64,000 nt of DNA from NCBI RefSeq assembly GCF_021117385.1, contig NZ_CP088252.1, positions 2,936,501 through 3,000,500 of the forward strand, read 5' to 3'. The translations under genes were made by a program, and so were the position numbers. Of the stretch, positions 1 to 64,000 are shown in pieces. The stretch comes from Frateuria soli. GTDB lineage: Bacteria; Pseudomonadota; Gammaproteobacteria; Xanthomonadales; Rhodanobacteraceae. Position 1 is the first letter of the stretch. Each line of letters opens with the position of its first letter. The notes under the pieces were generated by a model that worked only from the letters and a program-made list of their open reading frames with translations, had not been told where the DNA came from and searched no databases.

Positions 1-1
1 G

Positions 2-403
2 GCGCAGATGGTCAGCGACATCGCGGCCGCCTTCGGCCAGCACGCCAGCCTGGGCCGCGAACAGATGCTGTGGTGCCTGTTCCGCCACACCGCGGCGCAG
101 GCATTCCGCGACCTGGTGGTACGCATGGGCGACCGGCTGCTGTTCCGCCAGCTGTCGGCCACGCTGGCCGAGCGCGTGGCCCGGCGGATCGGGATCAGCC
201 TGACCCAGCGCTCGGTGGGCGCCGGTATCTCGCGCTGGCTGCCGGTGATCGGGGCGGCAGGCGTGGGCGCCTACGCCTGGTACGACACCCGCAGCGTGGC
301 GCGCACCGCGATCGAGCTGTTCGGCAGCGGCAGCCTGGTGCGCACCGAGCCGCTGATGGTGCCCGACGGCGTCATCGAGCCGGAAGATCCACCGCCGCCG
401 TGA
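2..403 (+). CDS. EcsC-family protein, C-terminal part (cut by the window edge)
   Basis: The frame is open from the first bases, so the start lies outside the window and about 134 residues are visible. The visible part is helical with Arg/Leu-rich segments. It contains a short glycine/alanine hydrophobic stretch after RWLPVIGAAG, then a D-x-R-S-V-A-R-T-A-x-E-L-F segment, and ends in acidic and proline residues. This layout (amphipathic helices, then a P-x-I-G-A hydrophobic patch and a closing helix) is what I associate with the EcsC family, whose biochemical role is poorly defined. The family call is recall-based and moderate. The stop codon is 31 bases before the next gene, so the two could be co-transcribed. 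Confidence 0.55.
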   Translation, partial: AQMVSDIAAAFGQHASLGREQMLWCLFRHTAAQAFRDLVVRMGDRLLFRQLSATLAERVARRIGISLTQRSVGAGISRWLPVIGAAGVGAYAWYDTRSVARTAIELFGSGSLVRTEPLMVPDGVIEPEDPPPP

Positions 404-434
404 CGGCCCGCGTGCTTTGCGGCAAGCTCGACGG

Positions 435-1181
435 ATGAGCCACCAGCATCCCCGCCCCGTCGCACTGGTCACCGGCGGCGCCCGCCGCGTCGGCGCCAGC
501 ATCGCCCGCACGTTGCACGCGGCCGGCTACGACCTCGCCCTGCACTACCGTCACTCCGCCGAGGAGGCCGCCGCGCTGCTGGCGGAACTGGAGCGCGCGC
601 GCGCCGGCAGCACGCTGGCAATACAGGCCGACCTCGCCGCGGTCGATCGCCTGCCCGCACTGGTGGACCAGGTGCTGGCCCGTTTCGGGCAACTCGACGC
701 CCTGGTCAACAACGCCTCGGCGTTCTTTCCCACCCCGGTCGGCAGCGCCACGCCGGCGCAGTGGGACGAGCTTTTCGCGTCCAACGCCCGAGCCCCGTTC
801 TTTCTCGCCCAGGCGGCGTGGCCGGCACTGCGCGAGGCACGCGGGGCGATCGTCAACCTGGTCGACATCTACGCCGAGCGCGCGCTGGCCGAGCACCCGA
901 TCTACGTGATGGCCAAGGCCGCGCTCGCTGCCATGACGCGCACGCTCGCGCAGGACCTGGCGCCCGAGGTGCGCGTCAACGGCGTGGCCCCCGGCGCGGT
1001 GCTGTGGCCGTCCGAAGGCAAGGACTACGACGATCGCGCGGCGCTGCTGGCGCGCACGCCGCTGCGGCGCGCGGGCACGCCGGAGGACGCCGCCTCCGCC
1101 GTGCTCTGGCTGCTGCGCGATGCACCGTTTGTCACCGGACAGATCATCCGCGTGGATGGGGGCCGCACGTTGCTCGTATAG
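435..1181 (+). CDS. pteridine reductase (FolM/PTR1-type short-chain dehydrogenase)
   Basis: This is a 248-aa classical SDR fold. The nucleotide-binding motif TGGARRVG is at residues 13-20, NNAS is at 92-95 and the catalytic pair Y157/K161 is present. The position that is Ser in ordinary SDRs is Asp here (D144, in LVDIYAE), and the D-13-Y-4-K spacing is the one described for PTR1/FolM pteridine reductases. These reduce dihydrobiopterin, dihydrofolate or dihydromonapterin with NADPH. The RR after TGGA fits NADPH preference. An in-frame TTG at 417 is possible, but ATG 435 puts the start close to the Rossmann strand. folK and folB lie within 3 kb, which supports a pterin role. Confidence 0.85.
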   Translation: MSHQHPRPVALVTGGARRVGASIARTLHAAGYDLALHYRHSAEEAAALLAELERARAGSTLAIQADLAAVDRLPALVDQVLARFGQLDALVNNASAFFPTPVGSATPAQWDELFASNARAPFFLAQAAWPALREARGAIVNLVDIYAERALAEHPIYVMAKAALAAMTRTLAQDLAPEVRVNGVAPGAVLWPSEGKDYDDRAALLARTPLRRAGTPEDAASAVLWLLRDAPFVTGQIIRVDGGRTLLV

Positions 1182-1190
1182 CCGTTGCCT

Positions 1191-1274
1191 CTTGTAGGAG
1201 CCCACTTGTGGGCGATGCTCCTGGCCCGGTCCGGCGCCCAGAAAAAGCATCGCCCACAAGTGGGCTCCTACAAG
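1191..1274. repeat. REP-like palindromic repeat, complete copy 1
   Basis: Two perfect 28-base inverted arms (1191-1218 and 1247-1274) flank a 28-base loop. The arm core is TAGGAGCCCAC, a two-base variable step, then GTGGGCGATGC. The copy sits between two convergently read units, the pteridine reductase ending at 1181 and the remnant ending at 1284. It could therefore act as a bidirectional terminator or mRNA stabiliser. Other copies are at 35343 and 59041, and single arms are at 16863 and 50183. Confidence 0.9.
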
Positions 1275-1283
1275 GGATCCGCG

Positions 1284-1537
1284 CTATTTCTTCGGGCGGA
1301 AAGCACCTTGCAGCAGCGCCGGTTCGAAACCCGCGCCGCCCTCGCCGGCTTCGGCATAGCGGTAGAGCGCGGCGGCGTAGATGCCTTGCAGCGAGGCCTG
1401 CACCAGGCTCAGCAACACGAGCGCGACGACCACCACGATCACCGCGACCACCACGGCCGGCATCGAATGCAGCGCGAACGCAGCACCGCGGCACTCGCCT
1501 TCATCAACGCCCAGCTGCGCGCAAACCTGCCGCCCAT
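1284..1537 (-). pseudogene. DUF6159-like membrane protein remnant: N- and C-ends joined by an internal deletion
   Basis: Reading leftwards from ATG 1537, one frame encodes an N-terminus of the type MGGRFARSWALMKASAAVLRS. This pattern opens a family of multi-pass membrane proteins that I know as DUF6159 (start, then W-x-L-x-K-x-S and a leucine/arginine helix). Around 1470 the similarity jumps to another frame. That frame gives a hydrophobic helix rich in V/L (about residues 1-20 after ATG 1463), then SLQGIYAAALYRYA, an acidic/glycine spacer and the ending LLQGAFRPKK, stop at 1284-1286. ALYRYA near the end is typical of the same family. The whole middle of a roughly 250-300 aa protein is missing and the two parts are out of frame. 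The family name is from memory and less sure than the decay. Confidence 0.6.
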
Positions 1538-1707
1538 GCGTTCCCCTTATCGATCCGTGAATGCCGGCGGCTTTCTAGCACCCGCCCATCCTCGGCGAAA
1601 GTGGCGGTCCGCCCTGGAGCAGTCCGCCCGGCGGGCGATCGTTTTCGTGCGCCACGACGCATTGCGCCGGGGAGCATTGCGCCGGGGAGCACCGTCCCCG
1701 GTGGTTC
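1538..1707. other. intergenic stretch with a 15-bp tandem direct repeat
   Basis: No gene is recognised between the remnant and folK. The 15-base unit GCATTGCGCCGGGGA occurs twice head to tail at 1659-1688. It is preceded by a short GC hairpin (CCGCCCGGCGGGC, about 1624-1636). It lies downstream of folK and could include its 3' end structure, but there is no T-run. Confidence 0.5.
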
Positions 1708-2190
1708 CTACAGCGGGATGGCTTCGAGCGGCTCGCGGTCGTGCGGGAACGCCGCCCACAGCTCGGCCATGCTGCGCCCGTCCAGCGGGTGGCGCAGGTC
1801 CGGCGCGACGTCGGCCAGCGGCTTGAGCACGAAGGCGTGCCGCAGCTCCCTGCGCGGGATCTGCAGGTGGCCGGGGCCGTCGAGCACGCGCTGGTCGTAC
1901 AGCACGATGTCCACGTCCAGCGTGCGGTCCGAATACCGCGGCACGTCGCGGCGGCGGCCGTGGCGGTCTTCCAGTGCGTGCAACCAGTCGTTCAGCGCTT
2001 CGGGTTCCAGTTCGGTCTCCAGCGCCACCGCCAGATTGACGAAATCGCCGCCCTCGAAGCCCACCGCGCGGCTGCGGTAGGCCGGCGATACGTCGATCGC
2101 GCCGAAGCGCGCGCGCAGTTCGTCCAGTGCCGCGCGCAGGTGGCGTTCGGGCTCGAGGTTGGAACCGAGGCTGAGGTAGGCGCGTCCCAT
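1708..2190 (-). CDS. folK: 2-amino-4-hydroxy-6-hydroxymethyldihydropteridine pyrophosphokinase
   Basis: HPPK transfers pyrophosphate from ATP to 6-hydroxymethyl-7,8-dihydropterin, the step before dihydropteroate synthase in folate synthesis. The protein has 160 residues, the family's usual size. The N-terminal SLGSNLEPERHL and the signature RTLDVDIVLYD (about 89-99) are present. D92 and D94 match the two Mg2+-binding aspartates. ATG 2190 lies 5 bases after the stop of the MscS-type channel gene, so the two are co-transcribed. The organisation folB, channel, folK on one strand suggests one operon read leftwards. Confidence 0.95.
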   Translation of the reverse strand: MGRAYLSLGSNLEPERHLRAALDELRARFGAIDVSPAYRSRAVGFEGGDFVNLAVALETELEPEALNDWLHALEDRHGRRRDVPRYSDRTLDVDIVLYDQRVLDGPGHLQIPRRELRHAFVLKPLADVAPDLRHPLDGRSMAELWAAFPHDREPLEAIPL

Positions 2191-2195
2191 CGCCT

Positions 2196-3446
2196 TCAGG
2201 CCCCGGCCAGCGCGCGGGCACGCGTGGGTGCGGCCAGCGCCGCGCGCACGTCCTGGCCCGAGGGCTGCTGGTACAGCGCCAGCCCGAACTCGGGCAGCAC
2301 CGCGAACAGGTGCTCGAAGATGTCCGCCTGGATGCCTTCGTACTCGGCCCACGCCGTGGTGGCGGTAAAGCAGTACAGCTCCAGCGGGATGCCCTGGGGG
2401 CCACTGTCGAGCTGGCGCACCATGCAGCTCAGTTCGTGGTGGATGCGCGGATGGGTGTCCAGATAGGCCTGCACGTAAGCGCGGAAGGTGCCCAGGTTGG
2501 TGAGCCGGCGACGGTTGGCCGGCATTGCTGCGGCCTCGCCCAGCGCCTGGTTCCATTGCGCCACGTCGCGCGACCTCGCCGGCAGGTAATCGGCCAGCAG
2601 GCGCAGCCGGGCCAGCCGCTCGAGCTGCGCCTCGTCCAGGAACTGCACGCTCGCCGCGTCGATGTGCAGCGCACGTTTGATCCGCCGCCCGCCGGCCTCC
2701 TGCATCCCGCGCCAGTTCTTGTACGGCTCGGACATCAGCCGCCAGCTCGGGATGCTGGTGACGGTCTTGTCCCAGTTGCGCACCTTGATGGTGTGCAGGG
2801 CGATGTCGATCACCTCGCCGTCGGCGTTGAGCTGCGGCATCTCGATCCAGTCGCCGACCCGCAGCAGGTCGTTGGACGACAGTTGCACGCCGGCGACGAA
2901 ACCCAGGATGGTGTCCTTGAAGATCAGCATCAGCACCGCCGACATCGCGCCCAGGCCCGACAGCAGCAGGCCCACCTGCTTGCCGGTCACCGCCGCGATC
3001 ACCACCAGCGCGCCGACCAGGCACAGGCCCAGCTTGGTCAGCTGTACCACGCCCTTGATCGAGCGCTGTCGCCCGGCCGGGGTCTGCCGGTAGACGTCCT
3101 CGGCCGCCGACAGCACCGCGTTGAGCGCCATCACCACGCACAGCACCACCAGCGCCAGCATCGCCCTGGCCACGACGGCCCCGGCCGCTTCGGGCACCCC
3201 CGGCACCAGCGCGATGCCATAGGAAAGCACCAGCGGCGGCAAGAGTCGCGCCAGCCAGCGGAAGGCACCGTGCTGCAGCAGCGCGTCGTCCCAGTGCCAG
3301 GCGGTGCGCCTGGCGAGGCCGCGCACCAGCCGCAGCAACAGGCGCCGGCACAGCTCGCCGGCCAGCCAGGCCAGCGCCAGCACGGCCAGCACGGCCAGCA
3401 GGGTGTGCACCCGGGGAAGCTCGATCAGTTCGGACAGGGACGGCAT
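2196..3446 (-). CDS. MscS-family mechanosensitive channel (YbdG/MscM type)
   Basis: The protein has 416 residues, the length of E. coli YbdG (415 aa). Four or five hydrophobic segments fill the first 180 residues. The MscS pore-helix region follows (GLLLSGLGAMSAVLMLIFKDTILGFVAG), then the beta domain with QLSSNDLLRVGDWIEMP and the cytoplasmic vestibule. The aromatic/polar tail (CFTATTAWAEYEGIQADIFEHL) is characteristic of the YbdG subgroup. It acts in the inner membrane as an osmotic release valve of small conductance. ATG 3446 opens with MPSLSELIELPRVHTLL right before the first membrane segment. It sits between folB and folK although it has no folate role. Confidence 0.88.
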   Translation of the reverse strand: MPSLSELIELPRVHTLLAVLAVLALAWLAGELCRRLLLRLVRGLARRTAWHWDDALLQHGAFRWLARLLPPLVLSYGIALVPGVPEAAGAVVARAMLALVVLCVVMALNAVLSAAEDVYRQTPAGRQRSIKGVVQLTKLGLCLVGALVVIAAVTGKQVGLLLSGLGAMSAVLMLIFKDTILGFVAGVQLSSNDLLRVGDWIEMPQLNADGEVIDIALHTIKVRNWDKTVTSIPSWRLMSEPYKNWRGMQEAGGRRIKRALHIDAASVQFLDEAQLERLARLRLLADYLPARSRDVAQWNQALGEAAAMPANRRRLTNLGTFRAYVQAYLDTHPRIHHELSCMVRQLDSGPQGIPLELYCFTATTAWAEYEGIQADIFEHLFAVLPEFGLALYQQPSGQDVRAALAAPTRARALAGA

Positions 3447-3525
3447 GCGGTCTCCTTGCGGGGCCGGTCGCACGCGGCACGCCACGGCCGCGGCGGACGA
3501 CGCCGCGCGGGCGCCGCCGATGAGT

Positions 3526-3885
3526 CTATTGCGGCCGCGTGCCGCGCTCGATGCGCACGCCGACCGATCGGGCACCGCGCACGGCGCCGGGCTTGGACAG
3601 CTTCAGGCGAACCCACGCCACGCCGAATTCCTCGCGGATGATCGCCGCGCAGCGCTCGGCCAGCGTCTCGACCAGGCCGAAACTGGAGCTGCCGACGTAG
3701 TCGATCAGCCGCTTGGAGACGTCCTTGTAGTTGAGCGTGTGCGCGATGTCGTCGCTGGCGGCCGGGACGGTGTTGTCGAACGCCATCTCGATGTCGAACG
3801 CGAGCGTCTGGCGCACGCGCCGCTCCCAGTCGTAGATGCCGATCACCGCGTCGATGCGCAGGTCTTCGATGAAAACGATGTCCAT
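3526..3885 (-). CDS. folB: dihydroneopterin aldolase
   Basis: FolB cleaves 7,8-dihydroneopterin to 6-hydroxymethyldihydropterin and glycolaldehyde, giving the substrate of FolK encoded downstream. The protein is 119 aa, the standard length. It opens MDIVFIEDLRIDAVIGIYDWE, in which E21 corresponds to the conserved glutamate of the family. The catalytic lysine is K98 in LKLSKPGAV. The ATG at 3885 is the only one that gives this canonical N-terminus. It is followed on the same strand by the channel gene (79-base gap) and folK. Confidence 0.95.
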   Translation of the reverse strand: MDIVFIEDLRIDAVIGIYDWERRVRQTLAFDIEMAFDNTVPAASDDIAHTLNYKDVSKRLIDYVGSSSFGLVETLAERCAAIIREEFGVAWVRLKLSKPGAVRGARSVGVRIERGTRPQ

Positions 3886-3893
3886 GGAGGGCA

Positions 3894-3976
3894 AATAGGG
3901 AATCGTGAATGGGGAATCGTTGTGAGCGTCACGCGCTGCCGTTTCCCGAGGATAACGGCTTTGTCCATTCCCTATT
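3894..3976. repeat. inverted repeat between tsaD and folB
   Basis: AATAGGGAAT at 3894-3903 is the exact reverse complement of ATTCCCTATT at 3967-3976. Further GGGAATCG/CGATTCCC units repeat between and beside them. The right arm overlaps the tsaD stop codon. A hairpin here could terminate tsaD or shape the message upstream of folB. Confidence 0.6.
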
Positions 3977-5045
3977 AACCGTTCCCGATTCCCGGTAACG
4001 ATTCCAGATCCCAGCGCGGCGACACCCGCACCACCTCGTCCTGACCCTGCCCCGCGGCCAGCCGGATCGCGCCGGCCAGGGCGATCATGGCGCCGTTGTC
4101 GGTGCAGAACTGCAGCCTGGGGAAGTACGTGCGGAAACCATCCTTCCCGCCCGCGGCCGCCAGCGTCTCGCGCAGGCGCTTGTTGGCGCCGACGCCGCCG
4201 GCGATCACCAGCCGGTGCGTGCCGGTGGCCTCCAGCGCGCGGCGGCACTTGATCACGAGCGTGTCGACGATGGCTTCCTCGAAGCCGCGCGCGACGTCGG
4301 CGCGGGTCTGTTCGGACCGGTCGGAATGCTGCCATGCCAGCAGCACCTGGGTCTTCAGGCCCGAAAAGCTGAAATCGAGCCCCGGCCGGTCGGTCATCGG
4401 GCGGGAGAAGCGGAACACGCCTGGCCGGCCCTGCTCGGCGAGCTTCGCCAGCGCCGGGCCGCCCGGATACGGCAGGCCCATCAGCTTGGCGGTCTTGTCG
4501 AAGGCTTCGCCGGCGGCGTCGTCCAGGGTGTCGCCGAGCAGCCGGTACTGCCCGATCGCGCCTACCTCGACCAGCATGGAATGCCCGCCGGAAACCAGCA
4601 GCGCCACGAACGGCGGTTCGGGCGGATCGGGCTCCAGCAGCGGCGCCAGCAGGTGGCCTTCCATGTGGTGCACGCCGATCGCCGGCACGTCCAGCGCCCA
4701 GGCCATCGCCCGGGCCGCCGCCGCGCCGACCAGCAGCGCGCCGACCAGGCCGGGGCCGGCGGTGTAAGCCACGCCGCCGAGGTCGGCCGGGGTCATGCCC
4801 GCCTGGGCCAGCGCCTCGCGCACCAGCGGCATCAGCTTGCGTACGTGGTCGCGGCTGGCCAGCTCCGGCACCACACCGCCGTAGTCGGCATGCAGCTTGA
4901 TCTGGCTGTACAGCGTATGGGCCAGCAGGCCCTCGCCGGGCGCCTCGGGCGTCCAGCGCAACAGTGCCACGCCGGTCTCGTCGCAGGAGGTTTCCACGCC
5001 GAGGACGGGCTTGACAGGCGGGTTTGAAATTTCTTTTTTGTCCAC
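3975..5045 (-). CDS. tsaD: tRNA N6-adenosine threonylcarbamoyltransferase
   Basis: TsaD transfers the threonylcarbamoyl group onto A37 of tRNAs that read ANN codons, working with TsaB, TsaE and TsaC. The ASKHA fold is clear: [11 protein letters not shown] near the start, the metal-binding HHMEGH motif, LLVSGGHSM, and [11 protein letters not shown] towards the C-terminus. The start is uncertain. There is no ATG close to the conserved beginning, and GTG 5045 ([21 protein letters not shown]) gives 356 aa, slightly longer than the usual 335-345. That GTG lies inside the promoter of the divergent rpsU gene. ATG 5120 would overlap the rpsU start codon and add 25 residues with no family support. Confidence 0.93.
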
Positions 5046-5053
5046 GCTATAAT
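5024..5053 (+). promoter_or_regulatory. sigma-70 promoter of rpsU
   Basis: TTGAAA (5024-5029) and a perfect TATAAT (5048-5053) are separated by 18 bases. The local sequence is AT-rich against a very GC-rich background. The expected start of transcription is near 5060, about 60 bases before the rpsU ATG. The element overlaps the proposed GTG start of the divergent tsaD gene. Confidence 0.8.
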
Positions 5054-5118
5054 TCGCGGCTCGCCCTATTCCATAAGGCGCGCCAGGTTGGCGGGCCAGT
5101 TTACCACTCGGAGTTTTC

Positions 5119-5334
5119 ATGCCCAGCGTCAAAGTCCGCGAGAACGAGCCGTTCGAGCTTGCCCTGCGTCGCTTCAAGCGTACCTGCGAAAAGGCCGGCG
5201 TCCTCGCCGAAACCCGCAAGCGCGAGTTCTACGAGAAGCCGACCCAGGAGCGCAAGCGCAAGCGTGCCGCCGCGGTGAAGCGCCATCTGCGCCGCCTCTC
5301 GCGCGACGTTTCGCGCAAGACCCGGATGTATTGA
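5119..5334 (+). CDS. rpsU: 30S ribosomal protein S21
   Basis: This small basic protein of 71 residues is the exact length expected of S21. It opens [21 protein letters not shown] and ends in a lysine/arginine-rich tail ([15 protein letters not shown]). S21 joins the 30S head/platform region late in assembly and helps initiation. The gene opens the classic macromolecular synthesis operon (rpsU, then dnaG). A near-consensus promoter lies directly upstream and tsaD is divergent, as in many gammaproteobacteria. Confidence 0.97.
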
Positions 5335-5435
5335 TCTCCGTCGCCGCTGCGTAGCGCGCGGCACGGTGGCAAGACATCCCGAGGCCGGTGTTGCCCAAGG
5401 CGACGCCGGCCTTTCGCGTTTCCGGAGACAAGCCC

Positions 5436-5882
5436 ATGAGCCTCAAGCAGCGCATCACCGACGACATGAAGGCCGCCATGCGCGGCGGCGAGAAGGATCG
5501 CCTGGCGGTGATCCGCCTGATCCTGGCCGCGATCAAGCAGCGCGAGGTGGACGAGCGCATCGAGCTGGACGAGGCGCAGACCATGGCCGTGCTGGAGAAG
5601 ATGCTCAAGCAGCGGCGTGACTCGATCGTGCAGTACGACGCCGCCGGCCGCGTGGACCTGGCCGACGTCGAGCGGGCCGAGATGGTCGTGATCGAAGCCT
5701 ATCTGCCCGCCAAGCTCGGCGAAGCCGAGGTCGACGCGCTCATCGACGCGGCCATCACGCAAACGGGTGCCAGCTCGCCGCGCGACATGGGCAAGGTGGT
5801 CGGCGTGGTCAAGCAGCAGGCCGCCGGACGCGCCGACATGGCGCAGGTGTCCGCACGGATCAAGGCGCGGCTGGGCGGCTGA
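5436..5882 (+). CDS. GatB/YqeY-domain protein
   Basis: The 148-aa helical protein opens MSLKQRITDDMKAAMRGGEKDRLAVIR. It carries the YqeY features EAYLPAKLGEAEV and the C-terminal GKVVGVVKQQAAGRADMAQVS. The domain is the tRNA-binding tail domain found in the GatB amidotransferase subunit. The free-standing protein has no settled function, though tRNA-related roles are suspected. It lies 101 bases after rpsU and is commonly found between rpsU and dnaG, so co-transcription from the rpsU promoter is likely. Confidence 0.92.
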   Translation: MSLKQRITDDMKAAMRGGEKDRLAVIRLILAAIKQREVDERIELDEAQTMAVLEKMLKQRRDSIVQYDAAGRVDLADVERAEMVVIEAYLPAKLGEAEVDALIDAAITQTGASSPRDMGKVVGVVKQQAAGRADMAQVSARIKARLGG

Positions 5883-6056
5883 GGCTTCGCTTCTCCCTCC
5901 GGGGGCCGACGTTGGGCATGTAGCGGGTTTCCCGCCCTCGCCTCACGCCACGCACAGCGAGCTGATGCGCACTCTTCACGCCCCATCCCCTACAACGGTG
6001 CGGCGCCGCAGGATCGGAGGCCCTCGCTCCCGGCCGCGCGGCGAGGGAGAAGCCGC

Positions 6057-6227
6057 ATGCTCAAGTGGGCCATCATCTTTGCCATCATTTCTCTGATCGC
6101 CGGCTGGCTCGGTTTCGGTGGCATTTCCGGCATCGCCGCAACGATCGCCAAGATTCTCTTCGTCATCTTCGTGATCCTGTTCATCATCGCCCTGCTGGCG
6201 GTGATCGGGGTCTTCCACATCCTGTAG
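6057..6227 (+). CDS. DUF1328 small membrane protein (YtjA-like)
   Basis: This 56-aa protein consists of two hydrophobic segments: [19 protein letters not shown] (residues 4-22) and [20 protein letters not shown] (33-52). The joining loop is [11 protein letters not shown], the standard DUF1328 arrangement (E. coli YtjA is 53 aa). A strong ribosome-binding site (GAGGGAGA) precedes ATG 6057. It sits in the rpsU-yqeY-dnaG unit. Members are often stress-induced inner-membrane proteins of unknown function. Confidence 0.88.
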
Positions 6228-6338
6228 CGACGCCGAGGCCATCGCGCTTCTGCGCGCGTGAAGGCGGGCCCGATGCCCGCCTCACTCAATGCCGCAGACG
6301 CCCCGGAAAGGGGGCTCAGGCCCTAGACTAGGCCGCCT

Positions 6339-8072
6339 ATGCGCGGCCGTATCCCCGACAGCTTCATCGACGAACTGCTCGCCCGCGTCGACATCGTCGA
6401 CGTGATCGAGCGGCGCGTGCCGTTGAAGAAGGCCGGGCGCGAGTGGACCGCCTGCTGCCCGTTCCACAACGAGCGCACGCCCTCGTTCTACGTCAGCCCG
6501 GCCAAGCAGTTTTTCCACTGCTTCGGCTGCGGCGCGCACGGCAGCGCGGTCAAGTTCCTGATGGACTACGAACGGCTGGAATTCCCCGACGCGGTCGAGG
6601 AGCTGGCCCAGGCGGTCGGTCTGACCGTGCCGCGCGAGGGCGGCCGCGAAGCGGCGCCGCGCGAGGACAAGACCGACCTCTACGCATTGCTCGACAACGC
6701 CGCGCGCTGGTACGAAACCGAGCTGCCCCGGAGCGCCGAGGCCCAGGCCTACTGCCGCAAGCGCGGGCTGGATGCCGAGACCATCGCGCGCTTCCGCCTT
6801 GGCTGGGCGCCGGCCGGCTACGACGGGTTGATCAAGGCGCTCGGCGGCACCGACCGGCGGATGCAACTGCTCACCGAGGCGGGCATGGTCGCCACCGGCG
6901 AGCGTGGCCATCGCTACGACCGCTTCCGCGAGCGGCTGATGTTTCCGATCCTCGACCGCCGCGGCCGCGTGATCGCGTTCGGCGGTCGCGTGCTGGGCTC
7001 GGATCAGGGACCGAAATACCTCAACTCGCCCGAGACCCCGCTCTTCCACAAGGGCCGCGAGCTGTTCGCGCTGTGGCAGGTCAAGCAGGCCAACAGCAAC
7101 CTGCAGCGGATCGTGGTGGTCGAGGGCTACATGGACGTGATCGCCCTGCACCAGGCCGGCCTGCCGATCGCGGTGGCCACGCTGGGGACCGCGACCACGC
7201 CCGAGCACACCGAGGTGCTGTTCCGCGCCGCGCCCGACGTGGTGTTCTGCTTCGACGGCGACCGCGCCGGCCGGGCCGCCGCGTGGAAGGCGCTGGACGC
7301 CGCGCTGCCGCGGCTGCGCGACGGCCGCCAGGCGTACTTCCTGTTCCTGCCCGAGGGCGAGGATCCGGACTCGCTGGTGCGCAAGGAAGGCAAGGACGGC
7401 TTCGAGAAGCGCCTGAGGGAAGCCACGCCGCTGTCGGACTACTTCTTCGGCGAGCTCTCGCACGAGGTCGACACCGCCAGCCTCGACGGGCGCGCGCGGC
7501 TGGCCGAGCGCGCGCGCCCGCTGATCGCCAAGCTCCCCGACGGCGCGTTCCGGGACCTGATGGCGCAGGAGCTGGAAAAGCGCACCGGCGCCCGCGCCAA
7601 CGTCCCGGCCGAACCGGCAGCACGACGCGCGGTGCAGCGGCCGGTGGCGGTGCAACGCTCGCTGGTGCGCAGCGCCATCGCGCTGCTGCTGGCCCAGCCG
7701 GGGCTGGCCGACCTGGTCGAACCGCCCTACCGCTTCCTGCGCCTGGACAAGCCCGGCGTGGGCCTGCTGGCCGAGCTGATCGACCTGTGCCGCGCGCGGC
7801 CGGGCATCAACCCGGCGATGCTGGTCGAACACTTCGCCGAGCGGCCCGAGTACCCGTCGCTGCAGAAGCTGATGGCCGCGATGGTGGTCGGCGAGCCGGA
7901 GACCCAACGCGAGGAGTTCCTCGGCGCGCTGGCACGGATGGACGAACAGGCCACCGCGCTGCGCCGCGAGGCGCTCGCCGCGCGGCATCGCGAAGGCACG
8001 CTGACCGGCGCCGAGAAGGCCGAGCTGCGCGAACTGCTGGCGGCCCGCCGCCCCTCCCCGACGCAGGGCTGA
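6339..8072 (+). CDS. dnaG: DNA primase
   Basis: DnaG synthesises the RNA primers for lagging-strand replication and for restart. The protein has 577 aa, the usual size. The CHC2 zinc finger is intact (C40, H43, C61, C64). The Toprim catalytic core shows VVVEGYMDVIALHQAG and VFCFDGDRAGRAA. The C-terminal third, with alternating Arg/Leu helices, should be the DnaB-interacting domain. It follows DUF1328 by 111 bases. In E. coli and many relatives rpoD follows directly, but here a DedA gene does. Confidence 0.97.
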   Translation: MRGRIPDSFIDELLARVDIVDVIERRVPLKKAGREWTACCPFHNERTPSFYVSPAKQFFHCFGCGAHGSAVKFLMDYERLEFPDAVEELAQAVGLTVPREGGREAAPREDKTDLYALLDNAARWYETELPRSAEAQAYCRKRGLDAETIARFRLGWAPAGYDGLIKALGGTDRRMQLLTEAGMVATGERGHRYDRFRERLMFPILDRRGRVIAFGGRVLGSDQGPKYLNSPETPLFHKGRELFALWQVKQANSNLQRIVVVEGYMDVIALHQAGLPIAVATLGTATTPEHTEVLFRAAPDVVFCFDGDRAGRAAAWKALDAALPRLRDGRQAYFLFLPEGEDPDSLVRKEGKDGFEKRLREATPLSDYFFGELSHEVDTASLDGRARLAERARPLIAKLPDGAFRDLMAQELEKRTGARANVPAEPAARRAVQRPVAVQRSLVRSAIALLLAQPGLADLVEPPYRFLRLDKPGVGLLAELIDLCRARPGINPAMLVEHFAERPEYPSLQKLMAAMVVGEPETQREEFLGALARMDEQATALRREALAARHREGTLTGAEKAELRELLAARRPSPTQG

Positions 8073-8139
8073 GCGATGGATCGAGTTTCCCGGCGCGTGC
8101 GCCATTCCCGATCGGCGCGCGCGGCCGCCAGGACCAACC

Positions 8140-8763
8140 ATGCCGCTGCTTGAACGGCTGATCCTGCTGTTTGCCGAAAGCGGCTACCTGGCGGTATTCG
8201 CCGCGCTGCTGCTGTGCGGCGCCGGGGCACCGTTGCCGGAAGACATCACGCTGGTGGCCGGCGGCGTGATCGCCGGCCTGGGCTTCGCCAACGTGCACGT
8301 GATGGCAGGGGTATCGCTGGTGGGCGTGCTGGTCGGCGACGCGGCGATGTTCCTGCTGGGCCACCGGCACGGCGCGCGCATCATGCAGTGGCCGCTGGTG
8401 GCGCGCCTGCTCACGCCCGAGCGCTACTGCCGGGTGCAGGAGAAGTTCGCCCGCTACGGCAATCGCCTGCTGTTCCTGGCGCGCTTCCTGCCGGGCATGC
8501 GCACGGCGGTGTACGTGACCGCGGGCGCCACGCATCGCGTGTCGTTCCTGCGCTTCTTTCTGCTCGACGGACTGGCCGCGCTGATCAGCGTGCCGGTGTG
8601 GGTCTACCTGGGCTACTTCGGGGCAAACAATCGCGACTGGCTGGCGATGTGGATCGTCCGCGGGCAGCACGGGATCTGGGTTGTCGTCGCCCTGCTGGCG
8701 ATCGCGGGGATGGTGCTGTGGTGGCGCCGCCGCCGGCGCACGCGCTGCGGCCTGGACGACTGA
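8140..8763 (+). CDS. DedA-family inner-membrane protein
   Basis: The protein has 207 aa and about five membrane segments. The family signature is present: GAGAPLPEDITLVAGGVIAG near residue 25-45, then GDAAMFLLGHRHG and the FLARFLPGMRTAVYVTAGAT motif. The arginines and the FxRFxPGxR segment are essential in studied members. DedA proteins are proposed to flip or translocate lipid carriers (undecaprenyl phosphate or phosphatidylethanolamine) and depend on the proton motive force. The tail RRRRRTR is cytoplasmic. It lies 67 bases after dnaG on the same strand. Confidence 0.9.
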   Translation: MPLLERLILLFAESGYLAVFAALLLCGAGAPLPEDITLVAGGVIAGLGFANVHVMAGVSLVGVLVGDAAMFLLGHRHGARIMQWPLVARLLTPERYCRVQEKFARYGNRLLFLARFLPGMRTAVYVTAGATHRVSFLRFFLLDGLAALISVPVWVYLGYFGANNRDWLAMWIVRGQHGIWVVVALLAIAGMVLWWRRRRRTRCGLDD

Positions 8764-8812
8764 GCCGGACCGCTACAATCGTCGTTTCGCCCGTCCCTCC
8801 ACCCGCGCTCCC

Positions 8813-9823
8813 ATGTCCCTCGTACCGCTGCGCCGCCTGCTGCCCGACGGCTTCACCCTCGCCCTGCTCGCAGCCGTCGCGCTGGCCACGGTGCTGCCGT
8901 GCCGTGGCGAGGCGACCGTGTGGCTGGACCACGTTACCGACGCGGCGATCATGCTGCTGTTCTTCCTGCACGGGGCAAAGCTCTCGCGCACGGCGATCGT
9001 GGGCGGCGTGACGCACTGGCGGCTGCACCTGGCGGTGTTCGCCAGCACGTTCGTGCTGTTCCCGCTGCTGGGCTTCCTGCTGGCACCGCTCTCGCGCGCG
9101 CTGCTGACGCCGCCGCTGGCACTGGGCATGCTGTTCGTCTGCACGCTGCCGTCGACGGTGCAATCCTCGATCGCGTTCACTTCGATCGCCGGCGGCAACG
9201 TGTCCGCCGCGGTGGTGAGCGCGTCGCTGTCGAGCCTGATCGGGATCGTGCTGACGCCGCTGCTGGTCGAGCTGCTGCTGGCCACGCACGGCGGCCACGC
9301 GCCCGGCGTCGAGGGCGTGTGGCAGATCGTCGGGCTGTTGCTGCTGCCGTTCGCCGTCGGGCACCTGCTGCGACCCTGGATCGGACGCTGGGTCGATCGC
9401 CATCGGCCGCTGCTGGGTTTCACCGACCGCGGCACCATCCTGCTGGTGGTCTATGCCGCGTTCGGCGAGGCGGTGGTCGAAGGCTTGTGGCGCGCCACCG
9501 CGCCGCTGGCCCTGCTGGCTACCCTCGGCGTGAGCGCACTGCTGCTGGCGCTGGCGCTGCTGTGCACCAGCACGGCCGGCCGGCTGTTCGGCTTCGCCCG
9601 CGCCGACCGCATAACGCTGGTGTTCTGCGGGTCGAAGAAGAGCCTCGCCAGCGGCGTGCCGATGGCCAAAATCCTGTTCGCCTCGCAAGCCGGCGGGCTG
9701 GGCGCGCTGCTGTTGCCGTTGATGATCTTCCACCAGCTGCAACTGATGGTGTGCGCGGTGCTGGCGCGGCGCTACGCCGCGCAGGCCCCGTCCGGGGGCA
9801 GCGCCGAATCGAGTGCGGACTGA
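8813..9823 (+). CDS. bile acid:sodium symporter-family transporter (YfeH-like)
   Basis: The 336-aa protein is nearly all hydrophobic, with nine to ten predicted segments. It carries the SBF-family hallmarks LFFLHGAKLS near residue 50, TLPSTVQSSIAFTSIAGGN around 110-130 and the late FCGSKKSLASGVPMAKILF segment, which marks the YfeH/SLC10A7 branch. Substrates of the bacterial proteins are mostly unknown, so only a transport role is supported. ATG 8813 is chosen because it opens directly before the first segment. A TACAAT at 8774-8779 may be a -10 element for it. Confidence 0.85.
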   Translation: MSLVPLRRLLPDGFTLALLAAVALATVLPCRGEATVWLDHVTDAAIMLLFFLHGAKLSRTAIVGGVTHWRLHLAVFASTFVLFPLLGFLLAPLSRALLTPPLALGMLFVCTLPSTVQSSIAFTSIAGGNVSAAVVSASLSSLIGIVLTPLLVELLLATHGGHAPGVEGVWQIVGLLLLPFAVGHLLRPWIGRWVDRHRPLLGFTDRGTILLVVYAAFGEAVVEGLWRATAPLALLATLGVSALLLALALLCTSTAGRLFGFARADRITLVFCGSKKSLASGVPMAKILFASQAGGLGALLLPLMIFHQLQLMVCAVLARRYAAQAPSGGSAESSAD

Positions 9824-9838
9824 CCCCTTCCGGAGGCC

Positions 9839-12490
9839 TCAGAGCCAGCGACCGTAGCGCCGGATGTAGAGCAGCTTCACCCCCTGGGTGAGTGCCGCGT
9901 AGCAGAGCAGCGTCAGTGCCAGCCAGCCGAAGTAGGCCGGCGGCAACGCGGTCATGCCCAGCTTGAGGCCCAGCGGACTGTAGGGAAGGAACACGCCGAT
10001 CGCACCGATCGCCAGGCTCAGCGCCAGCACCGGCGCCGCCGCGATGCTCTGCACGAAAGGAATCCGCCGGGTGCGGATCATGTGCACGATCAGCGTCTGC
10101 GACAGCAGCCCCTCGACGAACCAGCCGGACTGGAACAGCGCCTGGTGCGCCGGGCCATTGGCGCCGAACACATGCCACAGCAGCCAGAAGGTCGTGAGGT
10201 CGAAGACCGAACTGGCCGGTCCCACCCAGGCCATGAAGCGGCCGATGTCGCTGGCGTCCCATTGCCGGGGCGACTTCAGGTACTCCTCGTCCATGCGGTC
10301 GAACGGAATCGCCAGTTGCGAGATGTCGTAGAGCAGGTTCTGCACCAGCAACTGCAGCGGAAGCATCGGCAGGAACGGCAGGAAGGCGCTCGCCACCAGC
10401 ACGCTGAACACGTTGCCGAAGTTCGAGCTGGCGGTCATCTTGATGTACTTCATCACGTTGCCGAAGGTGACCCGGCCCTCGATCACGCCCTCCTCCAGCA
10501 CCATCAGGTTCTTTTCCAGGAGGATGATGTCGGCCGACTCCTTGGCGATGTCGGTGGCACTGTCGACCGAGATGCCCACGTCCGCCTCGCGCAGCGCGGG
10601 TGCATCGTTGATGCCGTCGCCGAGGAAACCGACGGTGTGGCCCTGGCGCTGCAACGAGCTGACCACGCGCGCCTTCTGCAGCGGCGACATCTTGGCGAAC
10701 ACGGTGGTGCGCGCGACCAGCGCGTCTAGCGCGGGCTCGTCGAGCGGCTCGATGTCGCGGCCCTGCGCGGAATGGGTGACCTCCAGCCCGACCTCGCGGC
10801 AGATCTTGCGCGTGACCGCTTCGTTGTCGCCGGTGATCACCTTCACCGCCACGCCGTGGTCGCGCAGCGCCGCGATCGCGGTGGCGGCCGAGTCCTTGGG
10901 CGGATCGAGGAAGGCCAGGCAGCCGATCGCGGTCAGGCCCGCTTCGTCGGCCAGTCCATAGGCGCGCCCGCTCGGACTCTGCTGTTTGATCGCGACCACC
11001 AGCACGCGCAGGCCGTCCTCGTTGAGGCGGCGGGTCATGGCGCGGATCTCCGCGCGGCGCGCATCGTCCAGCGTGGTGTCGATGCCTTCCAGCCGGGCGG
11101 CGGTGCAGATCGAGAGCATCTCCTCCACCGCGCCCTTGCACACCAGCAGGTGCTGGCCGTCGCCACCGGCGAGCACCACCGACATGCGCCGGCGCTGGAA
11201 GTCGAACGGAATCTCGTCGACCAGCCGGAAGCGCGCGGCCATCGGATCGAGGTCGCGGTGCGCCAACACCGCCTTGTCCATCAGGTTCTTCAGGCCGGTC
11301 TGGAAGCGGCTGTTGAGGTAGCCGAATTCGAGGGCCTCGTCGGAAGCCTCGCCGTCGAGATCCAGGTGGCGCTCGAGCACAATCCGGTCGAGCGTCAGCG
11401 TGCCGGTCTTGTCGGTGCACAGCACGTCCATCGCGCCGAAGTTCTGGATGGCGTTGAGGCGCTTGACCACCACCTTGCGGCGGGACATCGCCATTGCACC
11501 CTTGCCCAGGTTCGCGGTGACGATCAGCGGCAGCATCTCGGGCGTCAGGCCGACCGCCACCGACAGTGCGAACAGGAAAGCCTGCAGCCAGTCGTGCTTG
11601 TCCAGACCGTTGATGGCGAACACCACCGGCACCATCACCGCCATGAAGCGGATCAGCAGCCAGCTGACCGAGCGCACGCCGCGGTCGAAGCTGGTCTGCA
11701 CGCGCTGGCCGGACAGGGTGTGCGCCAGCGAGCCCAGGTAGCTGCGCGAACCGGTCGCCACCACCACGGCAGTCGCGGTGCCGCTGACCACGTTGGTACC
11801 CATGTAGCAGACGCTGGGCAGGTCCAGCGCAGAGCCGGAGTGGGCATCGGCCAGGTCGTGCGCCATCGGTGCCGCCTTCTCCACCGGCAGCGATTCGCCG
11901 GTCAGGATCGCCTGGCTGATGAACAGGTCCTTGGCCGAGAGCAGCCGCAGGTCCGCCGGCACCATGTCGCCCGCGGCGAGGTGCACGACGTCGCCGGCGA
12001 CCAGCTCGCCGACCGGCACCTCGATACGCTCGCTGTGGCCGTCGGCCGCGCGCCGCGTGACGCTGGCGGTGTTGCGCACCATCGCCTTGAGCTGCTCGGC
12101 GGCGCGCGAGGAACGGTATTCCTGGGTAAAGCTGAGCAGCACGCTGATGCCCACCATCACGGCGATGATGAGCGGCCCGGTGACATCCTCGTGGTCCGTC
12201 GCCAGCTGCACGATCGCCAGCAGCACCAGCACCGCGATGAACGGGTTGCGACAGGCGCGCAGCAGCTGGCCCGTCCAGTGCGGCGGTTTCTCGTGCGAGG
12301 CCTCGTTGGCGCCGTCGCGGTGCAGGCGTGCGGCGATCCGTTCGGCATCCAGGCCGCCGGTGCCGGTGTCGAGGCGGGCCAGCAGTTCGTCGTTGCGCAG
12401 ACGCGCGTAGTCGGCCGCCACCACGTGCGGCGGCGCCGCGTTCCTGCCGGTCGCCCGGGCCGCGGTGGTCAGGAGGGTCTGCCTGGTCAT
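9839..12490 (-). CDS. mgtA: magnesium-translocating P-type ATPase
   Basis: The 883-aa type IIIB P-type ATPase imports Mg2+ through the inner membrane. Visible features are the TGES actuator motif (ILTGESLPVEK), the phosphorylation site DKTGTLTLD, the nucleotide-binding CKGAVEEML and the hinge GDGINDAPALREADVGISV. The segment VGLTPEMLPLIVTANLGKGA, which precedes the phosphorylation domain, is typical of MgtA/MgtB. The C-terminal membrane helices are complete. ATG 12490 (MTRQTLL) is preferred; ATG 12532 would add 14 residues but lies inside a strong hairpin. The gene has an unusually long 5' region with its own candidate leader ORFs, described separately. Confidence 0.95.
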   Translation of the reverse strand: MTRQTLLTTAARATGRNAAPPHVVAADYARLRNDELLARLDTGTGGLDAERIAARLHRDGANEASHEKPPHWTGQLLRACRNPFIAVLVLLAIVQLATDHEDVTGPLIIAVMVGISVLLSFTQEYRSSRAAEQLKAMVRNTASVTRRAADGHSERIEVPVGELVAGDVVHLAAGDMVPADLRLLSAKDLFISQAILTGESLPVEKAAPMAHDLADAHSGSALDLPSVCYMGTNVVSGTATAVVVATGSRSYLGSLAHTLSGQRVQTSFDRGVRSVSWLLIRFMAVMVPVVFAINGLDKHDWLQAFLFALSVAVGLTPEMLPLIVTANLGKGAMAMSRRKVVVKRLNAIQNFGAMDVLCTDKTGTLTLDRIVLERHLDLDGEASDEALEFGYLNSRFQTGLKNLMDKAVLAHRDLDPMAARFRLVDEIPFDFQRRRMSVVLAGGDGQHLLVCKGAVEEMLSICTAARLEGIDTTLDDARRAEIRAMTRRLNEDGLRVLVVAIKQQSPSGRAYGLADEAGLTAIGCLAFLDPPKDSAATAIAALRDHGVAVKVITGDNEAVTRKICREVGLEVTHSAQGRDIEPLDEPALDALVARTTVFAKMSPLQKARVVSSLQRQGHTVGFLGDGINDAPALREADVGISVDSATDIAKESADIILLEKNLMVLEEGVIEGRVTFGNVMKYIKMTASSNFGNVFSVLVASAFLPFLPMLPLQLLVQNLLYDISQLAIPFDRMDEEYLKSPRQWDASDIGRFMAWVGPASSVFDLTTFWLLWHVFGANGPAHQALFQSGWFVEGLLSQTLIVHMIRTRRIPFVQSIAAAPVLALSLAIGAIGVFLPYSPLGLKLGMTALPPAYFGWLALTLLCYAALTQGVKLLYIRRYGRWL

Positions 12491-12518
12491 CTGTGCGCTT
12501 CCGTCTGTCGCTTCATCG

Positions 12519-12550
12519 GCCGGCGCGCGCATTCGATCGGGCGCGCCGGC
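12519..12550 (-). promoter_or_regulatory. strong hairpin just upstream of the mgtA start
   Basis: GCCGGCGCGC at 12519-12528 pairs perfectly with GCGCGCCGGC at 12541-12550 across 12 bases. On the mgtA message this 10-bp GC stem ends 28 bases before the start codon, close enough to influence ribosome access. A weaker CCGG/CCGG stem lies just upstream. No T-run follows, so it is not a textbook terminator. Confidence 0.6.
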
Positions 12551-12629
12551 TATCGCAGGACCGGCCGATTGGGCGACCGGATCGGACCTGCTGCTGGCGG
12601 AGGCCAGCCCTTGCACGGCGGGCGCGGGC

Positions 12630-12818
12630 TCACCCGTTAACCACGCACGGCAGCGGCGCGGGCTGGGCGACGACGACCGGGCGGAGCTGCCCGGCCGCGC
12701 CGGTATCGCCCAGGGACGCCGGAACGGTGACGTTGTAGACCGGCCGCACCGTGCGACGACGGCCGATGGCAAGCCGGCGCCACAGACGCAGCAGCGATGA
12801 TTCGCGAAGGAGGTTCAT
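12630..12818 (-). CDS. 62-aa leader ORF upstream of mgtA, proline-rich tail
   Basis: ATG 12818 is preceded on the minus strand by AGAGGAG at ideal distance, one of the best ribosome-binding sites in the window. The peptide is very basic in its first third (LLRLWRRLAIGRRR). It ends in a proline-rich stretch (RPVVVAQPAPLPCVVNG) 139 bases before mgtA. No family is recognised. Position, the strong SD and proline codons close to the stop recall the MgtL/MgtP leader peptides of enterobacterial mgt genes, in which stalling on proline codons controls transcription into the transporter. Homology to those is not claimed. Confidence 0.45.
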   Translation of the reverse strand: MNLLRESSLLRLWRRLAIGRRRTVRPVYNVTVPASLGDTGAAGQLRPVVVAQPAPLPCVVNG

Positions 12819-12833
12819 GCCCATCTCCTCTAA

Positions 12834-12850
12834 AGGTGCCAGCGGCACCT
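12834..12850 (-). promoter_or_regulatory. hairpin next to the leader-ORF ribosome-binding site
   Basis: AGGTGCC-AGC-GGCACCT is a perfect 7-bp stem with a 3-base loop. On the minus-strand message it ends four bases before the AGAGGAG ribosome-binding site of the 62-aa ORF. It could stack beside, or compete for, that site. Confidence 0.55.
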
Positions 12851-12864
12851 GGTGGAGTGGGCCG

Positions 12865-12890
12865 GGCGTTTCCTAGTCGAGGAAAGCGCC
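12865..12890 (-). promoter_or_regulatory. hairpin containing the stop codon of the 38-aa leader ORF
   Basis: On the mgtA strand GGCG-C-TTTCCT pairs with AGGAAA-CGCC (one bulged base, 5-base loop). The TAG stop of the upstream 38-codon ORF (12873-12875) lies at the top of this stem. A ribosome terminating there would melt the hairpin, which is the geometry of translation-coupled attenuators. Confidence 0.5.
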
Positions 12891-12989
12891 GGCCGACCGC
12901 AGGCGGTCGCCGCAGGCGTTCAGCTTGTGATGCGACGCCGGCACCCGATGCAGGCGGATGTCGACGTTGCGACTAGGATAGACGTCCAT
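12873..12989 (-). CDS. possible 38-aa upstream leader ORF of mgtA
   Basis: The frame runs from ATG 12989 (preceded by AAAGG) to a TAG at 12873-12875 and encodes MDVYPSRNVDIRLHRV followed by a basic/polar remainder. Third codon positions are about 85 percent G or C, in line with real genes here. This is weak evidence in so GC-rich a genome. It starts about 50 bases after the predicted mgtA transcription start and ends inside a hairpin. No homologue is recognised, and it may be chance. Confidence 0.25.
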   Translation of the reverse strand: MDVYPSRNVDIRLHRVPASHHKLNACGDRLRSAGAFLD

Positions 12990-13025
12990 ATGCCTTTGGA
13001 AGGTCTTGGGGAATGCCGCGGCGCT

Positions 13026-13043
13026 GCGCGCCGGAGGGCGCGC
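13026..13043 (-). terminator. GC hairpin downstream of ctaB
   Basis: GCGCGCC-GGAG-GGCGCGC forms a perfect 7-bp stem 45 bases after the ctaB stop. No T-run follows, so intrinsic termination would be weak. The predicted mgtA start of transcription falls within it, so the mgtA message would carry only part of the stem. Confidence 0.35.
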
Positions 13044-13045
13044 GC

Positions 13046-13074
13046 ATTCTGGTGTCCGCATGCGTGCCTGTCAA
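13046..13074 (-). promoter_or_regulatory. candidate promoter of the mgtA leader transcript
   Basis: On the minus strand a perfect TTGACA (13074-13069) and CAGAAT (13051-13046, four of six matches to the -10 consensus) are 17 bases apart. Transcription would begin near 13039, giving an untranslated leader of about 550 bases before the mgtA ATG. The box begins 14 bases after the ctaB stop. Confidence 0.55.
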
Positions 13075-13087
13075 GCACGCCGCAGGC

Positions 13088-13993
13088 TCACGCCGTGCGC
13101 TGAAGCACGACGCTGGCATCCTGCATCGGTCCGACCAGCCAATGGTCCGCGAGCAGGAAGGCGAACAGCGCCATCAGGTACACGATCGAGTACTTGAACA
13201 CGCGCATGGCGAAGAACTCGTCCGGCGGGTTGAGCAGCCGGATCGCGTAGTACAGGAAGCCCGCGCCGAGCACCACTGCGCCACCCAGGTAAACCCCGCC
13301 ACTGAAGCCGGTCAGCGTGGGCAGCAGGGTTACCAGCACCAGCAGCACGGTATAGAACAGCACGTGCCAGCGCGTATAGGCCACGCCGTGGGTCACCGGC
13401 AGCATCGGGATCTGCGCACGCGCATAGTCCTGGCGACGGAAGATCGCCAGCGCCCAGAAGTGCGGCGGCGTCCACACGAAGATGATCAGGCACAACTGCA
13501 GCGCGAAGGCGTGCAGCTGCCCGGTCACCGCCGTCCAGCCCAGCACGGGCGGGATCGCGCCGGCCAGGCCGCCGATCACGATGTTCTGCGGCGTGGCGCG
13601 CTTGAGGTAGGCGGTGTAGACCAGCGCGTAGCCGATCAGTCCGCCGAAGGTCAGCCACGCGGTCAGCGGATTGACCAGCAACGCGAGCACCAGCATGGAG
13701 GCGATGCCGAGCGCGATGGCGAACAGCAGCACCTGGCGCGGCTTGAGGGCGCCGGTGGCCAGCGGTCGCCGCTGGGTGCGTGCCATCAGCTTGTCGATGC
13801 GCTCGTCGATCAGGTGGTTGAAGGCCGCGGCCGAGCCTGACGCCATCCAGATGCCCAGCGTGCCGAACACCAGCGCTCGCCACGGCGGAATGCCCGGTAC
13901 GGCCAGGAACATGCCGATCACGGCGCAGAACACCAGCAGCGCGACCACGCGCGGCTTGGTCAGCTGCAGGTATTCGCGCAGGTGAGCGCTCAT
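13088..13993 (-). CDS. ctaB: protoheme IX farnesyltransferase (haem O synthase)
   Basis: The enzyme attaches a farnesyl group to protohaem, giving haem O, which CtaA then oxidises to haem A for the aa3 oxidase. The 301-aa UbiA-family protein has nine membrane segments. The prenyl-diphosphate motif [20 protein letters not shown] lies around residues 59-78 and the second conserved loop [17 protein letters not shown] is present. ATG 13993 overlaps the ctaA stop by four bases, so the two genes are translationally coupled. It is the last gene of the SURF1-CxxxC protein-ctaA-ctaB unit. Confidence 0.95.
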
Positions 13994-15213
13994 CGTCGGG
14001 ACTCCAGGGACTGCATCGCAACATCATCCGGACATGGCTGCGTGCGCGCCAGTGTCGCCAGCAGGGTGAACAGCAGCAGCGCCGCCACCCCGTTGTGCGC
14101 GGTGGCCACCGGCAGCGGCAGGCCGAAGTGCACGTTGCTGATGCCCAGCAGCACCTGTGCCACGAGCACCACGGCGATCGCCGCGCCGGCCAGGCGCAGG
14201 CCTCGCCGGGCTACCCGGTGGGCCAGCCACGTCAGGTAGACGAACACCACCAGTGCGCCGAAGCGATGCGCGATCTGGATCGCGCTGCGCGCGGCCATGT
14301 CCAGCACGCCACCCTCGTAGTTCACGCCGATGCCGCGCCACAGCACGAAGCCTTCCTTGAAGTCGGTCGGTGGCATCCACTGGCCCAGGCACCTGGGGAA
14401 CGCACCAGGCCCGGTGCCGCAGGCAAGCGCGGCGTAATTGGAAGAGGTCCAGCCGCCCAGCGCGATCTGGCAGGCCAGCAACACGATGCCGAGCATGATC
14501 CAGCGCCGCAGCGACGCATGGCGCTCGTCGAGGGCGCCGACGCCGGCGAAACGCAACGCCGCATAGGCCAGCAGCGCGAACGTGGTAACGCCGCCGAGCA
14601 GGTGGCCCATCACCACGATCGGCTTGAGCAGCAAGGTCACCGTCCACATGCCGAGCATGGCCTGGAAGATGATCACGGCCAGCGCAAGCACGGCAATGCG
14701 CCACGCGCCGGGACTGCGCAGCCGGACCGCCACGGCCAGCGGAAGCGCGATCGCCGCCACCGCCAGCAGCGACGACCAGGCATGCTCGCCGCGCATGTAA
14801 AGAGTCACGCCGGCGGCGGCGAAGACCGCGCCCAGGATCACCGCCACGCGCGCCCAGCGCGGGCGCCAGGCCGCCAGCAGGGCCAGCACCAGCACCAGCA
14901 CGCCGAGCGTACCGGCAAGGAAACGGTGGACCTGCTCGCGCCAGGCCTTGGTCGCCTCGTAGGGGCGATCCGGGAAGGCCGCGTCGGCACGCGCCACCGC
15001 CTGCTCGTGCTGCGGCCAGGTTACCTGGCCGTAGCAGGTGGGCCAGTCCGGGCAGGACAGGCCGGCATTGGACAGCCGCACGAACGCGCCGAACATCACT
15101 ACGCCGAAGGCGAACACCGCCGCGCACAGCGCCAGCCAGCGCATGATGCGCTGTGCGCTGGCCGATGCCGTTCCGTTCGCGGCCCGCACGTGGCCGCCAC
15201 CGTCACCGTTCAT
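13990..15213 (-). CDS. ctaA: haem A synthase (COX15/CtaA family)
   Basis: CtaA oxidises the C8 methyl of haem O to the formyl group of haem A. The protein has 407 aa and eight membrane segments. The family pattern [19 protein letters not shown] follows the first segment (around residues 47-65). The haem-ligand histidines are in EQVHRF near residue 90 and in the later [12 protein letters not shown]. The start overlaps the stop of the preceding CxxxC-protein gene by four bases and the end overlaps ctaB by four, so all are made from one message. Confidence 0.94.
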
Positions 15214-15785
15214 TTGATCACCTTGTGCATGTCACGCAGCAGCCCTGTGCCGTCGAATCCCGCCGGGTAGTACGCCAGGGCCGTGCCGTTGGACTCGACC
15301 AGCAGCGCGCTGACGCTGTCGGACGCCTGCGGGCGGAACGCGTCGAGCCTGGCGTCGCCATCCCGGCCCAGCGTCCAGAACGACTTCATCGCCTCCAGCC
15401 GGGCCGGATCGGCCGGCGGTTCGCCCACGTACAGGAGGCGCAGGCGCTTCTGGTTGCGGTTGAGCGTGACCCAGGCCTTGGCCATGCCGGTCAGCGTCTC
15501 GAAGCAGCGCGCGGCGCACTCGGGACCGGCCAAGGCAACGAGCGTCATGCGCGGCTCTTCGGGATCGCGCCAGGCGTAATCGCCGCCGTCGGCGAGGACC
15601 ACGCGCAGGTGCTCGTCCACGAAATTGCGCTGAGGCTGGATCGGCTGGCCGTAGCCCTTGCCGCCCGGCTGCCAGCCGGTGAAGGTCAGCACGCCGGCGG
15701 CGATGATCGGCAGCGCGAACACCGCCATGATCGCCAGCAGCTTGAGGCGGCTGGCCTTGAGGGAAGGAGGATGGGGCATCGTCAT
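15210..15785 (-). CDS. membrane-anchored SCO/thioredoxin-like protein with a CxxxC motif (oxidase assembly candidate)
   Basis: The 191-aa protein has one N-terminal membrane anchor (residues about 14-36, LKLLAIMAVFALPIIAAGVL) and a periplasmic domain. The domain contains C90-A-A-R-C94 after a beta-strand-like TLVALAGPE. It also has RLLYVGEPPADPARLEAM and SALLVESNGTALAYYPAGFDG near the end. This order of strand, CxxxC and DP-type loop recalls SCO copper chaperones of the CuA site, but the usual late metal-binding histidine is not evident. I infer a thiol or copper role in maturing cytochrome oxidase. ATG overlaps the SURF1 stop by four bases and the stop overlaps ctaA by four. Confidence 0.7.
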   Translation of the reverse strand: MTMPHPPSLKASRLKLLAIMAVFALPIIAAGVLTFTGWQPGGKGYGQPIQPQRNFVDEHLRVVLADGGDYAWRDPEEPRMTLVALAGPECAARCFETLTGMAKAWVTLNRNQKRLRLLYVGEPPADPARLEAMKSFWTLGRDGDARLDAFRPQASDSVSALLVESNGTALAYYPAGFDGTGLLRDMHKVIK

Positions 15786-16522
15786 CGGTTGTCCGTGCGT
15801 CGGGGGCGGCGCTTGCGGTGCAGGACCAGGAAGATCCCCACGACCGCGACCGCAAAGCTGAACCACTGGAAGGCATAGGCTCGATGGCGCGCCGGCGGCA
15901 TCGAGGAGAAATCGAAGGCATGCTCGCGCTGGTAGGCGACCGACGGTTCGGCGTCGAGCGCCAGGATGCGCGGGTACAGCGGGCGACCCAGGTCCCTGGC
16001 CACCTGTGGGAGGTCCAGGTAGATGGTCGTCTTGGGCCAGCGCGCCTGCGCGGCCAGCGCATCGCCGCCCAGTTCCAGGCCCACGCCCGGCGGCGGCAGG
16101 TAGAGCCCGTGCAGGTTGACCTCCCCCGTCGGCAGCGGCGGCAGCCGGGGCGCCGGCTCGCGGCCGGACCCCGGCAGGAAGCCCAGGTCCACCAGCAGCA
16201 GGCGCGATTCGCCCGGCAGCGCCAAGGGCACGTAGACCTCGACTCCGCCGCGTGCGTCGTGATGGGGATTGTCGAGCAGGTAGACGCGGTCGGCCACCCA
16301 GCGGCCGTGCACGGCCACCCGCGGGAACGCGTCGGCCGGCGGCGCCAGCGCCACCGGCGCGAAGGGCGCTGGCGCCGCGGCGGCCGCGGCGGCGTAACGC
16401 CGCACCAGGCTTTCCTTGTAGGCGGCGCGGTCCAGCTGCCACATGCCCAGGCGCACGAACAGCGCCGCTACGGCCACGGTCAGCAGCACGCTCCACCATG
16501 CCGGCCTGCGCCAACGTGTCAC
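15782..16522 (-). CDS. SURF1-family cytochrome oxidase assembly protein
   Basis: SURF1 (Shy1) proteins help insert haem A into subunit I of aa3 oxidases. The 246-aa protein has membrane anchors at both ends (WWSVLLTVAVAALFVRLGMWQ near residue 9-29, and FQWFSFAVAVVGIFLVLHRKRR close to the C-terminus). Between them are the family motifs LGMWQLDRAAYKE, GRWVADRVYLLDN and VDLGFLPGSGRE. It heads a leftward four-gene unit with the CxxxC protein, ctaA and ctaB. The DUF2909 gene is divergent, with 59 bases between the two starts. Confidence 0.9.
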   Translation of the reverse strand: MTRWRRPAWWSVLLTVAVAALFVRLGMWQLDRAAYKESLVRRYAAAAAAAPAPFAPVALAPPADAFPRVAVHGRWVADRVYLLDNPHHDARGGVEVYVPLALPGESRLLLVDLGFLPGSGREPAPRLPPLPTGEVNLHGLYLPPPGVGLELGGDALAAQARWPKTTIYLDLPQVARDLGRPLYPRILALDAEPSVAYQREHAFDFSSMPPARHRAYAFQWFSFAVAVVGIFLVLHRKRRPRRTDNR

Positions 16523-16545
16523 GCGGAGGCCTTGTCGGCGGTGGC

Positions 16546-16551
16546 TATACT
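16546..16551 (+). promoter_or_regulatory. possible -10 element for the DUF2909 gene
   Basis: TATACT stands out in the 59-base divergent gap between the SURF1 and DUF2909 starts. No convincing -35 box lies 16-18 bases upstream, so the assignment is tentative. Confidence 0.3.
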
Positions 16552-16581
16552 GCCGGCTGGGAAGTCGTTCGGACCGCTCAC

Positions 16582-16797
16582 GTGGAAACCATCTACAAAA
16601 TCGCGCTGGTGATCATGTTCCTGATCGTGGTGTTCAACCTCGGCCAGGCGCTGTACTACATGATGACCGACAAGGACGGCAGCAAGCGCACCGCCTGGGC
16701 GCTCACCCGGCGCATCGGCCTGTCGATCGTGCTGATCGCCATGATCATGCTGGGCATCTGGATGGGCTGGCTGCAACCCCACGGCGTCGGCCGCTGA
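16582..16797 (+). CDS. DUF2909 twin-transmembrane protein
   Basis: The 71-aa protein has two membrane segments (IALVIMFLIVVFNLGQALYYM and IGLSIVLIAMIMLGIWMGWL) joined by a charged loop with TDKDGSKRTAWALTRRI. This is the DUF2909 layout, usually found beside cytochrome oxidase and SURF1 genes; its function is unknown. The start is GTG 16582, the only codon that places the start right before the first segment. No good ribosome-binding site precedes it. It is the only rightward gene within the oxidase cluster. Confidence 0.85.
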   Translation: METIYKIALVIMFLIVVFNLGQALYYMMTDKDGSKRTAWALTRRIGLSIVLIAMIMLGIWMGWLQPHGVGR

Positions 16798-16811
16798 TTG
16801 TAGCGGTCCCG

Positions 16812-16828
16812 GGCGGGCGAAGCCCGCC
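16812..16828 (+). terminator. hairpin after the DUF2909 gene
   Basis: GGCGGGC-GAA-GCCCGCC is a perfect 7-bp stem 14 bases after the stop codon. A second stem, CGGCG with GGCGCCG, follows directly. There is no clear T-run. Confidence 0.45.
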
Positions 16829-16862
16829 GGCGCGACATTTGGCGCCGGCCTCACCGGTCTGG

Positions 16863-16886
16863 AAGTCCCCTCGTGGGCGATGCTCC
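16863..16886. repeat. single arm of the REP-like repeat
   Basis: AGTCCCCTCGTGGGCGATGC and the following TCCT match one arm of the palindromic repeat (GTGGGCGATGC exact, left half altered). No partner arm follows, so this is a half or decayed copy. Confidence 0.6.
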
Positions 16887-16932
16887 TCTCCCGGTCGCCA
16901 GGACGCACCGCGCAGGCGCGGCCACACTCGCA

Positions 16933-16967
16933 AAGAAAAAAGCCCGCCGGTCGGCGGGCTTTTTCTT
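16933..16967. terminator. bidirectional intrinsic terminator of coxC
   Basis: AGCCCGCC (16941-16948) pairs with GGCGGGCT (16953-16960) over a GGTC loop. An A-rich run on the left and TTTTTCTT on the right make it work on both strands. It ends the leftward cox operon 14 bases after the coxC stop and could also stop the DUF2909 message. Confidence 0.88.
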
Positions 16968-16981
16968 GCATGGCTTTCGTC

Positions 16982-17866
16982 TCAGAGGATGTAGACGAAC
17001 ATGAACAGGCCCAGCCACACCACGTCGACGAAGTGCCAGTACCACGCCACCGCCTCGAAACCGAAGTGGTGGTCGGGACTGAAGTGGCCCCTGAGCACGC
17101 GCAGCCAGATGATCGCCAGCATGATCGTGCCCAGCGTCACGTGCAGGCCGTGGAAGCCGGTCAGCATGAAGAAGGTCGAGCCGTACACGCCGGTGTGCAG
17201 CGTGAGGTTGAGCTCCTTGTAGGCCTCGATGTACTCGTGCGCCTGGGCATACACGAAGGTCGCGCCCAGCAGCACGGTCAGGCCCAGGAACACCAGGACC
17301 TTGCCGCGATGGCCGGCCTTCAGCGCGTGGTGCGCGATGGTCACTGTGACGCTGGAGGTAAGCAGGATCAGGGTGTTGAGCAGCGGCAGGCCCCACGGCG
17401 CCACCGTCTCGAAGTCTCCGCCGATGTTGCCCGGCCCATTGCCGCCGCCGGCGCCCCAGGCGGCCGCGTAATCGTTCCACAGGAACTGGTGGGTCAGCAC
17501 GCCATGGCCCTCGCCACCGAGCCACGGCACCGAGAACATGCGGGTGTAGAACAGCGCGCCGAAGAACGCGGCGAAGAACATCACCTCGGAGAAGATGAAC
17601 CACATCATGCCCATGCGGAACGAGCGGTCAACCTGGGCGTCGTACTTGCCCGACAGTGACTCGTGGATCACCGAGCGGAACCAGCCGAAGAACATCAGCA
17701 GGACGCCGATGAAGCCGATCGAGATGACCGTCTTGCCGAAGCCCGCTTCACCCGGCGGCGCATTCAGCCAGTGCGCGGCACCGAACACGGTGAGGAACAT
17801 GACCACCGCGGCCACGATCGGCCACTGGCTCTTGGCCGGTACGAAATACGCTTGCTGCTGACCCAT
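16982..17866 (-). CDS. coxC: cytochrome c oxidase subunit III
   Basis: Subunit III stabilises the proton-pumping core of aa3 oxidase. The 294-aa protein has seven membrane segments. The family marks are FRMGMMWFIFSEVMFFAAFF around residues 82-101, TSSVTVTIAHHALKAG, the HEYIEA motif and the final HFVDVVWLGLFMFVYIL. ATG 17866 opens MGQQQAYFVP. A gap of about 100 bases separates it from the small protein gene upstream. A strong terminator directly follows it. Confidence 0.97.
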   Translation of the reverse strand: MGQQQAYFVPAKSQWPIVAAVVMFLTVFGAAHWLNAPPGEAGFGKTVISIGFIGVLLMFFGWFRSVIHESLSGKYDAQVDRSFRMGMMWFIFSEVMFFAAFFGALFYTRMFSVPWLGGEGHGVLTHQFLWNDYAAAWGAGGGNGPGNIGGDFETVAPWGLPLLNTLILLTSSVTVTIAHHALKAGHRGKVLVFLGLTVLLGATFVYAQAHEYIEAYKELNLTLHTGVYGSTFFMLTGFHGLHVTLGTIMLAIIWLRVLRGHFSPDHHFGFEAVAWYWHFVDVVWLGLFMFVYIL

Positions 17867-17967
17867 GAGTGTTCCCCGTGGATATCTCTTTGTTTGCTTC
17901 CATCCCCGCCATAACGCGCGGGGAACTGCTTGCCGGGCCGCCGGGGCGGACCCGAGGAATACCTGCG

Positions 17968-18153
17968 CTAGCCGATCCTCACCATACTGAGGATCGATAG
18001 CAGGAACAGCACCACCGCGATCGTGCCGGTGATCCAGAGGGTGCGCCGTACGCCCTTCCGGCGCGCCAACTCCCCGTCCTTCGCCTGTCCGTTCATCAGA
18101 CTGCGCCGATCCGGCGCACCGGCCAGGGCCGGCGCGCCCGTTGCATCAGTCAT
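17968..18153 (-). CDS. small cytochrome-oxidase-associated membrane protein
   Basis: The 61-aa protein has a charged N-terminus and one C-terminal membrane helix (TLWITGTIAVVLFLLSILSMVRIG). ATG 18153 overlaps the coxA stop (18146-18148), implying coupled translation. An internal ATG at 18096 would give 42 aa. Small one-helix proteins at this position between subunits I and III are known in related oxidase operons as putative assembly factors. The large copper chaperone gene cox11/ctaG, commonly found here, is absent. Confidence 0.65.
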   Translation of the reverse strand: MTDATGAPALAGAPDRRSLMNGQAKDGELARRKGVRRTLWITGTIAVVLFLLSILSMVRIG

Positions 18154-19762
18154 CCACGTGGCCGTGGGCCAGTTCGTCATCGTGGATCACCGGCGGCAGC
18201 GCAAAGGTGTGGTGCGGGGCCGGCGAGGGAACGGTCCACTCCAGACCACGCGCGCCTTCCCATACGCGGTCGGCGGCCTTCTTCCTGGAGAAGAACGCGC
18301 AGTGCACGACCACGCCCAGGAAGATCAGCTGCGAGGCGCCGAACAGGAAGCCGCCGATCGAGCTGATCATGTTGAAGTCGGCGAAGGCCACGTTGTAGTC
18401 GGGGATGCGGCGCGGCATGCCGGCCAGGCCGAGGAAGTGCTGCGGGAAGAACAGCACGTTGACGAACACCACCGAGCACCAGAAGTGCACCTTGCCCCAG
18501 AATTCGCTGTACATGTTGCCCGTCCACTTGGGCAGCCAGTAGTACGTGGCGGCCATGATCGCGAAGGCCGCGCCCGTCACCAGGACGTAGTGGAAGTGCG
18601 CCACCACGAAGTAGGTGTCGTGGTACTGGAAGTCGGCCGGGACCAGCGCCAGCATCAGGCCGGAAAAACCGCCGATGGTGAACAGGATGATGAACGCGAT
18701 GGCGAACAGCATCGGCGTCTCGAAGGTCAGCGAACCGCCCCACATCGTGCTCACCCAGTTGAACACCTTGATGCCGGTCGGCACCGAGATGAGCATGGTG
18801 GCGTACATGAAGAAGATCTCGGCGCCCAGCGGCAGGCCGACCGCGAACATGTGGTGCGCCCACACGATGAACGACAGGAAGGCGATCGCCGCGATCGCGA
18901 ACACCATCGCCTTGTAGCCGAAGATCGGCTTGCGCGAGAAGGTCGGCACGATCTCCGAGATGATCCCGAACGCCGGCAGGATCATGATGTACACCTCGGG
19001 ATGCCCGAAGAACCAGAACACGTGCTGGTACAGCACCGGGTCGCCGCCGCCGGCGGCATTGAAGAAGCTGGTGCCGAAGTACTTGTCGGTCAGCAGCATG
19101 GTCACCGCACCGGCGAGCACCGGCATCACGGCGATCAGCAGGAACGCGGTGATCAGCCAGCTCCACACGAACACCGGCATCTTCAGCAGGTCCATGCCCG
19201 GTGCGCGCATGTTGAGAATGGTCGCGATGATGTTGATCGCGCCCATGATCGAGCTGATGCCCATCAGGTGGATCGCGAACACCACGTAGGCCACCGAGTC
19301 GCTCTGCAGCGACAGCGGCGGGTACATGGTCCAGCCGCCGGCCGGACCACCGCCCTGCATGAACAGGGTCGACAGCATCAGCGCGAAGGCGAACGGCAGG
19401 ATCCAGAACGAGAGGTTGTTCATGCGCGGCAGCGCCATGTCCGGCGCGCCGACCATCAGCGGGATCATCCAGTTACCCAGGCCCACGAAGGCCGGCATGA
19501 TCGCGCCGAAGATCATCACCAGCGCATGCATGGTGGTCATCTCGTTGAAGAAGTACGGCTGCACCAGCTGCATGCCCGGCTTGAACAGCTCCGCACGGAT
19601 CACCATCGCGAAGCTGCCGCCGACGAAGAACATCAGCAGCGAGAAGACCAGGTACAGGGTGCCGATGTCCTTGTGGTTCGTGGACATGAACCAGCGGGTG
19701 AAGAAGTTCGACGGCGCGCCGTGGTGCTCGTCGTGGTGATCGTGGGTGGCTGCGTGGGCCAT
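18146..19762 (-). CDS. coxA: cytochrome c oxidase subunit I
   Basis: The 538-aa catalytic subunit carries haem a and the haem a3-CuB centre. Twelve membrane segments are visible. MTTMHALVMIFGA carries a haem ligand. The CuB/haem region shows HVFWFFGHPEVYIMILPAFG, with the His-Tyr crosslink pair, then VWAHHMFAVG. VAHFHYVLVTGAAF carries the haem a3 and haem a histidines. GHPEVY and the following YK-pathway residues mark a type A haem-copper oxidase. The His-rich N-terminus (HDHHDEHH) is unusual but tolerated. It lies 57 bases after coxB in one operon. Confidence 0.98.
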   Translation of the reverse strand: MAHAATHDHHDEHHGAPSNFFTRWFMSTNHKDIGTLYLVFSLLMFFVGGSFAMVIRAELFKPGMQLVQPYFFNEMTTMHALVMIFGAIMPAFVGLGNWMIPLMVGAPDMALPRMNNLSFWILPFAFALMLSTLFMQGGGPAGGWTMYPPLSLQSDSVAYVVFAIHLMGISSIMGAINIIATILNMRAPGMDLLKMPVFVWSWLITAFLLIAVMPVLAGAVTMLLTDKYFGTSFFNAAGGGDPVLYQHVFWFFGHPEVYIMILPAFGIISEIVPTFSRKPIFGYKAMVFAIAAIAFLSFIVWAHHMFAVGLPLGAEIFFMYATMLISVPTGIKVFNWVSTMWGGSLTFETPMLFAIAFIILFTIGGFSGLMLALVPADFQYHDTYFVVAHFHYVLVTGAAFAIMAATYYWLPKWTGNMYSEFWGKVHFWCSVVFVNVLFFPQHFLGLAGMPRRIPDYNVAFADFNMISSIGGFLFGASQLIFLGVVVHCAFFSRKKAADRVWEGARGLEWTVPSPAPHHTFALPPVIHDDELAHGHVDD

Positions 19763-19819
19763 GGCCTTGCACCTCTACCTAATGCGGATACTTGAAAGCG
19801 GATGGGCTGGAGAAGGACT

Positions 19820-20779
19820 TCAGCCCTGCTTGCCCGGCGTCTTGGCTGTCGGGGCGGCCGTGATGGATGCGGAGGCCGCGGCGGCGGTCGACGCCGGCGC
19901 GGGCGCAGCCGGCGTCGCGGGCGTGGCCGGCGGCGCCTTGCCGGCGGCCTCCTGCTGCGCCAGCCACTGGGCGAACTCGGCCTTGGAAACCGCCTTCACC
20001 ACGATCGGCATGAAGCCATGATCCTGGCCGCACAGCTCGGCGCACTGGCCGCGGTAGGTACCCGGCACCTTGATGTTGGTCCAGGCGGCGTTGACGATGC
20101 CCGGAATGGCGTCGATCTTCCAGCCCAGCGCCGGCACCCACCAGGAATGGATCACGTCGCCGGCGGTGATCACGAAGCGGATCTTGGTGTCGACCGGCAC
20201 CACCAGCGGCTTGTCGACGTTGAGCAGATAGGTGTTCTCGTCACCGATCTTGACCGACTTCGGGTCCAGGCCCGAGTCGAGCTGGCGGGTCTCGTTGCTC
20301 TGGTCGTCGAGCTTGGACATGAAGCCCACGCCGCCGATCGACTTGCCCTGGTAGTCGACATAGTCGTAGCGCCACTTCCACTGGTAGCCGGTGACCTTGA
20401 CGGTCATCTGCGAGCCGGTGGTGTCGGCGAAGGAAACCAGGCCGCCGGTGGACATCCAGGCCAGCACGATCAGGATGATCACCGGGATGGTGGTCCACAC
20501 CACTTCGAGCATGGTGTTGTGCGACCACTTCTCGGCCACCGCCCCGCGCGATTTGCGGAAGCGGAACATCGCGATGAACATCGCGCCGAAGACGAGCACG
20601 CCGATGACGGTGCACACGCCGAGCGCGACGTTGTTGAGGAAGTAGGGCTCGGGCGACCACTCGGTGACGCCTCGCGTCATGTTGAGCTGGCCCGGCTGGG
20701 GGTTGGCCCAGACTGCGCCGCTGAACAGCGCACAGGCCGCTGCCGCCCATGCCTTGATCCTGATGCCGCCAGATGTCAT
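19820..20779 (-). CDS. coxB: cytochrome c oxidase subunit II
   Basis: Subunit II accepts electrons from cytochrome c through the binuclear CuA site. The 319-aa protein has a signal-like N-terminus (residues 1-25, ending VWA), two membrane segments (NVALGVCTVIGVLVFGAMFI and TTIPVIILIVLAWMS) and a periplasmic cupredoxin domain. The CuA ligands are in HSWWVPALG and CAELCGQDHGFM. The last 45 residues are an Ala/Pro/Thr-rich tail. ATG 20779 lies 20 bases after the DUF2244 stop. Confidence 0.97.
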   Translation of the reverse strand: MTSGGIRIKAWAAAACALFSGAVWANPQPGQLNMTRGVTEWSPEPYFLNNVALGVCTVIGVLVFGAMFIAMFRFRKSRGAVAEKWSHNTMLEVVWTTIPVIILIVLAWMSTGGLVSFADTTGSQMTVKVTGYQWKWRYDYVDYQGKSIGGVGFMSKLDDQSNETRQLDSGLDPKSVKIGDENTYLLNVDKPLVVPVDTKIRFVITAGDVIHSWWVPALGWKIDAIPGIVNAAWTNIKVPGTYRGQCAELCGQDHGFMPIVVKAVSKAEFAQWLAQQEAAGKAPPATPATPAAPAPASTAAAASASITAAPTAKTPGKQG

Positions 20780-20799
20780 GTCTTGCACCTTTGTTGACC

Positions 20800-21285
20800 C
20801 TACCCGCGCCGCTGGCCTTGCACCCCTGCCAGCAGCACCTTGAGTTTCCTCGACAGCTCCAGGCGTTCCTCCTCGGCGAGGAACGCCCCGATTTCCAGCT
20901 CGCGTCCGTGCGACCCCAGCAGCAGACGACGGTGCCCGTTGCCGGGGACCAGCCGCACGCGCACCCAGTAGGACTGGAAGCACGCCCGTCGCCGCCCGGG
21001 CAGCGAGCGCACCTCCAGCGACTCCTCGTCGAGGCGGATGCGTTCGCTGCGCTCGCCCGCGCGCCAGGCCTGCCGCAAGGCAAGGGCCATCGCGCAGGAC
21101 TCGATCAGGGCGAACAGCGGAGCAAACACGTTCCCCTGCCACGCCCCCAGTCCGGCCGTCGTCAGCGCCAGGGCCGCCAGTACCATGATCAAGCGACGCA
21201 GTCCGCGTCGGCTGAGTGCGCGATTGGGCCGGAGCCACATCGTCACGCACGGCAGGCCGGCGCCAGCTGGTCGAAGCACGATCAT
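20800..21285 (-). CDS. DUF2244-family membrane protein
   Basis: The 161-aa protein opens MIVLRPAGAG. It has the DUF2244 pattern LRPNRALSRRGLRRLIMVLA, then two membrane segments, then a soluble half with SERIRLDEESLEVRSLPG and YWVRVRL. The family is regularly placed just upstream of coxB in proteobacteria. Its role is unknown, but an oxidase link is inferred from the neighbourhood. It is the first gene of the leftward cox operon, and a divergent region of 287 bases separates it from putA. Confidence 0.85.
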   Translation of the reverse strand: MIVLRPAGAGLPCVTMWLRPNRALSRRGLRRLIMVLAALALTTAGLGAWQGNVFAPLFALIESCAMALALRQAWRAGERSERIRLDEESLEVRSLPGRRRACFQSYWVRVRLVPGNGHRRLLLGSHGRELEIGAFLAEEERLELSRKLKVLLAGVQGQRRG

Positions 21286-21517
21286 GAGAATCCGGCGTGC
21301 CTGGAACCGGGGAATGATAGGCCGCTGAATCACCGCGAGGCAAGAATGTCGCACCCCCGTGACCTGGATCAGGGAGCGGGAAACGGAAACCGGAGCAGGA
21401 AATGCGCGGGTGGGTGCATGCCTGCGCGGCCGGCGAACCGACCCGCCCGCGCCGCGCGCCGGGCCGCGGCATGGCCGATGCGCACGCGCACGGATGCGTC
21501 CGCCTGCGCGCGGGGCG

Positions 21518-21523
21518 TACAAT
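21518..21523 (+). promoter_or_regulatory. possible -10 element for putA
   Basis: TACAAT lies 50 bases before the GTG start of putA, in the divergent gap with the cox operon. The expected -35 position has no good match, so only a weak case can be made. Confidence 0.3.
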
Positions 21524-21572
21524 CGCGAGCTTCGCCGCCGCCCCGGGCGGTTACCTGCCGCAGACCCCCCAC

Positions 21573-24500
21573 GTGACGCAACCTATCCTGAGCCCCGAAA
21601 TTCCCGCGGTCGCCGACCCTGCGCGCGCCCGCATCACCGCTGCCTGGCTGCGCGACGAGACCGAGGCGGTGCTCGACCTGCTCGACCAGGCCGACCTGCC
21701 GCCGGAGGAGCGCGAGGCGGTGGTCGACCGCGCGGCCGCGCTGGTCACGCGCGTGCGCGCGCGCGCCAGGGATCAGAGCCTGGTCGAGGCCTTCATGCGC
21801 CAGTACGACCTCTCCAGCGAGGAGGGCGTGTTGCTGATGTGCGTGGCCGAGGCGCTGCTGCGCATTCCAGACCAGAGCACCGCCGACAAGCTGATCCGCG
21901 ACAAGCTCGGCGACGCCGACTGGCGCAGGCACCTGGGCCAGAGCGAATCGGCGCTGGTCAACGCCTCCACCTGGGGCCTGCTGCTGACCGGCCGCCTGGT
22001 GAACCTGGCCGACAGCACCCGCGAGGATTTCACCGGTTCGCTGCGCCGGCTGGTTGCGCGCCTGGGCGAGCCGGCGATCCGCGCCGCGGTACGCCAGGCG
22101 ATGCGCCTGATGGGCCACCAGTTCGTCATGGGCCGCACCATCGACGAGGCGCTGGACCGCGCGAAGAAGAAGGAAAACGCGGCCTACCGCTATTCGTTCG
22201 ACATGCTCGGCGAGGCGGCGCTGACGTCCGCCGACGCCGAGCGCTACCAGCAGGCCTACCGCGACGCCATCGCCGCGATCGGGCGCCGCGGCCCGTTCGC
22301 CAACCACACCGACGCGCCGTCGATCTCGGTCAAGCTTTCGGCACTCTACCCGCGCTACGAGCCGGGCCAGCGCGAACGTGCGCGCAAGGCGCTGGTCGCG
22401 CGGCTGCTGGAACTCTCGCAGCTGGCGATGAAGGCCGGTATTGCGTTGTCGGTCGACGCCGAGGAGGCCGACCGCCTGGAGCTCTCGCTGGACATCATCG
22501 GCGAGGTCTTCGCGCACCCGTCGCTGGAAGGCTGGAACGGGCTGGGCATCGTGGTGCAGGCCTACTCCAAGCGCACGCCGTTCGTGATCGACTGGCTGGT
22601 GGAGATGGCGCTCGCGCATCGCCGTCGCTGGTATGTGCGCCTGGTCAAGGGCGCCTACTGGGACGCCGAGATCAAGCGCGCGCAGGAGGGCGGCCTGTCC
22701 GGCTACCCGGTGTACACGCGCAAGCCGAGCACCGACGTCTCCTACATCGCCTGCGCCAAGCGGCTGTTCAATGCCGGCCCCACGCTGATCTACCCGCAGT
22801 TCGCCACGCACAACGCGCACACGATCGCCGCGGTACACCATCTGTCGCAGGGCCGGCCGTTCGAGTACCAGCGGCTGCACGGCATGGGGGCGGACCTGTA
22901 TGGCGAAGTGATCGGGCCGAACGGCCTGGGCGCGCCCTGCCGCGTGTACGCGCCGGTCGGCACGCACGAGGACCTGCTGCCCTACCTGGTGCGCCGCCTG
23001 CTGGAGAACGGCGCCAATACCAGTTTCGTCAACCGCGTGGTGGACGAGGACGTGCCGGCGCGCGAACTGGTCGCCGACCCGTGCCTGACGGTGCGCTCGT
23101 TCCAGTCGATCCCGCACCCGCGCATCCCGCTGCCGGCCAACCTCTACGGTGAACTACGGAAGAATTCCATGGGCGTGAACTTTGCCAACGACAATGAATT
23201 GAGGGCGCTGGCCGACGAGGCCAACGCCCACCAGGGGCCGTGGACCGCAGGTCCCCTGGTGCCCGGCGCCACCAGCCAGGGTCCGACCATCGAGGTCACC
23301 GACCCGTCCGACCGCCGCCGCAAGCTCGGCACCTATGTTGCCGCCGACGAGGCGACGGTGCAGAAGGCGCTGGCCAACGCGCACGCCGCGCAGGACCGCT
23401 GGAGCAACTTCCCGGTGGCCAACCGCGCGGCCATGCTCGAGTACGCCGCCGAGCAGCTCGAGGCGCGGCGCGGCGAGTTCATCGCATTGTGCGTGCGCGA
23501 GGCCGGCAAGAGCCTGCCCGACGCGATCGCCGAGATCCGCGAGGCCGCCGACTTCCTGCGCTACTACGCCACCATGGCCAGGCGCCTGTTCGGCGAGCCG
23601 ATCGCGTTGCCCGGCCCGACCGGCGAGAGCAACCAGCTGTTCCTGGAAGGCCGTGGCGTGTTCGTCGGCATCAGCCCGTGGAACTTCCCGCTGGCGATCT
23701 TCATCGGCCAGGTCAGCGCCGCGCTGGCCGCCGGCAACACGGTGATCGCCAAGCCGGCCGAGCAGACCAGCCTGATCGGCTACGTCGCCACCCAACTGCT
23801 GCACGACGCCGGCATCCCGAAGGACGTGCTGCAGTTCGTCCCGGGCGACGGCCCGACCGTCGGCGCCGCGCTGACCCGCGACCCGCGCGTGGCCGGCGTG
23901 GTGTTCACCGGTTCGACCGAGACCGCCTGGGCGATCAACCGCGCGTTGGCCGCGCGCAAGTCGCAGATCGCCATCCTGATCGCCGAGACCGGCGGCCAGA
24001 ACGCGATGATCGCCGACTCCTCGGCGCTGCCCGAGCAGATCGTCAAGGACGTGATGGCCTCGGCCTTCCAGTCCGCCGGCCAGCGCTGCTCGGCCGCGCG
24101 CGTGCTGTACGTGCAGGAGGACATCGCCGACAAGGTGATCGCCATGCTCGCCGGCGCGATGTCCGAGCTCAAGGTCGGCGACCCGGCCCTGCTCTCCACC
24201 GACGTGGGGCCGGTGATCGACGAGGACGCCAGGGCGATCCTGGTCGCCCATGCCGAGCGCATGGACAAGGAGGCGAAGAAGATCGCCGAGGCGCCGATGG
24301 ATCCGGCGGCGACCTCGCACGGCACCTTCTTCGCGCCGCGCGCGTACGAGATCCCGACGCTCTCGATCCTCGAGCGCGAGATCTTCGGCCCGGTGCTGCA
24401 CGTGCTGCGCTGGAAGGCCAGCGAGCTGCCGCAGGTGATCGAGAAGATCAACGAGACCGGCTACGGCCTGACCCTGGGCGTGCACAGCCGCATCGACGCG

Positions 24501-24728
24501 ACCATCGACTACATCGCCCGGCACACCCGCGTGGGCAACTGCTACGTCAACCGCAACCAGATCGGCGCGGTGGTCGGCGTGCAGCCGTTCGGTGGCGAAG
24601 GCCTGTCCGGCACCGGTCCCAAGGCCGGCGGCCCGCACTACCTGCTGCGCTTCGCCAGCGAGCGCACGCTCACCATCAACACCACCGCCGCCGGCGGCAA
24701 TGCCTCGCTGCTGACCATCGGCGAGTAA
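21573..24728 (+). CDS. putA: bifunctional proline dehydrogenase / glutamate-semialdehyde dehydrogenase
   Basis: PutA oxidises proline to glutamate in two steps, passing electrons to FAD and the quinone pool and then to NAD+. The 1051-aa protein is the short form. It lacks the N-terminal ribbon-helix-helix repressor domain and begins directly with the helical arm. The PRODH barrel is visible (SVKLSALYPRYEP, RLVKGAYWDAEIK, FATHNAHTIAA, and the R-x-x-R-R ending VRRLLENGANTSF). The dehydrogenase half has PWNFPLAIF, the glutamate loop IAETGGQNAMI and the catalytic cysteine in SAGQRCSAARV. GTG 21573 (VTQPILSPEIP) is chosen because it follows the putative -10. An ATG at 21402 would add 57 non-conserved residues. 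A hairpin follows the stop. Confidence 0.95.
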   Translation: MTQPILSPEIPAVADPARARITAAWLRDETEAVLDLLDQADLPPEEREAVVDRAAALVTRVRARARDQSLVEAFMRQYDLSSEEGVLLMCVAEALLRIPDQSTADKLIRDKLGDADWRRHLGQSESALVNASTWGLLLTGRLVNLADSTREDFTGSLRRLVARLGEPAIRAAVRQAMRLMGHQFVMGRTIDEALDRAKKKENAAYRYSFDMLGEAALTSADAERYQQAYRDAIAAIGRRGPFANHTDAPSISVKLSALYPRYEPGQRERARKALVARLLELSQLAMKAGIALSVDAEEADRLELSLDIIGEVFAHPSLEGWNGLGIVVQAYSKRTPFVIDWLVEMALAHRRRWYVRLVKGAYWDAEIKRAQEGGLSGYPVYTRKPSTDVSYIACAKRLFNAGPTLIYPQFATHNAHTIAAVHHLSQGRPFEYQRLHGMGADLYGEVIGPNGLGAPCRVYAPVGTHEDLLPYLVRRLLENGANTSFVNRVVDEDVPARELVADPCLTVRSFQSIPHPRIPLPANLYGELRKNSMGVNFANDNELRALADEANAHQGPWTAGPLVPGATSQGPTIEVTDPSDRRRKLGTYVAADEATVQKALANAHAAQDRWSNFPVANRAAMLEYAAEQLEARRGEFIALCVREAGKSLPDAIAEIREAADFLRYYATMARRLFGEPIALPGPTGESNQLFLEGRGVFVGISPWNFPLAIFIGQVSAALAAGNTVIAKPAEQTSLIGYVATQLLHDAGIPKDVLQFVPGDGPTVGAALTRDPRVAGVVFTGSTETAWAINRALAARKSQIAILIAETGGQNAMIADSSALPEQIVKDVMASAFQSAGQRCSAARVLYVQEDIADKVIAMLAGAMSELKVGDPALLSTDVGPVIDEDARAILVAHAERMDKEAKKIAEAPMDPAATSHGTFFAPRAYEIPTLSILEREIFGPVLHVLRWKASELPQVIEKINETGYGLTLGVHSRIDATIDYIARHTRVGNCYVNRNQIGAVVGVQPFGGEGLSGTGPKAGGPHYLLRFASERTLTINTTAAGGNASLLTIGE

Positions 24729-24736
24729 GCCCGGAC

Positions 24737-24767
24737 GGGCAAATGGCCGCCCAGCCGCCATTTGCCC
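24737..24767 (+). terminator. hairpin terminator of putA
   Basis: GGGCAAATGGC (24737-24747) and GCCATTTGCCC (24757-24767) form a perfect 11-bp stem with a 9-base loop. It begins 8 bases after the putA stop. No T-run follows. Confidence 0.6.
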
Positions 24768-24960
24768 GCGGCGCGCCGGGGCGTCGGCATCCCGCCGCAC
24801 GAAACAGCTGCAGGCACGCGGATCGCAGGCAGGGCGGGCGGAGGGACCAGTGCGTGTCCCGGGCTACACTGGCATGCAACGTCCCGATCACCCTGCCCGT
24901 GCGCCCGGTTTCTGCCCGGGTGGGAGATCAGGCCCAGCCACGACGTGGGACGATCACACC

Positions 24961-26370
24961 ATGACCGATACCCCCGAGTTGACCGCCATCCTGCAGCGCC
25001 TGCGCACCGCGCAGGCGCACGACCCGCTGCCCTCCTGGCCCGTGCGGGCAGACCGGTTGCAGCGTCTCGCGTGCATGCTGCGCGAGCAGCGCGGCGCGTT
25101 CGCGGCGGCGATCGACGCCGACTTCGGGCAGCGCCCGGTCGAGGAAACCGAGCTGCTCGAACTGTTCCCTTCGCTCTCGGCGATCCGCCACGCCCTGCGC
25201 CACGGCAGGCGCTGGATGCGCCCGCGCCGCGCGTCCACCGGCCTGGCCTTCCTGCCCGCGGAGAACCGGCTGCTGCCGCAGCCGCGCGGCGTGGTCGGGA
25301 TCGTGGTGCCGTGGAACTACCCGCTGTTCCTGGCCGTCGGGCCACTGGTCGACGCGCTGGCGGCCGGCAACCGCGTGATGGTCAAGATGAGCGAGTTCAC
25401 GCCACGCTTCTCGGCGCTGTTTGCCGAGCAGGTTGCACGCTACCTCGCCGACGACGTCGTCGTGGTGGTCAACGGTGACGCCACGGTGGCGCAGGCGTTC
25501 AGCGCGCTGCCTTTCGACCACCTGCTGTTCACCGGTTCCACCCGCGTGGGCCATCAGGTCATGCGCACGGCCGCGGACAACCTGACGCCGGTGACGCTCG
25601 AACTGGGCGGCAAGTCGCCGGCCATCGTCGGCCCCGGCGCCGACCTGGCGAAGGCGGTCGAGCGCATCCTGGTCGGCAAACTGGTCAATGCCGGCCAGAC
25701 CTGCATCGCCCCCGACTATGTGCTGCTGCCGCGCGCACGGATGGACGACTTCGTCGAGGCCGCACGGGCCACGGTCGCGCGGCTCTACCCCGACCTTGCA
25801 ACCAGCCGTCAATACACCAGCCTGATTTCGGACCTGTACTTCGAGCGCATGGCGACGCTGCGCGACGAGGCAGCGGCCGCCGGCGCACGCGTGGTGCCAC
25901 TGGCCGACGCACCGGCCGACCCCGTGCGGCGTCTGTTCCCGCCGCAACTGCTGCTCGACGTGCCGGACGGACCACGGGTGATGCGCGAGGAGATCTTCGG
26001 CCCACTGCTGCCGCTGGTCGCCTTCGATCACATCGAGCAGGCGATCGCTCACGTGAACGCGCGGCCGCACCCGCTCGCCCTGTACCTGTTCGAGCGCGAC
26101 CGGCGCACCATCGACACGGTCCTCGCCCATACCCGGGCCGGCGGCGTGACCGTGAACGACACGCTCTATCACATCGCCCAGCACGGCCTGCCGTTCGGCG
26201 GCGTCGGCGCTTCGGGCATGGGCGGCTACCACGGCAAGGCGGGTTTCGAGACGTTCTCGCACCTCAAGCCGGTGTTCGCGCAATCGCGCTGGAACGGCGC
26301 AGGCCTGCTGCGCCCGCCCTACGGGCCGCGTTTCCGGCGCCTGCTGGAGCTGCTGCTGCGACACGGCTGA
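24961..26370 (+). CDS. coniferyl-aldehyde dehydrogenase-type aldehyde dehydrogenase
   Basis: The 469-aa class-3-like aldehyde dehydrogenase oxidises aromatic or fatty aldehydes with NAD(P)+. The motifs are VVGIVVPWNYPLFLAV, LLFTGSTRVGHQVM, LELGGKSPAIV with the catalytic glutamate, and NAGQTCIAPDYVLL with the catalytic cysteine. The length near 470, the ending GMGGYHGKAGFETFSHLKPVF and the early HGRRWMRPRR segment place it in the coniferyl-aldehyde/ALDH3 group. The true substrate cannot be told from the sequence. ATG 24961 opens MTDTPELTAIL. A strong bidirectional terminator separates it from fadL. Confidence 0.85.
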   Translation: MTDTPELTAILQRLRTAQAHDPLPSWPVRADRLQRLACMLREQRGAFAAAIDADFGQRPVEETELLELFPSLSAIRHALRHGRRWMRPRRASTGLAFLPAENRLLPQPRGVVGIVVPWNYPLFLAVGPLVDALAAGNRVMVKMSEFTPRFSALFAEQVARYLADDVVVVVNGDATVAQAFSALPFDHLLFTGSTRVGHQVMRTAADNLTPVTLELGGKSPAIVGPGADLAKAVERILVGKLVNAGQTCIAPDYVLLPRARMDDFVEAARATVARLYPDLATSRQYTSLISDLYFERMATLRDEAAAAGARVVPLADAPADPVRRLFPPQLLLDVPDGPRVMREEIFGPLLPLVAFDHIEQAIAHVNARPHPLALYLFERDRRTIDTVLAHTRAGGVTVNDTLYHIAQHGLPFGGVGASGMGGYHGKAGFETFSHLKPVFAQSRWNGAGLLRPPYGPRFRRLLELLLRHG

Positions 26371-26453
26371 GGCTCTTCGCAGAGCACGCTCGCGGGTGAT
26401 TCTCCCGCCCCGGTCCCGGCCGATTGACTGGCCTGGCATCGGGCGACGGGCAC

Positions 26454-26486
26454 AAAAAAACCTCCCCGCTCGCGCGGGGAGGTTTT
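26454..26486. terminator. bidirectional intrinsic terminator
   Basis: CCTCCCCGC (26461-26469) pairs with GCGGGGAGG (26474-26482). Seven A residues precede and TTTT follows. It serves the convergent aldehyde dehydrogenase and fadL genes. Confidence 0.9.
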
Positions 26487-26499
26487 GCCATGCAACCGA

Positions 26500-27996
26500 T
26501 CAGAACTTGTACTGCGCCGACAGGCTCAGCAGGTTGCCGTAGTCCTCGAAATTGCCGGTAAGCACGTCGCCGGTGCTGCTGGTCGCGTTGACGTGCGCCT
26601 TGTTGACGAAGATGTGCGCATACGAGGCGTTGAGTTCGAAATGCTCGCTGGCCTTATAGCCCAGACCCACCGTGGCGAACTTGCGGGTCGAATCGGGCAC
26701 GCGCGGGGTGCGCGTGGCGTTGTAGGTCGGCGTGGTGTCGACCGAGACGCCGGCGCGCAGGGTCAGCTTGTCGTTGACGTAGTAGTCGCCGCCGACGGCC
26801 GCATACCAGGTGTTGCGCCAGTTGTAGGTCTCCACGCTGTCCGGCTGGGTGTTGCCGTACTTCACGCGAAGTTCCTTGAACACGTCCCACTTGGTCCATG
26901 CCAGGTCGATGCCGAGGCCGAACTTCTCGCCCTGGTGCCAGTAGCTGGCGGTGGCGGTTGCCGGCGTGGTGAAGTCGGCCTTGCCCGTGGTGTGCTCGAA
27001 GGGCGGCAGCGAGGCGGCCAGCTGCGGATTGGTCAGCAGCAGGTCGTAGCCCGGCGTGCGGGTGAAGTTGCCGGTGCCCTCCAGCGTGTGGGCGATCTTG
27101 GAGTGGTAGTTGAGCGACAGCTTGTCGTTCGGGGTGAGCTTCCAGTAGCCACCCACCTGCCAGCCGTAGGCGGTGTCGTCGCCCTTGATGCGGGCATAGC
27201 CATCCACGCCCACCGGGGTGGCGGCCGCCACGCCGGCGGCGGCGGCCCGGCCCTGCTGTACGGCCGCCTGGATCATGGCCTGGGCCTGCGCGGCCGAGAT
27301 CTGCCCGGCAGCAGCGGCGGCCTGGATCTGCGCCACGCCGGCAGCCGTCTGTGCCTGGATGCCCTGCTGGACGCTCAGGCCGATGGCGTTGTAGTTGATC
27401 GCGGAAGTCAGCTCCGCGGAGGTCTTCTGCGCAATGACGCTGGCGCCGAGCGCGAAGTTGTCGGTCACGTCGAACGAGCCGGACAAGGTGGCGTCCAGCG
27501 ACTGGAACTTCGACTTCAGGCCGTGGTAGCGGCCCATCCAGCCACTGTCGTATTCGGTCTGGAAGCCGAACGGCACGGAGAAGCCGAAGCCCAGGTGCAC
27601 GCGGTCGGAAACCTTGGTGGCGAAGAACAGCGCCGGGACCGGCAGCGTGGTGCCTGCATCGCCACCGTCGCCGCCACTGATCGGGCGACCCAGCGCGTCA
27701 TGGGCGCTGCCGCTGAACTTGGCGCTGAAGTTGATGGCAGTGACGTCGGCCTGGAAATAGGTGCCGTCCAGGTCGCTCATCGCGGCCGGGTTGTTCACCA
27801 CCACCGAGACGTCGCCGCCAGCCGTGCCGGAACCGGCATAGGCGCGGCCCATGGCCTTGGCGCTGTTTTCCTTCAGCTGGAAAGCGCTGGCGTCGGCGGC
27901 CTGCGGCAACGCCAGCGCACCGGCGACGGCAAGGCTCAGCGCGGCCAGCGCCAGGGGCCGGGCAGCGCCCGGGAGGGAACGAAAAGACATAGGCAT
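26500..27996 (-). CDS. FadL-family outer-membrane long-chain fatty acid transporter
   Basis: The 498-aa beta-barrel precursor has a signal peptide (residues 1-37, ending AADAS-AFQ). The FadL N-terminus AFQLKENSAKAMGRAYAGSG is followed by the conserved NNPAAMSDL. It ends in a phenylalanine (SAQYKF), as outer-membrane proteins do. FadL takes up long-chain fatty acids and other hydrophobic molecules. Near residues 205-250 there is an Ala/Gln-rich low-complexity helix (QIQAAAAAGQISAAQAQAMI and on) that interrupts the barrel sequence. ATG 27996 has AGGAG seven bases upstream. The desaturase gene at 45.5 kb may share this fatty-acid context but is not linked. Confidence 0.9.
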   Translation of the reverse strand: MPMSFRSLPGAARPLALAALSLAVAGALALPQAADASAFQLKENSAKAMGRAYAGSGTAGGDVSVVVNNPAAMSDLDGTYFQADVTAINFSAKFSGSAHDALGRPISGGDGGDAGTTLPVPALFFATKVSDRVHLGFGFSVPFGFQTEYDSGWMGRYHGLKSKFQSLDATLSGSFDVTDNFALGASVIAQKTSAELTSAINYNAIGLSVQQGIQAQTAAGVAQIQAAAAAGQISAAQAQAMIQAAVQQGRAAAAGVAAATPVGVDGYARIKGDDTAYGWQVGGYWKLTPNDKLSLNYHSKIAHTLEGTGNFTRTPGYDLLLTNPQLAASLPPFEHTTGKADFTTPATATASYWHQGEKFGLGIDLAWTKWDVFKELRVKYGNTQPDSVETYNWRNTWYAAVGGDYYVNDKLTLRAGVSVDTTPTYNATRTPRVPDSTRKFATVGLGYKASEHFELNASYAHIFVNKAHVNATSSTGDVLTGNFEDYGNLLSLSAQYKF

Positions 27997-28198
27997 CGCT
28001 AAGCTCCTGCTTATCTTAAGACGCGGCTCGGGGTGGCAACGGGGACCGCTGCCGCGGTTTTTTCATACGCGCGTTTGAGGCCCCCGGGCGACACTCTGCC
28101 CAGCCCCTCCCGGGCTTGCAAGTGCGACCGCAGCATTGGCGCCGCGCACTGCTACCCTTCCTTTCGCCCCCCCACGCCACCGCTGTCGGAGTTCTCCC

Positions 28199-28486
28199 AT
28201 GCACTGTTTCGTGTACGCCAGCCAGCGCAAATCCGATACCTACGTATGGCTCGCCGCTCGCGACGAGTTCGGCGTGGTTCCCGAATCGTTGTCGATGCTG
28301 CTCGGCGACCTGCGCTTCGTGCTCGAGGTGCAGCTGGACGAACAGCGCCGCCTGCCGCACGAGGACACCGAGGTCGTGCTCGAACATCTGCGTACCCAGG
28401 GCTGGCACCTGCAACTGCCGCCGCAGGAAACGCTTGCGGTGGCCAACCAGTCGCAACGCAGTACGCCGGACGACCGCGACGAATGA
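28199..28486 (+). CDS. YcgL-domain protein
   Basis: The 95-aa protein opens MHCFVYASQRKSDTYVWLA and has the YcgL pattern of a mixed alpha/beta domain (VPESLSMLLGDLRFVLEVQL, then LRTQGWHLQLPP). E. coli YcgL is of similar size. The structure is known but the function is not. It is divergent from fadL and 64 bases ahead of the ankyrin gene on the same strand. Confidence 0.88.
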   Translation: MHCFVYASQRKSDTYVWLAARDEFGVVPESLSMLLGDLRFVLEVQLDEQRRLPHEDTEVVLEHLRTQGWHLQLPPQETLAVANQSQRSTPDDRDE

Positions 28487-28550
28487 TTTGTGGTGCCAGG
28501 GTTAACGTGCCGTTACCGTCTGCGGCGCCGACGCTTCCTATACTCGCGCC

Positions 28551-31500
28551 ATGAATGAGCCCCGATCGCGCCACCGCCCACCGTCCCTGCTCAAGGGAGC
28601 GGCCTGGTTCCTGCCTGGATGGATTGCCGTGGCGATCGCCGCGCTGGGGGCGCATCCGCTGGCGCTGATCCCGCTGCTGGCGGCCAACGCGCTGACCATG
28701 GCGGCGGTGTGCCATGCGATCGGGTTCGATCCGGAACCGCGATTCGGGCGGACCGTGCTTCGCCGTGGTGCCGCGCACCTGGTGATGTTCAGCGGCTACG
28801 TGGCGCTGGTGTTCCTGTTGATCGCCTGGCCGATGCTTGAACTGCGCCAGCAGCCGAGCCTGGGCGGCGTGCTGTTGCTCGCCGGCGCACTGGTGGTGGC
28901 GCTGGTGTCGTTGTGGCGCGTGTGGCCGGCATTCGGCCTGGTGTTCGTGTGGGACGACGCCTACCCGGCACAGAGCGACGGCTCGTGGATCTTCACCGCG
29001 ACCGCGCGCAGCCTCGCCTTCGGCCGCCACCTGGCCCGCGAGGAGCGCTTCTTCAGCCATTTCCTGCCGGCGGCATTCGCGCTGCTGGTGCTGGCCTTCG
29101 GCGCCATCGCGCTGACCGGACTGTACGGGGTACTGCCGCCCGAGCTGCGCACCGCGGCGTTGATGGTCTACGGCCTGGCCCTGCTGCCGCTGGGCTGCCT
29201 GGTGATCGCCAACCGCACCCTGCGCGCGTTGCTGTGCGAGCGCTCGCGGCCGCGCCGGCGCAGCGAGGACGCGCCCCTGCCGGCCGATTTCGCCGCGGCC
29301 CCGGCACCGCGTCCGACGGTGCTGAGCGAGGAAGAGCGCACCGCCGGCGCACCCGAACAAGGGACGGCGCTGCTCACCGCGGCGCGGGACGGCGACATCG
29401 AGCGCGCGCTTGCGCTGGTCGAAGCCGGCGCCGATCCGGACACCGCGCCCGCGCCCCACGAGCGCGACCAGCGCCCGGTACTCACCCTGGCCGCGTTGCT
29501 GCCGGACACCCGCCTGCTGCGGGCCCTGATCGCCAAGGGCGCCGACGTCAACCGCGCCAGCGGCGGCCTCACCGCCCTCCTGGCGGCCACCCGCGACAGC
29601 TGGCACGGCCGCGCCGAGGCGGTCATGACCCTGCTCGCCAACGGCGCCAGCCCGCTGGCCGCCGACAGCGAGGGCAACACCCCCCTGCACGGTGCCGCAC
29701 TGAGCGAGGAACCGATCGTCGCGGCGATGTTGCTGGACGCCGCCGCACCGGTGAACGCACTCAACCGGGCGGGCGTCACCCCGCTGGCGGCCGCGTGTCG
29801 CGCGGCCAACTGGCCGCTCGCCCGGTACCTGCTCGAACACGGTGCCAAGCCGGCGCCCGGCGAGGGCGAACCGGCGCTGGTCGCCGCCGCCGGCATTGCC
29901 GATGACGATCCGGCGGGCGTGAAGCTGCTGCTCAAGCACCGCGCGAACGTCAACGCCACCGACGTCCACCAGCGCAGCGCCTTGCTGGCCGCCGCCGCCG
30001 AAGGCCATCTGCAGATCGCCCGCACGCTGCTCGCCGCCGGCGCCGACCCCAACCTGGCCGACCGCCACGGCACCACCGCGCTGATGGAAGCGGCTCGCTG
30101 CGGCGCCAGCGAGCTGGTACAGGTGCTTGCCGACGCACACGCCGACGCCCGCGCCTGCGACAGCCACGATCGCGATGCGCTCACGCTCGCCTGCCAGTCG
30201 CCGCATGCGCAGACCGGCACCGTGCGCGCCCTGCTCGATCTCGGCGCCGACCCCAAGCGTCCCGGCAGTGATGGTCGGAGTGCGCTGGACCACGCCGCGG
30301 CCGCCGGTCGGTGGGACCTGGTCGCGCTGCTCGATCCGGAGTCGCCGCTGCCCGCGAGCCTGGGCGGCGACGCGCCGGAAGACGACGACACGCCGGCGCG
30401 CCTGCTCGAAGCGCTGCGGCGGGGCCAGTGGGCGGTCATCGCCGCGTTCGCCGAACGAGCGCGGCAGTGGCCGCAGCCGCAGCTCGCGCAGCTCTTCCTG
30501 GACCTGTCCGCGCCCGGCTTGAGTCCGGCGCGACGCTGGTTGCTCGAACACGGGCTCGACGTCGAAGCGCATCTGGCCGCGACGGCCATCGACGCCGAGG
30601 ACGCGCCGCCCGCACCCGGCCGGCGCCTGTTCGATGCACTGCTGGCCCAGCTGCCCGCCTCCACCGAAGCGGTCGACGACCTCCTCAAGGCCGGCGCCAC
30701 GCCCGCCGGCGCCGGCCTGCTCGCGCAGGTGCTGGGCACTTCCGGCGAGAGCGACCAGGGCGCGGCGTTGCCGCTCAAGCTGCTCGACGCCGGCGCGGAT
30801 GCATTCGGTTCCGACGCACGCGGACGCACGCCGCTGCAGCTGGCGGCGATCCACCGTCAGGGCGCGCTGCTCGAAGCCCTGCTGGCACGCGGCTGCGACC
30901 CGAACGTCCGCGACGCGGCCGGTCGCACGCCGCTGTTCGCCGCGATCGAGCACGGCGAGAGCGGGCTGGGACTGGTGCGTGCGCTGATCGCCCACGGCGC
31001 CGATGCCGAGGCCACCGACGCCAGCGGCGAGACGCCGCTCGGCCTGGCGCTGGAACATGGCGCCATCCAGCACTGGCTGGACTGGGGCGACTGGGTGCGT
31101 CCGCGTCGCACCCTGACCGCGGCGGACCTTCCGGCCGCCACCCGCTCGGGCGCGCTGACCGCGGTCGAACGCCTGCTGGAACTCGGCTTCGACGTGGACA
31201 CCCGCGATGCGCAGGGTGCCACCGCGCTGGTGCATGCCTGCGGCGCCGGCCATCGCGAGATCGCCGAGCGCCTGCTGGACGCCGGCGCGGATGCCACCCT
31301 GGCCGCGGGTACCGGCGTCACGCCGCTCGCCGCAGCCGTGGGCGCGCGCCGTGATGCGCTGGTCGGCGTGCTGCTCGACCACGGCGTGGCGGTGGACCAG
31401 CGGTTGCCAGGCGAGACGACCGCACTGATGGTCGCCGCGGCGCTGGGCTATCCCGAGATCGTCGAACACCTGCTGGCCGGCGGCGCCGACATCCATGCGG

Positions 31501-31994
31501 TCGACATGCGCGGGCGCACCACGCTGCATGCCGCCGCGCAGTTCGGCTTCGAACACAACGACAGCCTGCGTGCGCGGCGCCTGTTCGACGTGCTGCTCAA
31601 GCATGGCGCCGACGTCAACCGCGCCGACAACGAGGGCAAGACGCCGCTGCTGCTGCTGCTCGGCGCACAGTTCAAGCCGGGTACCGCCTGCGACGCTACC
31701 CACCTGGCCGCCCTGCTGCCGGTGCTGCTCGACGCCGGCGCGCAGCTGGAGCACGCGGACCAACGCGGTGTCACCGCGCTGCACGCCTGCGCCATGCACG
31801 CGCTGCTGCCGGCCGCCCGCGTGCTGCTGGCCCGCGGCGCCGACCGCCAGGCGGCCGACGCGTTCGGCCGCACGCCGGCCGACGTGGCCCGCCACCTGGG
31901 CCTGATCGACATCGCCCACGAACTGGCCGCGCGCAGCAACGCCGTGCCGAGCGTGCGGCAGATGCTGCGCCAGCCTGCGCAACCGGCGGAATGA
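28551..31994 (+). CDS. large membrane protein with a long ankyrin-repeat domain
   Basis: The 1147-aa protein is in two parts. Residues 1-240 hold about six hydrophobic segments, such as LIPLLAANALTMAAVCHAI, AHLVMFSGYVALVFLLIAW and AFALLVLAFGAIALTGLYGVL. From about residue 275 to 1120 there is a long chain of ankyrin repeats, seen in recurring G-x-T-P/A-L-x-x-A units and LL-x-x-GAD(P/V)N closings. Two or three imperfect repeats lie in the middle (around 600-720). Ankyrin repeats bind proteins, so this looks like a membrane-anchored scaffold. No catalytic motif was seen. Codon use matches the neighbours. It is probably a lineage-specific gene. Confidence 0.85.
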   Translation: MNEPRSRHRPPSLLKGAAWFLPGWIAVAIAALGAHPLALIPLLAANALTMAAVCHAIGFDPEPRFGRTVLRRGAAHLVMFSGYVALVFLLIAWPMLELRQQPSLGGVLLLAGALVVALVSLWRVWPAFGLVFVWDDAYPAQSDGSWIFTATARSLAFGRHLAREERFFSHFLPAAFALLVLAFGAIALTGLYGVLPPELRTAALMVYGLALLPLGCLVIANRTLRALLCERSRPRRRSEDAPLPADFAAAPAPRPTVLSEEERTAGAPEQGTALLTAARDGDIERALALVEAGADPDTAPAPHERDQRPVLTLAALLPDTRLLRALIAKGADVNRASGGLTALLAATRDSWHGRAEAVMTLLANGASPLAADSEGNTPLHGAALSEEPIVAAMLLDAAAPVNALNRAGVTPLAAACRAANWPLARYLLEHGAKPAPGEGEPALVAAAGIADDDPAGVKLLLKHRANVNATDVHQRSALLAAAAEGHLQIARTLLAAGADPNLADRHGTTALMEAARCGASELVQVLADAHADARACDSHDRDALTLACQSPHAQTGTVRALLDLGADPKRPGSDGRSALDHAAAAGRWDLVALLDPESPLPASLGGDAPEDDDTPARLLEALRRGQWAVIAAFAERARQWPQPQLAQLFLDLSAPGLSPARRWLLEHGLDVEAHLAATAIDAEDAPPAPGRRLFDALLAQLPASTEAVDDLLKAGATPAGAGLLAQVLGTSGESDQGAALPLKLLDAGADAFGSDARGRTPLQLAAIHRQGALLEALLARGCDPNVRDAAGRTPLFAAIEHGESGLGLVRALIAHGADAEATDASGETPLGLALEHGAIQHWLDWGDWVRPRRTLTAADLPAATRSGALTAVERLLELGFDVDTRDAQGATALVHACGAGHREIAERLLDAGADATLAAGTGVTPLAAAVGARRDALVGVLLDHGVAVDQRLPGETTALMVAAALGYPEIVEHLLAGGADIHAVDMRGRTTLHAAAQFGFEHNDSLRARRLFDVLLKHGADVNRADNEGKTPLLLLLGAQFKPGTACDATHLAALLPVLLDAGAQLEHADQRGVTALHACAMHALLPAARVLLARGADRQAADAFGRTPADVARHLGLIDIAHELAARSNAVPSVRQMLRQPAQPAE

Positions 31995-32120
31995 TTCACG
32001 CTCGCGCGATCTGAAGCACTCCTCGAGAGGGTGTGGACGGGGCCCGCGCCTCGCGGCAATCCGGCCGGCGCCGAACCGAAGCATCCCCCTTCCCTCTCCC
32101 TGTCGGGAGCCCCTGCGTCG

Positions 32121-33929
32121 TCAGCCGGAAGGCGACGATGATTCCGGCCGCTCCCGCTCCGCGTCCGCTTCGAACAACTGCTCCAGGTCCGTCAATGCCT
32201 CGCGCGTGGTCTGCACGATGCGCGCATCGTCGTCGTAGACCAGGTACTGCCGCTTGAGCAGCTCGGCATCCTGCTGGCGGAAGCGTTCCACCCGCGCTCT
32301 GGCCACGTCGCTCGCCATGCCCAGGGCCTCCAGCGTCATCTGCGTCATCTGCAGGCTGGAGCAGAGCGTCTCGCGCACCGGATCGTCGATCCCCAGGTCC
32401 ATCAGCCGCCACACGTGCTGGCGGTTGCGCGCACGCGCGACGACCTTCAGGTGCGGGTACTGCCGGCGCACCAGCCGCGCCACGCGCAAGCTCGATTCGG
32501 GATCGTCACTGGCCAGCACGAACACCTCGGCCTTGTCCGCCTGCGCCGCGCGCAGCAGCTCCGGACGAGCCGGGTCGCCGTAGAAGATGTCGTTCCAGCC
32601 GCCAAAGCGCTGCACCAGGTCGATCTGCTCGACCGAATGATCCAGCGCCACGAAGCGGATGCCCTGCGCACGCAGCACGCGCGCCACGATCTGCCCCATG
32701 CGCCCGTAGCCGGCGATGATCACCTTCGGCGTCTGGGTCTCGATGGTGTCGTACTCGCGCACCGCCTTCCTGGGCCGTGCGCCGAGAACACGCCCCGTCA
32801 GCGCGACCAGCAGCGGCGTCAGCGCCATCGACAGCGTGATCGCCAGCACCAGCCGGCTGTGCAGCGCGCCGTCGAGGATGCGCTGCCCGGCCGCGAGGTT
32901 GAGCACCACGAAGGCGAATTCGCCACCGCTGGCCAGCAGCACCGCCAGACGCAGCGACTCGCCACGATCGAGCCCGCTGACCAGCCGCCCCAGCGGCCAC
33001 AGCAACACGCCCTTGACCAGCAGCAACCCCACCACCAGCGCCAGCACGCGCAGCGGCTCGTGCAGCAGCAGGGACAGATCCATCGACATGCCCACGCTGA
33101 TGAAGAACAGCCCCAGCAGCAGGCCCTTGAACGGTTCCAGATGCGATTCGAGCTCGTGCCGGTATTCCGAGTCCGCCAGCAGCACGCCAGCGAGGAAGGC
33201 ACCCAGCGTGGACGACACGCCCACCCGCTCCATCAGCCATGCCGTGCCCATCACCACCAGCAGCGCGGTGGCGGTGGACACCTCCACCGCGTCCGCCTTG
33301 GCGACGAAGCGGAACACCGGCCGCAACAGGTAGCGCCCGCCGACCACCACGGCCACGATGGCGCCCACCGTGCGCAGCACGCTGGGCAGGTCCAGGCCGT
33401 GTCCGCCGGAGGTTGCCAGCAACGGCACCATCGCGATCAACGGAATCGCCGCCAGGTCCTGGAACAGCAGGATGGCGAACGCCTGCCGCCCGTAGGCCCA
33501 GCCCGCCTCCTTGCGCTCGGCCAGGATCTGCAGCCCGAACGCAGTGGACGACAGCGCCAGGCTGCCCCCGACGATCACCGCCGTCGGCCCCCGGAGCCCG
33601 AACCAGGCGAAGCCGATCGCACCGATCGCGATGCCGCAGGCCAGCACCTGCAGCAGGCCGGTACCGAACACCGCGCGACGCATCACCCACAGGCGCTGCG
33701 GCGAGAGCTCCAGTCCGATCACGAACAGCATCAGCACCACGCCGAACTCGGAGATCGTCGCCACGCCGGCGGTATCGCTGACCAGACCCAGCTCCTGCGG
33801 GCCGATCACCACGCCGGCCAGGAGATAGCCCAGCACCGAGCCGAGCCGGAAACGCTTGGTCAGCGGAACGGCGATCACCGTCGCCAGCAGGAACACCAGC
33901 GCGGTTTCGAGGTAGTGATGGCTTTCCAC
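32121..33929 (-). CDS. KefC-type K+/H+ antiporter with TrkA-N domain
   Basis: The 602-aa protein begins with about twelve membrane segments of the CPA2 antiporter family (LGSVLGYLLAGVVIGPQELGL, ALSSTAFGLQIL, LFQDLAAIPLIAMVPLL). It continues with a cytoplasmic RCK/TrkA-N Rossmann domain (VIIAGYGRMGQIVARVLRAQGI, GDPARPELLRAAQ). Such proteins release K+ in exchange for H+ under electrophile or acid stress, often controlled by glutathione adducts. GTG 33929 (VESHHYLETALVF) matches the family start. An ATG at 34001 adds 24 residues. A KefF/KefG partner gene is not next to it. Confidence 0.88.
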   Translation of the reverse strand: MESHHYLETALVFLLATVIAVPLTKRFRLGSVLGYLLAGVVIGPQELGLVSDTAGVATISEFGVVLMLFVIGLELSPQRLWVMRRAVFGTGLLQVLACGIAIGAIGFAWFGLRGPTAVIVGGSLALSSTAFGLQILAERKEAGWAYGRQAFAILLFQDLAAIPLIAMVPLLATSGGHGLDLPSVLRTVGAIVAVVVGGRYLLRPVFRFVAKADAVEVSTATALLVVMGTAWLMERVGVSSTLGAFLAGVLLADSEYRHELESHLEPFKGLLLGLFFISVGMSMDLSLLLHEPLRVLALVVGLLLVKGVLLWPLGRLVSGLDRGESLRLAVLLASGGEFAFVVLNLAAGQRILDGALHSRLVLAITLSMALTPLLVALTGRVLGARPRKAVREYDTIETQTPKVIIAGYGRMGQIVARVLRAQGIRFVALDHSVEQIDLVQRFGGWNDIFYGDPARPELLRAAQADKAEVFVLASDDPESSLRVARLVRRQYPHLKVVARARNRQHVWRLMDLGIDDPVRETLCSSLQMTQMTLEALGMASDVARARVERFRQQDAELLKRQYLVYDDDARIVQTTREALTDLEQLFEADAERERPESSSPSG

Positions 33930-34268
33930 GCGCGCGACGCCTTGGAGGGGATGCCTGATTATTCCACGGCGCAGCGCCCTGATCGCCCGCTTGCGGACCA
34001 CGGAATCATGGGCGCGATGAGCCCGTCACGCTCGCCATGGCGTCCGGCTGTCACGGGCCTTGGCCCGGATTCCATGCCGGTGCAAGGTCGCGCGGTTGCG
34101 TACGCCCTCCGCTCGATCCGCGGGTCTGCACGGGAGGAGTGTTCCGCCTGGGCGCTAGCCCCGGGAGGCCATCGGTACCGTCGGCCCACCATTACTGCGC
34201 GCGGCGGCCCTGGCCGGACCGGCGCGAACGATGCTGTCGAGCGCGTACGAACTGCCCCCCGCGATGGC
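33930..34268. other. intergenic stretch of about 340 bases without a recognised gene
   Basis: This lies between the start of the KefC-type gene and the stop of hemB, both read leftwards. It must hold the KefC promoter and the hemB 3' end. I see no family match in any frame and no clear terminator. Base composition is a little less regular than the coding DNA on either side. Confidence 0.5.
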
Positions 34269-35438
<1,170 letters not shown>

Positions 35439-36289
35439 CTAGGTGTCCCGTATCGCCGCGATCGGGTCCAGCGCCGCCGCCTGTCGTGCCGGATAGAAGC
35501 TGAACACCCAGGCCGATCGCCAGGCACGCAACCACCGATGCAAGGATGCCGATCGGCTCCCATGCCACCTGCCCGCCGGCGAACAGGGCGATCGCGTAAG
35601 CCAGCGCCGCGCCGAACAGCAGCCCGATCAGCGCGCCGGCCGTGCAGATCGCCACCGCCTCGCGCAGGAAGCCGCACCACGATGTCATGCCGCCTCGCGC
35701 CGATCGCGCGAAGCAGGCCGATCTCGCGGCGCCGCTCCAGCACCTTGGCGAGCACGTTGCGAGCATGATGTTCATGATGCCGATGCACCTGCAGGCTGAC
35801 GCCGGCGATCGATCCCGTCACGATGGAGAAGATGCGCTCGTTCTGCCGAAGAGCTGCTGCGGGACCACCAGCTGTAGTCGTCCACGCCGGCACGGCGTTG
35901 GTCGAGCACCTGGCCGAGCACGCGCGCGCCGTCGCCCGGCCGGCCGATCGGCCACGCGCAGCAGGAAGCGGTCGATCTCGTCTTCCATCGACCTTGCACA
36001 TGCACCTTGTCCAAAAGCGACAGCACGTCGGCGGCACTCTTCGAATCGAGGTTGCCGGTGGGCTCGTCGGCGAGCAGCAGTGCGGGCTTCATCAGCAGTG
36101 CCCGGGCAATCGCAACGCGCTGCATCTGGCCGCCGGACAGCTGGACGGGCGGTGCTCCAGGTGACGGTGCAGGCCCATGCGTTCGAGCAGCTCGCGCGCA
36201 CGCCCGGCCAGGCCTTCGTCGGAACCGCGCAGGAAGCGCGCCGGCAACATTGCGTTCTCCAGCACCGAGAGCCGCGGCAGCAGATGCAT
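35439..36289 (-). pseudogene. decayed MacB-like ABC exporter (ATPase plus FtsX permease)
   Basis: The remnant reads leftwards in several frames. It begins after the Walker A region, at [19 protein letters not shown] (ATG 36289, preceded by AAGGAGG). A one-base shift near 36150 is needed to continue as [17 protein letters not shown] and the Walker [18 protein letters not shown]. The H-loop and the whole periplasmic domain are gone. The text resumes with [15 protein letters not shown] and then, after more shifts, NIMLA, VLERRREIGLLRAIGARRHDIV, an FtsX membrane segment and the normal ending FYPARQAAALDPIAAIRDT (stop 35439-35441). About 284 codons remain of an expected 600 or more. MacB-type ATPase/permease proteins export lipoproteins, peptides or macrolides. 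Confidence 0.85.
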
Positions 36290-36423
36290 GATCCTCCTTG
36301 CATCACACTCCTTCCGAGTGTGGCAACCATGGCAGACCCCCGCAAGTAGCCAGTCCCGCCGGTTTCCGATACCTTCCCACGATTGCCGCCGCGCCCGCGA
36401 CGCAGCGCCCACAGAACGACCCG

Positions 36424-37440
36424 ATGAGCTTCGACACCCGACCCCCGACCCTGCTTGCCGACCTCGGCGGCACCAACGTGCGCTTCGCGCTCGCCGACAT
36501 CGACGCCGCCCAGCCACTGCTGGCCGACAGCGTCCGGCGCTACCGCGTGCGCGACTTCGCCACGCTGGCCGACACCATTCGCCGGTACTTCGCCGACACC
36601 GGGCTGACCGCGCCGCGCGCGATCATCGCGGCGGCCGGGCGCATCGCCGACGGCGAAACGGTGAAGATCACCAACAACCCCTGGGCGGTGGCCGCGCATG
36701 CGCTGCAGGCGGACCTGGGGATGGAGTCGGTGCGGCTGGTCAATGACTTCGCGGCGCAGAGCATGGCCGTGCCGCTGCTGCAGCCGGAGCACCTCAAGGC
36801 GGTCGGCGACCTGCCGCTGCCGCGGCTGGATCTCTGCGGCCACCAGACCTTCGTGGTGATGGGCCCGGGCACCGGTCTGGGCGTCGGCGGCCTGTTGCGC
36901 CGCGACGGCCACTGCAGCGTGCTGGAGAGCGAAGGCGGCCACGCCGGTTTCGCCGCGCACAGCCCCGAGGACATCGAGATCCTGCACCGGCTCAACCAGC
37001 GCTTCGGCCGCGTTTCCAACGAGCGGCTGATCTGCGGCAACGGCCTGGTGAACCTCTACGGCGCGCTGGCCGACATCGCCGGCGAGCGCGCGCAGGACTA
37101 CACCCCCGAGGACATCACCGCGCACGCGGGCGCCGGCACCGACCCGCTGTGCGTACGCACGGTCGAGACGCTGGCCGGCATCTTCGGCTCGGTCGCCGGC
37201 GACCTGGTGCTGACCCTGGGCGGCTGGGACGGCGTCTACCTCACCGGCGGCCTGCTACCGATCCTGTTGCCGTGGCTGCAGCGCGGCGGCTTCCGCCAGC
37301 GCTTCGAGGCCAAGGGGCGCTTCAGCGACACCATGCGCCAGGTGCCCACCATCGCCGTGCTGCACCCGGAACCGGGCCTGCTCGGCGCCGCCGCGCTGGC
37401 GGTGATGGAAGCGGGCCGGCCGTTGCTGCCGAGGCCGTAG
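36424..37440 (+). CDS. glk: glucokinase
   Basis: Glk phosphorylates glucose with ATP to glucose 6-phosphate. The 338-aa protein has the ATP-binding LLADLGGTNVRFAL at residues 10-23, ITNNPWAV, LVNDFAAQSMAVP with the catalytic aspartate, MGPGTGLGVGGLL and ESEGGHAGFA. This is the bacterial Glk (not ROK) pattern. ATG 36424 is the start matching the family. A HAD phosphatase gene follows 53 bases later, and 6-phosphogluconate dehydrogenase is encoded at 50.3 kb. Confidence 0.95.
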   Translation: MSFDTRPPTLLADLGGTNVRFALADIDAAQPLLADSVRRYRVRDFATLADTIRRYFADTGLTAPRAIIAAAGRIADGETVKITNNPWAVAAHALQADLGMESVRLVNDFAAQSMAVPLLQPEHLKAVGDLPLPRLDLCGHQTFVVMGPGTGLGVGGLLRRDGHCSVLESEGGHAGFAAHSPEDIEILHRLNQRFGRVSNERLICGNGLVNLYGALADIAGERAQDYTPEDITAHAGAGTDPLCVRTVETLAGIFGSVAGDLVLTLGGWDGVYLTGGLLPILLPWLQRGGFRQRFEAKGRFSDTMRQVPTIAVLHPEPGLLGAAALAVMEAGRPLLPRP

Positions 37441-37493
37441 ACATCGCGTAGCGGGCCCACCTGTACCCTCGCCGGGAACCGAGGAGGATACCG

Positions 37494-38177
37494 ATGACCC
37501 GTCCGCGTACCGCTTTCCTGTTCGACCTCGACGGCACGCTGGTCGACAGCGTCTACCAGCACGTGCTGGCGTGGAAGGAGGCGCTCGACCGCGAGGGCAT
37601 CGAGCTGGCGGTGTGGCGCATCCATCGCAAGATCGGCATGAGCGGCGGGCTGTTCACCCGCATCCTGCTGCGCGAGACCGGCATCGAGATCACCGAGGAG
37701 CGGGTCGCGCGGTTGCGCCGCTGGCATGCGGAGGCATTCTCGCGCCGTGCCGAGGCCGGCGGCGTACGACCGTTGCCGGGCGCGCGTGAACTGCTGGCCT
37801 GGCTGACCGAGGCCGGCCTGCCGTGGGCGATCGCCACCAGCGGCCGCATGCAGACCGCCGCGCACAACCTCGAAGCACTGGGTGTCGACCCGGCGAAGGT
37901 GCCGGTGATCACGCGCGACGACGTGCGCCACGCCAAGCCCGACCCCGACCTGTTCCTGGCAGCCGCCGACCGCCTGGGCGTGGACATCCAGCATGCGCTG
38001 GTGCTGGGCGACAGCATCTGGGACATGCTGGCCGCGCAACGCTGCCGCGCCCTCGGCGTCGGCCTGCTCTCCGGCGGCTACGGCCAGGAGGAGCTGGAGC
38101 GCGCGGGCGCTTTCCGCGTGTACGAGGAGCCGGCCGATCTGCTGCGCCACATCGACGAGATCGCCGCGCGCGACTGA
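37494..38177 (+). CDS. HAD-superfamily phosphatase (beta-phosphoglucomutase/phosphatase type)
   Basis: The 227-aa protein opens with motif I FLFDLDGTLVDSVYQH (residues 8-23, nucleophile D10 and acid D12). A helical cap follows. Motif II is AIATSGRMQTA (Thr/Ser near 117), motif III the lysine in HAKPDPDLF and motif IV VLGDSIWDMLAA. The substrate is not predictable; sugar phosphates are likely given glk upstream. An AGGAGG ribosome-binding site precedes ATG 37494. Confidence 0.88.
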   Translation: MTRPRTAFLFDLDGTLVDSVYQHVLAWKEALDREGIELAVWRIHRKIGMSGGLFTRILLRETGIEITEERVARLRRWHAEAFSRRAEAGGVRPLPGARELLAWLTEAGLPWAIATSGRMQTAAHNLEALGVDPAKVPVITRDDVRHAKPDPDLFLAAADRLGVDIQHALVLGDSIWDMLAAQRCRALGVGLLSGGYGQEELERAGAFRVYEEPADLLRHIDEIAARD

Positions 38178-38210
38178 ACATCGCGCGCCACGGTGCCACG
38201 CCGACGTCAT

Positions 38211-38270
38211 GTAGCGTGGGCTTCAACCCACCATTTCCCAGAAGAGCGGTGGGCCTGAAGCCCACCCTAC
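38211..38270. repeat. second type of inverted repeat between convergent genes
   Basis: The arm GTAGCGTGGGCTTCAACCCA is followed 15-20 bases later by an almost exact inverse (core GGGCCTGAAGCCCACCCTAC). Three mismatches separate the arms. It sits between the ends of the HAD and SNF2 genes and may terminate both. The core TGGGCTTCAxxCCCACC is of a kind common between Xanthomonadales genes. Confidence 0.75.
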
Positions 38271-38280
38271 GTAGCGAACC

Positions 38281-41304
<3,024 letters not shown>

Positions 41305-41466
41305 GCGCGTGCGATCCGCCTTGCCGGCCAAAACAGCGAGCTTAGCAAGGGGATGGGTGGTGTGCGCGTCGAGGCGCGCAAGTTCGCGCGGAGCGCGCGA
41401 CGGGGGCGGGTCGCGGATCCGAATCCAGGGATGGAGCTCCAGGCGAGCCCCGACCCCTCCCCCCAG

Positions 41467-41489
41467 CCCTCTCCCCGGCGGGGAGAGGG
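41467..41489 (-). terminator. hairpin after gpsA
   Basis: CCCTCTCCCC-GGC-GGGGAGAGGG is a perfect 10-bp stem starting 12 bases beyond the gpsA stop. There is no T-run, so it may protect the 3' end of the message rather than terminate. Confidence 0.5.
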
Positions 41490-41500
41490 GGCAAATCCGC

Positions 41501-42526
41501 TCAGGCGTTGCCGAACAGGCCCTGCGGATATTCCGGCTTCTGCTCGCGCGCCATCAGCATCCGCACGCCCTCGACCGGGGTGACTTCGCCGTGCAGGACG
41601 GCGCGCACACCGTTGGCGATCGGCAGGTCCAGGCCGTGCTGTTCGGCCAGGCGCGACACCTCGTCGGCGGTGACCACGCTTTCGACCACCTGGCCGATCT
41701 GGCGTACCGCCTCGTCCAGCGCGATGCCCTGGCCCAGCGCCAGGCCCAGCCGGCGGTTGCGCGAGAGGTCGCCGGTACAGGTGAGCACCAGGTCGCCCAG
41801 GCCGGACAGGCCCATCAGGGTCTCCGGCCGTGCGCCGAGCGCCAGCCCCAGGCGCAGCATCTCGTTCATGCCGCGGGTGATCAGCCCGGCACGCGCGTTG
41901 AGGCCCAGTTGCATCCCGTCAGCCACGCCGGCGGCCACGGCCAGCACGTTCTTCATGGCGCCGCCGAGTTCTGCGCCCAGCACGTCGTTGCCCGAATAGG
42001 CGCGGAAGTTGGGCGCGTGCAGCAGCGCGGCCAGCGTCTTGGCGAAGGCTTCGTCGTCCGAGTGCACGGTCACCGCGCTGGGCAGCCCCGCGGCGACCTC
42101 GCGCGCGAACGATGGCCCGGTGACGACCGCGGCCGGCCGGCCCGGCAGTTTCTGCGCCACCAGTTCGTGCAGGAAGCGCCCGGTACCCGGCTCGAAGCCC
42201 TTGGTCGCCCAGGCGATCGCGGTTTCCGGCCCGAGCAGCGGCGCCAGTTCGTCCAGCATGGCGGCGAAGGCGTGGCTCGGCACCACGATGAGCACGATGT
42301 CGGCATCGCGCACGGCCGTCGCCAGCTCCGGCTCGTAGGCGAGCGCGGCCGGCAGTTCGAGGTCGGGCAGGTAACGCTGGTTGCGGCGATTCCGTGCCAT
42401 CGCCGCCAGCGCCGCGCGGTCGCGGCCCCACAGGCGCGTGGTGACACCGTTGCGCGCGGCCAGCGCGGCCAGCGCGGTGCCCCAGGAGCCGGCGCCGAGC
42501 ACCGCGAGGATCGGTTGGTCCCGCAT
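41501..42526 (-). CDS. gpsA: glycerol-3-phosphate dehydrogenase [NAD(P)+]
   Basis: GpsA reduces dihydroxyacetone phosphate to sn-glycerol 3-phosphate for phospholipid synthesis. The 341-aa protein has the dinucleotide-binding [13 protein letters not shown] at about residues 8-20, [10 protein letters not shown] and the catalytic lysine region [39 protein letters not shown] and [22 protein letters not shown] are also present. It lies 12 bases after secB, a pairing seen in E. coli and xanthomonads. Confidence 0.96.
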
Positions 42527-42538
42527 GGAATGTCGGCG

Positions 42539-43045
42539 TCAGCTGTTGAGCGTCGGCGCCTCGCCGCCACCGGCCATGCGGCGCTGCTGCTCCGCGAAGA
42601 GGGCGTCGAAGTTGATCGGCTGCAGCAGGAACGGCGGGAAGCCGCCTTCCAGCACCAACGAGGAGATCACCTGGCGGGCATACGGGAACAACAGGTTCGG
42701 GCAGTAGCTGCCGATGATGCCGGCATGGTCCTGCTCGCTGAAGCCGGCGATGCCGAACACGCCGGCCTGGTGCACTTCGGCCAAGTAGGCGGTGCGCTCG
42801 CCGATGGTGCAGGTCAGGGTCAGGCTGAGCACCACTTCGTACAGGCTGTTGCCCAGGTCGGTGGCGCGCTGGCCCAGGTTCAGCTGCACCTGCGGCTGGG
42901 CCTGGTCGTTCTCGCCGATGTCCTGGAAGATCTGCGGCGCATTGGGAGCCTCGAAGGACACGTCCTTGACGTAGATCTTCTGCAGCATCAGCTGCGGCAT
43001 GGCCTGGCCGGCGGCCTGGTCGTTGGCGGGCGTGACTTCTGCCAT
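42539..43045 (-). CDS. secB: protein-export chaperone
   Basis: SecB holds secretory preproteins unfolded and hands them to SecA. The 168-aa protein has the family's [20 protein letters not shown] (residues about 21-40), the [11 protein letters not shown] strand and [34 protein letters not shown]. The C-terminal tail is the SecA-contacting region in the family. It is polar here and lacks cysteine. ATG 43045 gives the common start MAEVTPAND. It leads a two-gene unit with gpsA. Confidence 0.97.
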
Positions 43046-43139
43046 CGGGAGTCCCTCGAATTCGTGAGTGTGGCGGAGCAAAGAGAGCGATTGTTCCATA
43101 CATCCGGTCGCCCCGCCATCGGCCACCGAGCCGGAAGAC

Positions 43140-43169
43140 TTGCGCAGGGTGCTGTTTTTCCGGGAGAAT
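43140..43169 (+). promoter_or_regulatory. possible promoter of rpmB-rpmG
   Basis: TTGCGC (43140-43145) and GAGAAT (43164-43169) are 18 bases apart in the 299-base divergent gap between secB and rpmB. A short T-run lies in the spacer. Each box matches its consensus at four of six positions. The rest of the gap shows no gene and no clear regulatory RNA. Confidence 0.35.
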
Positions 43170-43344
43170 ACGCGGCTCGATCCAGGGCTGCCCCAGTCTG
43201 CCGGGCCTTCCGCGACGCGATGCGGAAACCAAGCCGGCCCTTTCGAAGTGCGACACCCTCCAGCATCGCGTGGCGCCCGAAGCGCCGCTGGGCCGATGCC
43301 GTCCTGGCCAACGGGCGGTCACATCACCGATTACGGAGGCCCTC

Positions 43345-43581
43345 ATGGCCCGTGTATGTCAAGTCACCGGAAAGGGTGTGCAGACCGGCAACAACGTCTC
43401 GCACGCCAACAACAAGACCCGTCGCCGCTGGTTGCCGAACCTGCACGAGCGCCGCTTCTGGGTCGCCAGCGAAAACCGTTGGGTGAAGCTGCGCGTTTCC
43501 AACGCCGCGCTGCGCACCATCGACAAGAATGGCATCGAGGCCGTGATCGCCCAGCTGCGTGCCCGCGGCGAGAAGGTCTGA
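43345..43581 (+). CDS. rpmB: 50S ribosomal protein L28
   Basis: The 78-aa basic protein opens [20 protein letters not shown] and continues [20 protein letters not shown], the standard bacterial L28 sequence and length. Only one cysteine is present, so this is the zinc-free form. It sits 10 bases before rpmG in one transcription unit. Confidence 0.98.
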
Positions 43582-43591
43582 GGATTGAACC

Positions 43592-43759
43592 ATGGCTAAC
43601 AAGACCCAAGACAAGATCCGCCTGATCTCCTCGGCCGGCACCGGCCACTTCTACACCACGCAGAAGAACAAGAAGAACACCCCGGAGAAGTTCGAGTTCA
43701 AGAAGTACGATCCGGTCGTGCGCAAGCACGTGATCTACAAGGAAGGCAAGATCAAGTGA
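43592..43759 (+). CDS. rpmG: 50S ribosomal protein L33
   Basis: The 55-aa protein starts [18 protein letters not shown] and contains [22 protein letters not shown]. It has no cysteines, so this is the zinc-free form of L33. It is the second gene of the rpmB-rpmG pair, and a strong terminator follows 12 bases after the stop. Confidence 0.97.
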
Positions 43760-43770
43760 TCTTCGAAGAG

Positions 43771-43797
43771 AACCCGCCCCACGGCGGGTTTTCTTTT
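43771..43797 (+). terminator. intrinsic terminator of rpmB-rpmG
   Basis: AACCCGCC (43771-43778) pairs with GGCGGGTT (43783-43790) over a CCAC loop. The T-rich tract TTCTTTT follows. Confidence 0.92.
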
Positions 43798-43835
43798 GGG
43801 CGCGCGGAAAGTTCCGCACGTTTATGATCCGCGCC

Positions 43836-44375
43836 ATGGTCGACGCCCTGTTCCCCGCGCTGCTCGGCGAGCAATGGCACGCGCTGGCGTCGCCGGTGCG
43901 GCGCATGCATGGCGACGGCCCGCGCGTGCGCGCGACAGGCCAGGCCGACGTCGCCGGTACGACGCACCTGCCGGCCCGGCTCCTGCGGCGGCTGCTCGGT
44001 CTGCCCGAACCGGGCCCCGCGCAGGCGATCGAGGTGTTGATCGAACGACACCCAAGCCATGAGGCCTGGACACGACGCTTCGCCCGCGGGCAGATGCGCT
44101 CCCGCCTGGCCCGGAGCGGGTGCGGCGGCCGACTGCATGAACGCCTCGGTCCGGTGACGCTGTACTTCGAGCTGCGGCGCGCGGACGACGCGATCGACTG
44201 GAAACTTCGGGGCGGACGCCTGCTGGGCCTGCCGCTGCCGCGCGCATGGTTCGGCTCGGTGCGTTCGCGCTGCAGTGCACAGGCGGGACGCTACACCTTC
44301 GATATCGACGCGCGCCTGCCGCTGGTGGGACGGCTGGTCGCCTACCGCGGCTGGCTGGAGCCGGTCGATGACTGA
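43836..44375 (+). CDS. DUF4166-family protein
   Basis: The 179-aa protein has ALFPALLGEQWHALASPVRRMHG near its start, a pattern I associate with DUF4166 (L-G-x-x-W-x-x-L then V-R-x-x-H). GPVTLYFELRR and RLLGLPLPRAW follow later. The function is unknown. ATG 43836 or ATG 43824 could be the start. The stop overlaps the start of the DUF393 gene by eight bases, so the two are coupled. In other genomes DUF4166 domains are often fused to or beside membrane or SDR proteins. Confidence 0.65.
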   Translation: MVDALFPALLGEQWHALASPVRRMHGDGPRVRATGQADVAGTTHLPARLLRRLLGLPEPGPAQAIEVLIERHPSHEAWTRRFARGQMRSRLARSGCGGRLHERLGPVTLYFELRRADDAIDWKLRGGRLLGLPLPRAWFGSVRSRCSAQAGRYTFDIDARLPLVGRLVAYRGWLEPVDD

Positions 44376-44760
44376 ACAGCCCGCGATCATCGTTTTCGAC
44401 GGCGTCTGCGTGCTGTGCAGCCGCTGGGTCGACTTCGTGCTCCGGCACGACCGCGTGGGCCGCTTCCGCCTGGCCCCCATGCAGGACGCGCAAGGGCGCG
44501 CGCTGCTGCAGGCGCACGGCCTGTCGGCGGACGATCCGGTGTCGTTCCTGCTGGTGCAGGACGGGCGCGGTCACACCGATACGGATGCCATCGCGCGGGT
44601 CCTTCATGGCTTCGGCGGGCGCTGGCGCCTGGCCGCCTCGCTGCTGCGGGCGATTCCGCGCATCTGCCGCGATCCGGCCTACCGCTGGGTCGCCCGTCAC
44701 CGGTACCGGCTGTTCGGGCAGCGCGCGAGTTGCCGACTGCCCGAGGAAGGGCAGGCCTAG
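44368..44760 (+). CDS. DUF393 thiol-disulfide-like (DCC family) protein
   Basis: The 130-aa protein has the DCC-family opening IIVFDGVCVLCSRWVDFVLR, with D11, C14 and C17 forming the DxxCxxC motif. RFRLAPMQDAQGRALL follows, and the ending is YRWVARHRYRLFGQ. The fold is thioredoxin-like and a redox role is presumed but unproven. It overlaps the upstream DUF4166 gene. Confidence 0.88.
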   Translation: MTEQPAIIVFDGVCVLCSRWVDFVLRHDRVGRFRLAPMQDAQGRALLQAHGLSADDPVSFLLVQDGRGHTDTDAIARVLHGFGGRWRLAASLLRAIPRICRDPAYRWVARHRYRLFGQRASCRLPEEGQA

Positions 44761-44908
44761 CGCTTCCTCGACTAGCGCGGCGGAACATCGGTCCGGCGAG
44801 GCTGTCCACACAGGGTGTGCGCCCAAGCGTTTCCGCGCTGGCGGGAAACCGCGCGCCGCGTTCGCGCCCCCCCCCAGTCTGGCGTCGCCTCGCCATCGGA
44901 GACCTGCC

Positions 44909-45415
44909 ATGTCCAAGCTCCCCCTCCGCGCCACCCTCGGCCTGGCCCTTGCCCTCGCGGTGTCCACGGCAGCCGCCGGCACCGTCAGCGTCCGCTACGA
45001 CCATCCCGAGAACTTCACTGAAACGAAGGAGGTGCGGGCGTTCGCACCGTCGCGGGCTGACTCGGGCTACCTCGAGACCCTCAAGGCCTATACCGAAAAG
45101 CAGGCCGCAGCGCAGTTGCGGGAAGGCCAGACGCTGGACATCGTCGTGACCGACATCGACCGCGCCGGGTCCTACGTGCCTTCGATGGGCTCGCTGCAGC
45201 CGGTGCGCGTGGTCAAGGAGGTCTATCCGCCGCGCATCACGCTGCACTTCCGCCTGCTCGACAGCCAGGGCCGGGTGCTTCGCGAAGGCGATCGGACGCT
45301 CACCGACCTGGGATTCATGTACGACAGCCCGGGCGGTTTCTCCAACACCGATCCGCTGCGTTACGAGAAGCGCACGATCGATCGCTGGCTGGCGCGGGGA
45401 CCCGCGAAACTGTGA
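44909..45415 (+). CDS. DUF3016-family secreted protein
   Basis: The 168-aa protein has a signal peptide (residues 1-23, ending STAAA-G). The mature part contains VSVRYDHPENFTET, a Tyr-Leu-x-x-Leu helix, LDIVVTDIDRAG and the ending LRYEKRTIDRWL. These features match DUF3016, a periplasmic family of unknown function common in Xanthomonadales. ATG 44909 is chosen for the signal peptide. A terminator follows. Confidence 0.8.
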   Translation: MSKLPLRATLGLALALAVSTAAAGTVSVRYDHPENFTETKEVRAFAPSRADSGYLETLKAYTEKQAAAQLREGQTLDIVVTDIDRAGSYVPSMGSLQPVRVVKEVYPPRITLHFRLLDSQGRVLREGDRTLTDLGFMYDSPGGFSNTDPLRYEKRTIDRWLARGPAKL

Positions 45416-45469
45416 TCGTCCGGGTCGCGCGGAAGGTTCCTCTTCCCGCTGCCGCCCCACCGCAAGGCG

Positions 45470-45500
45470 AAAAAAAGCCCGCCATGGAGGCGGGCCTTTT
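45470..45500. terminator. bidirectional intrinsic terminator
   Basis: GCCCGCC (45477-45483) and GGCGGGC (45489-45495) enclose a 5-base loop. An A7 run precedes and CTTTT follows. It separates the convergent DUF3016 and desaturase genes. Confidence 0.9.
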
Positions 45501-45519
45501 CGTCATGCATTCACGTCGC

Positions 45520-46713
45520 TCAGGCGTTGGCCACGCGGTAGCCCTTGAGCCTTCCTGCGAACTCCTGCAGTGACCGGATGCCGCTCTGCTCGGCCTCCGC
45601 GATCCACTGCTGCAGGCCCTTCAGTGCCTGCTCGGCGCCGCGCTGTTCCATCAGCGCCGCCAGGCGGGCGCGGAAGTCGCACACGGTACGCAGCGTCGGG
45701 CGCTTGGCCAGCACGGCCTGCAGGCGGGCGCTACCTTCGCTGTCCAGCCAGCGGCCACCGTCGGCCAGTGCACGGCGCATCCGGCGCGGCATCGCCTTGA
45801 GGTTGTCGCCGGCATGGGCCGCTTCCTCGCGCAGGGTGGGCATGATCACGGCGCGGTAGTAGTCGGTCATGGCCTGGAAGCGGTGCGTAAGCACGGCCTT
45901 GAGCGTTTCCGCGTCAGGCAGGCTGACGTTCGGGTGCACGTCCAGGGAGGGCGCCACGCGCAGCACCTTGGCCAGCCCCACCGAGCGCAGCGCGCAGATG
46001 GCCGCCCAGCCGATGTCGAACTCCCACTTGCGCAGGGCGAACTTGGCCGAGCTGGGGAAGGCATGGTGGTTGTTGTGCAACTCTTCGCCGCCGATCCAGA
46101 AGCCCCACGGAATCAGGTTGCGTGCCGTGTCGGCGCTCTCGAAGTTGCGATAGCCCGCCCAGTGGCCGATGCCATTGACGAAGCCCGCAGCCCAGAACGG
46201 GATCCAGATCATCTGGACGGCCCACAGCGCCGCGCCGATCACGCCGAACAACGCCAGGCTGATCAGCAGCATCAGGGTCGGACCCCAGTACGGATGGGCA
46301 CCGTAGAGCTTGTGCTCGACCCAGTCATCGGGCGTGCCGCGGCCGTACTGCTCCATGTCCTGCTTCGACTCGCAGGCATCGCGATAGAGCGAGACGCCGT
46401 CCCAGAACACCTTCTTGATGCCGTAGATCATCGGGCTGTGGGGGTCTTCCTCGGTTTCCACCTTGGCGTGGTGCTTGCGATGGACCGCGACCCATTCCTT
46501 GGTCACCATGCCCGTGGTCAGCCAGCCCCAGAAACGGAAAAAATGCGCCAGCGCAGGGTGGAAATCCACGCCGCGGTGAGTCTGGCTGCGATGCAGGTAC
46601 AGGGTCACCGTGAAGATGGTGAGCTGGGTCATCACCAGCAGGTACAGCAACATCGCCGGCCAACTGGCGTGCGTCAGGCCGTTGGAGAGAAAAGTCAGCA
46701 CCGCATCGAGCAT
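45520..46713 (-). CDS. acyl-CoA/acyl-lipid delta-9 fatty acid desaturase
   Basis: The 397-aa membrane di-iron desaturase introduces a cis double bond into saturated fatty acyl chains, usually to keep membranes fluid. The three histidine boxes are HRSQTH (41-46), HRKHH (78-82) and HNNHH (213-217). Paired membrane segments lie before the first box and around residues 145-180. After about residue 240 there is a 150-residue helical tail (QAMTDYYRAVIMPTLREEAAH and on) longer than in many relatives. ATG 46713 opens MLDAVLTFLSNGL. An ATG at 46782 would add an unsupported 23 residues. Confidence 0.92.
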   Translation of the reverse strand: MLDAVLTFLSNGLTHASWPAMLLYLLVMTQLTIFTVTLYLHRSQTHRGVDFHPALAHFFRFWGWLTTGMVTKEWVAVHRKHHAKVETEEDPHSPMIYGIKKVFWDGVSLYRDACESKQDMEQYGRGTPDDWVEHKLYGAHPYWGPTLMLLISLALFGVIGAALWAVQMIWIPFWAAGFVNGIGHWAGYRNFESADTARNLIPWGFWIGGEELHNNHHAFPSSAKFALRKWEFDIGWAAICALRSVGLAKVLRVAPSLDVHPNVSLPDAETLKAVLTHRFQAMTDYYRAVIMPTLREEAAHAGDNLKAMPRRMRRALADGGRWLDSEGSARLQAVLAKRPTLRTVCDFRARLAALMEQRGAEQALKGLQQWIAEAEQSGIRSLQEFAGRLKGYRVANA

Positions 46714-46851
46714 CAGGAAAGCACCAGGGAAGTTGAAAGGCAGTCTATCGGAGGGGTTTCCGTACCCGCCAGCATGGTGCATTGCGCTTCAGCCATGCGT
46801 GAAACGCTCCACGCTGTTGTGTAAACGTGGGGGCACCGTGACAATCATGCA

Positions 46852-47586
46852 ATGACTCTGCCACACCCGCTGTTAACGCTGGAGAAAGCCAGCCGCCACC
46901 GCGCCGGACGGGCCGCGGTGCAGCACCTCGACCTCACGCTCGATCGCGGCCAGGTGCTGGGACTGCTGGGCGTCAACGGCGCAGGCAAGTCCACCACGCT
47001 CTCGATGATCGCCGGCGCGCTGGCACCGGACGGCGGGCGCATCCTGCTCGACGGCGAGGATCTGGCCGAGCAGCCGGCACTCGCGCGCCGCCTGGTGGGC
47101 TGGCTGCCCGAACGTGCCCCGCTGTGGCAGGAACTGACGGTGGGGGAACATCTGGACGCGCACGGTCGCCTGCGCGGGCTGAAGGGTCCGGCGCTGAAGC
47201 AGGCACGCGGGCGCATGATCGAGCGGCTGGAGCTCGCGCCGCTGGAGCGCCGCCTGGCCGGCGTGCTCTCGCAGGGCCAGCGCCAGCGACTGGGTCTGGC
47301 CTGCGCGCTGCTGCACCAGCCGGCGTTGCTGGTGCTGGATGAGCCGGGCAATGCGCTCGATCCGGTGCAGGTCGCCGCGCTGCGCGCGCTGATCCGCGAA
47401 CAGGCCGCTGCCGGCACCGCCGTGATCCTGTCCACCCACGTGCTGGCCGAGGTCACCGCGGTGTGCGATCGCGTGGCGATCCTGCACGACGGCACCCTGC
47501 GCTACACCGGCGCGCTGGAGGCCGGCGACCATGCCGCGCTGGAACAGCGCTTCTTCGCCATCGCCACCGCGAAGGCGGCCGCATGA
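46852..47586 (+). CDS. ABC transporter ATPase (GldA-like)
   Basis: The 244-aa ATPase has Walker A GVNGAGKST (40-48), Walker B LLVLDEPGNALDP and the H-loop ILSTHVLAE. The signature sequence is LSQGQRQRLG rather than the common LSGGQ, a variant also seen in Gld-type and ABC-2 ATPases. The next gene starts inside its stop codon (ATGA). It powers the ABC-2 permease encoded next. The following Gld-type genes suggest an export or surface-assembly role, not import. Confidence 0.92.
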   Translation: MTLPHPLLTLEKASRHRAGRAAVQHLDLTLDRGQVLGLLGVNGAGKSTTLSMIAGALAPDGGRILLDGEDLAEQPALARRLVGWLPERAPLWQELTVGEHLDAHGRLRGLKGPALKQARGRMIERLELAPLERRLAGVLSQGQRQRLGLACALLHQPALLVLDEPGNALDPVQVAALRALIREQAAAGTAVILSTHVLAEVTAVCDRVAILHDGTLRYTGALEAGDHAALEQRFFAIATAKAAA

Positions 47587-48338
47587 GCACGCTGGCGATG
47601 ACGCGACTGGAGCTGCGCCGTCTGTTCGTGCGTCCGCTCGCCTGGGTGCTCGGCGCGCTCACGCTCGCCTGGCTGGCGTGGAATTTCACCCTGCTGCTGG
47701 GCAGCTTCCTGGCCGCGCATATCCGGCTGGCCGCCCTGCCCGACGGCCCCGGCTACACCGACCTGGTGGCCGTGCCACTGCTGGCCAAGCTGGCCGAGCT
47801 CGCCTTCCTGGTGGTGCCGCTGCTGTCGATGTCGGCGTTGGCCGGCGAGCGCCGGGAGGGGCGCCTGGCGCTGCTGCTCGGCATGGGCCTCGAACCCTCG
47901 CGCATCGTGCTGGGCAAGTACCTCGCGCTGCTGGTATGGCTGCTGGCCTGGCTGGCGCTGGTGCTGGCGATGCCCGCGGCGCTGGCGCACGCCACCGCGA
48001 TCGACTGGGGCAAGCTCGCCGCCGCCACGCTCGGCATGGCGCTGTTGCTGGCCTCGCTGGCTGCGCTGGGGCTCGCCTGTTCGGCGTTCGCCTCGCACCC
48101 GGCTCTCGCCGCGGCCGCCGCACTGGTGCTCACGCTGGGCCTGTGGGCGGTGAACATGGGTGCGCAGCTGGCCGGCGTGGAAGGCGGCGCGATCAATTGG
48201 CTGGCCATGAGCTCGCACCTGCAGCCGCTGCTGAGGGGGCTGGTGACCAGTGTCGACGTCGCGTGGTTCGCACTGCTGGCGGGTGTCTGCCTGGCGCTGG
48301 CGATCCGCCGCGTCGCGGCCGAACGGGAGCGCGGCTGA
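47583..48338 (+). CDS. ABC-2 type permease (GldF-like)
   Basis: The 251-aa protein has six membrane segments with the ABC-2 pattern, including FLVVPLLSMSALAGERREGRLALLLGMGLEPSRIVLGK. This GERxxGxxxLL segment is the ATPase-facing coupling region of the family. It overlaps the ATPase gene by four bases and the next gene by one, so the complex is made in a coupled way. Confidence 0.9.
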   Translation: MSTLAMTRLELRRLFVRPLAWVLGALTLAWLAWNFTLLLGSFLAAHIRLAALPDGPGYTDLVAVPLLAKLAELAFLVVPLLSMSALAGERREGRLALLLGMGLEPSRIVLGKYLALLVWLLAWLALVLAMPAALAHATAIDWGKLAAATLGMALLLASLAALGLACSAFASHPALAAAAALVLTLGLWAVNMGAQLAGVEGGAINWLAMSSHLQPLLRGLVTSVDVAWFALLAGVCLALAIRRVAAERERG

Positions 48339-49693
48339 TGCGCACGCTGCTTGGACGCCTGGATGGCTGGTTGTTCGCGCTGGCCCTGCTCGCCGGTGCC
48401 GGCGCCATCGGTTACCTCACCACCCGGCACGTGTTCGTCGCCGACTGGACCGCGGGCGGGCGCGCCAGCCTGTCGCCGGAGAGCCGCGCCGTACTCGGCC
48501 AGCTCGACGGGCCGGTGGAGATCGTCAGCTACGCCAACCCGCAGGGCGACCTGCGCCCGACCATCGCCGGCTTCCTCGAACGCTACCGCCGGGCCAAGCC
48601 CGACCTCACGCTGCGCTTCGTCGACCCGCAGCAGGACCCGGCGAAGATGCGCGAGCTCGGGATCACCGTCGACGGCGCGATCATCGTGCACTACCGCGGC
48701 CGCGAGCAGCGGCTGGACGAGCTGTCCGAGCGCAGCCTGACCAATGCGCTGGAGCGGCTGGCCCGTGGCGGCGAGCGCATCGTCGCCTTCGTCACCGGCG
48801 ACGGCGAGCGCCGCGCTGATGGCCAGGCCAACGCGGACCTGGGTACGTTCATGGCGCAGCTCGAAAGCCGCGGCATGCGAGCGGTACCGCTCAATTTCGC
48901 CCAGGTGACGGCCGTGCCGCAGCACACCGACCTGGTCGTGCTGGCCAGTCCCTCGCTGGCACTGGAGCCGGGCGCGGTGCGTGCGCTGGTCGATTACCTG
49001 GCCAACGGCGGCAACCTCCTGTGGCTCACCGAGCCGGCCAACAGCGACCTCAACCTCGCACCGCTCGCCGACACGCTGGGTCTGCGCGTGCTGCCCGGCG
49101 TGCTGGTCGACGGCGGCGGCGCCGCGCTGGGCCTGAAGGACCCGCGCCTGCTGGCGCTGGGCGCCTATCCGCCGCACGCGATCACGCGCGGCTTCATGCT
49201 GACCACGCTGTTCCCGCAGGTCGCCGCGCTTGCGCAGATCAACAGCAACGACTGGGCGGTGCAGGACTTCCTGCAATCCGGGCCGCAAAGCTGGACCGAG
49301 TTCCAGCCGATCGGGAACGCATCGAACTCGACCATCCGCTACGACGCCGCGGCCGGCGAGTTGAAGGGCCCGCTGGCCTTCGGCCTGGCGCTGTCGCGCC
49401 TGTCGCCCAGTCCGGACAAGAGCCAGCAGCGCGTGGCCGTGATCGGTGATGGCGACTTCCTCTCCAACACCTTCCTCGGCAACGGCGGCAACCGCGCGCT
49501 GGGCGAGCGCGTGTTCGACTGGCTGCTCGGCGACGATGCGCTGGTGAGCCTGCCGCCGCGCGGCGCACCCGATCGCGTTCTGGAACTCTCGCAGACGGGA
49601 CTCAACATCTTGAGCCTGGGCTTCCTGGTCGCGCTGCCGTTGCTGCTGCTGGCCATCGGCGGCGTGGTGACCTGGCGCCGGCGCCGACGTTGA
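48338..49693 (+). CDS. GldG-like ABC-associated protein
   Basis: The 451-aa protein has a membrane segment at each end (LFALALLAGAGAIGYLTT and LNILSLGFLVALPLLLLAIGGVV) and a large soluble domain. Features of the GldG/DUF4350 family are SLSPESRAVLGQLDGPVEIVSY, then IVAFVTGDGERRADGQ, and LVVLASPSLALEPGAVRALVDYLANGGNLLWLTEPAN. In gliding Bacteroidetes GldA, F and G form an ABC complex. In proteobacteria the equivalent has no proven substrate. It is followed by a coupled DUF4340-like gene. Confidence 0.88.
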   Translation: MRTLLGRLDGWLFALALLAGAGAIGYLTTRHVFVADWTAGGRASLSPESRAVLGQLDGPVEIVSYANPQGDLRPTIAGFLERYRRAKPDLTLRFVDPQQDPAKMRELGITVDGAIIVHYRGREQRLDELSERSLTNALERLARGGERIVAFVTGDGERRADGQANADLGTFMAQLESRGMRAVPLNFAQVTAVPQHTDLVVLASPSLALEPGAVRALVDYLANGGNLLWLTEPANSDLNLAPLADTLGLRVLPGVLVDGGGAALGLKDPRLLALGAYPPHAITRGFMLTTLFPQVAALAQINSNDWAVQDFLQSGPQSWTEFQPIGNASNSTIRYDAAAGELKGPLAFGLALSRLSPSPDKSQQRVAVIGDGDFLSNTFLGNGGNRALGERVFDWLLGDDALVSLPPRGAPDRVLELSQTGLNILSLGFLVALPLLLLAIGGVVTWRRRRR

Positions 49694-50178
49694 TGCGGCG
49701 CAAGGCACGCCAGCGCTGGATCGTCGCCGCGATCGCGTTGGCGCTGCTGGCGCTGGCCGCCGTGCAATACCTGCATGACCAGCGCGAAACGCCCGGCACG
49801 CTGCTGGGGCTGGATCCGGCCGCGATCAACTCGGTGGCGCTCGTCCTGCCTGGCCAGCCGCCGGCGCGCTACCGCCGCCATGATGGCCACTGGTGGCAGG
49901 CCGACGGCCGGCGCGCCGACGACGGCCGGCTGCAGGAGTTGACCGAGATCGCGCAGGCGCCGGTGATCGGCTGGCGGTCGACCGCGGAGTTCGACGTCGC
50001 GAAGGTCGGCCTGGCGCCTCCGCTCGCGCAGCTCACGCTGGACGGCCACGCACTCGATTTCGGCACGACCGCGGTGACCGGGCCGCTGCGTTACGTGCGG
50101 GTGGGAAACCGGATCGCACTCGTGCCGCTGCGTTACACGCCACGCCCGGCCACTCGGGACGCAGAGCGCATCCATTGA
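49693..50178 (+). CDS. DUF4340-like small membrane-anchored protein
   Basis: The 161-aa protein has one N-terminal membrane anchor ([19 protein letters not shown]) and a beta-rich domain with [40 protein letters not shown] and [11 protein letters not shown]. This follows the DUF4340 scheme but is shorter than many members. ATG 49693 overlaps the stop of the GldG-like gene by one base. It probably completes the ABC complex. Confidence 0.75.
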
Positions 50179-50182
50179 TCCC

Positions 50183-50206
50183 GTAGGAGCGCACCCCTGT
50201 GCGCGA
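50183..50206. repeat. single variant arm of the REP-like family
   Basis: GTAGGAGCGCACCCCTGTGC followed by GCGA keeps the GTAGGAGC lead and the internal palindrome of the repeat family, with GCGCAC in place of GCCCAC. A weak inverse (TCGCACAGG) follows at 50225, so it may be a decayed pair. Confidence 0.5.
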
Positions 50207-50308
50207 ACCGGGCGACGTGCGGTCTCGCACAGGCATGAAAGCCGGCGCTTGTGGCACGCGTGCGGCGGTCCCATATGGGACGGATCGAAGTGTCCGAAGG
50301 AGCAGGCA

Positions 50309-51718
50309 ATGAGCCAGCAGGTGATGGGTGTGTTCGGCATGGGCGTGATGGGACGCAGCCTGGCGCTGAACATCGAAAGCCGCGGCCACGCCGTGTCCGT
50401 CTACGACCACGATGGTGCATTCACCGACCAGGTCATGGCCGCCCATCCCGATCGCCGCCTGGTGGCGTTCCACGATCTGCCCGCCTTCGTCGCTTCGCTC
50501 GAACGGCCGCGCCGCATCCTGCTGATGATCAAGGCCGGCTCTCCGGTCGATGCCATGCTCGAGGCGCTCCAGCCGCTGCTCGAGCCGGGCGACATCGTGA
50601 TCGACGGCGGCAACAGCTATTACCGCGACACCATCCGCCGCGAACGCGCGATGCAGGCGGCCGGCTTCAACTTCATCGGCTGCGGCGTCTCCGGCGGCGA
50701 GGAAGGCGCGCTGCTCGGGCCGTCGATCATGCCGGGCGGACCGCGCGAGGCCTACGCGAGGGTCGAGCCCATCCTCACCGAGATCGCCGCGCGCGCGCCC
50801 GACGGCACGCCCTGCGTGGCCTGGATGGGCCCCAACGGCGCCGGCCACTACGTGAAGATGGTGCACAACGGCATCGAGTACGGCGACATGCAGCTGATCG
50901 CCGAAAGCTACGCGGTGCTGCGCCACGTGCTCGGCCTGTCCAACGCCGAACTGGCGCGCGTCTACGCGGACTGGAACCGGGGCGAACTCGACAGCTACCT
51001 GATCGGCATCACCTCGCATATCTTCACCCGCAGGGATCCGGACACCGGCAACGACCTGGTCGACATGATCCTGGACCGCGCGCTGCAGAAAGGCACCGGT
51101 CAGTGGACCTGCCAGGATGCGCTGGAAATGCGCGTGCCATTGCCGCTGATCACCGAGGCGGTGTTCGCGCGCGGGCTGTCGGCGCAGAAGGACGAGCGCC
51201 TCGCTGCCAGCCGCGTGCTGCGCGGCCCCACGACGACCTTCGCGGGGGACCGCGCGGCATTCGTCGAATCCGTGCGTCGCGCGCTGTACCTGGGCAAGCT
51301 GATTTCCTATGCGCAGGGGTTCGCCCAGCTGCGCGCCGCCTCGACGGCCCACGACTGGGACCTCGACTACGCCACCATCGCCAGCATCTTCCGCGCCGGC
51401 TGCATCATCCGCGCCGGGTTCCTGGAACGGATCATGGAGGCCTACACGCGCGACCCGGCGCTTTCCAACCTGATGCTCGACCCCTACTTCGCCGACACGG
51501 CCACGCGCTACCAGCAGGCCCTGCGCGAGGTGGTTGCCACCGCCGTGACCTGCGGCGTCGCCACGCCCTGCCTGGCGTCCGCGATCGCGTGGTTCGACGG
51601 CTACCGCAGCGAACACCTGCCGGCCAACCTGCTGCAGGCGCAGCGGGACTTCTTCGGCGCGCACACCTTCGAAAGGATTGACCGGCCGGGCAGCTTCCAC
51701 GTCCAGTGGGAGGATTGA
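50309..51718 (+). CDS. gnd: 6-phosphogluconate dehydrogenase (decarboxylating)
   Basis: Gnd converts 6-phosphogluconate to ribulose 5-phosphate with NADP+ reduction in the oxidative pentose phosphate route. The 469-aa protein has [15 protein letters not shown] (GxGxxG variant GMGVMG), [30 protein letters not shown] and [16 protein letters not shown] with the catalytic lysine. The late part has TGQWTCQDA and [12 protein letters not shown]. The length matches the long GndA form. GAAGGAG precedes ATG 50309. With glk at 36.4 kb it covers two sugar-phosphate steps. Confidence 0.96.
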
Positions 51719-51795
51719 GGCCGGCCCCGCTCACCTTCTAGCGAAAGCGATGCGGCGAGCTTGCCCGTCGAGGCGTCCCCCGCCACCCTGCCGCC

Positions 51796-52623
51796 ATGCC
51801 TGAACTTCCCGAAGTCGAAACCACCCGCCGCGGCATTGCTCCCCACGTCGAGGGCCGTCGCGTCGCCGACGTCGTGCTGCGTCGCCCGGACCTGCGCTGG
51901 CCGATCCCGCGCGAGGTACGCGAGCTGCTGCCCGGCCAGCGCATCGAGACGGTCGAGCGACGTGCCAAGTACCTGCTGTTGCACACGCGCGCCGGCAGCG
52001 CGCTGATGCACCTGGGGATGAGCGGCATGTTGCGCGTGCTGCCGCCGGACGCACCGCTGGGCGCCCATGACCACGTCGACATTGCACTGGCCGCGGAAAC
52101 CGGCCGGCCCGCGCGCGTGCTGCGCTTCACCGATCCCCGCCGCTTCGGCTGCCTGCTGTGGCAGCCACCAGGCCAGACCCACGAACTGCTCGCCGCGCTC
52201 GGCCCCGAGCCGCTCACCGACGCCTTCGACGGCGATCGGCTGTGGCGTCTGTCGCGAGGCCGCAGCGCCGCGGTCAAGCTGTTCCTGATGGACAACGCGG
52301 TGGTGGTCGGCGTGGGCAATATCTACGCCAGCGAAGCGCTGTTCGCCGCCGGCATCGACCCGCGCCGCGCGGCCGGCAAGGTCTCGCGCGAGCGCTACGC
52401 GCGGCTCGCCGCGGAGGTCAAGCGCATCCTCGGCTGGGCGATCGAGCGCGGTGGCACGACGCTGCGGGACTTCCTCAATCCCGACGGTGCGCCCGGCTAC
52501 TTCTTCCGCGAACTCAACGTCTATGGCCGCGCAGGCGAACCGTGCAAGGTCTGCAACACGCCTATCCGCCAGACCGTGCTCGGCCAGCGCTCGACCTTCT
52601 GGTGCCCGCGCTGCCAGCGCTAA
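51796..52623 (+). CDS. mutM: formamidopyrimidine-DNA glycosylase
   Basis: MutM removes 8-oxoguanine and ring-opened purines and cleaves the abasic site. The 275-aa protein begins [13 protein letters not shown], where Pro2 (catalytic amine after removal of Met) and Glu3 are the active residues. [18 protein letters not shown] and the helix-two-turn-helix [15 protein letters not shown] are present. The C-terminal zinc finger CKVCNTPI...CPRC is intact. It ends abutting the convergent oxygenase gene. Confidence 0.97.
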
Positions 52624-53337
52624 TCAGCGGCCCCGGTACAACTGCTCGGCGCGCTGGAAAAGCACCCAGCTGGTGGCGATCACCTTGTCGCCGCCGCGCG
52701 GGCGGTTGCCGCGGTGGGTGTGGGTGAACGCCGCCGGCGCCAGCAGCAAGGCGCCGGTGCGCGGCTCAATGCTGCGCCGCTGGTACAGGAACTCGGTCTC
52801 GCCGCCGCCGAAGCCCTCGTTGAGATAGAGCGTCCACAGCAGGTGCCGGTGCAGCGTCTCGGCGTGGGGGTCGCGCGGGTACAGCTCGCAATGCCAGTAG
52901 GGGTAGCCGCCGCGGTCGGCGGCATAACGCTGCAGGTTGATCGGCCCTGGGCGAAAGACGGTTTCCACCAGCGGCGCCAGCATCGCGTCGTCCATCGCCT
53001 GCAGGCGCTCGGGGGTGAGACGTTCGGGCGCGCCGTCGGCGCCGGGCACCTGCAGCATCAGCGGCGCGACCAGCGCATGCGGGTAGCGGCGCAGGTAGTT
53101 CAGCAGTCCGGCGAACACCGCCTGGTTGAGCGCCGCCTCGGCGTCCTGCCACGCGGGCAGGCCGCTGATGCCGAGGTCCTGGCTGTCCTTCAGTTCCGGC
53201 ATCACGCCGGCGCCGACCCGGCCGGGACGCAGCCCGTCGCTGGCCGCGAAACGCGCGACCAGCACGGCGCAGGTAGCCGGCGGCAAGGCATCGGGATAGA
53301 GCTCGATGAAGTCGTCTCCAGGCGAAGAGGCATGCAT
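52624..53337 (-). CDS. 2OG-Fe(II) oxygenase superfamily protein
   Basis: The 237-aa protein has the double-stranded beta-helix pattern of 2-oxoglutarate dioxygenases. A putative metal site HCE (YWHCELYPRD) is followed by HLLWTLYLNEGFGGGETEFL, the distal histidine in FTHTHRGN and a basic residue for 2-oxoglutarate in GDKVIATSW. Prolyl hydroxylase-like members hydroxylate protein residues. The substrate here is unknown. The stop is directly adjacent to the mutM stop (convergent). ATG 53337 opens MHASSPGDDFIEL; ATG 53349 is also possible. Confidence 0.8.
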   Translation of the reverse strand: MHASSPGDDFIELYPDALPPATCAVLVARFAASDGLRPGRVGAGVMPELKDSQDLGISGLPAWQDAEAALNQAVFAGLLNYLRRYPHALVAPLMLQVPGADGAPERLTPERLQAMDDAMLAPLVETVFRPGPINLQRYAADRGGYPYWHCELYPRDPHAETLHRHLLWTLYLNEGFGGGETEFLYQRRSIEPRTGALLLAPAAFTHTHRGNRPRGGDKVIATSWVLFQRAEQLYRGR

Positions 53338-53544
53338 GCAGGGGATCAAGGTTCAGCTGCGGGAAAGCCATCCTCGCATGCCGCCCGGGCGCGGCAAACG
53401 CTTGCCTGGCAAGGGCCCGCACGCCTCCGGCATGCTCAGTACCCATACGCACGCGTGTGGAAAGAGACGACCGCATGTTCACGCGCGCCTGCAAATTCTG
53501 CCCCGGCCGCCCGATCCCGCGGGCGCTTCGGGGAGAGCTAACGC

Positions 53545-56040
53545 ATGCCGTCATCATTCCTGCCGTCGTTCAAACACGCCACTTTCCGTCTCTGCGCCAT
53601 CGCCGCCGGCCTGCTCGCCAGCGGCGTGGCGCTTGCCGACGCCCAACTGGATCCCCAACTGCTGGCACGGATGGAGAGTGCCGCGCCAACCGATCCGCTC
53701 CAGATCGTGGTCACCTACAAGCAATCGGGCCCGGTCACCAGCGACCAGCTGGCGGCACTCGAGTCGCTGGGCATTACCCGCGGCCTGACCATGCACACGT
53801 TGCCGATCGCCGGCGCGCTGGCGACTCCCGCCGAGATCCGCGCACTGGCGCAGCGCGACGACGTGCTGTCGATCTGGGCCAACCGCCGCCTGACCTACCT
53901 GGACGCCGAGGCGAACGGCCTGTCCGGCGCCGCGCGTACGGTGGCCAACCCGGCCGACTACCACCGCGCCATTCCCTTCAGCGGCAAGGGCGTCACGGTC
54001 GAAATCAACGACTCGGGCATCGACGCCACGCACATGGACCTCCAGTACGGCACCCACGTGGTACAGAACACGCAGGCGCTGACCAACCTCGCCGCGTACG
54101 ACACGATGCTGCCGATCACCTACGTGGAGGGCGTGGCGAACACCGACTGGGGCTCCGGCCACGGCACGCACTGCGCCGGCATCGTCGGCGGCAACGGTGC
54201 GCGCTCCAACGGCCTGTACACCGGTGTGGCGACCGGCGCCGACCTGGTCGGCTACGGCTCCGGCGCCGTCCTGCTGATCCTCGACGCGGTGGGCGGCCTG
54301 GACTATGCGGCCACCCACCAGTTCAGCTTCCGCAACCCGATCCGCGTGGTCAGCAACTCGTGGGGCAGCTCGGGCAAGTTCGATCCGGCCGACCCGGTCA
54401 ACGTCGCCTCCTACGAGCTGTACAAGCGCGGCATCGTCAGCGTGTTCGCCGCCGGCAACGACGGCCCCGGCGAGGACACCCACAATCCCTACGCGCAGGC
54501 ACCGTGGGTGATCTCGGTCGGCGCCAGCGAGAAGAACGGCGTGCTGACCGATTTCTCCTCGCGCGGCAAGCGTGGCGAGAGCGGCCGCTTCACCATGCCC
54601 GACGGCAAGCAGTGGACCTACGTCAACGAGCCGACCATCGTCGCCCCGGGCGTGGACATCATCTCCACCCGCGACAGCACCGGCACGCTGCCGGCGCTGG
54701 CCGCGCAGCAGGACGCCGAAGTCATCCCGGCGGCCTACCTGCCCTTCTACACGATCATGAGCGGCACCTCGATGGCCACCCCGCACGTGGCCGGCATCGT
54801 GGCGCTGATGCTGGAAGCCAACCCGAACCTCACGCCGGCGCAGGTGCGCGACATCCTCGAACGCACCGCCACCAACATGACCGGGCGGCTCGGCTGGGAG
54901 GCCGGCGCCGGGCACGTCAACGCCTACACGGCGGTCGCCGAGGCGGCTGGCATCCGCGGCGGTTTCGGCGGCACGGTCAACGCGCTGCACGACTTCAACA
55001 GCAACGCGCTGGTCACCCCGGGCGCGCCGCCGGTGCCGTTCTCGGTGGACTTCGCGCCGGTCGGGCCGGTCGGCGAGCAGAGCTTCACGGTGGGGCCGGA
55101 AGTGGCCTGGGTCAGTGCGCGCGCGACCATCGATGCGAACACGCTGGCGCTGGTGCTGATCGATCCCGACGGCGTGCACTACGGCTCGGCGATCGCGCTG
55201 CCGGTGCTGGGTGACACCGTCACCACCGGCGCGCCGGCCAAGCCGGGCGTGTGGAGGGTGACCGTGCGCGGCATCGGCTCGGTCTCCGGCACCGACGTCG
55301 ACCCGATCGGGGCCACCAACGGCTACGCCGCGCCCGGCACGGTCACCGGCGAGGTGAGCTTCCTCAACAGCGGCGGCTACACCGGCCTGGGCGACATCGC
55401 CAACCACCCGGCGCGGCAGGCGATCGAGTTCGCGGTCGCCCACCGCCTGGTCGATGGCCTGGCCGATGGCCTTTACCACCCCGACGACCCGCTCCGGCGC
55501 AAGGACCTGGCCCGCTACCTGGTGATGGGCGCGAGCGTGCGCCAGTACCTGCCGTTCGATGGCCAGCCCAGCTTCACCGATCTGGCCACCGGCAAGAACG
55601 TCTACCCCTTCGCCGAGTCGGCGATCGCCCGCGGCGGCGCCTTGCGCGACACCAGCCAGAGCCAGGACGGCGTGATGAACCTGTGGGGCGGCCAGTTCCA
55701 CCCTGACGACAGCGTGACCCGGGTGAGCCTGGCCTACTCGCTGGTGCAGAGCCTTGCGCTGCAGGACGAGGCCCGCGCCTTCACCGGGCCGCTGACCGCG
55801 TTCTACGAAGGCCAGCGCATCCCCGTCGACGATGCCGGCCAGGTCCCGGCCAACCTGCGTGGCTACGTGCAACTGGCGCTGGACCGCGGCGTCATCAACG
55901 CGCGCTTCAAGGTGACCCAGGGCCCGTACGACCTGCAGCCGACCATGCACGCGTACTTCGACCCGAACAAGGTGGTCACGCGTGCCGCCTATGCGGTGGC
56001 GGCCGGACGCTACCTGACGGTGTACCAGAGCGGGCAGTAA
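53545..56040 (+). CDS. secreted subtilisin-like serine protease with SLH-like C-terminal region
   Basis: The 831-aa S8 protease has a signal peptide (about residues 1-31), an inhibitor-like propeptide (VVTYKQSGPVTSDQLAALES) and the catalytic triad D156 (NDSGID), H206 (GHGTHCAG) and S409 (SGTSMATPH), with oxyanion N305 (AAGNDG). A beta-sandwich domain follows (500-610). The last 210 residues contain stretches typical of S-layer homology domains: HPARQAIEFAVAHRLVDG, then FTDLATGKNVYPFAESAI and FHPDDSVTRVSLAYSLV. This is unusual in gammaproteobacteria. It could anchor the enzyme to the cell surface. A strong hairpin follows the stop. Confidence 0.88.
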   Translation: MPSSFLPSFKHATFRLCAIAAGLLASGVALADAQLDPQLLARMESAAPTDPLQIVVTYKQSGPVTSDQLAALESLGITRGLTMHTLPIAGALATPAEIRALAQRDDVLSIWANRRLTYLDAEANGLSGAARTVANPADYHRAIPFSGKGVTVEINDSGIDATHMDLQYGTHVVQNTQALTNLAAYDTMLPITYVEGVANTDWGSGHGTHCAGIVGGNGARSNGLYTGVATGADLVGYGSGAVLLILDAVGGLDYAATHQFSFRNPIRVVSNSWGSSGKFDPADPVNVASYELYKRGIVSVFAAGNDGPGEDTHNPYAQAPWVISVGASEKNGVLTDFSSRGKRGESGRFTMPDGKQWTYVNEPTIVAPGVDIISTRDSTGTLPALAAQQDAEVIPAAYLPFYTIMSGTSMATPHVAGIVALMLEANPNLTPAQVRDILERTATNMTGRLGWEAGAGHVNAYTAVAEAAGIRGGFGGTVNALHDFNSNALVTPGAPPVPFSVDFAPVGPVGEQSFTVGPEVAWVSARATIDANTLALVLIDPDGVHYGSAIALPVLGDTVTTGAPAKPGVWRVTVRGIGSVSGTDVDPIGATNGYAAPGTVTGEVSFLNSGGYTGLGDIANHPARQAIEFAVAHRLVDGLADGLYHPDDPLRRKDLARYLVMGASVRQYLPFDGQPSFTDLATGKNVYPFAESAIARGGALRDTSQSQDGVMNLWGGQFHPDDSVTRVSLAYSLVQSLALQDEARAFTGPLTAFYEGQRIPVDDAGQVPANLRGYVQLALDRGVINARFKVTQGPYDLQPTMHAYFDPNKVVTRAAYAVAAGRYLTVYQSGQ

Positions 56041-56049
56041 ACGCCCGGC

Positions 56050-56074
56050 GGTCCGGCGGCCTGGCCGCCGGACC
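56050..56074 (+). terminator. hairpin after the subtilase gene
   Basis: GGTCCGGCGGCC-T-GGCCGCCGGACC is a nearly continuous 12-bp inverted repeat starting 10 bases after the stop codon. No T-run follows. Confidence 0.55.
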
Positions 56075-56130
56075 ACTCGGGCTTCAGGCCACTGCGCACC
56101 CCGCGAGGGCGGGCCGAAGCCCACCCGGCG

Positions 56131-56895
56131 TCATACCGGCCAGTCGAAGGCGACGTGGGTGTTGTTGAAGCGCGGGTCGTCGAAGCTGCCGGCCGGATGA
56201 GCCACCAGCTCGCCGGGCAGGCCTTCGACCTCCAGCGGCTGGCCCTCGGCGAAGCGCGCACCGAGCGCCTGCAGCTCCACCAGCCGTTCGCACAGCATGC
56301 CGGCCTGGCCGGCGTGTGCATCGGGTACGTGGCGCATGCTCAGGTCGGGACGGCCGAACTTGCGCAGCCCGCGGGTATGGATCGTGGCGCGCCCTTCTTC
56401 TTTGTCTTCGTTGCGCAGGATCAGCACGTGGTGGCGTGGTGGCGCGCCACCGGGCACCAGGTAATGCCGGCGCCAGGCGTCCGCATCGAACAGGGTGAGG
56501 ATCTGCGGGTCCAGGATCGCGTCGCCGCCGACGTCCAGCAGGCCGGCGAGCACGCCCAGCGTGTCGCGCAGGTAATCGAGGTCTCCGCGGTCGGGCAGCT
56601 CGCCGCGCACGACCAGCACGTCGGGCGCGGTACGGGCCTGCTCGAAGGCCGCCGGTGCATCCTCCTTCAGCACCTCGCCCAGCGCGCCCTTGAGCGGGTA
56701 GCCCTCCCAGCCGCGCAGTGCGTCGTGCCTGAAGCGCTGCAGAGCCACCCCTTCGGGCAGGCCCTGGCTCGCGTAGCGCGCGGCGGGAATCGCCAGGTCT
56801 TCGGCGAAACGGCCGAAAACGTAGAAATGCAGCACGATGGTCTCGTCGCTCGGCTGCCAGTACGGGCGAGGCCAGGCTTCCGGAGTGGCGGTCAT
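56131..56895 (-). CDS. conserved hypothetical protein (254 aa), family not recognised
   Basis: The protein opens MTATPEAWPRPYWQPSDETI. It has no signal peptide and no membrane segment. Segments that look structured are IVLHFYVFGRFAED, DVLVVRGELPDRGDLDYLRDTLGVLAGLLDVGG, ILDPQILTLFDADAWRR and HHVLILRNEDKEEGRATIHTRGLRKFGRPD. The even spread of charged and hydrophobic residues and the codon use are those of a real gene. I do not recognise a domain and assign no function. It is read leftwards 59 bases beyond the tdk stop, so tdk may be co-transcribed upstream. Confidence 0.7.
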   Translation of the reverse strand: MTATPEAWPRPYWQPSDETIVLHFYVFGRFAEDLAIPAARYASQGLPEGVALQRFRHDALRGWEGYPLKGALGEVLKEDAPAAFEQARTAPDVLVVRGELPDRGDLDYLRDTLGVLAGLLDVGGDAILDPQILTLFDADAWRRHYLVPGGAPPRHHVLILRNEDKEEGRATIHTRGLRKFGRPDLSMRHVPDAHAGQAGMLCERLVELQALGARFAEGQPLEVEGLPGELVAHPAGSFDDPRFNNTHVAFDWPV

Positions 56896-56954
56896 GCGGG
56901 TGTCCTTGGGGTTTCCGGGTTTCGCCTGTCGGCCGCGGGAACCGGCGACGGCCT

Positions 56955-57587
56955 TCAGCGCGTGTCGTCGAGCGGCAGCACGCTCTGCTGCAGCTCGATT
57001 CGGCCGCGGCCCTCGGTGATGTGCTTGAACTCGGCGCGGCTTACCGAGACATAGCGGTCGTTGCCGCCGATCTCAACCTGCGGGCCCTCGGTCACGGCGC
57101 GGCCCTGTTCGTCTACGCGCACCACCATGGTTGCCTTGCGCCCGGTGTGGCAGATCGTCTTGATCTCTTCCAGGTTGTCGGCCCAGGCGAGCAGGTAGCG
57201 GCTGCCTTCGAACAGCTCGCCGCGGAAATCGGTGCGCAGGCCGTAGGCCAATACCGGGACGTTGAGCCGGTCGACCACGTCCGACAACTGCCAGACCTGC
57301 GCCTTGGAAAGGAACTGCGCCTCGTCCACGAACACGCAGTGCAGTGCGCCGCGCTCGGCGACGTCCTTCTCCACCAGCGCGAGCAGATCCTCGCCCGCGC
57401 CAAAGCGGCGCGCGTTGGCCTTCAGGCCGATCCGGGAGGCGACCACGCCCCCGCCAAAACGGTTGTCCAGCGCAGGCGTGAGGATCAGCGTGCGCATGCC
57501 GCGCTCGTGATAGTTGTACGCGCTCTGCAGCAGCGTGGTGGTCTTGCCGGCATTCATTGCCGAGTAATAGAAATAGAACTTGGCCAT
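56955..57587 (-). CDS. tdk: thymidine kinase (type II), zinc-ligand residues replaced
   Basis: Tdk phosphorylates thymidine with ATP in pyrimidine salvage. The 210-aa protein has Walker [13 protein letters not shown] (9-20), the lasso-preceding VFVDEAQFL near 86-93 and [12 protein letters not shown]. The family binds a structural zinc through a CxC and a CxxH pair. Here those read ICHTGRK (C146, T148) and S183-R-A-E186, so only one ligand remains. The fold must be held without the metal. ATG 57587 is followed by the normal MAKFYFYYS. It sits between the unrecognised protein and the flavoprotein gene on the same strand. Confidence 0.95.
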
Positions 57588-57638
57588 GAGGCGTCGGCGG
57601 AGCCGGGTCGGTCAGCGGAAACGCGCCATTGTAGGCGA

Positions 57639-58937
57639 CTATTCGGCGCGCGCCTGGGCCAGGCGATAGCGACGACCGGCCCACCATTGGCGCAGGTTCG
57701 CCAGCACGCTCATGCCATAGACGATCTTGAAAACGCGCAGCCTGAGCAGCACCGGGCGCGGATCGAACAGGTCGCCGGCCAGCATCGAGATCACGCCCTG
57801 CTCCAGCTGCCAGGTGTTGCGCGGCGAGGCGAACATGCGCCGCATCACCGGCTCGTTGAAGCGGTAGATGAAGAAGGCGAAGCGCGCCATGCCCTTGCGC
57901 AGGCGCTTTTCCAGCGCGCGCTGCAGCGCCGCCTCGCGGCTGGGGTCGCGCAATGCGCCGTCGACCACCTCGACCGCGCGCTCGGCCGCGTCCATCGCCA
58001 GGAACACGCCCGAGGAGAACACCGGATCGAGGAACGCGAACGCATCGCCGACCAGCATCCAGCCGGGACCGGCCATCTCCCGGGAATCGTAGGAATAGTT
58101 GCCCGTCGCGCGCACCTCGTCGACGGGCTCGGCCCCGTCGAGCCGCTCCCAAAGCCGCGTGTTCTGCCTGAGCGTGTCGAGCAGGAACTCGCGCGTGTCG
58201 CCACGGCGTCGCTTCAGGTACTCGGGCCAGCACACCGCGCCCACGCTCATGCTGCCGTCGGGCAGCGGGATCATCCACATCCAGCCGTGCTCGAAGCGGT
58301 AGATGCTGACGTTGCCCGCGTCCTCGCCGGGGCGGCGTGCCGCGTTGCCGAAGCGGGTGAACAGCGCCGCGCTCTGGTGCTGGCGGTTTTTACGCTTGAG
58401 CTTCTTCTTCGTCGACAGGAATGCGTCGCGGCCACTGGCGTCGATCAGGTAGCGCGCCTCGATGGTGTAGGGCTCGCCCTCGTCGGTCTTCACCTCCAGG
58501 CGTGCCTGCCGCGGCCCGATCTGCTCGACCGCGACCACCTGCTGCCCTTCGCGCGCATCGGCGCCGCACTCGCGCGCATGGTCGTAGAGCATCTTGTCGA
58601 AGTCCTGCCGCCACACCTGGTAGCTGTGCGGCGGGCTCTCGCCGAGCGCGCGGCCGAAGGAGAACACGTTGTAGCCGCGCTCGTTGTCGGCTTCGAAGTC
58701 GGCGCCGGCCTTGAACACGCCCATGGCATGGACCTTGTCCAGCACGCCCAGGCGCTCGAGCACCGGCAGGTTCATCGGCAGCAGCGACTCGCCGATATGG
58801 AAGCGCGGGTGGCGCTCCTTCTCCAGCGCGATCACCTTGTAGCCGCGCCGCGCCAGCAGTGCCGCGGCGGTACTGCCCGCCGGACCGCCACCGATGACTG
58901 CCACGTCGCATGATTCGATTGCCGCTTCCCGCTCCAT
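57639..58937 (-). CDS. FAD-dependent oxidoreductase related to flavin halogenases
   Basis: The 432-aa protein has the FAD-binding VAVIGGGPAGSTAAALLARRG (GGGPAG at 16-21), GESLLPMNLPVLERLG, YLIDASGRDAFLS and GWMLVGDAFAFLDPVFSSGVFLAM. It also carries W219-M-W-M-I-P224, the WxWxIP motif known from flavin-dependent halogenases, and a lysine (K76) in FKAGADF near the place of the halogenase catalytic lysine. Many family members are non-halogenating oxidases or reductases, so the activity is open. No reductase partner or aryl-polyene gene is adjacent. ATG 58937 opens MEREAAIESC. Confidence 0.85.
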   Translation of the reverse strand: MEREAAIESCDVAVIGGGPAGSTAAALLARRGYKVIALEKERHPRFHIGESLLPMNLPVLERLGVLDKVHAMGVFKAGADFEADNERGYNVFSFGRALGESPPHSYQVWRQDFDKMLYDHARECGADAREGQQVVAVEQIGPRQARLEVKTDEGEPYTIEARYLIDASGRDAFLSTKKKLKRKNRQHQSAALFTRFGNAARRPGEDAGNVSIYRFEHGWMWMIPLPDGSMSVGAVCWPEYLKRRRGDTREFLLDTLRQNTRLWERLDGAEPVDEVRATGNYSYDSREMAGPGWMLVGDAFAFLDPVFSSGVFLAMDAAERAVEVVDGALRDPSREAALQRALEKRLRKGMARFAFFIYRFNEPVMRRMFASPRNTWQLEQGVISMLAGDLFDPRPVLLRLRVFKIVYGMSVLANLRQWWAGRRYRLAQARAE

Positions 58938-59040
58938 CCGCTCCCCCGGGCGACTCTTTGGATTGCCGGCCGATTATGGCCGATGCGGCAGAAGGTGGTG
59001 CCATGGGGCGGCGCAGCGCGTGTGAACCGCCGCGCCCTGG

Positions 59041-59112
59041 CAGGAGCCCACTCGTGGGCGATGCTCCTGGCTTTCTGCGGCGCAAAGGCATCGCCCACAA
59101 GTGGGCTCCTAC
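59041..59112. repeat. REP-like palindromic repeat, complete copy 3
   Basis: The left arm is at 59041-59064, the right arm at 59088-59112. The left arm begins CAGGAG instead of TAGGAG and differs at one further base; otherwise it is the family core. It lies in the divergent gap between the flavoprotein and rep. Confidence 0.85.
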
Positions 59113-59230
59113 GAGGAGCGGGGTTTCGCCTAGCTGGCTTGCCCAGCTTGTGACAGTCTCCCAGGCGCAATCCCGGGGCCGGCAGGGGGCTCTGCTACCA
59201 TCGGCCTCCGCCCGTACCGCCGCCCGCTCC

Positions 59231-61204
59231 ATGCTCAATCCGCAACAACTGGCCGCCGTCGAACACTGCGACAGCCCGCTGCTCGTGCTGGCCGGCGCCG
59301 GCTCCGGCAAGACCTCGGTGATCACCCAGAAGATCGCCCACCTGATCCAGCGCCGGAAGCTCGCGGCGAGCCGCATCGCGGCAATCACCTTCACCAACAA
59401 GGCCGCCCGCGAGATGCGCGAGCGCGTGGGCAAGCTGGTCAGCAGCGAGGACGCCGCCGCGCTCACCGTGTGCACCTTCCACGCGCTGGGCCTGAAGTTC
59501 CTGCAGATCGAGCACGCGCGCGCGGGCCTGCGCCGCGGTTTCTCGGTGCTGGACGCGGACGACAGCGAGGGCATCGCCAAGGAGCTCGCGCCCAAGGGCG
59601 CCAAACCCGACGTGCTGTTCGGCATCCGCAACCTGCTCAGCCGCGCCAAGAACGCCGGCCTGTCGCCCGAGGAAGCGCTGGCCGCCGCGCGCGCGCCGCG
59701 CGAGCTGGAAGCGGCAACGATCTACCAGATGTACCAGCAGCGCCTGGCCGCCTTCAACGCGGTCGACTTCGACGACCTGATCCGCCTCCCGCTGCGCATC
59801 CTCGAATCGGACGCCGAGTGCCGCGACGCCTGGCGCGAGCGCCTGCGCTACCTGCTGGTGGACGAATACCAGGACACCAACGACGCGCAGTACCGGCTCC
59901 TCAAGAGCCTCACCGGCGAGCGCGGCGGGATCACCTGCGTCGGCGACGACGACCAGTCGATCTATGCCTGGCGCGGCGCCAATCCGGAGAACATCGACCA
60001 GCTCGGCCGCGACTGGCCGAACCTGCGGGTGATCAAGCTGGAGCAGAACTACCGCTGCGGCAAGCGCATCCTGCGCGCGGCCAACCAGCTGATCGCCAAC
60101 AACCCGCATTTGCACGAGAAGAAGCTCTGGAGCGAGCACCCCGAGGGTGCGCCGATCCGCGTGCTCGAGTGCAAGGACGCCGAGCACGAGGCCGAGAAAG
60201 TGGCCGCGATCGCCACCACGCTCGCGGAGAAGCACAAGGCGCGCTGGCACGACATCGCCGTCCTGTATCGCGGCAATTTCCAGGCCCGGCCGCTGGAGAA
60301 GGCGCTGCGCCTGGCGCGGATCCCGTATCACCTCACCGGCGCGCTGTCCTTCCTCGACCGCGCCGAGGTGAAGGACCTGCTCTGCTACCTGCGCCTGCTG
60401 ACCAACCCCAGCGACGACGCGGCGTTCCTGCGCGTGGTCAACGTGCCCAAACGCGAGGTCGGCGCGACCACGCTGGAGAAGCTCGGCCAGCTCGCCCAGT
60501 CGAAGCACTGTTCGCTGCTGGAAGCCACCCGTAGCGACGCCGTGCTGCGCCAGCTCACGCCGCGTCCGGCCGCCGCACTGGCGGGTTTCTCCGAGCTGCT
60601 CGACGAACTGCGCAGCGCCTCGCTGCATGAGAGCGCCGCCGATCTGGTCGAGCGCATCCTCAAGCGCACCGGTTACGCCGCGCACCTCGCCGCCAGCACG
60701 CCGGACGCGAGCTTGCGCGATCGCCGCCTGGCCAACCTGCAGGAGCTTTGCGACTGGTTCCGCGCGATGCAGAAGGGCAGCAGCGCCGGGGACCTGGCCG
60801 CGCAACTGGCCCTGCTCAGCCACGCCGACCGCGACGAGCCCGGCAACGCCGTGCGCATGATGACCCTGCACGCGGCCAAGGGCCTGGAGTTCCGCTTCGT
60901 CTTCATCGTCGGCTGCGAGGAAGGCACGCTGCCGCACGAGGGCGCCATCGACGAGGGCCGCATCGACGAGGAACGGCGCCTGATGTACGTCGGCATCACC
61001 CGCGCCAAGGAACTGCTCACGCTGTCCTGGTCCGCACGCACCCGGCGGTACGGCGAGATCCACAACAACCAGCCCAGCCGCTTCCTGCACGAACTGCCGC
61101 AGGCCGACCTGCACTGGCAGGGCAAGGACCCGGAAGCGGACAAGGAAATCGTGCGCGAGACCGCCGAGTCGCACATGGCCAGAATCAAGGCCATGCTGGA
61201 GTGA
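59231..61204 (+). CDS. rep: ATP-dependent DNA helicase Rep
   Basis: Rep is a superfamily I 3'-5' helicase that helps the replisome past protein barriers. The 657-aa protein opens MLNPQQLAAVEHCDSPLLVL. It has Walker A AGAGSGKT (21-28), ITFTNKAAREMRERV (Ia), LVDEYQDTN (II), GDDDQSIYAWRGA (III), VMMTLHAAKGLEFRFVFIVG and YVGITRAKELLTLSW (VI). Its length matches Rep (about 670) rather than UvrD (about 720). ATG 59231 is the family start. Divergent from the flavoprotein gene. Confidence 0.95.
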   Translation: MLNPQQLAAVEHCDSPLLVLAGAGSGKTSVITQKIAHLIQRRKLAASRIAAITFTNKAAREMRERVGKLVSSEDAAALTVCTFHALGLKFLQIEHARAGLRRGFSVLDADDSEGIAKELAPKGAKPDVLFGIRNLLSRAKNAGLSPEEALAAARAPRELEAATIYQMYQQRLAAFNAVDFDDLIRLPLRILESDAECRDAWRERLRYLLVDEYQDTNDAQYRLLKSLTGERGGITCVGDDDQSIYAWRGANPENIDQLGRDWPNLRVIKLEQNYRCGKRILRAANQLIANNPHLHEKKLWSEHPEGAPIRVLECKDAEHEAEKVAAIATTLAEKHKARWHDIAVLYRGNFQARPLEKALRLARIPYHLTGALSFLDRAEVKDLLCYLRLLTNPSDDAAFLRVVNVPKREVGATTLEKLGQLAQSKHCSLLEATRSDAVLRQLTPRPAAALAGFSELLDELRSASLHESAADLVERILKRTGYAAHLAASTPDASLRDRRLANLQELCDWFRAMQKGSSAGDLAAQLALLSHADRDEPGNAVRMMTLHAAKGLEFRFVFIVGCEEGTLPHEGAIDEGRIDEERRLMYVGITRAKELLTLSWSARTRRYGEIHNNQPSRFLHELPQADLHWQGKDPEADKEIVRETAESHMARIKAMLE

Positions 61205-61450
61205 CTTCGGGCCAGGGGATGGACCCCGGGTACACGGCCGGCCGCGTGGCGCCTCGTCCGCCCATGTGACAACACCTGGCGACACCCTCGCCGCCCGTAA
61301 GTGCACAGGACGGCCGCGGCGCGCCAGCCCTTTGCGCAGGCTTTCGGGGGATAAGTGTCCAAGACATTATTGTTCTGATACCTTCACGATTCTGTAACGC
61401 CAGTGTCACGGTTTGGGGCCGCGATCGCTGTGCAATTTGGGGGAAAAAAC

Positions 61451-63466
61451 ATGCGTCACACACTTCACCGGGCCTTGCTAGCAGGCCTGCTGGCTACGGC
61501 TGTGGCCCAGGTCCAGGCGGCCGAGCCGGTTGCCGTCGAGGCGCTCGCGCGCCTGCCTGCGCTGCAGTCGGTATCCATGAGCCCGGATGGCGAGCGCCTC
61601 GTCGCCCTGATCCCGTCGCCGAAGAACCCGGACGAGACGGCCCTGGCCACCTGGGACATCGATACGCTGTCGGCGGGACCGAAGGTGATCACGCCCTCGG
61701 GCGAGCACATGAAGTTCATCACCGCCTCCGCCCTCAAGGCGGACAAGATCCTGGCCATCGCACGCCAGGAATGGACGGGCGACCTTGGCGGCTGTGGCGA
61801 GGGCAAGAGCACCGGCGCCACGCGGACCTTCATGGTCAAGGCCTACCTGACCGGCCTGCAACAGAAGAGTTTCGACGAGGCGTTCACCAGCGATGTCCGC
61901 AAGGTGGGCGTCAGCGAACAGACCCAGCGTTGCCTGGAGCTGGCCGGCACCGCCTCGCTGGTCAACATGCTGCCGCTGGATTCCGACCGGGTGATCATCC
62001 GGCAACTGAGCGAGCTCAGCCTCACCTCCAGCTATTACCTGTACAACCTCAAGACCGGCGAAACCGAGCTGCTGTTCCGCGGGGGGGCGCGTGCCACGCC
62101 GGCGCTCTTCGACTCCCGCACAGGCAAGGTGCTGGCCAAGACCGAGATCGTCCCGGTCGGCGGCGGCTATGAGCAGCAGGTGCAGCTGCTCAATGCCAAG
62201 ACCGGGCAGTTCGAGCTGCAGGCTCCGCTGACCACCAGGCTCTCGGACCGGTACACGGTCGACGTCGTGGGCATGGACGATGCCTCGGGCAAGTTCTATG
62301 TGCTGACCGACCAGTTTTCGGACAAGGTCCAGGCACGCCTGTACGACCCGGTCCAGCACAAGTACGACGCCGAGCCGGTCGTCGCCGATCAGGACTATTC
62401 GATCGACGCCCTGCTGTTCAGCACGCGCCGCGCCGACTTCAACCAGGTCGTGGGCTTCGTCGTCGACGGGCCGCATCGGCAGGTGGTCTACGTGGACCCG
62501 ATGCTCAAGGCCATCCAGACCGGCATCAAGAGCGCGTTCCCCGACCAGCAGGTGTCGATCGGCGAGTACACGGACGATTTCTCGCGCGTACTGTTCAGCA
62601 CCCAGGCGCCCGGTACGCCCATCGCCTACCACCTGCTGCTGGACAAGAAGATCGTCAACCTGGGCAGCCAGCGCCCGTGGCTCGAGAAGGGCCTGGCGCT
62701 GGACGAGAGCTGGGTGACTTACAAGGCGCGTGACGGTCGCGAGATTCCCGCCATCCTCGACCTGCCGGTCGGCTGGAAGAAGGGCGACGCTCCGGCACCG
62801 GCCGTCGTGCTCCCGCACGGTGGTCCATGGGCGCGCGATTACGTGGGTTGGGACGCTTCCGGCTGGGTGCCGCTGCTCACCTCGCGCGGCTATGCCGTGC
62901 TGCGCCCGCAGTACCGCGGTTCGTCGGGACTCGGACGCAGCCTGTGGCTCGCCGGCGACAAGCAGTGGGGCCTGAAGATGTCCGACGACAACGATGACGC
63001 AGCCGCCTGGCTGGTCTCCCAGGGCATCGCGGCACGGGATCGCATCGCCATCTTCGGCTACTCCTACGGCGGCTTTGCCGCAGTGGCCGCGGTCGTGCGC
63101 GACCCGTCGCCCTTCCAGTGCGCGATCGCCGGCGCGCCGGTAGCCAACCTCGGCCGGCTCGGCACCTCATGGAGCGACAACCGCCTGCAGCGCATTCTGC
63201 AGGGGCAGACGGTCAAGGGCATGGACCCGATGGACAACACGAGCAAGGCCCACCTGCCGATCATGCTGTTCGGCGGCGACCGCGACGTGCGCGTACCGCC
63301 CTTCCACCCGCGTGATTTCTACAAGGCGGTCAAAGACGTCGTTCCTGCGCAGTACCACGTGATCGCCGACATGCCGCACAGCATGCCGTGGTATCCGCGC
63401 CAGCAGCGCGAGACGCTGAGCCTGATCGAGAGCTATCTCGGCAAGGACTGCGGCCTCGCTCGCTGA
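61451..63466 (+). CDS. secreted S9-family prolyl oligopeptidase-like peptidase
   Basis: The 671-aa protein has a signal peptide (about residues 1-23, ending VQAA), a beta-propeller-like N-terminal domain and an alpha/beta-hydrolase domain. The nucleophile is S538 in FGYSYGGFAAVA. HGGPWARD supplies the oxyanion region. The aspartate is in GGDRDVRVP and the histidine in MPHSMPW. Such enzymes cleave oligopeptides after proline or dipeptides from the N-terminus. It stands directly before a TonB receptor gene, a frequent pairing in Xanthomonadales. ATG 61451 is preceded by GGGGGA. Confidence 0.92.
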   Translation: MRHTLHRALLAGLLATAVAQVQAAEPVAVEALARLPALQSVSMSPDGERLVALIPSPKNPDETALATWDIDTLSAGPKVITPSGEHMKFITASALKADKILAIARQEWTGDLGGCGEGKSTGATRTFMVKAYLTGLQQKSFDEAFTSDVRKVGVSEQTQRCLELAGTASLVNMLPLDSDRVIIRQLSELSLTSSYYLYNLKTGETELLFRGGARATPALFDSRTGKVLAKTEIVPVGGGYEQQVQLLNAKTGQFELQAPLTTRLSDRYTVDVVGMDDASGKFYVLTDQFSDKVQARLYDPVQHKYDAEPVVADQDYSIDALLFSTRRADFNQVVGFVVDGPHRQVVYVDPMLKAIQTGIKSAFPDQQVSIGEYTDDFSRVLFSTQAPGTPIAYHLLLDKKIVNLGSQRPWLEKGLALDESWVTYKARDGREIPAILDLPVGWKKGDAPAPAVVLPHGGPWARDYVGWDASGWVPLLTSRGYAVLRPQYRGSSGLGRSLWLAGDKQWGLKMSDDNDDAAAWLVSQGIAARDRIAIFGYSYGGFAAVAAVVRDPSPFQCAIAGAPVANLGRLGTSWSDNRLQRILQGQTVKGMDPMDNTSKAHLPIMLFGGDRDVRVPPFHPRDFYKAVKDVVPAQYHVIADMPHSMPWYPRQQRETLSLIESYLGKDCGLAR

Positions 63467-63569
63467 CGTAGTTTTTTCGGCCCGGACTCGCCCGGGCTAC
63501 ATCGGCTCGACCGCAACCTGATGCGGTCGCGGCTTCTTGCGTCAAACTGGGGAAACAAGGGGAAAATTG

Positions 63570-64000
63570 ATGAAAAAGGTTGTCCAACGCGGGCTCCGTC
63601 GCCTGCCGCTGGCAGTAGCTGTCATTGCCGCACTGCAGGTCGTGCCCGTGTTCGCACAGGACCAGTCGCCCTCGCCGGCGCAGTCCACCGAATCGACCGG
63701 CCAGCCCTCCACGACGGAGAAGGCAAAGAACCTGGAAACGATTACGGTCACCGGCTCGCTGCTGAAGCGGCCCGAGTACGAGACCACCGCCCCGGTGCAG
63801 GTGATCGAGATCGAGAACAACATTGCCGCCGGCCAGTTCGACACGGCCGACTTCCTGCAGACCTCGGCTGCCGCGGCCGGCTCCACGCAGATCAACGGCC
63901 AGTTCGGCGGTTACATCGTCGAAGGCGGCACCGGCGTGCAGACGGTCAACCTGCGCGGCCTCGGCGCCAACCGCACGCTGATCCTGCTCGATGGCCAGCG
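63570..64000 (+). CDS. TonB-dependent receptor, N-terminal part (cut by the window edge)
   Basis: The visible 143 residues contain a signal peptide (1-29, ending VFAQ) and a Ser/Thr/Pro linker. The TonB-box-like ETITVTGSLLKRPEYETTAPV leads into a plug domain with TADFLQTSAAAAGSTQI, VNLRGLGANRTLILLDGQR. That ending is the classic NLRGLG...L.DG plug motif. The barrel is outside the window. The substrate is unknown; the S9 peptidase gene 103 bases upstream suggests peptides. GGGGAAAA precedes ATG 63570. Confidence 0.92.
   Translation, partial: MKKVVQRGLRRLPLAVAVIAALQVVPVFAQDQSPSPAQSTESTGQPSTTEKAKNLETITVTGSLLKRPEYETTAPVQVIEIENNIAAGQFDTADFLQTSAAAAGSTQINGQFGGYIVEGGTGVQTVNLRGLGANRTLILLDGQ

What the first reader, a model, noticed from the sequence alone, without database searches (positions are those of the whole stretch)
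12490..13074. Long structured leader of the Mg2+ ATPase gene with two nested ORFs
A TTGACA/CAGAAT promoter at 13074-13046 predicts a 550-base leader before mgtA. Its parts are in attenuator-like order. A 38-codon ORF ends inside the hairpin 12890-12865. A second hairpin (12850-12834) abuts the strong AGAGGAG site of a 62-codon ORF whose last codons are proline-rich. A 10-bp GC hairpin (12550-12519) sits 28 bases before the mgtA start. In Salmonella, mgt leader peptides couple Mg2+, ATP and proline sensing to transcription. The same logic with unrelated peptides would be a new instance.
Basis: partly seen in the sequence, partly recalled or inferred. Interest (0 to 1): 0.65.

Follow-up and report, generated by a model that had tools for sequence, protein, structure and literature searches.

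The report
Translated RNA switch before magnesium genes
A strongly conserved stretch of RNA, folded into stems and overlapped by a small gene, sits before magnesium-import genes across one bacterial family and looks like an undescribed switch for coping with magnesium shortage.

Summary
All but the third hairpin recur across the family (Rhodanobacteraceae by named hits). A covariance model of the ORF1 region matches 158 of 233 family genomes and, at order level, 62 of 299, all in this family. Rfam has no match.

In 158 elements the first downstream gene is mgtA in 113. Others are AdoMet decarboxylase (9 of 15 with an NRMT-like importer next), a metal RND pump, a porin or a Na/Pi transporter. 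That suggests a magnesium-limitation regulon.

ORF1 keeps its frame but shows no amino-acid selection. ORF2 is selected as protein. A covarying helix covers ORF2's ribosome site.

I read it as a translation-coupled RNA switch controlling ORF2 and, through it, the transporter. Signal and direction are inferred. My folding model did not show ORF1 occupancy changing ORF2 access, so that link remains open.

The parts
13046..13074 (-). sigma70-type promoter TTGACA-17-CAGAAT
   Evidence: Read; only such site in the stretch; conserved pair in 156 of 158 elements, -10 usually ending about 58 nt before ORF1; kept where the upstream DNA differs (L002)
12873..12989 (-). ORF1, 38 codons, frame kept but no amino-acid selection
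   Evidence: 37-41 aa in 155 of 158, 58 of 60 among those found only by frame-free searches; syn fraction 0.263 vs 0.262 expected; length changes 17 of 21 multiples of 3 vs 11 of 66 in the spacer
12970..12977 (-). P1 5' strand CCTAGTCG (ORF1 codons 5-7)
   Evidence: Pairs with 12879-12872; 6-9 of 9 pairs formed in 47 of 47; 3 pairs with changes on both sides
12872..12879 (-). P1 3' strand CGACTAGG, holds the ORF1 stop codon
12932..12970 (-). P2 hairpin inside ORF1
   Evidence: 7 of 11 pairs of the main helix change on both sides, 84.9% of cells paired
12894..12909 (-). P3 hairpin CGACCG/CGGTCG inside ORF1
   Evidence: 94.3% of cells paired
12861..12893 (-).
   Evidence: 92.9% of cells paired, 5 of 12 pairs with changes on both sides
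12819..12863 (-). Extended H2 helix over the ORF2 SD
   Evidence: 85.5% of cells paired vs 37-45% slid; 69 both-side cells vs 22.0 shuffled; SD less accessible than in shuffles in 149 of 155
12825..12831 (-). ORF2 Shine-Dalgarno AGAGGAG
   Evidence: its core GGAG is paired in the fold
12630..12818 (-). ORF2, 62 codons, protein-level selection, mid-peptide TVP
   Evidence: syn fraction 0.418 vs 0.292+-0.008 expected; codon position 3/1/2 changes 1398/867/806; TVP 113 of 113
12593..12608 (-). hairpin GCTGGC-CTCC-GCCAGC after ORF2, common in relatives
   Evidence: exact TGGCCTCCGCCA in 53 of 113 spacers, close variants by reading in others
9839..12490 (-). mgtA, Mg2+ P-type ATPase
   Evidence: TIGR01524 over its cut-off

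Best explanation
The leader is a cis-acting, translation-coupled RNA switch, one member of a family-wide element that precedes magnesium-related genes.

Shown by comparison: a conserved promoter; an ORF1 kept in frame; helices over ORF1 (P1 closing P2 and P3) with a competing hairpin B at its stop codon; a helix over the ORF2 ribosome site; and an ORF2 selected as protein.

Inferred: ribosome passage along ORF1, not its peptide, sets the RNA state. When Mg2+ is low, the ORF1 domain is loosened or the ribosome's movement on it changes. The covered ORF2 site then opens, most simply because a ribosome ending at the ORF1 stop melts the base of the next helix and re-initiates about 55 nt on. ORF2 translation then lets the transporter be expressed, by translational coupling where ORF2 overlaps the gene (Na/Pi class) or by keeping Rho off the leader where it does not (mgtA class). 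Under ample Mg2+ the ORF2 site stays covered and mgtA is low.
For: - Element in 158 of 233 family genomes and 22 of 26 genera at E<=0.01.
- P1-P2-P3 and B structures beat all 500 shuffles on all five measures and every slid control. For ext-H2 three of five measures do so; the other two were reached by 9 and 10 of 500.
- ORF1 length events: 17 of 21 multiples of three vs 11 of 66 in the adjacent spacer, p=1.3e-7; 15 of 18 on a second count.
- ORF1 without amino-acid selection, also at unpaired columns; ORF2 with it.
- First downstream gene in 158 elements: MgtA 113, AdoMetDC 15, RND adaptor 11, OprB porin 5, Na/Pi 3, NRAMP-like 1, other or contig end 10.
- NRAMP-like protein closest to 7qia (E 4e-54), then 10ky (8e-20) and MntH chains (1e-13 and weaker). 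7qia is the magnesium transporter EleNRMT (passages of PMC8806188).
- Naked RNA favours P1 (mean 0.86 over 47); blocking its 5' strand gives hairpin B (0.95).
- With a ribosome placed at the ORF1 stop, pairing at the base of ext-H2 falls from 0.92 to 0.82, a small effect in the expected direction.
- C-over-G excess 0.170 in ORF2-to-mgtA vs 0.101 in early mgtA, a weak hint of Rho from stretches of unequal length.
Against: - In the fold model ORF2 SD access does not change when ORF1 is occupied early (0.24 to 0.23) or at its stop (0.23). The link between ORF1 state and ORF2 is unproven.
- No expression data.
- Some downstream genes (metal efflux RND, OprB porins, a TonB-receptor-like gene, a CPA1 antiporter) are not obviously about Mg2+.
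- ORF1's frame is lost or altered in 3 of 158 (L131, L183, L176), and L191 is degenerate.
- MgtA exists without the element: 198 of 233 genomes have a MgtA match (191 over the cut-off), 158 the element.
- SD unpaired probability is below 0.1 in only 49 of 155; the mean is 0.21 vs 0.46 in shuffles.
Confidence: 0.68

Rival explanations
1. Direct Mg2+ riboswitch: the P1-P2-P3 junction binds Mg2+ (or another metal) and the ORF1 frame is a by-product; ribosomes are not needed for sensing.
For: Covarying three-way junction; near-invariant nucleotides including GAC at codon 2 in 157 of 158; Mg2+ transporter genes downstream.
Against: Length changes inside ORF1 are mostly multiples of three, unlike the spacer, which a purely structural RNA does not need. 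No Mbox or other Rfam match.
Confidence: 0.25
2. Salmonella-type ribosome destabilisation: Asp2 and Pro5 of ORF1 make ribosomes fall off when Mg2+ is low, so ORF1 is a peptide sensor as proposed for mgtQ.
For: M1, D2, P5 and S6 are invariant among the 29 aligned peptides. In mgtQ, Asp2 and Glu5 are required and the mgtB ribosome site is freed (PMC8092293, abstract and two result sections).
Against: No amino-acid selection over ORF1 as a whole. Codon 2 is GAC in 157 of 158, which points to the nucleotides. P5 and S6 lie in helix P1. Two residues are too few for that test to exclude.
Confidence: 0.2
3. Classical transcription attenuation by an intrinsic terminator with alternative hairpins.
For: Competing helices P1 and B in attenuator-like order.
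Against: No terminator-like site in 12480-13120; six T in a row in only 16 of 113 leaders. The conserved output is a covered ribosome site.
Confidence: 0.1
4. ORF2 is a small partner protein of MgtA and the leader merely contains its gene; the stems are minor.
For: ORF2 is selected as protein with an invariant TVP motif.
Against: NRMT-class operons carry ORF2 sequences that look different by eye behind the same kind of RNA, and the SD helix covaries across classes.
Confidence: 0.1

Closest known systems
Mycobacterium tuberculosis pe20 Mbox with two uORFs (PMC12810186; abstract, outline and one result section read)
   Same: Leader RNA upstream of a low-Mg2+ operon; two uORFs; anti-SD/SD pairing controls the second uORF; Rho-dependent termination downstream.
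   Different: Ours has no Mbox match in Rfam. The junction overlaps ORF1, and ORF1's stop codon is part of the closing helix.
Salmonella mgtQ in mgtC-mgtB (PMC8092293; abstract and two result sections read)
   Same: Short ORF overlapping alternative stems, with the ribosome site of the next gene covered by a stem.
   Different: mgtQ is 8 amino acids long and depends on Asp2 and Glu5. ORF1 is 37-41 codons with no amino-acid selection detected, precedes a second small ORF, and recurs before several operon types.
Salmonella mgtCBR tandem attenuators mgtM/mgtP (PMC3641672; abstract and outline read)
   Same: Long leader with two short ORFs and stems before Mg2+ genes.
   Different: mgtP works through conserved proline codons; no such codon-level sensing is seen here.
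mgtE motif of Thioalkalivibrio (PMC11109978; one passage read)
   Same: Narrowly distributed structured leader RNA before a gene for a magnesium-transporter-type protein.
   Different: Different genus and gene; the structures were not compared.

Membership tests
Mbox (ykoK leader) riboswitch | match to the Rfam covariance model | tested here: not met
   No gathering-level hit in the window; no Mbox hit at E<=1 in 8 leader loci, only mir-2004 at E 0.19
Salmonella mgtA Mg_sensor leader | match to the Rfam covariance model (family recalled to be in Rfam; the scan covers all 4227 models) | tested here: not met
Peptide-sensing transcription attenuator (mgtP, trp type) | conserved sensing codons or conserved peptide in the first leader ORF | tested here: not met
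   ORF1 synonymous fraction 0.263 vs 0.262 expected
Peptide-sensing transcription attenuator (mgtP, trp type) | intrinsic terminator as alternative hairpin | tested here: not met
   0 terminator-like sites in window 12480-13120; six-T run in 16 of 113 leaders; Rho-dependent attenuation not excluded
Translation-coupled leader with SD sequestration | ribosome site of the next ORF covered by a conserved helix | tested here: met
Translation-coupled leader with SD sequestration | upstream ORF is translated | tested here: inconclusive
   frame kept in 155 of 158 and in-frame length changes; no Ribo-seq
Translation-coupled leader with SD sequestration | state of the upstream ORF changes access to the next ribosome site | tested here: inconclusive
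   fold model shows no change in SD access
Riboswitch | direct ligand binding by the RNA | not testable with these tools
   needs in-line probing or similar

The most novel reading that the evidence does not exclude
A leader ORF that is conserved only as a track for the ribosome: its frame, start and stop are kept while its amino acids are free, because ribosome passage through a Mg2+-sensitive RNA junction is itself the sensor. One such element would run a magnesium-limitation regulon (Mg2+ import, polyamine synthesis, phosphate and metal traffic) across a bacterial family.
Probability: 0.35. Interest if true: 0.87.

Novelty: new variant of a known kind. Interest (0 to 1): 0.77.

Why it matters
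It would be an undescribed RNA-based magnesium regulon in a family where neither Rfam nor the open papers searched here showed one. It also separates two roles of a leader ORF, ribosome traffic and peptide sequence, in one locus where both can be compared: ORF1 is frame-conserved without amino-acid selection, ORF2 is selected as protein. The compensatory variants already present in nature make mechanism tests straightforward.

Tried and rejected
Rejected or weakened:
- ORF1 as an arrest or sensing peptide (no amino-acid selection).
- An intrinsic terminator in the window leader.
- CM hits L194 and L195 (E 7e-5 and 5e-4), judged false on reading because they lack the ATGGAC start; dropped before the counts.
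- L128, L105 and L134 (weak, partial or filler stretches), left out. L188, L189, L191 and L196 left out of the length-event count because the landmark could not be placed. L127, L191 and L196 were in the list but left out of alignment A4.
- Order-level ORF1 hits outside the family at E 0.003-0.008, taken as chance. The family tally includes at least one match near the threshold that is probably chance (G245, E 0.006).
-, an SD-access count with a mis-set ORF2 start, was replaced. Only its codon-2 tally is used, which does not depend on the mistake.
- Two of the four non-triplet length changes rest on landmark errors (L059, L088). The clear frame break is L131/L183. The second count, 15 of 18, has L176's landmark set by hand.
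- RNAalifold on A4 recovered only the H2 core. The longer helix was counted from a structure I named, so it leans on my choice; slid controls are given.
- A model in which ORF1 occupancy alone opens the ORF2 site found no thermodynamic support.

Sampling: the 158 elements are distinct over 330 nt as held. One (L257) is a cut copy of L123, and only 144 differ over the 139-nt element itself: MgtA 101, AdoMetDC 15, RND adaptor 10, porin 5, Na/Pi 3, NRAMP-like 1, other 9. Loci L031-L100 came from a protein search of ORF1 and favour intact frames. Of 60 elements found only by the CM or the DNA pattern, 58 keep a 37-41 codon frame; the pattern did require the ATGGAC start and the stop strand.
Full report
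OBSERVATION. Promoter, ORF1, ORF2, SD and hairpins were read at the given places, and the gene is an Mg2+-translocating P-type ATPase. The gene upstream is cyoE. In one relative (L002) the upstream DNA differs, but the sequence is alike from the promoter on.

CONSERVATION. ORF1 as a peptide is found in 152 of 233 family genomes and 18 of 26 genera. A covariance model of the ORF1 region (R1, from 47 diverse elements) matches 158 of 233 genomes and 22 of 26 genera at E<=0.01. In an even sample of the order it matches 62 of 299 genomes at E<=0.001, all in this family. A DNA pattern in a named collection hits 84 stretches, of which 80 were listed: mostly Dyella and Rhodanobacter, with Frateuria, Luteibacter, Dokdonella, several unassigned bins, and one record labelled Candidatus Eremiobacteraeota, perhaps mislabelled. 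The window's genus is probably Frateuria: same-genus contigs have the lengths of two Frateuria contigs. Rfam has no match to the window at gathering scores or to eight leader loci at E<=1, apart from a chance-level miRNA.

ANATOMY. The promoter pair scores 9 or more of 12 in 156 of 158 elements against 1 of 158 base-shuffled; the spacer is 17 in 143 of 158. Over ORF1 the RNA can form P1 (codons 5-7 with the stop-codon strand), P2 and P3. This structure has 89.6% of cells paired and 13 pairs with changes on both sides (5.7 in shuffles), while slid versions fall to 21-41%. The alternative with hairpin B at the stop codon has 90.3% and 15 pairs (5.4 in shuffles; slid 29-47%). P1 and B share bases. 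In P1, a U-A to C-G change accompanies the TAG to TGA stop change in four elements, at the cost of the neighbouring pair. ORF1-region folds are more stable than dinucleotide shuffles (mean z -2.1; 37 of 47 below -1.5).

SECOND STAGE. It has 85.5% of cells paired against 37-45% when slid, and 69 both-side cells against 22.0 shuffled; two further measures were reached by 9 and 10 of 500 shuffles. SD accessibility is lower than in shuffles in 149 of 155 elements (mean 0.21 vs 0.46), and lower on average in each operon class.

ORF1 AND ORF2 DIFFER. On trees of mgtA-class elements, ORF1 changes are synonymous in 114 of 434, as expected by relocation (0.263 vs 0.262+-0.019), without third-position excess (110 sequences). 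ORF2 has 1284 of 3071 (0.418 vs 0.292+-0.008) with strong third-position excess (113 sequences). The ORF1 result holds at unpaired columns (0.217 vs 0.251+-0.026). Yet ORF1 is 37-41 codons in 155 of 158, and in 58 of 60 found only by searches that do not need a frame. Its length changes are multiples of three in 17 of 21 events against 11 of 66 in the spacer next to it. So ORF1 appears to be kept as a reading frame, not as a peptide. Exceptions: L131 and L183 (27 codons), L176 (58 codons), and degenerate L191.

REGULON. The first downstream gene of 158 elements is MgtA in 113, AdoMet decarboxylase in 15, RND adaptor in 11, OprB-type porin in 5, Na/Pi transporter in 3 and NRAMP-like in 1. Ten are other: 8 contig ends, one TonB-receptor-like gene by reading, and one CPA1 antiporter. 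Nine of the 15 AdoMet decarboxylase loci also show the NRAMP-like gene, and nine of the 11 RND loci the CzcA-type pump, within the DNA held (families). The NRAMP-like protein's best PDB match is EleNRMT, 7qia. In Salmonella very low Mg2+ induces Mg2+ transporters and polyamines (start of the abstract of PMC12421838 in the listings). Phosphate export at low Mg2+ is recalled, not looked up. Together this makes Mg2+ limitation the likeliest signal, but efflux pumps and porins leave room for another metal or an envelope signal.

MECHANISM. Folding favours P1 in naked RNA (mean 0.86 of 47) and B when the first codons are covered (0.95). A ribosome at the stop lowers pairing at the base of ext-H2 from 0.92 to 0.82, but predicted SD access stays near 0.23 in all states. 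How the ORF2 site opens is therefore not shown. The relay in which a terminating ORF1 ribosome melts the base of the SD helix and re-initiates at ORF2 (51-61 nt on in 111 of 113 mgtA-class leaders) is my best inference. In the Na/Pi class ORF2 overlaps the gene start by reading (L122, L123), so coupling could be direct. In the mgtA class a C-over-G excess fits Rho weakly.

KNOWN SYSTEMS. The logic is close to the M. tuberculosis pe20 Mbox and to Salmonella mgtQ, but the RNA is not an Mbox or Mg_sensor by Rfam. The open-library searches found no description. Most subscription papers are outside that library, and it states that it holds no bioRxiv library, though one search lists a few preprints through PubMed Central.

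Noticed in passing
spacers before mgtA in relatives, e.g. L037, L032, L070, L072: By reading, the mgtA ribosome site itself can pair with an upstream strand (GACTCGCT with AGCGAGTC), with matched changes in L070 and L072. The window and the same-genus loci read lack it.
   Followed up: partly
promoters of L127, L169, L172, L190: ATACCC..GGGTAT inverted repeat over the -10 region in 4 of 19 listed AdoMetDC/NRMT-class or unassigned promoters, with near forms in others. It resembles a CsoR/RcnR-type operator (recalled, not tested).
   Followed up: no
L125, L079: In RND/porin-class leaders ORF2 ends in DHGGP-stop, its last codons forming an SD-like site for a further short ORF that overlaps at TGATG.
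   Followed up: no
L131 (G136) and L183 (G142): Two mgtA elements of one genus keep most of the RNA pattern but have ORF1 cut to 27 codons, a natural test of the need for the full frame.
   Followed up: partly
family genomes of g8, g37, g39, g2: Many genomes of these genera have MgtA without the element, so another control must exist there.
   Followed up: no
window 12608-12593 and relatives: Hairpin with CTCC loop after ORF2, exact core in 53 of 113 spacers; role unknown.
   Followed up: no
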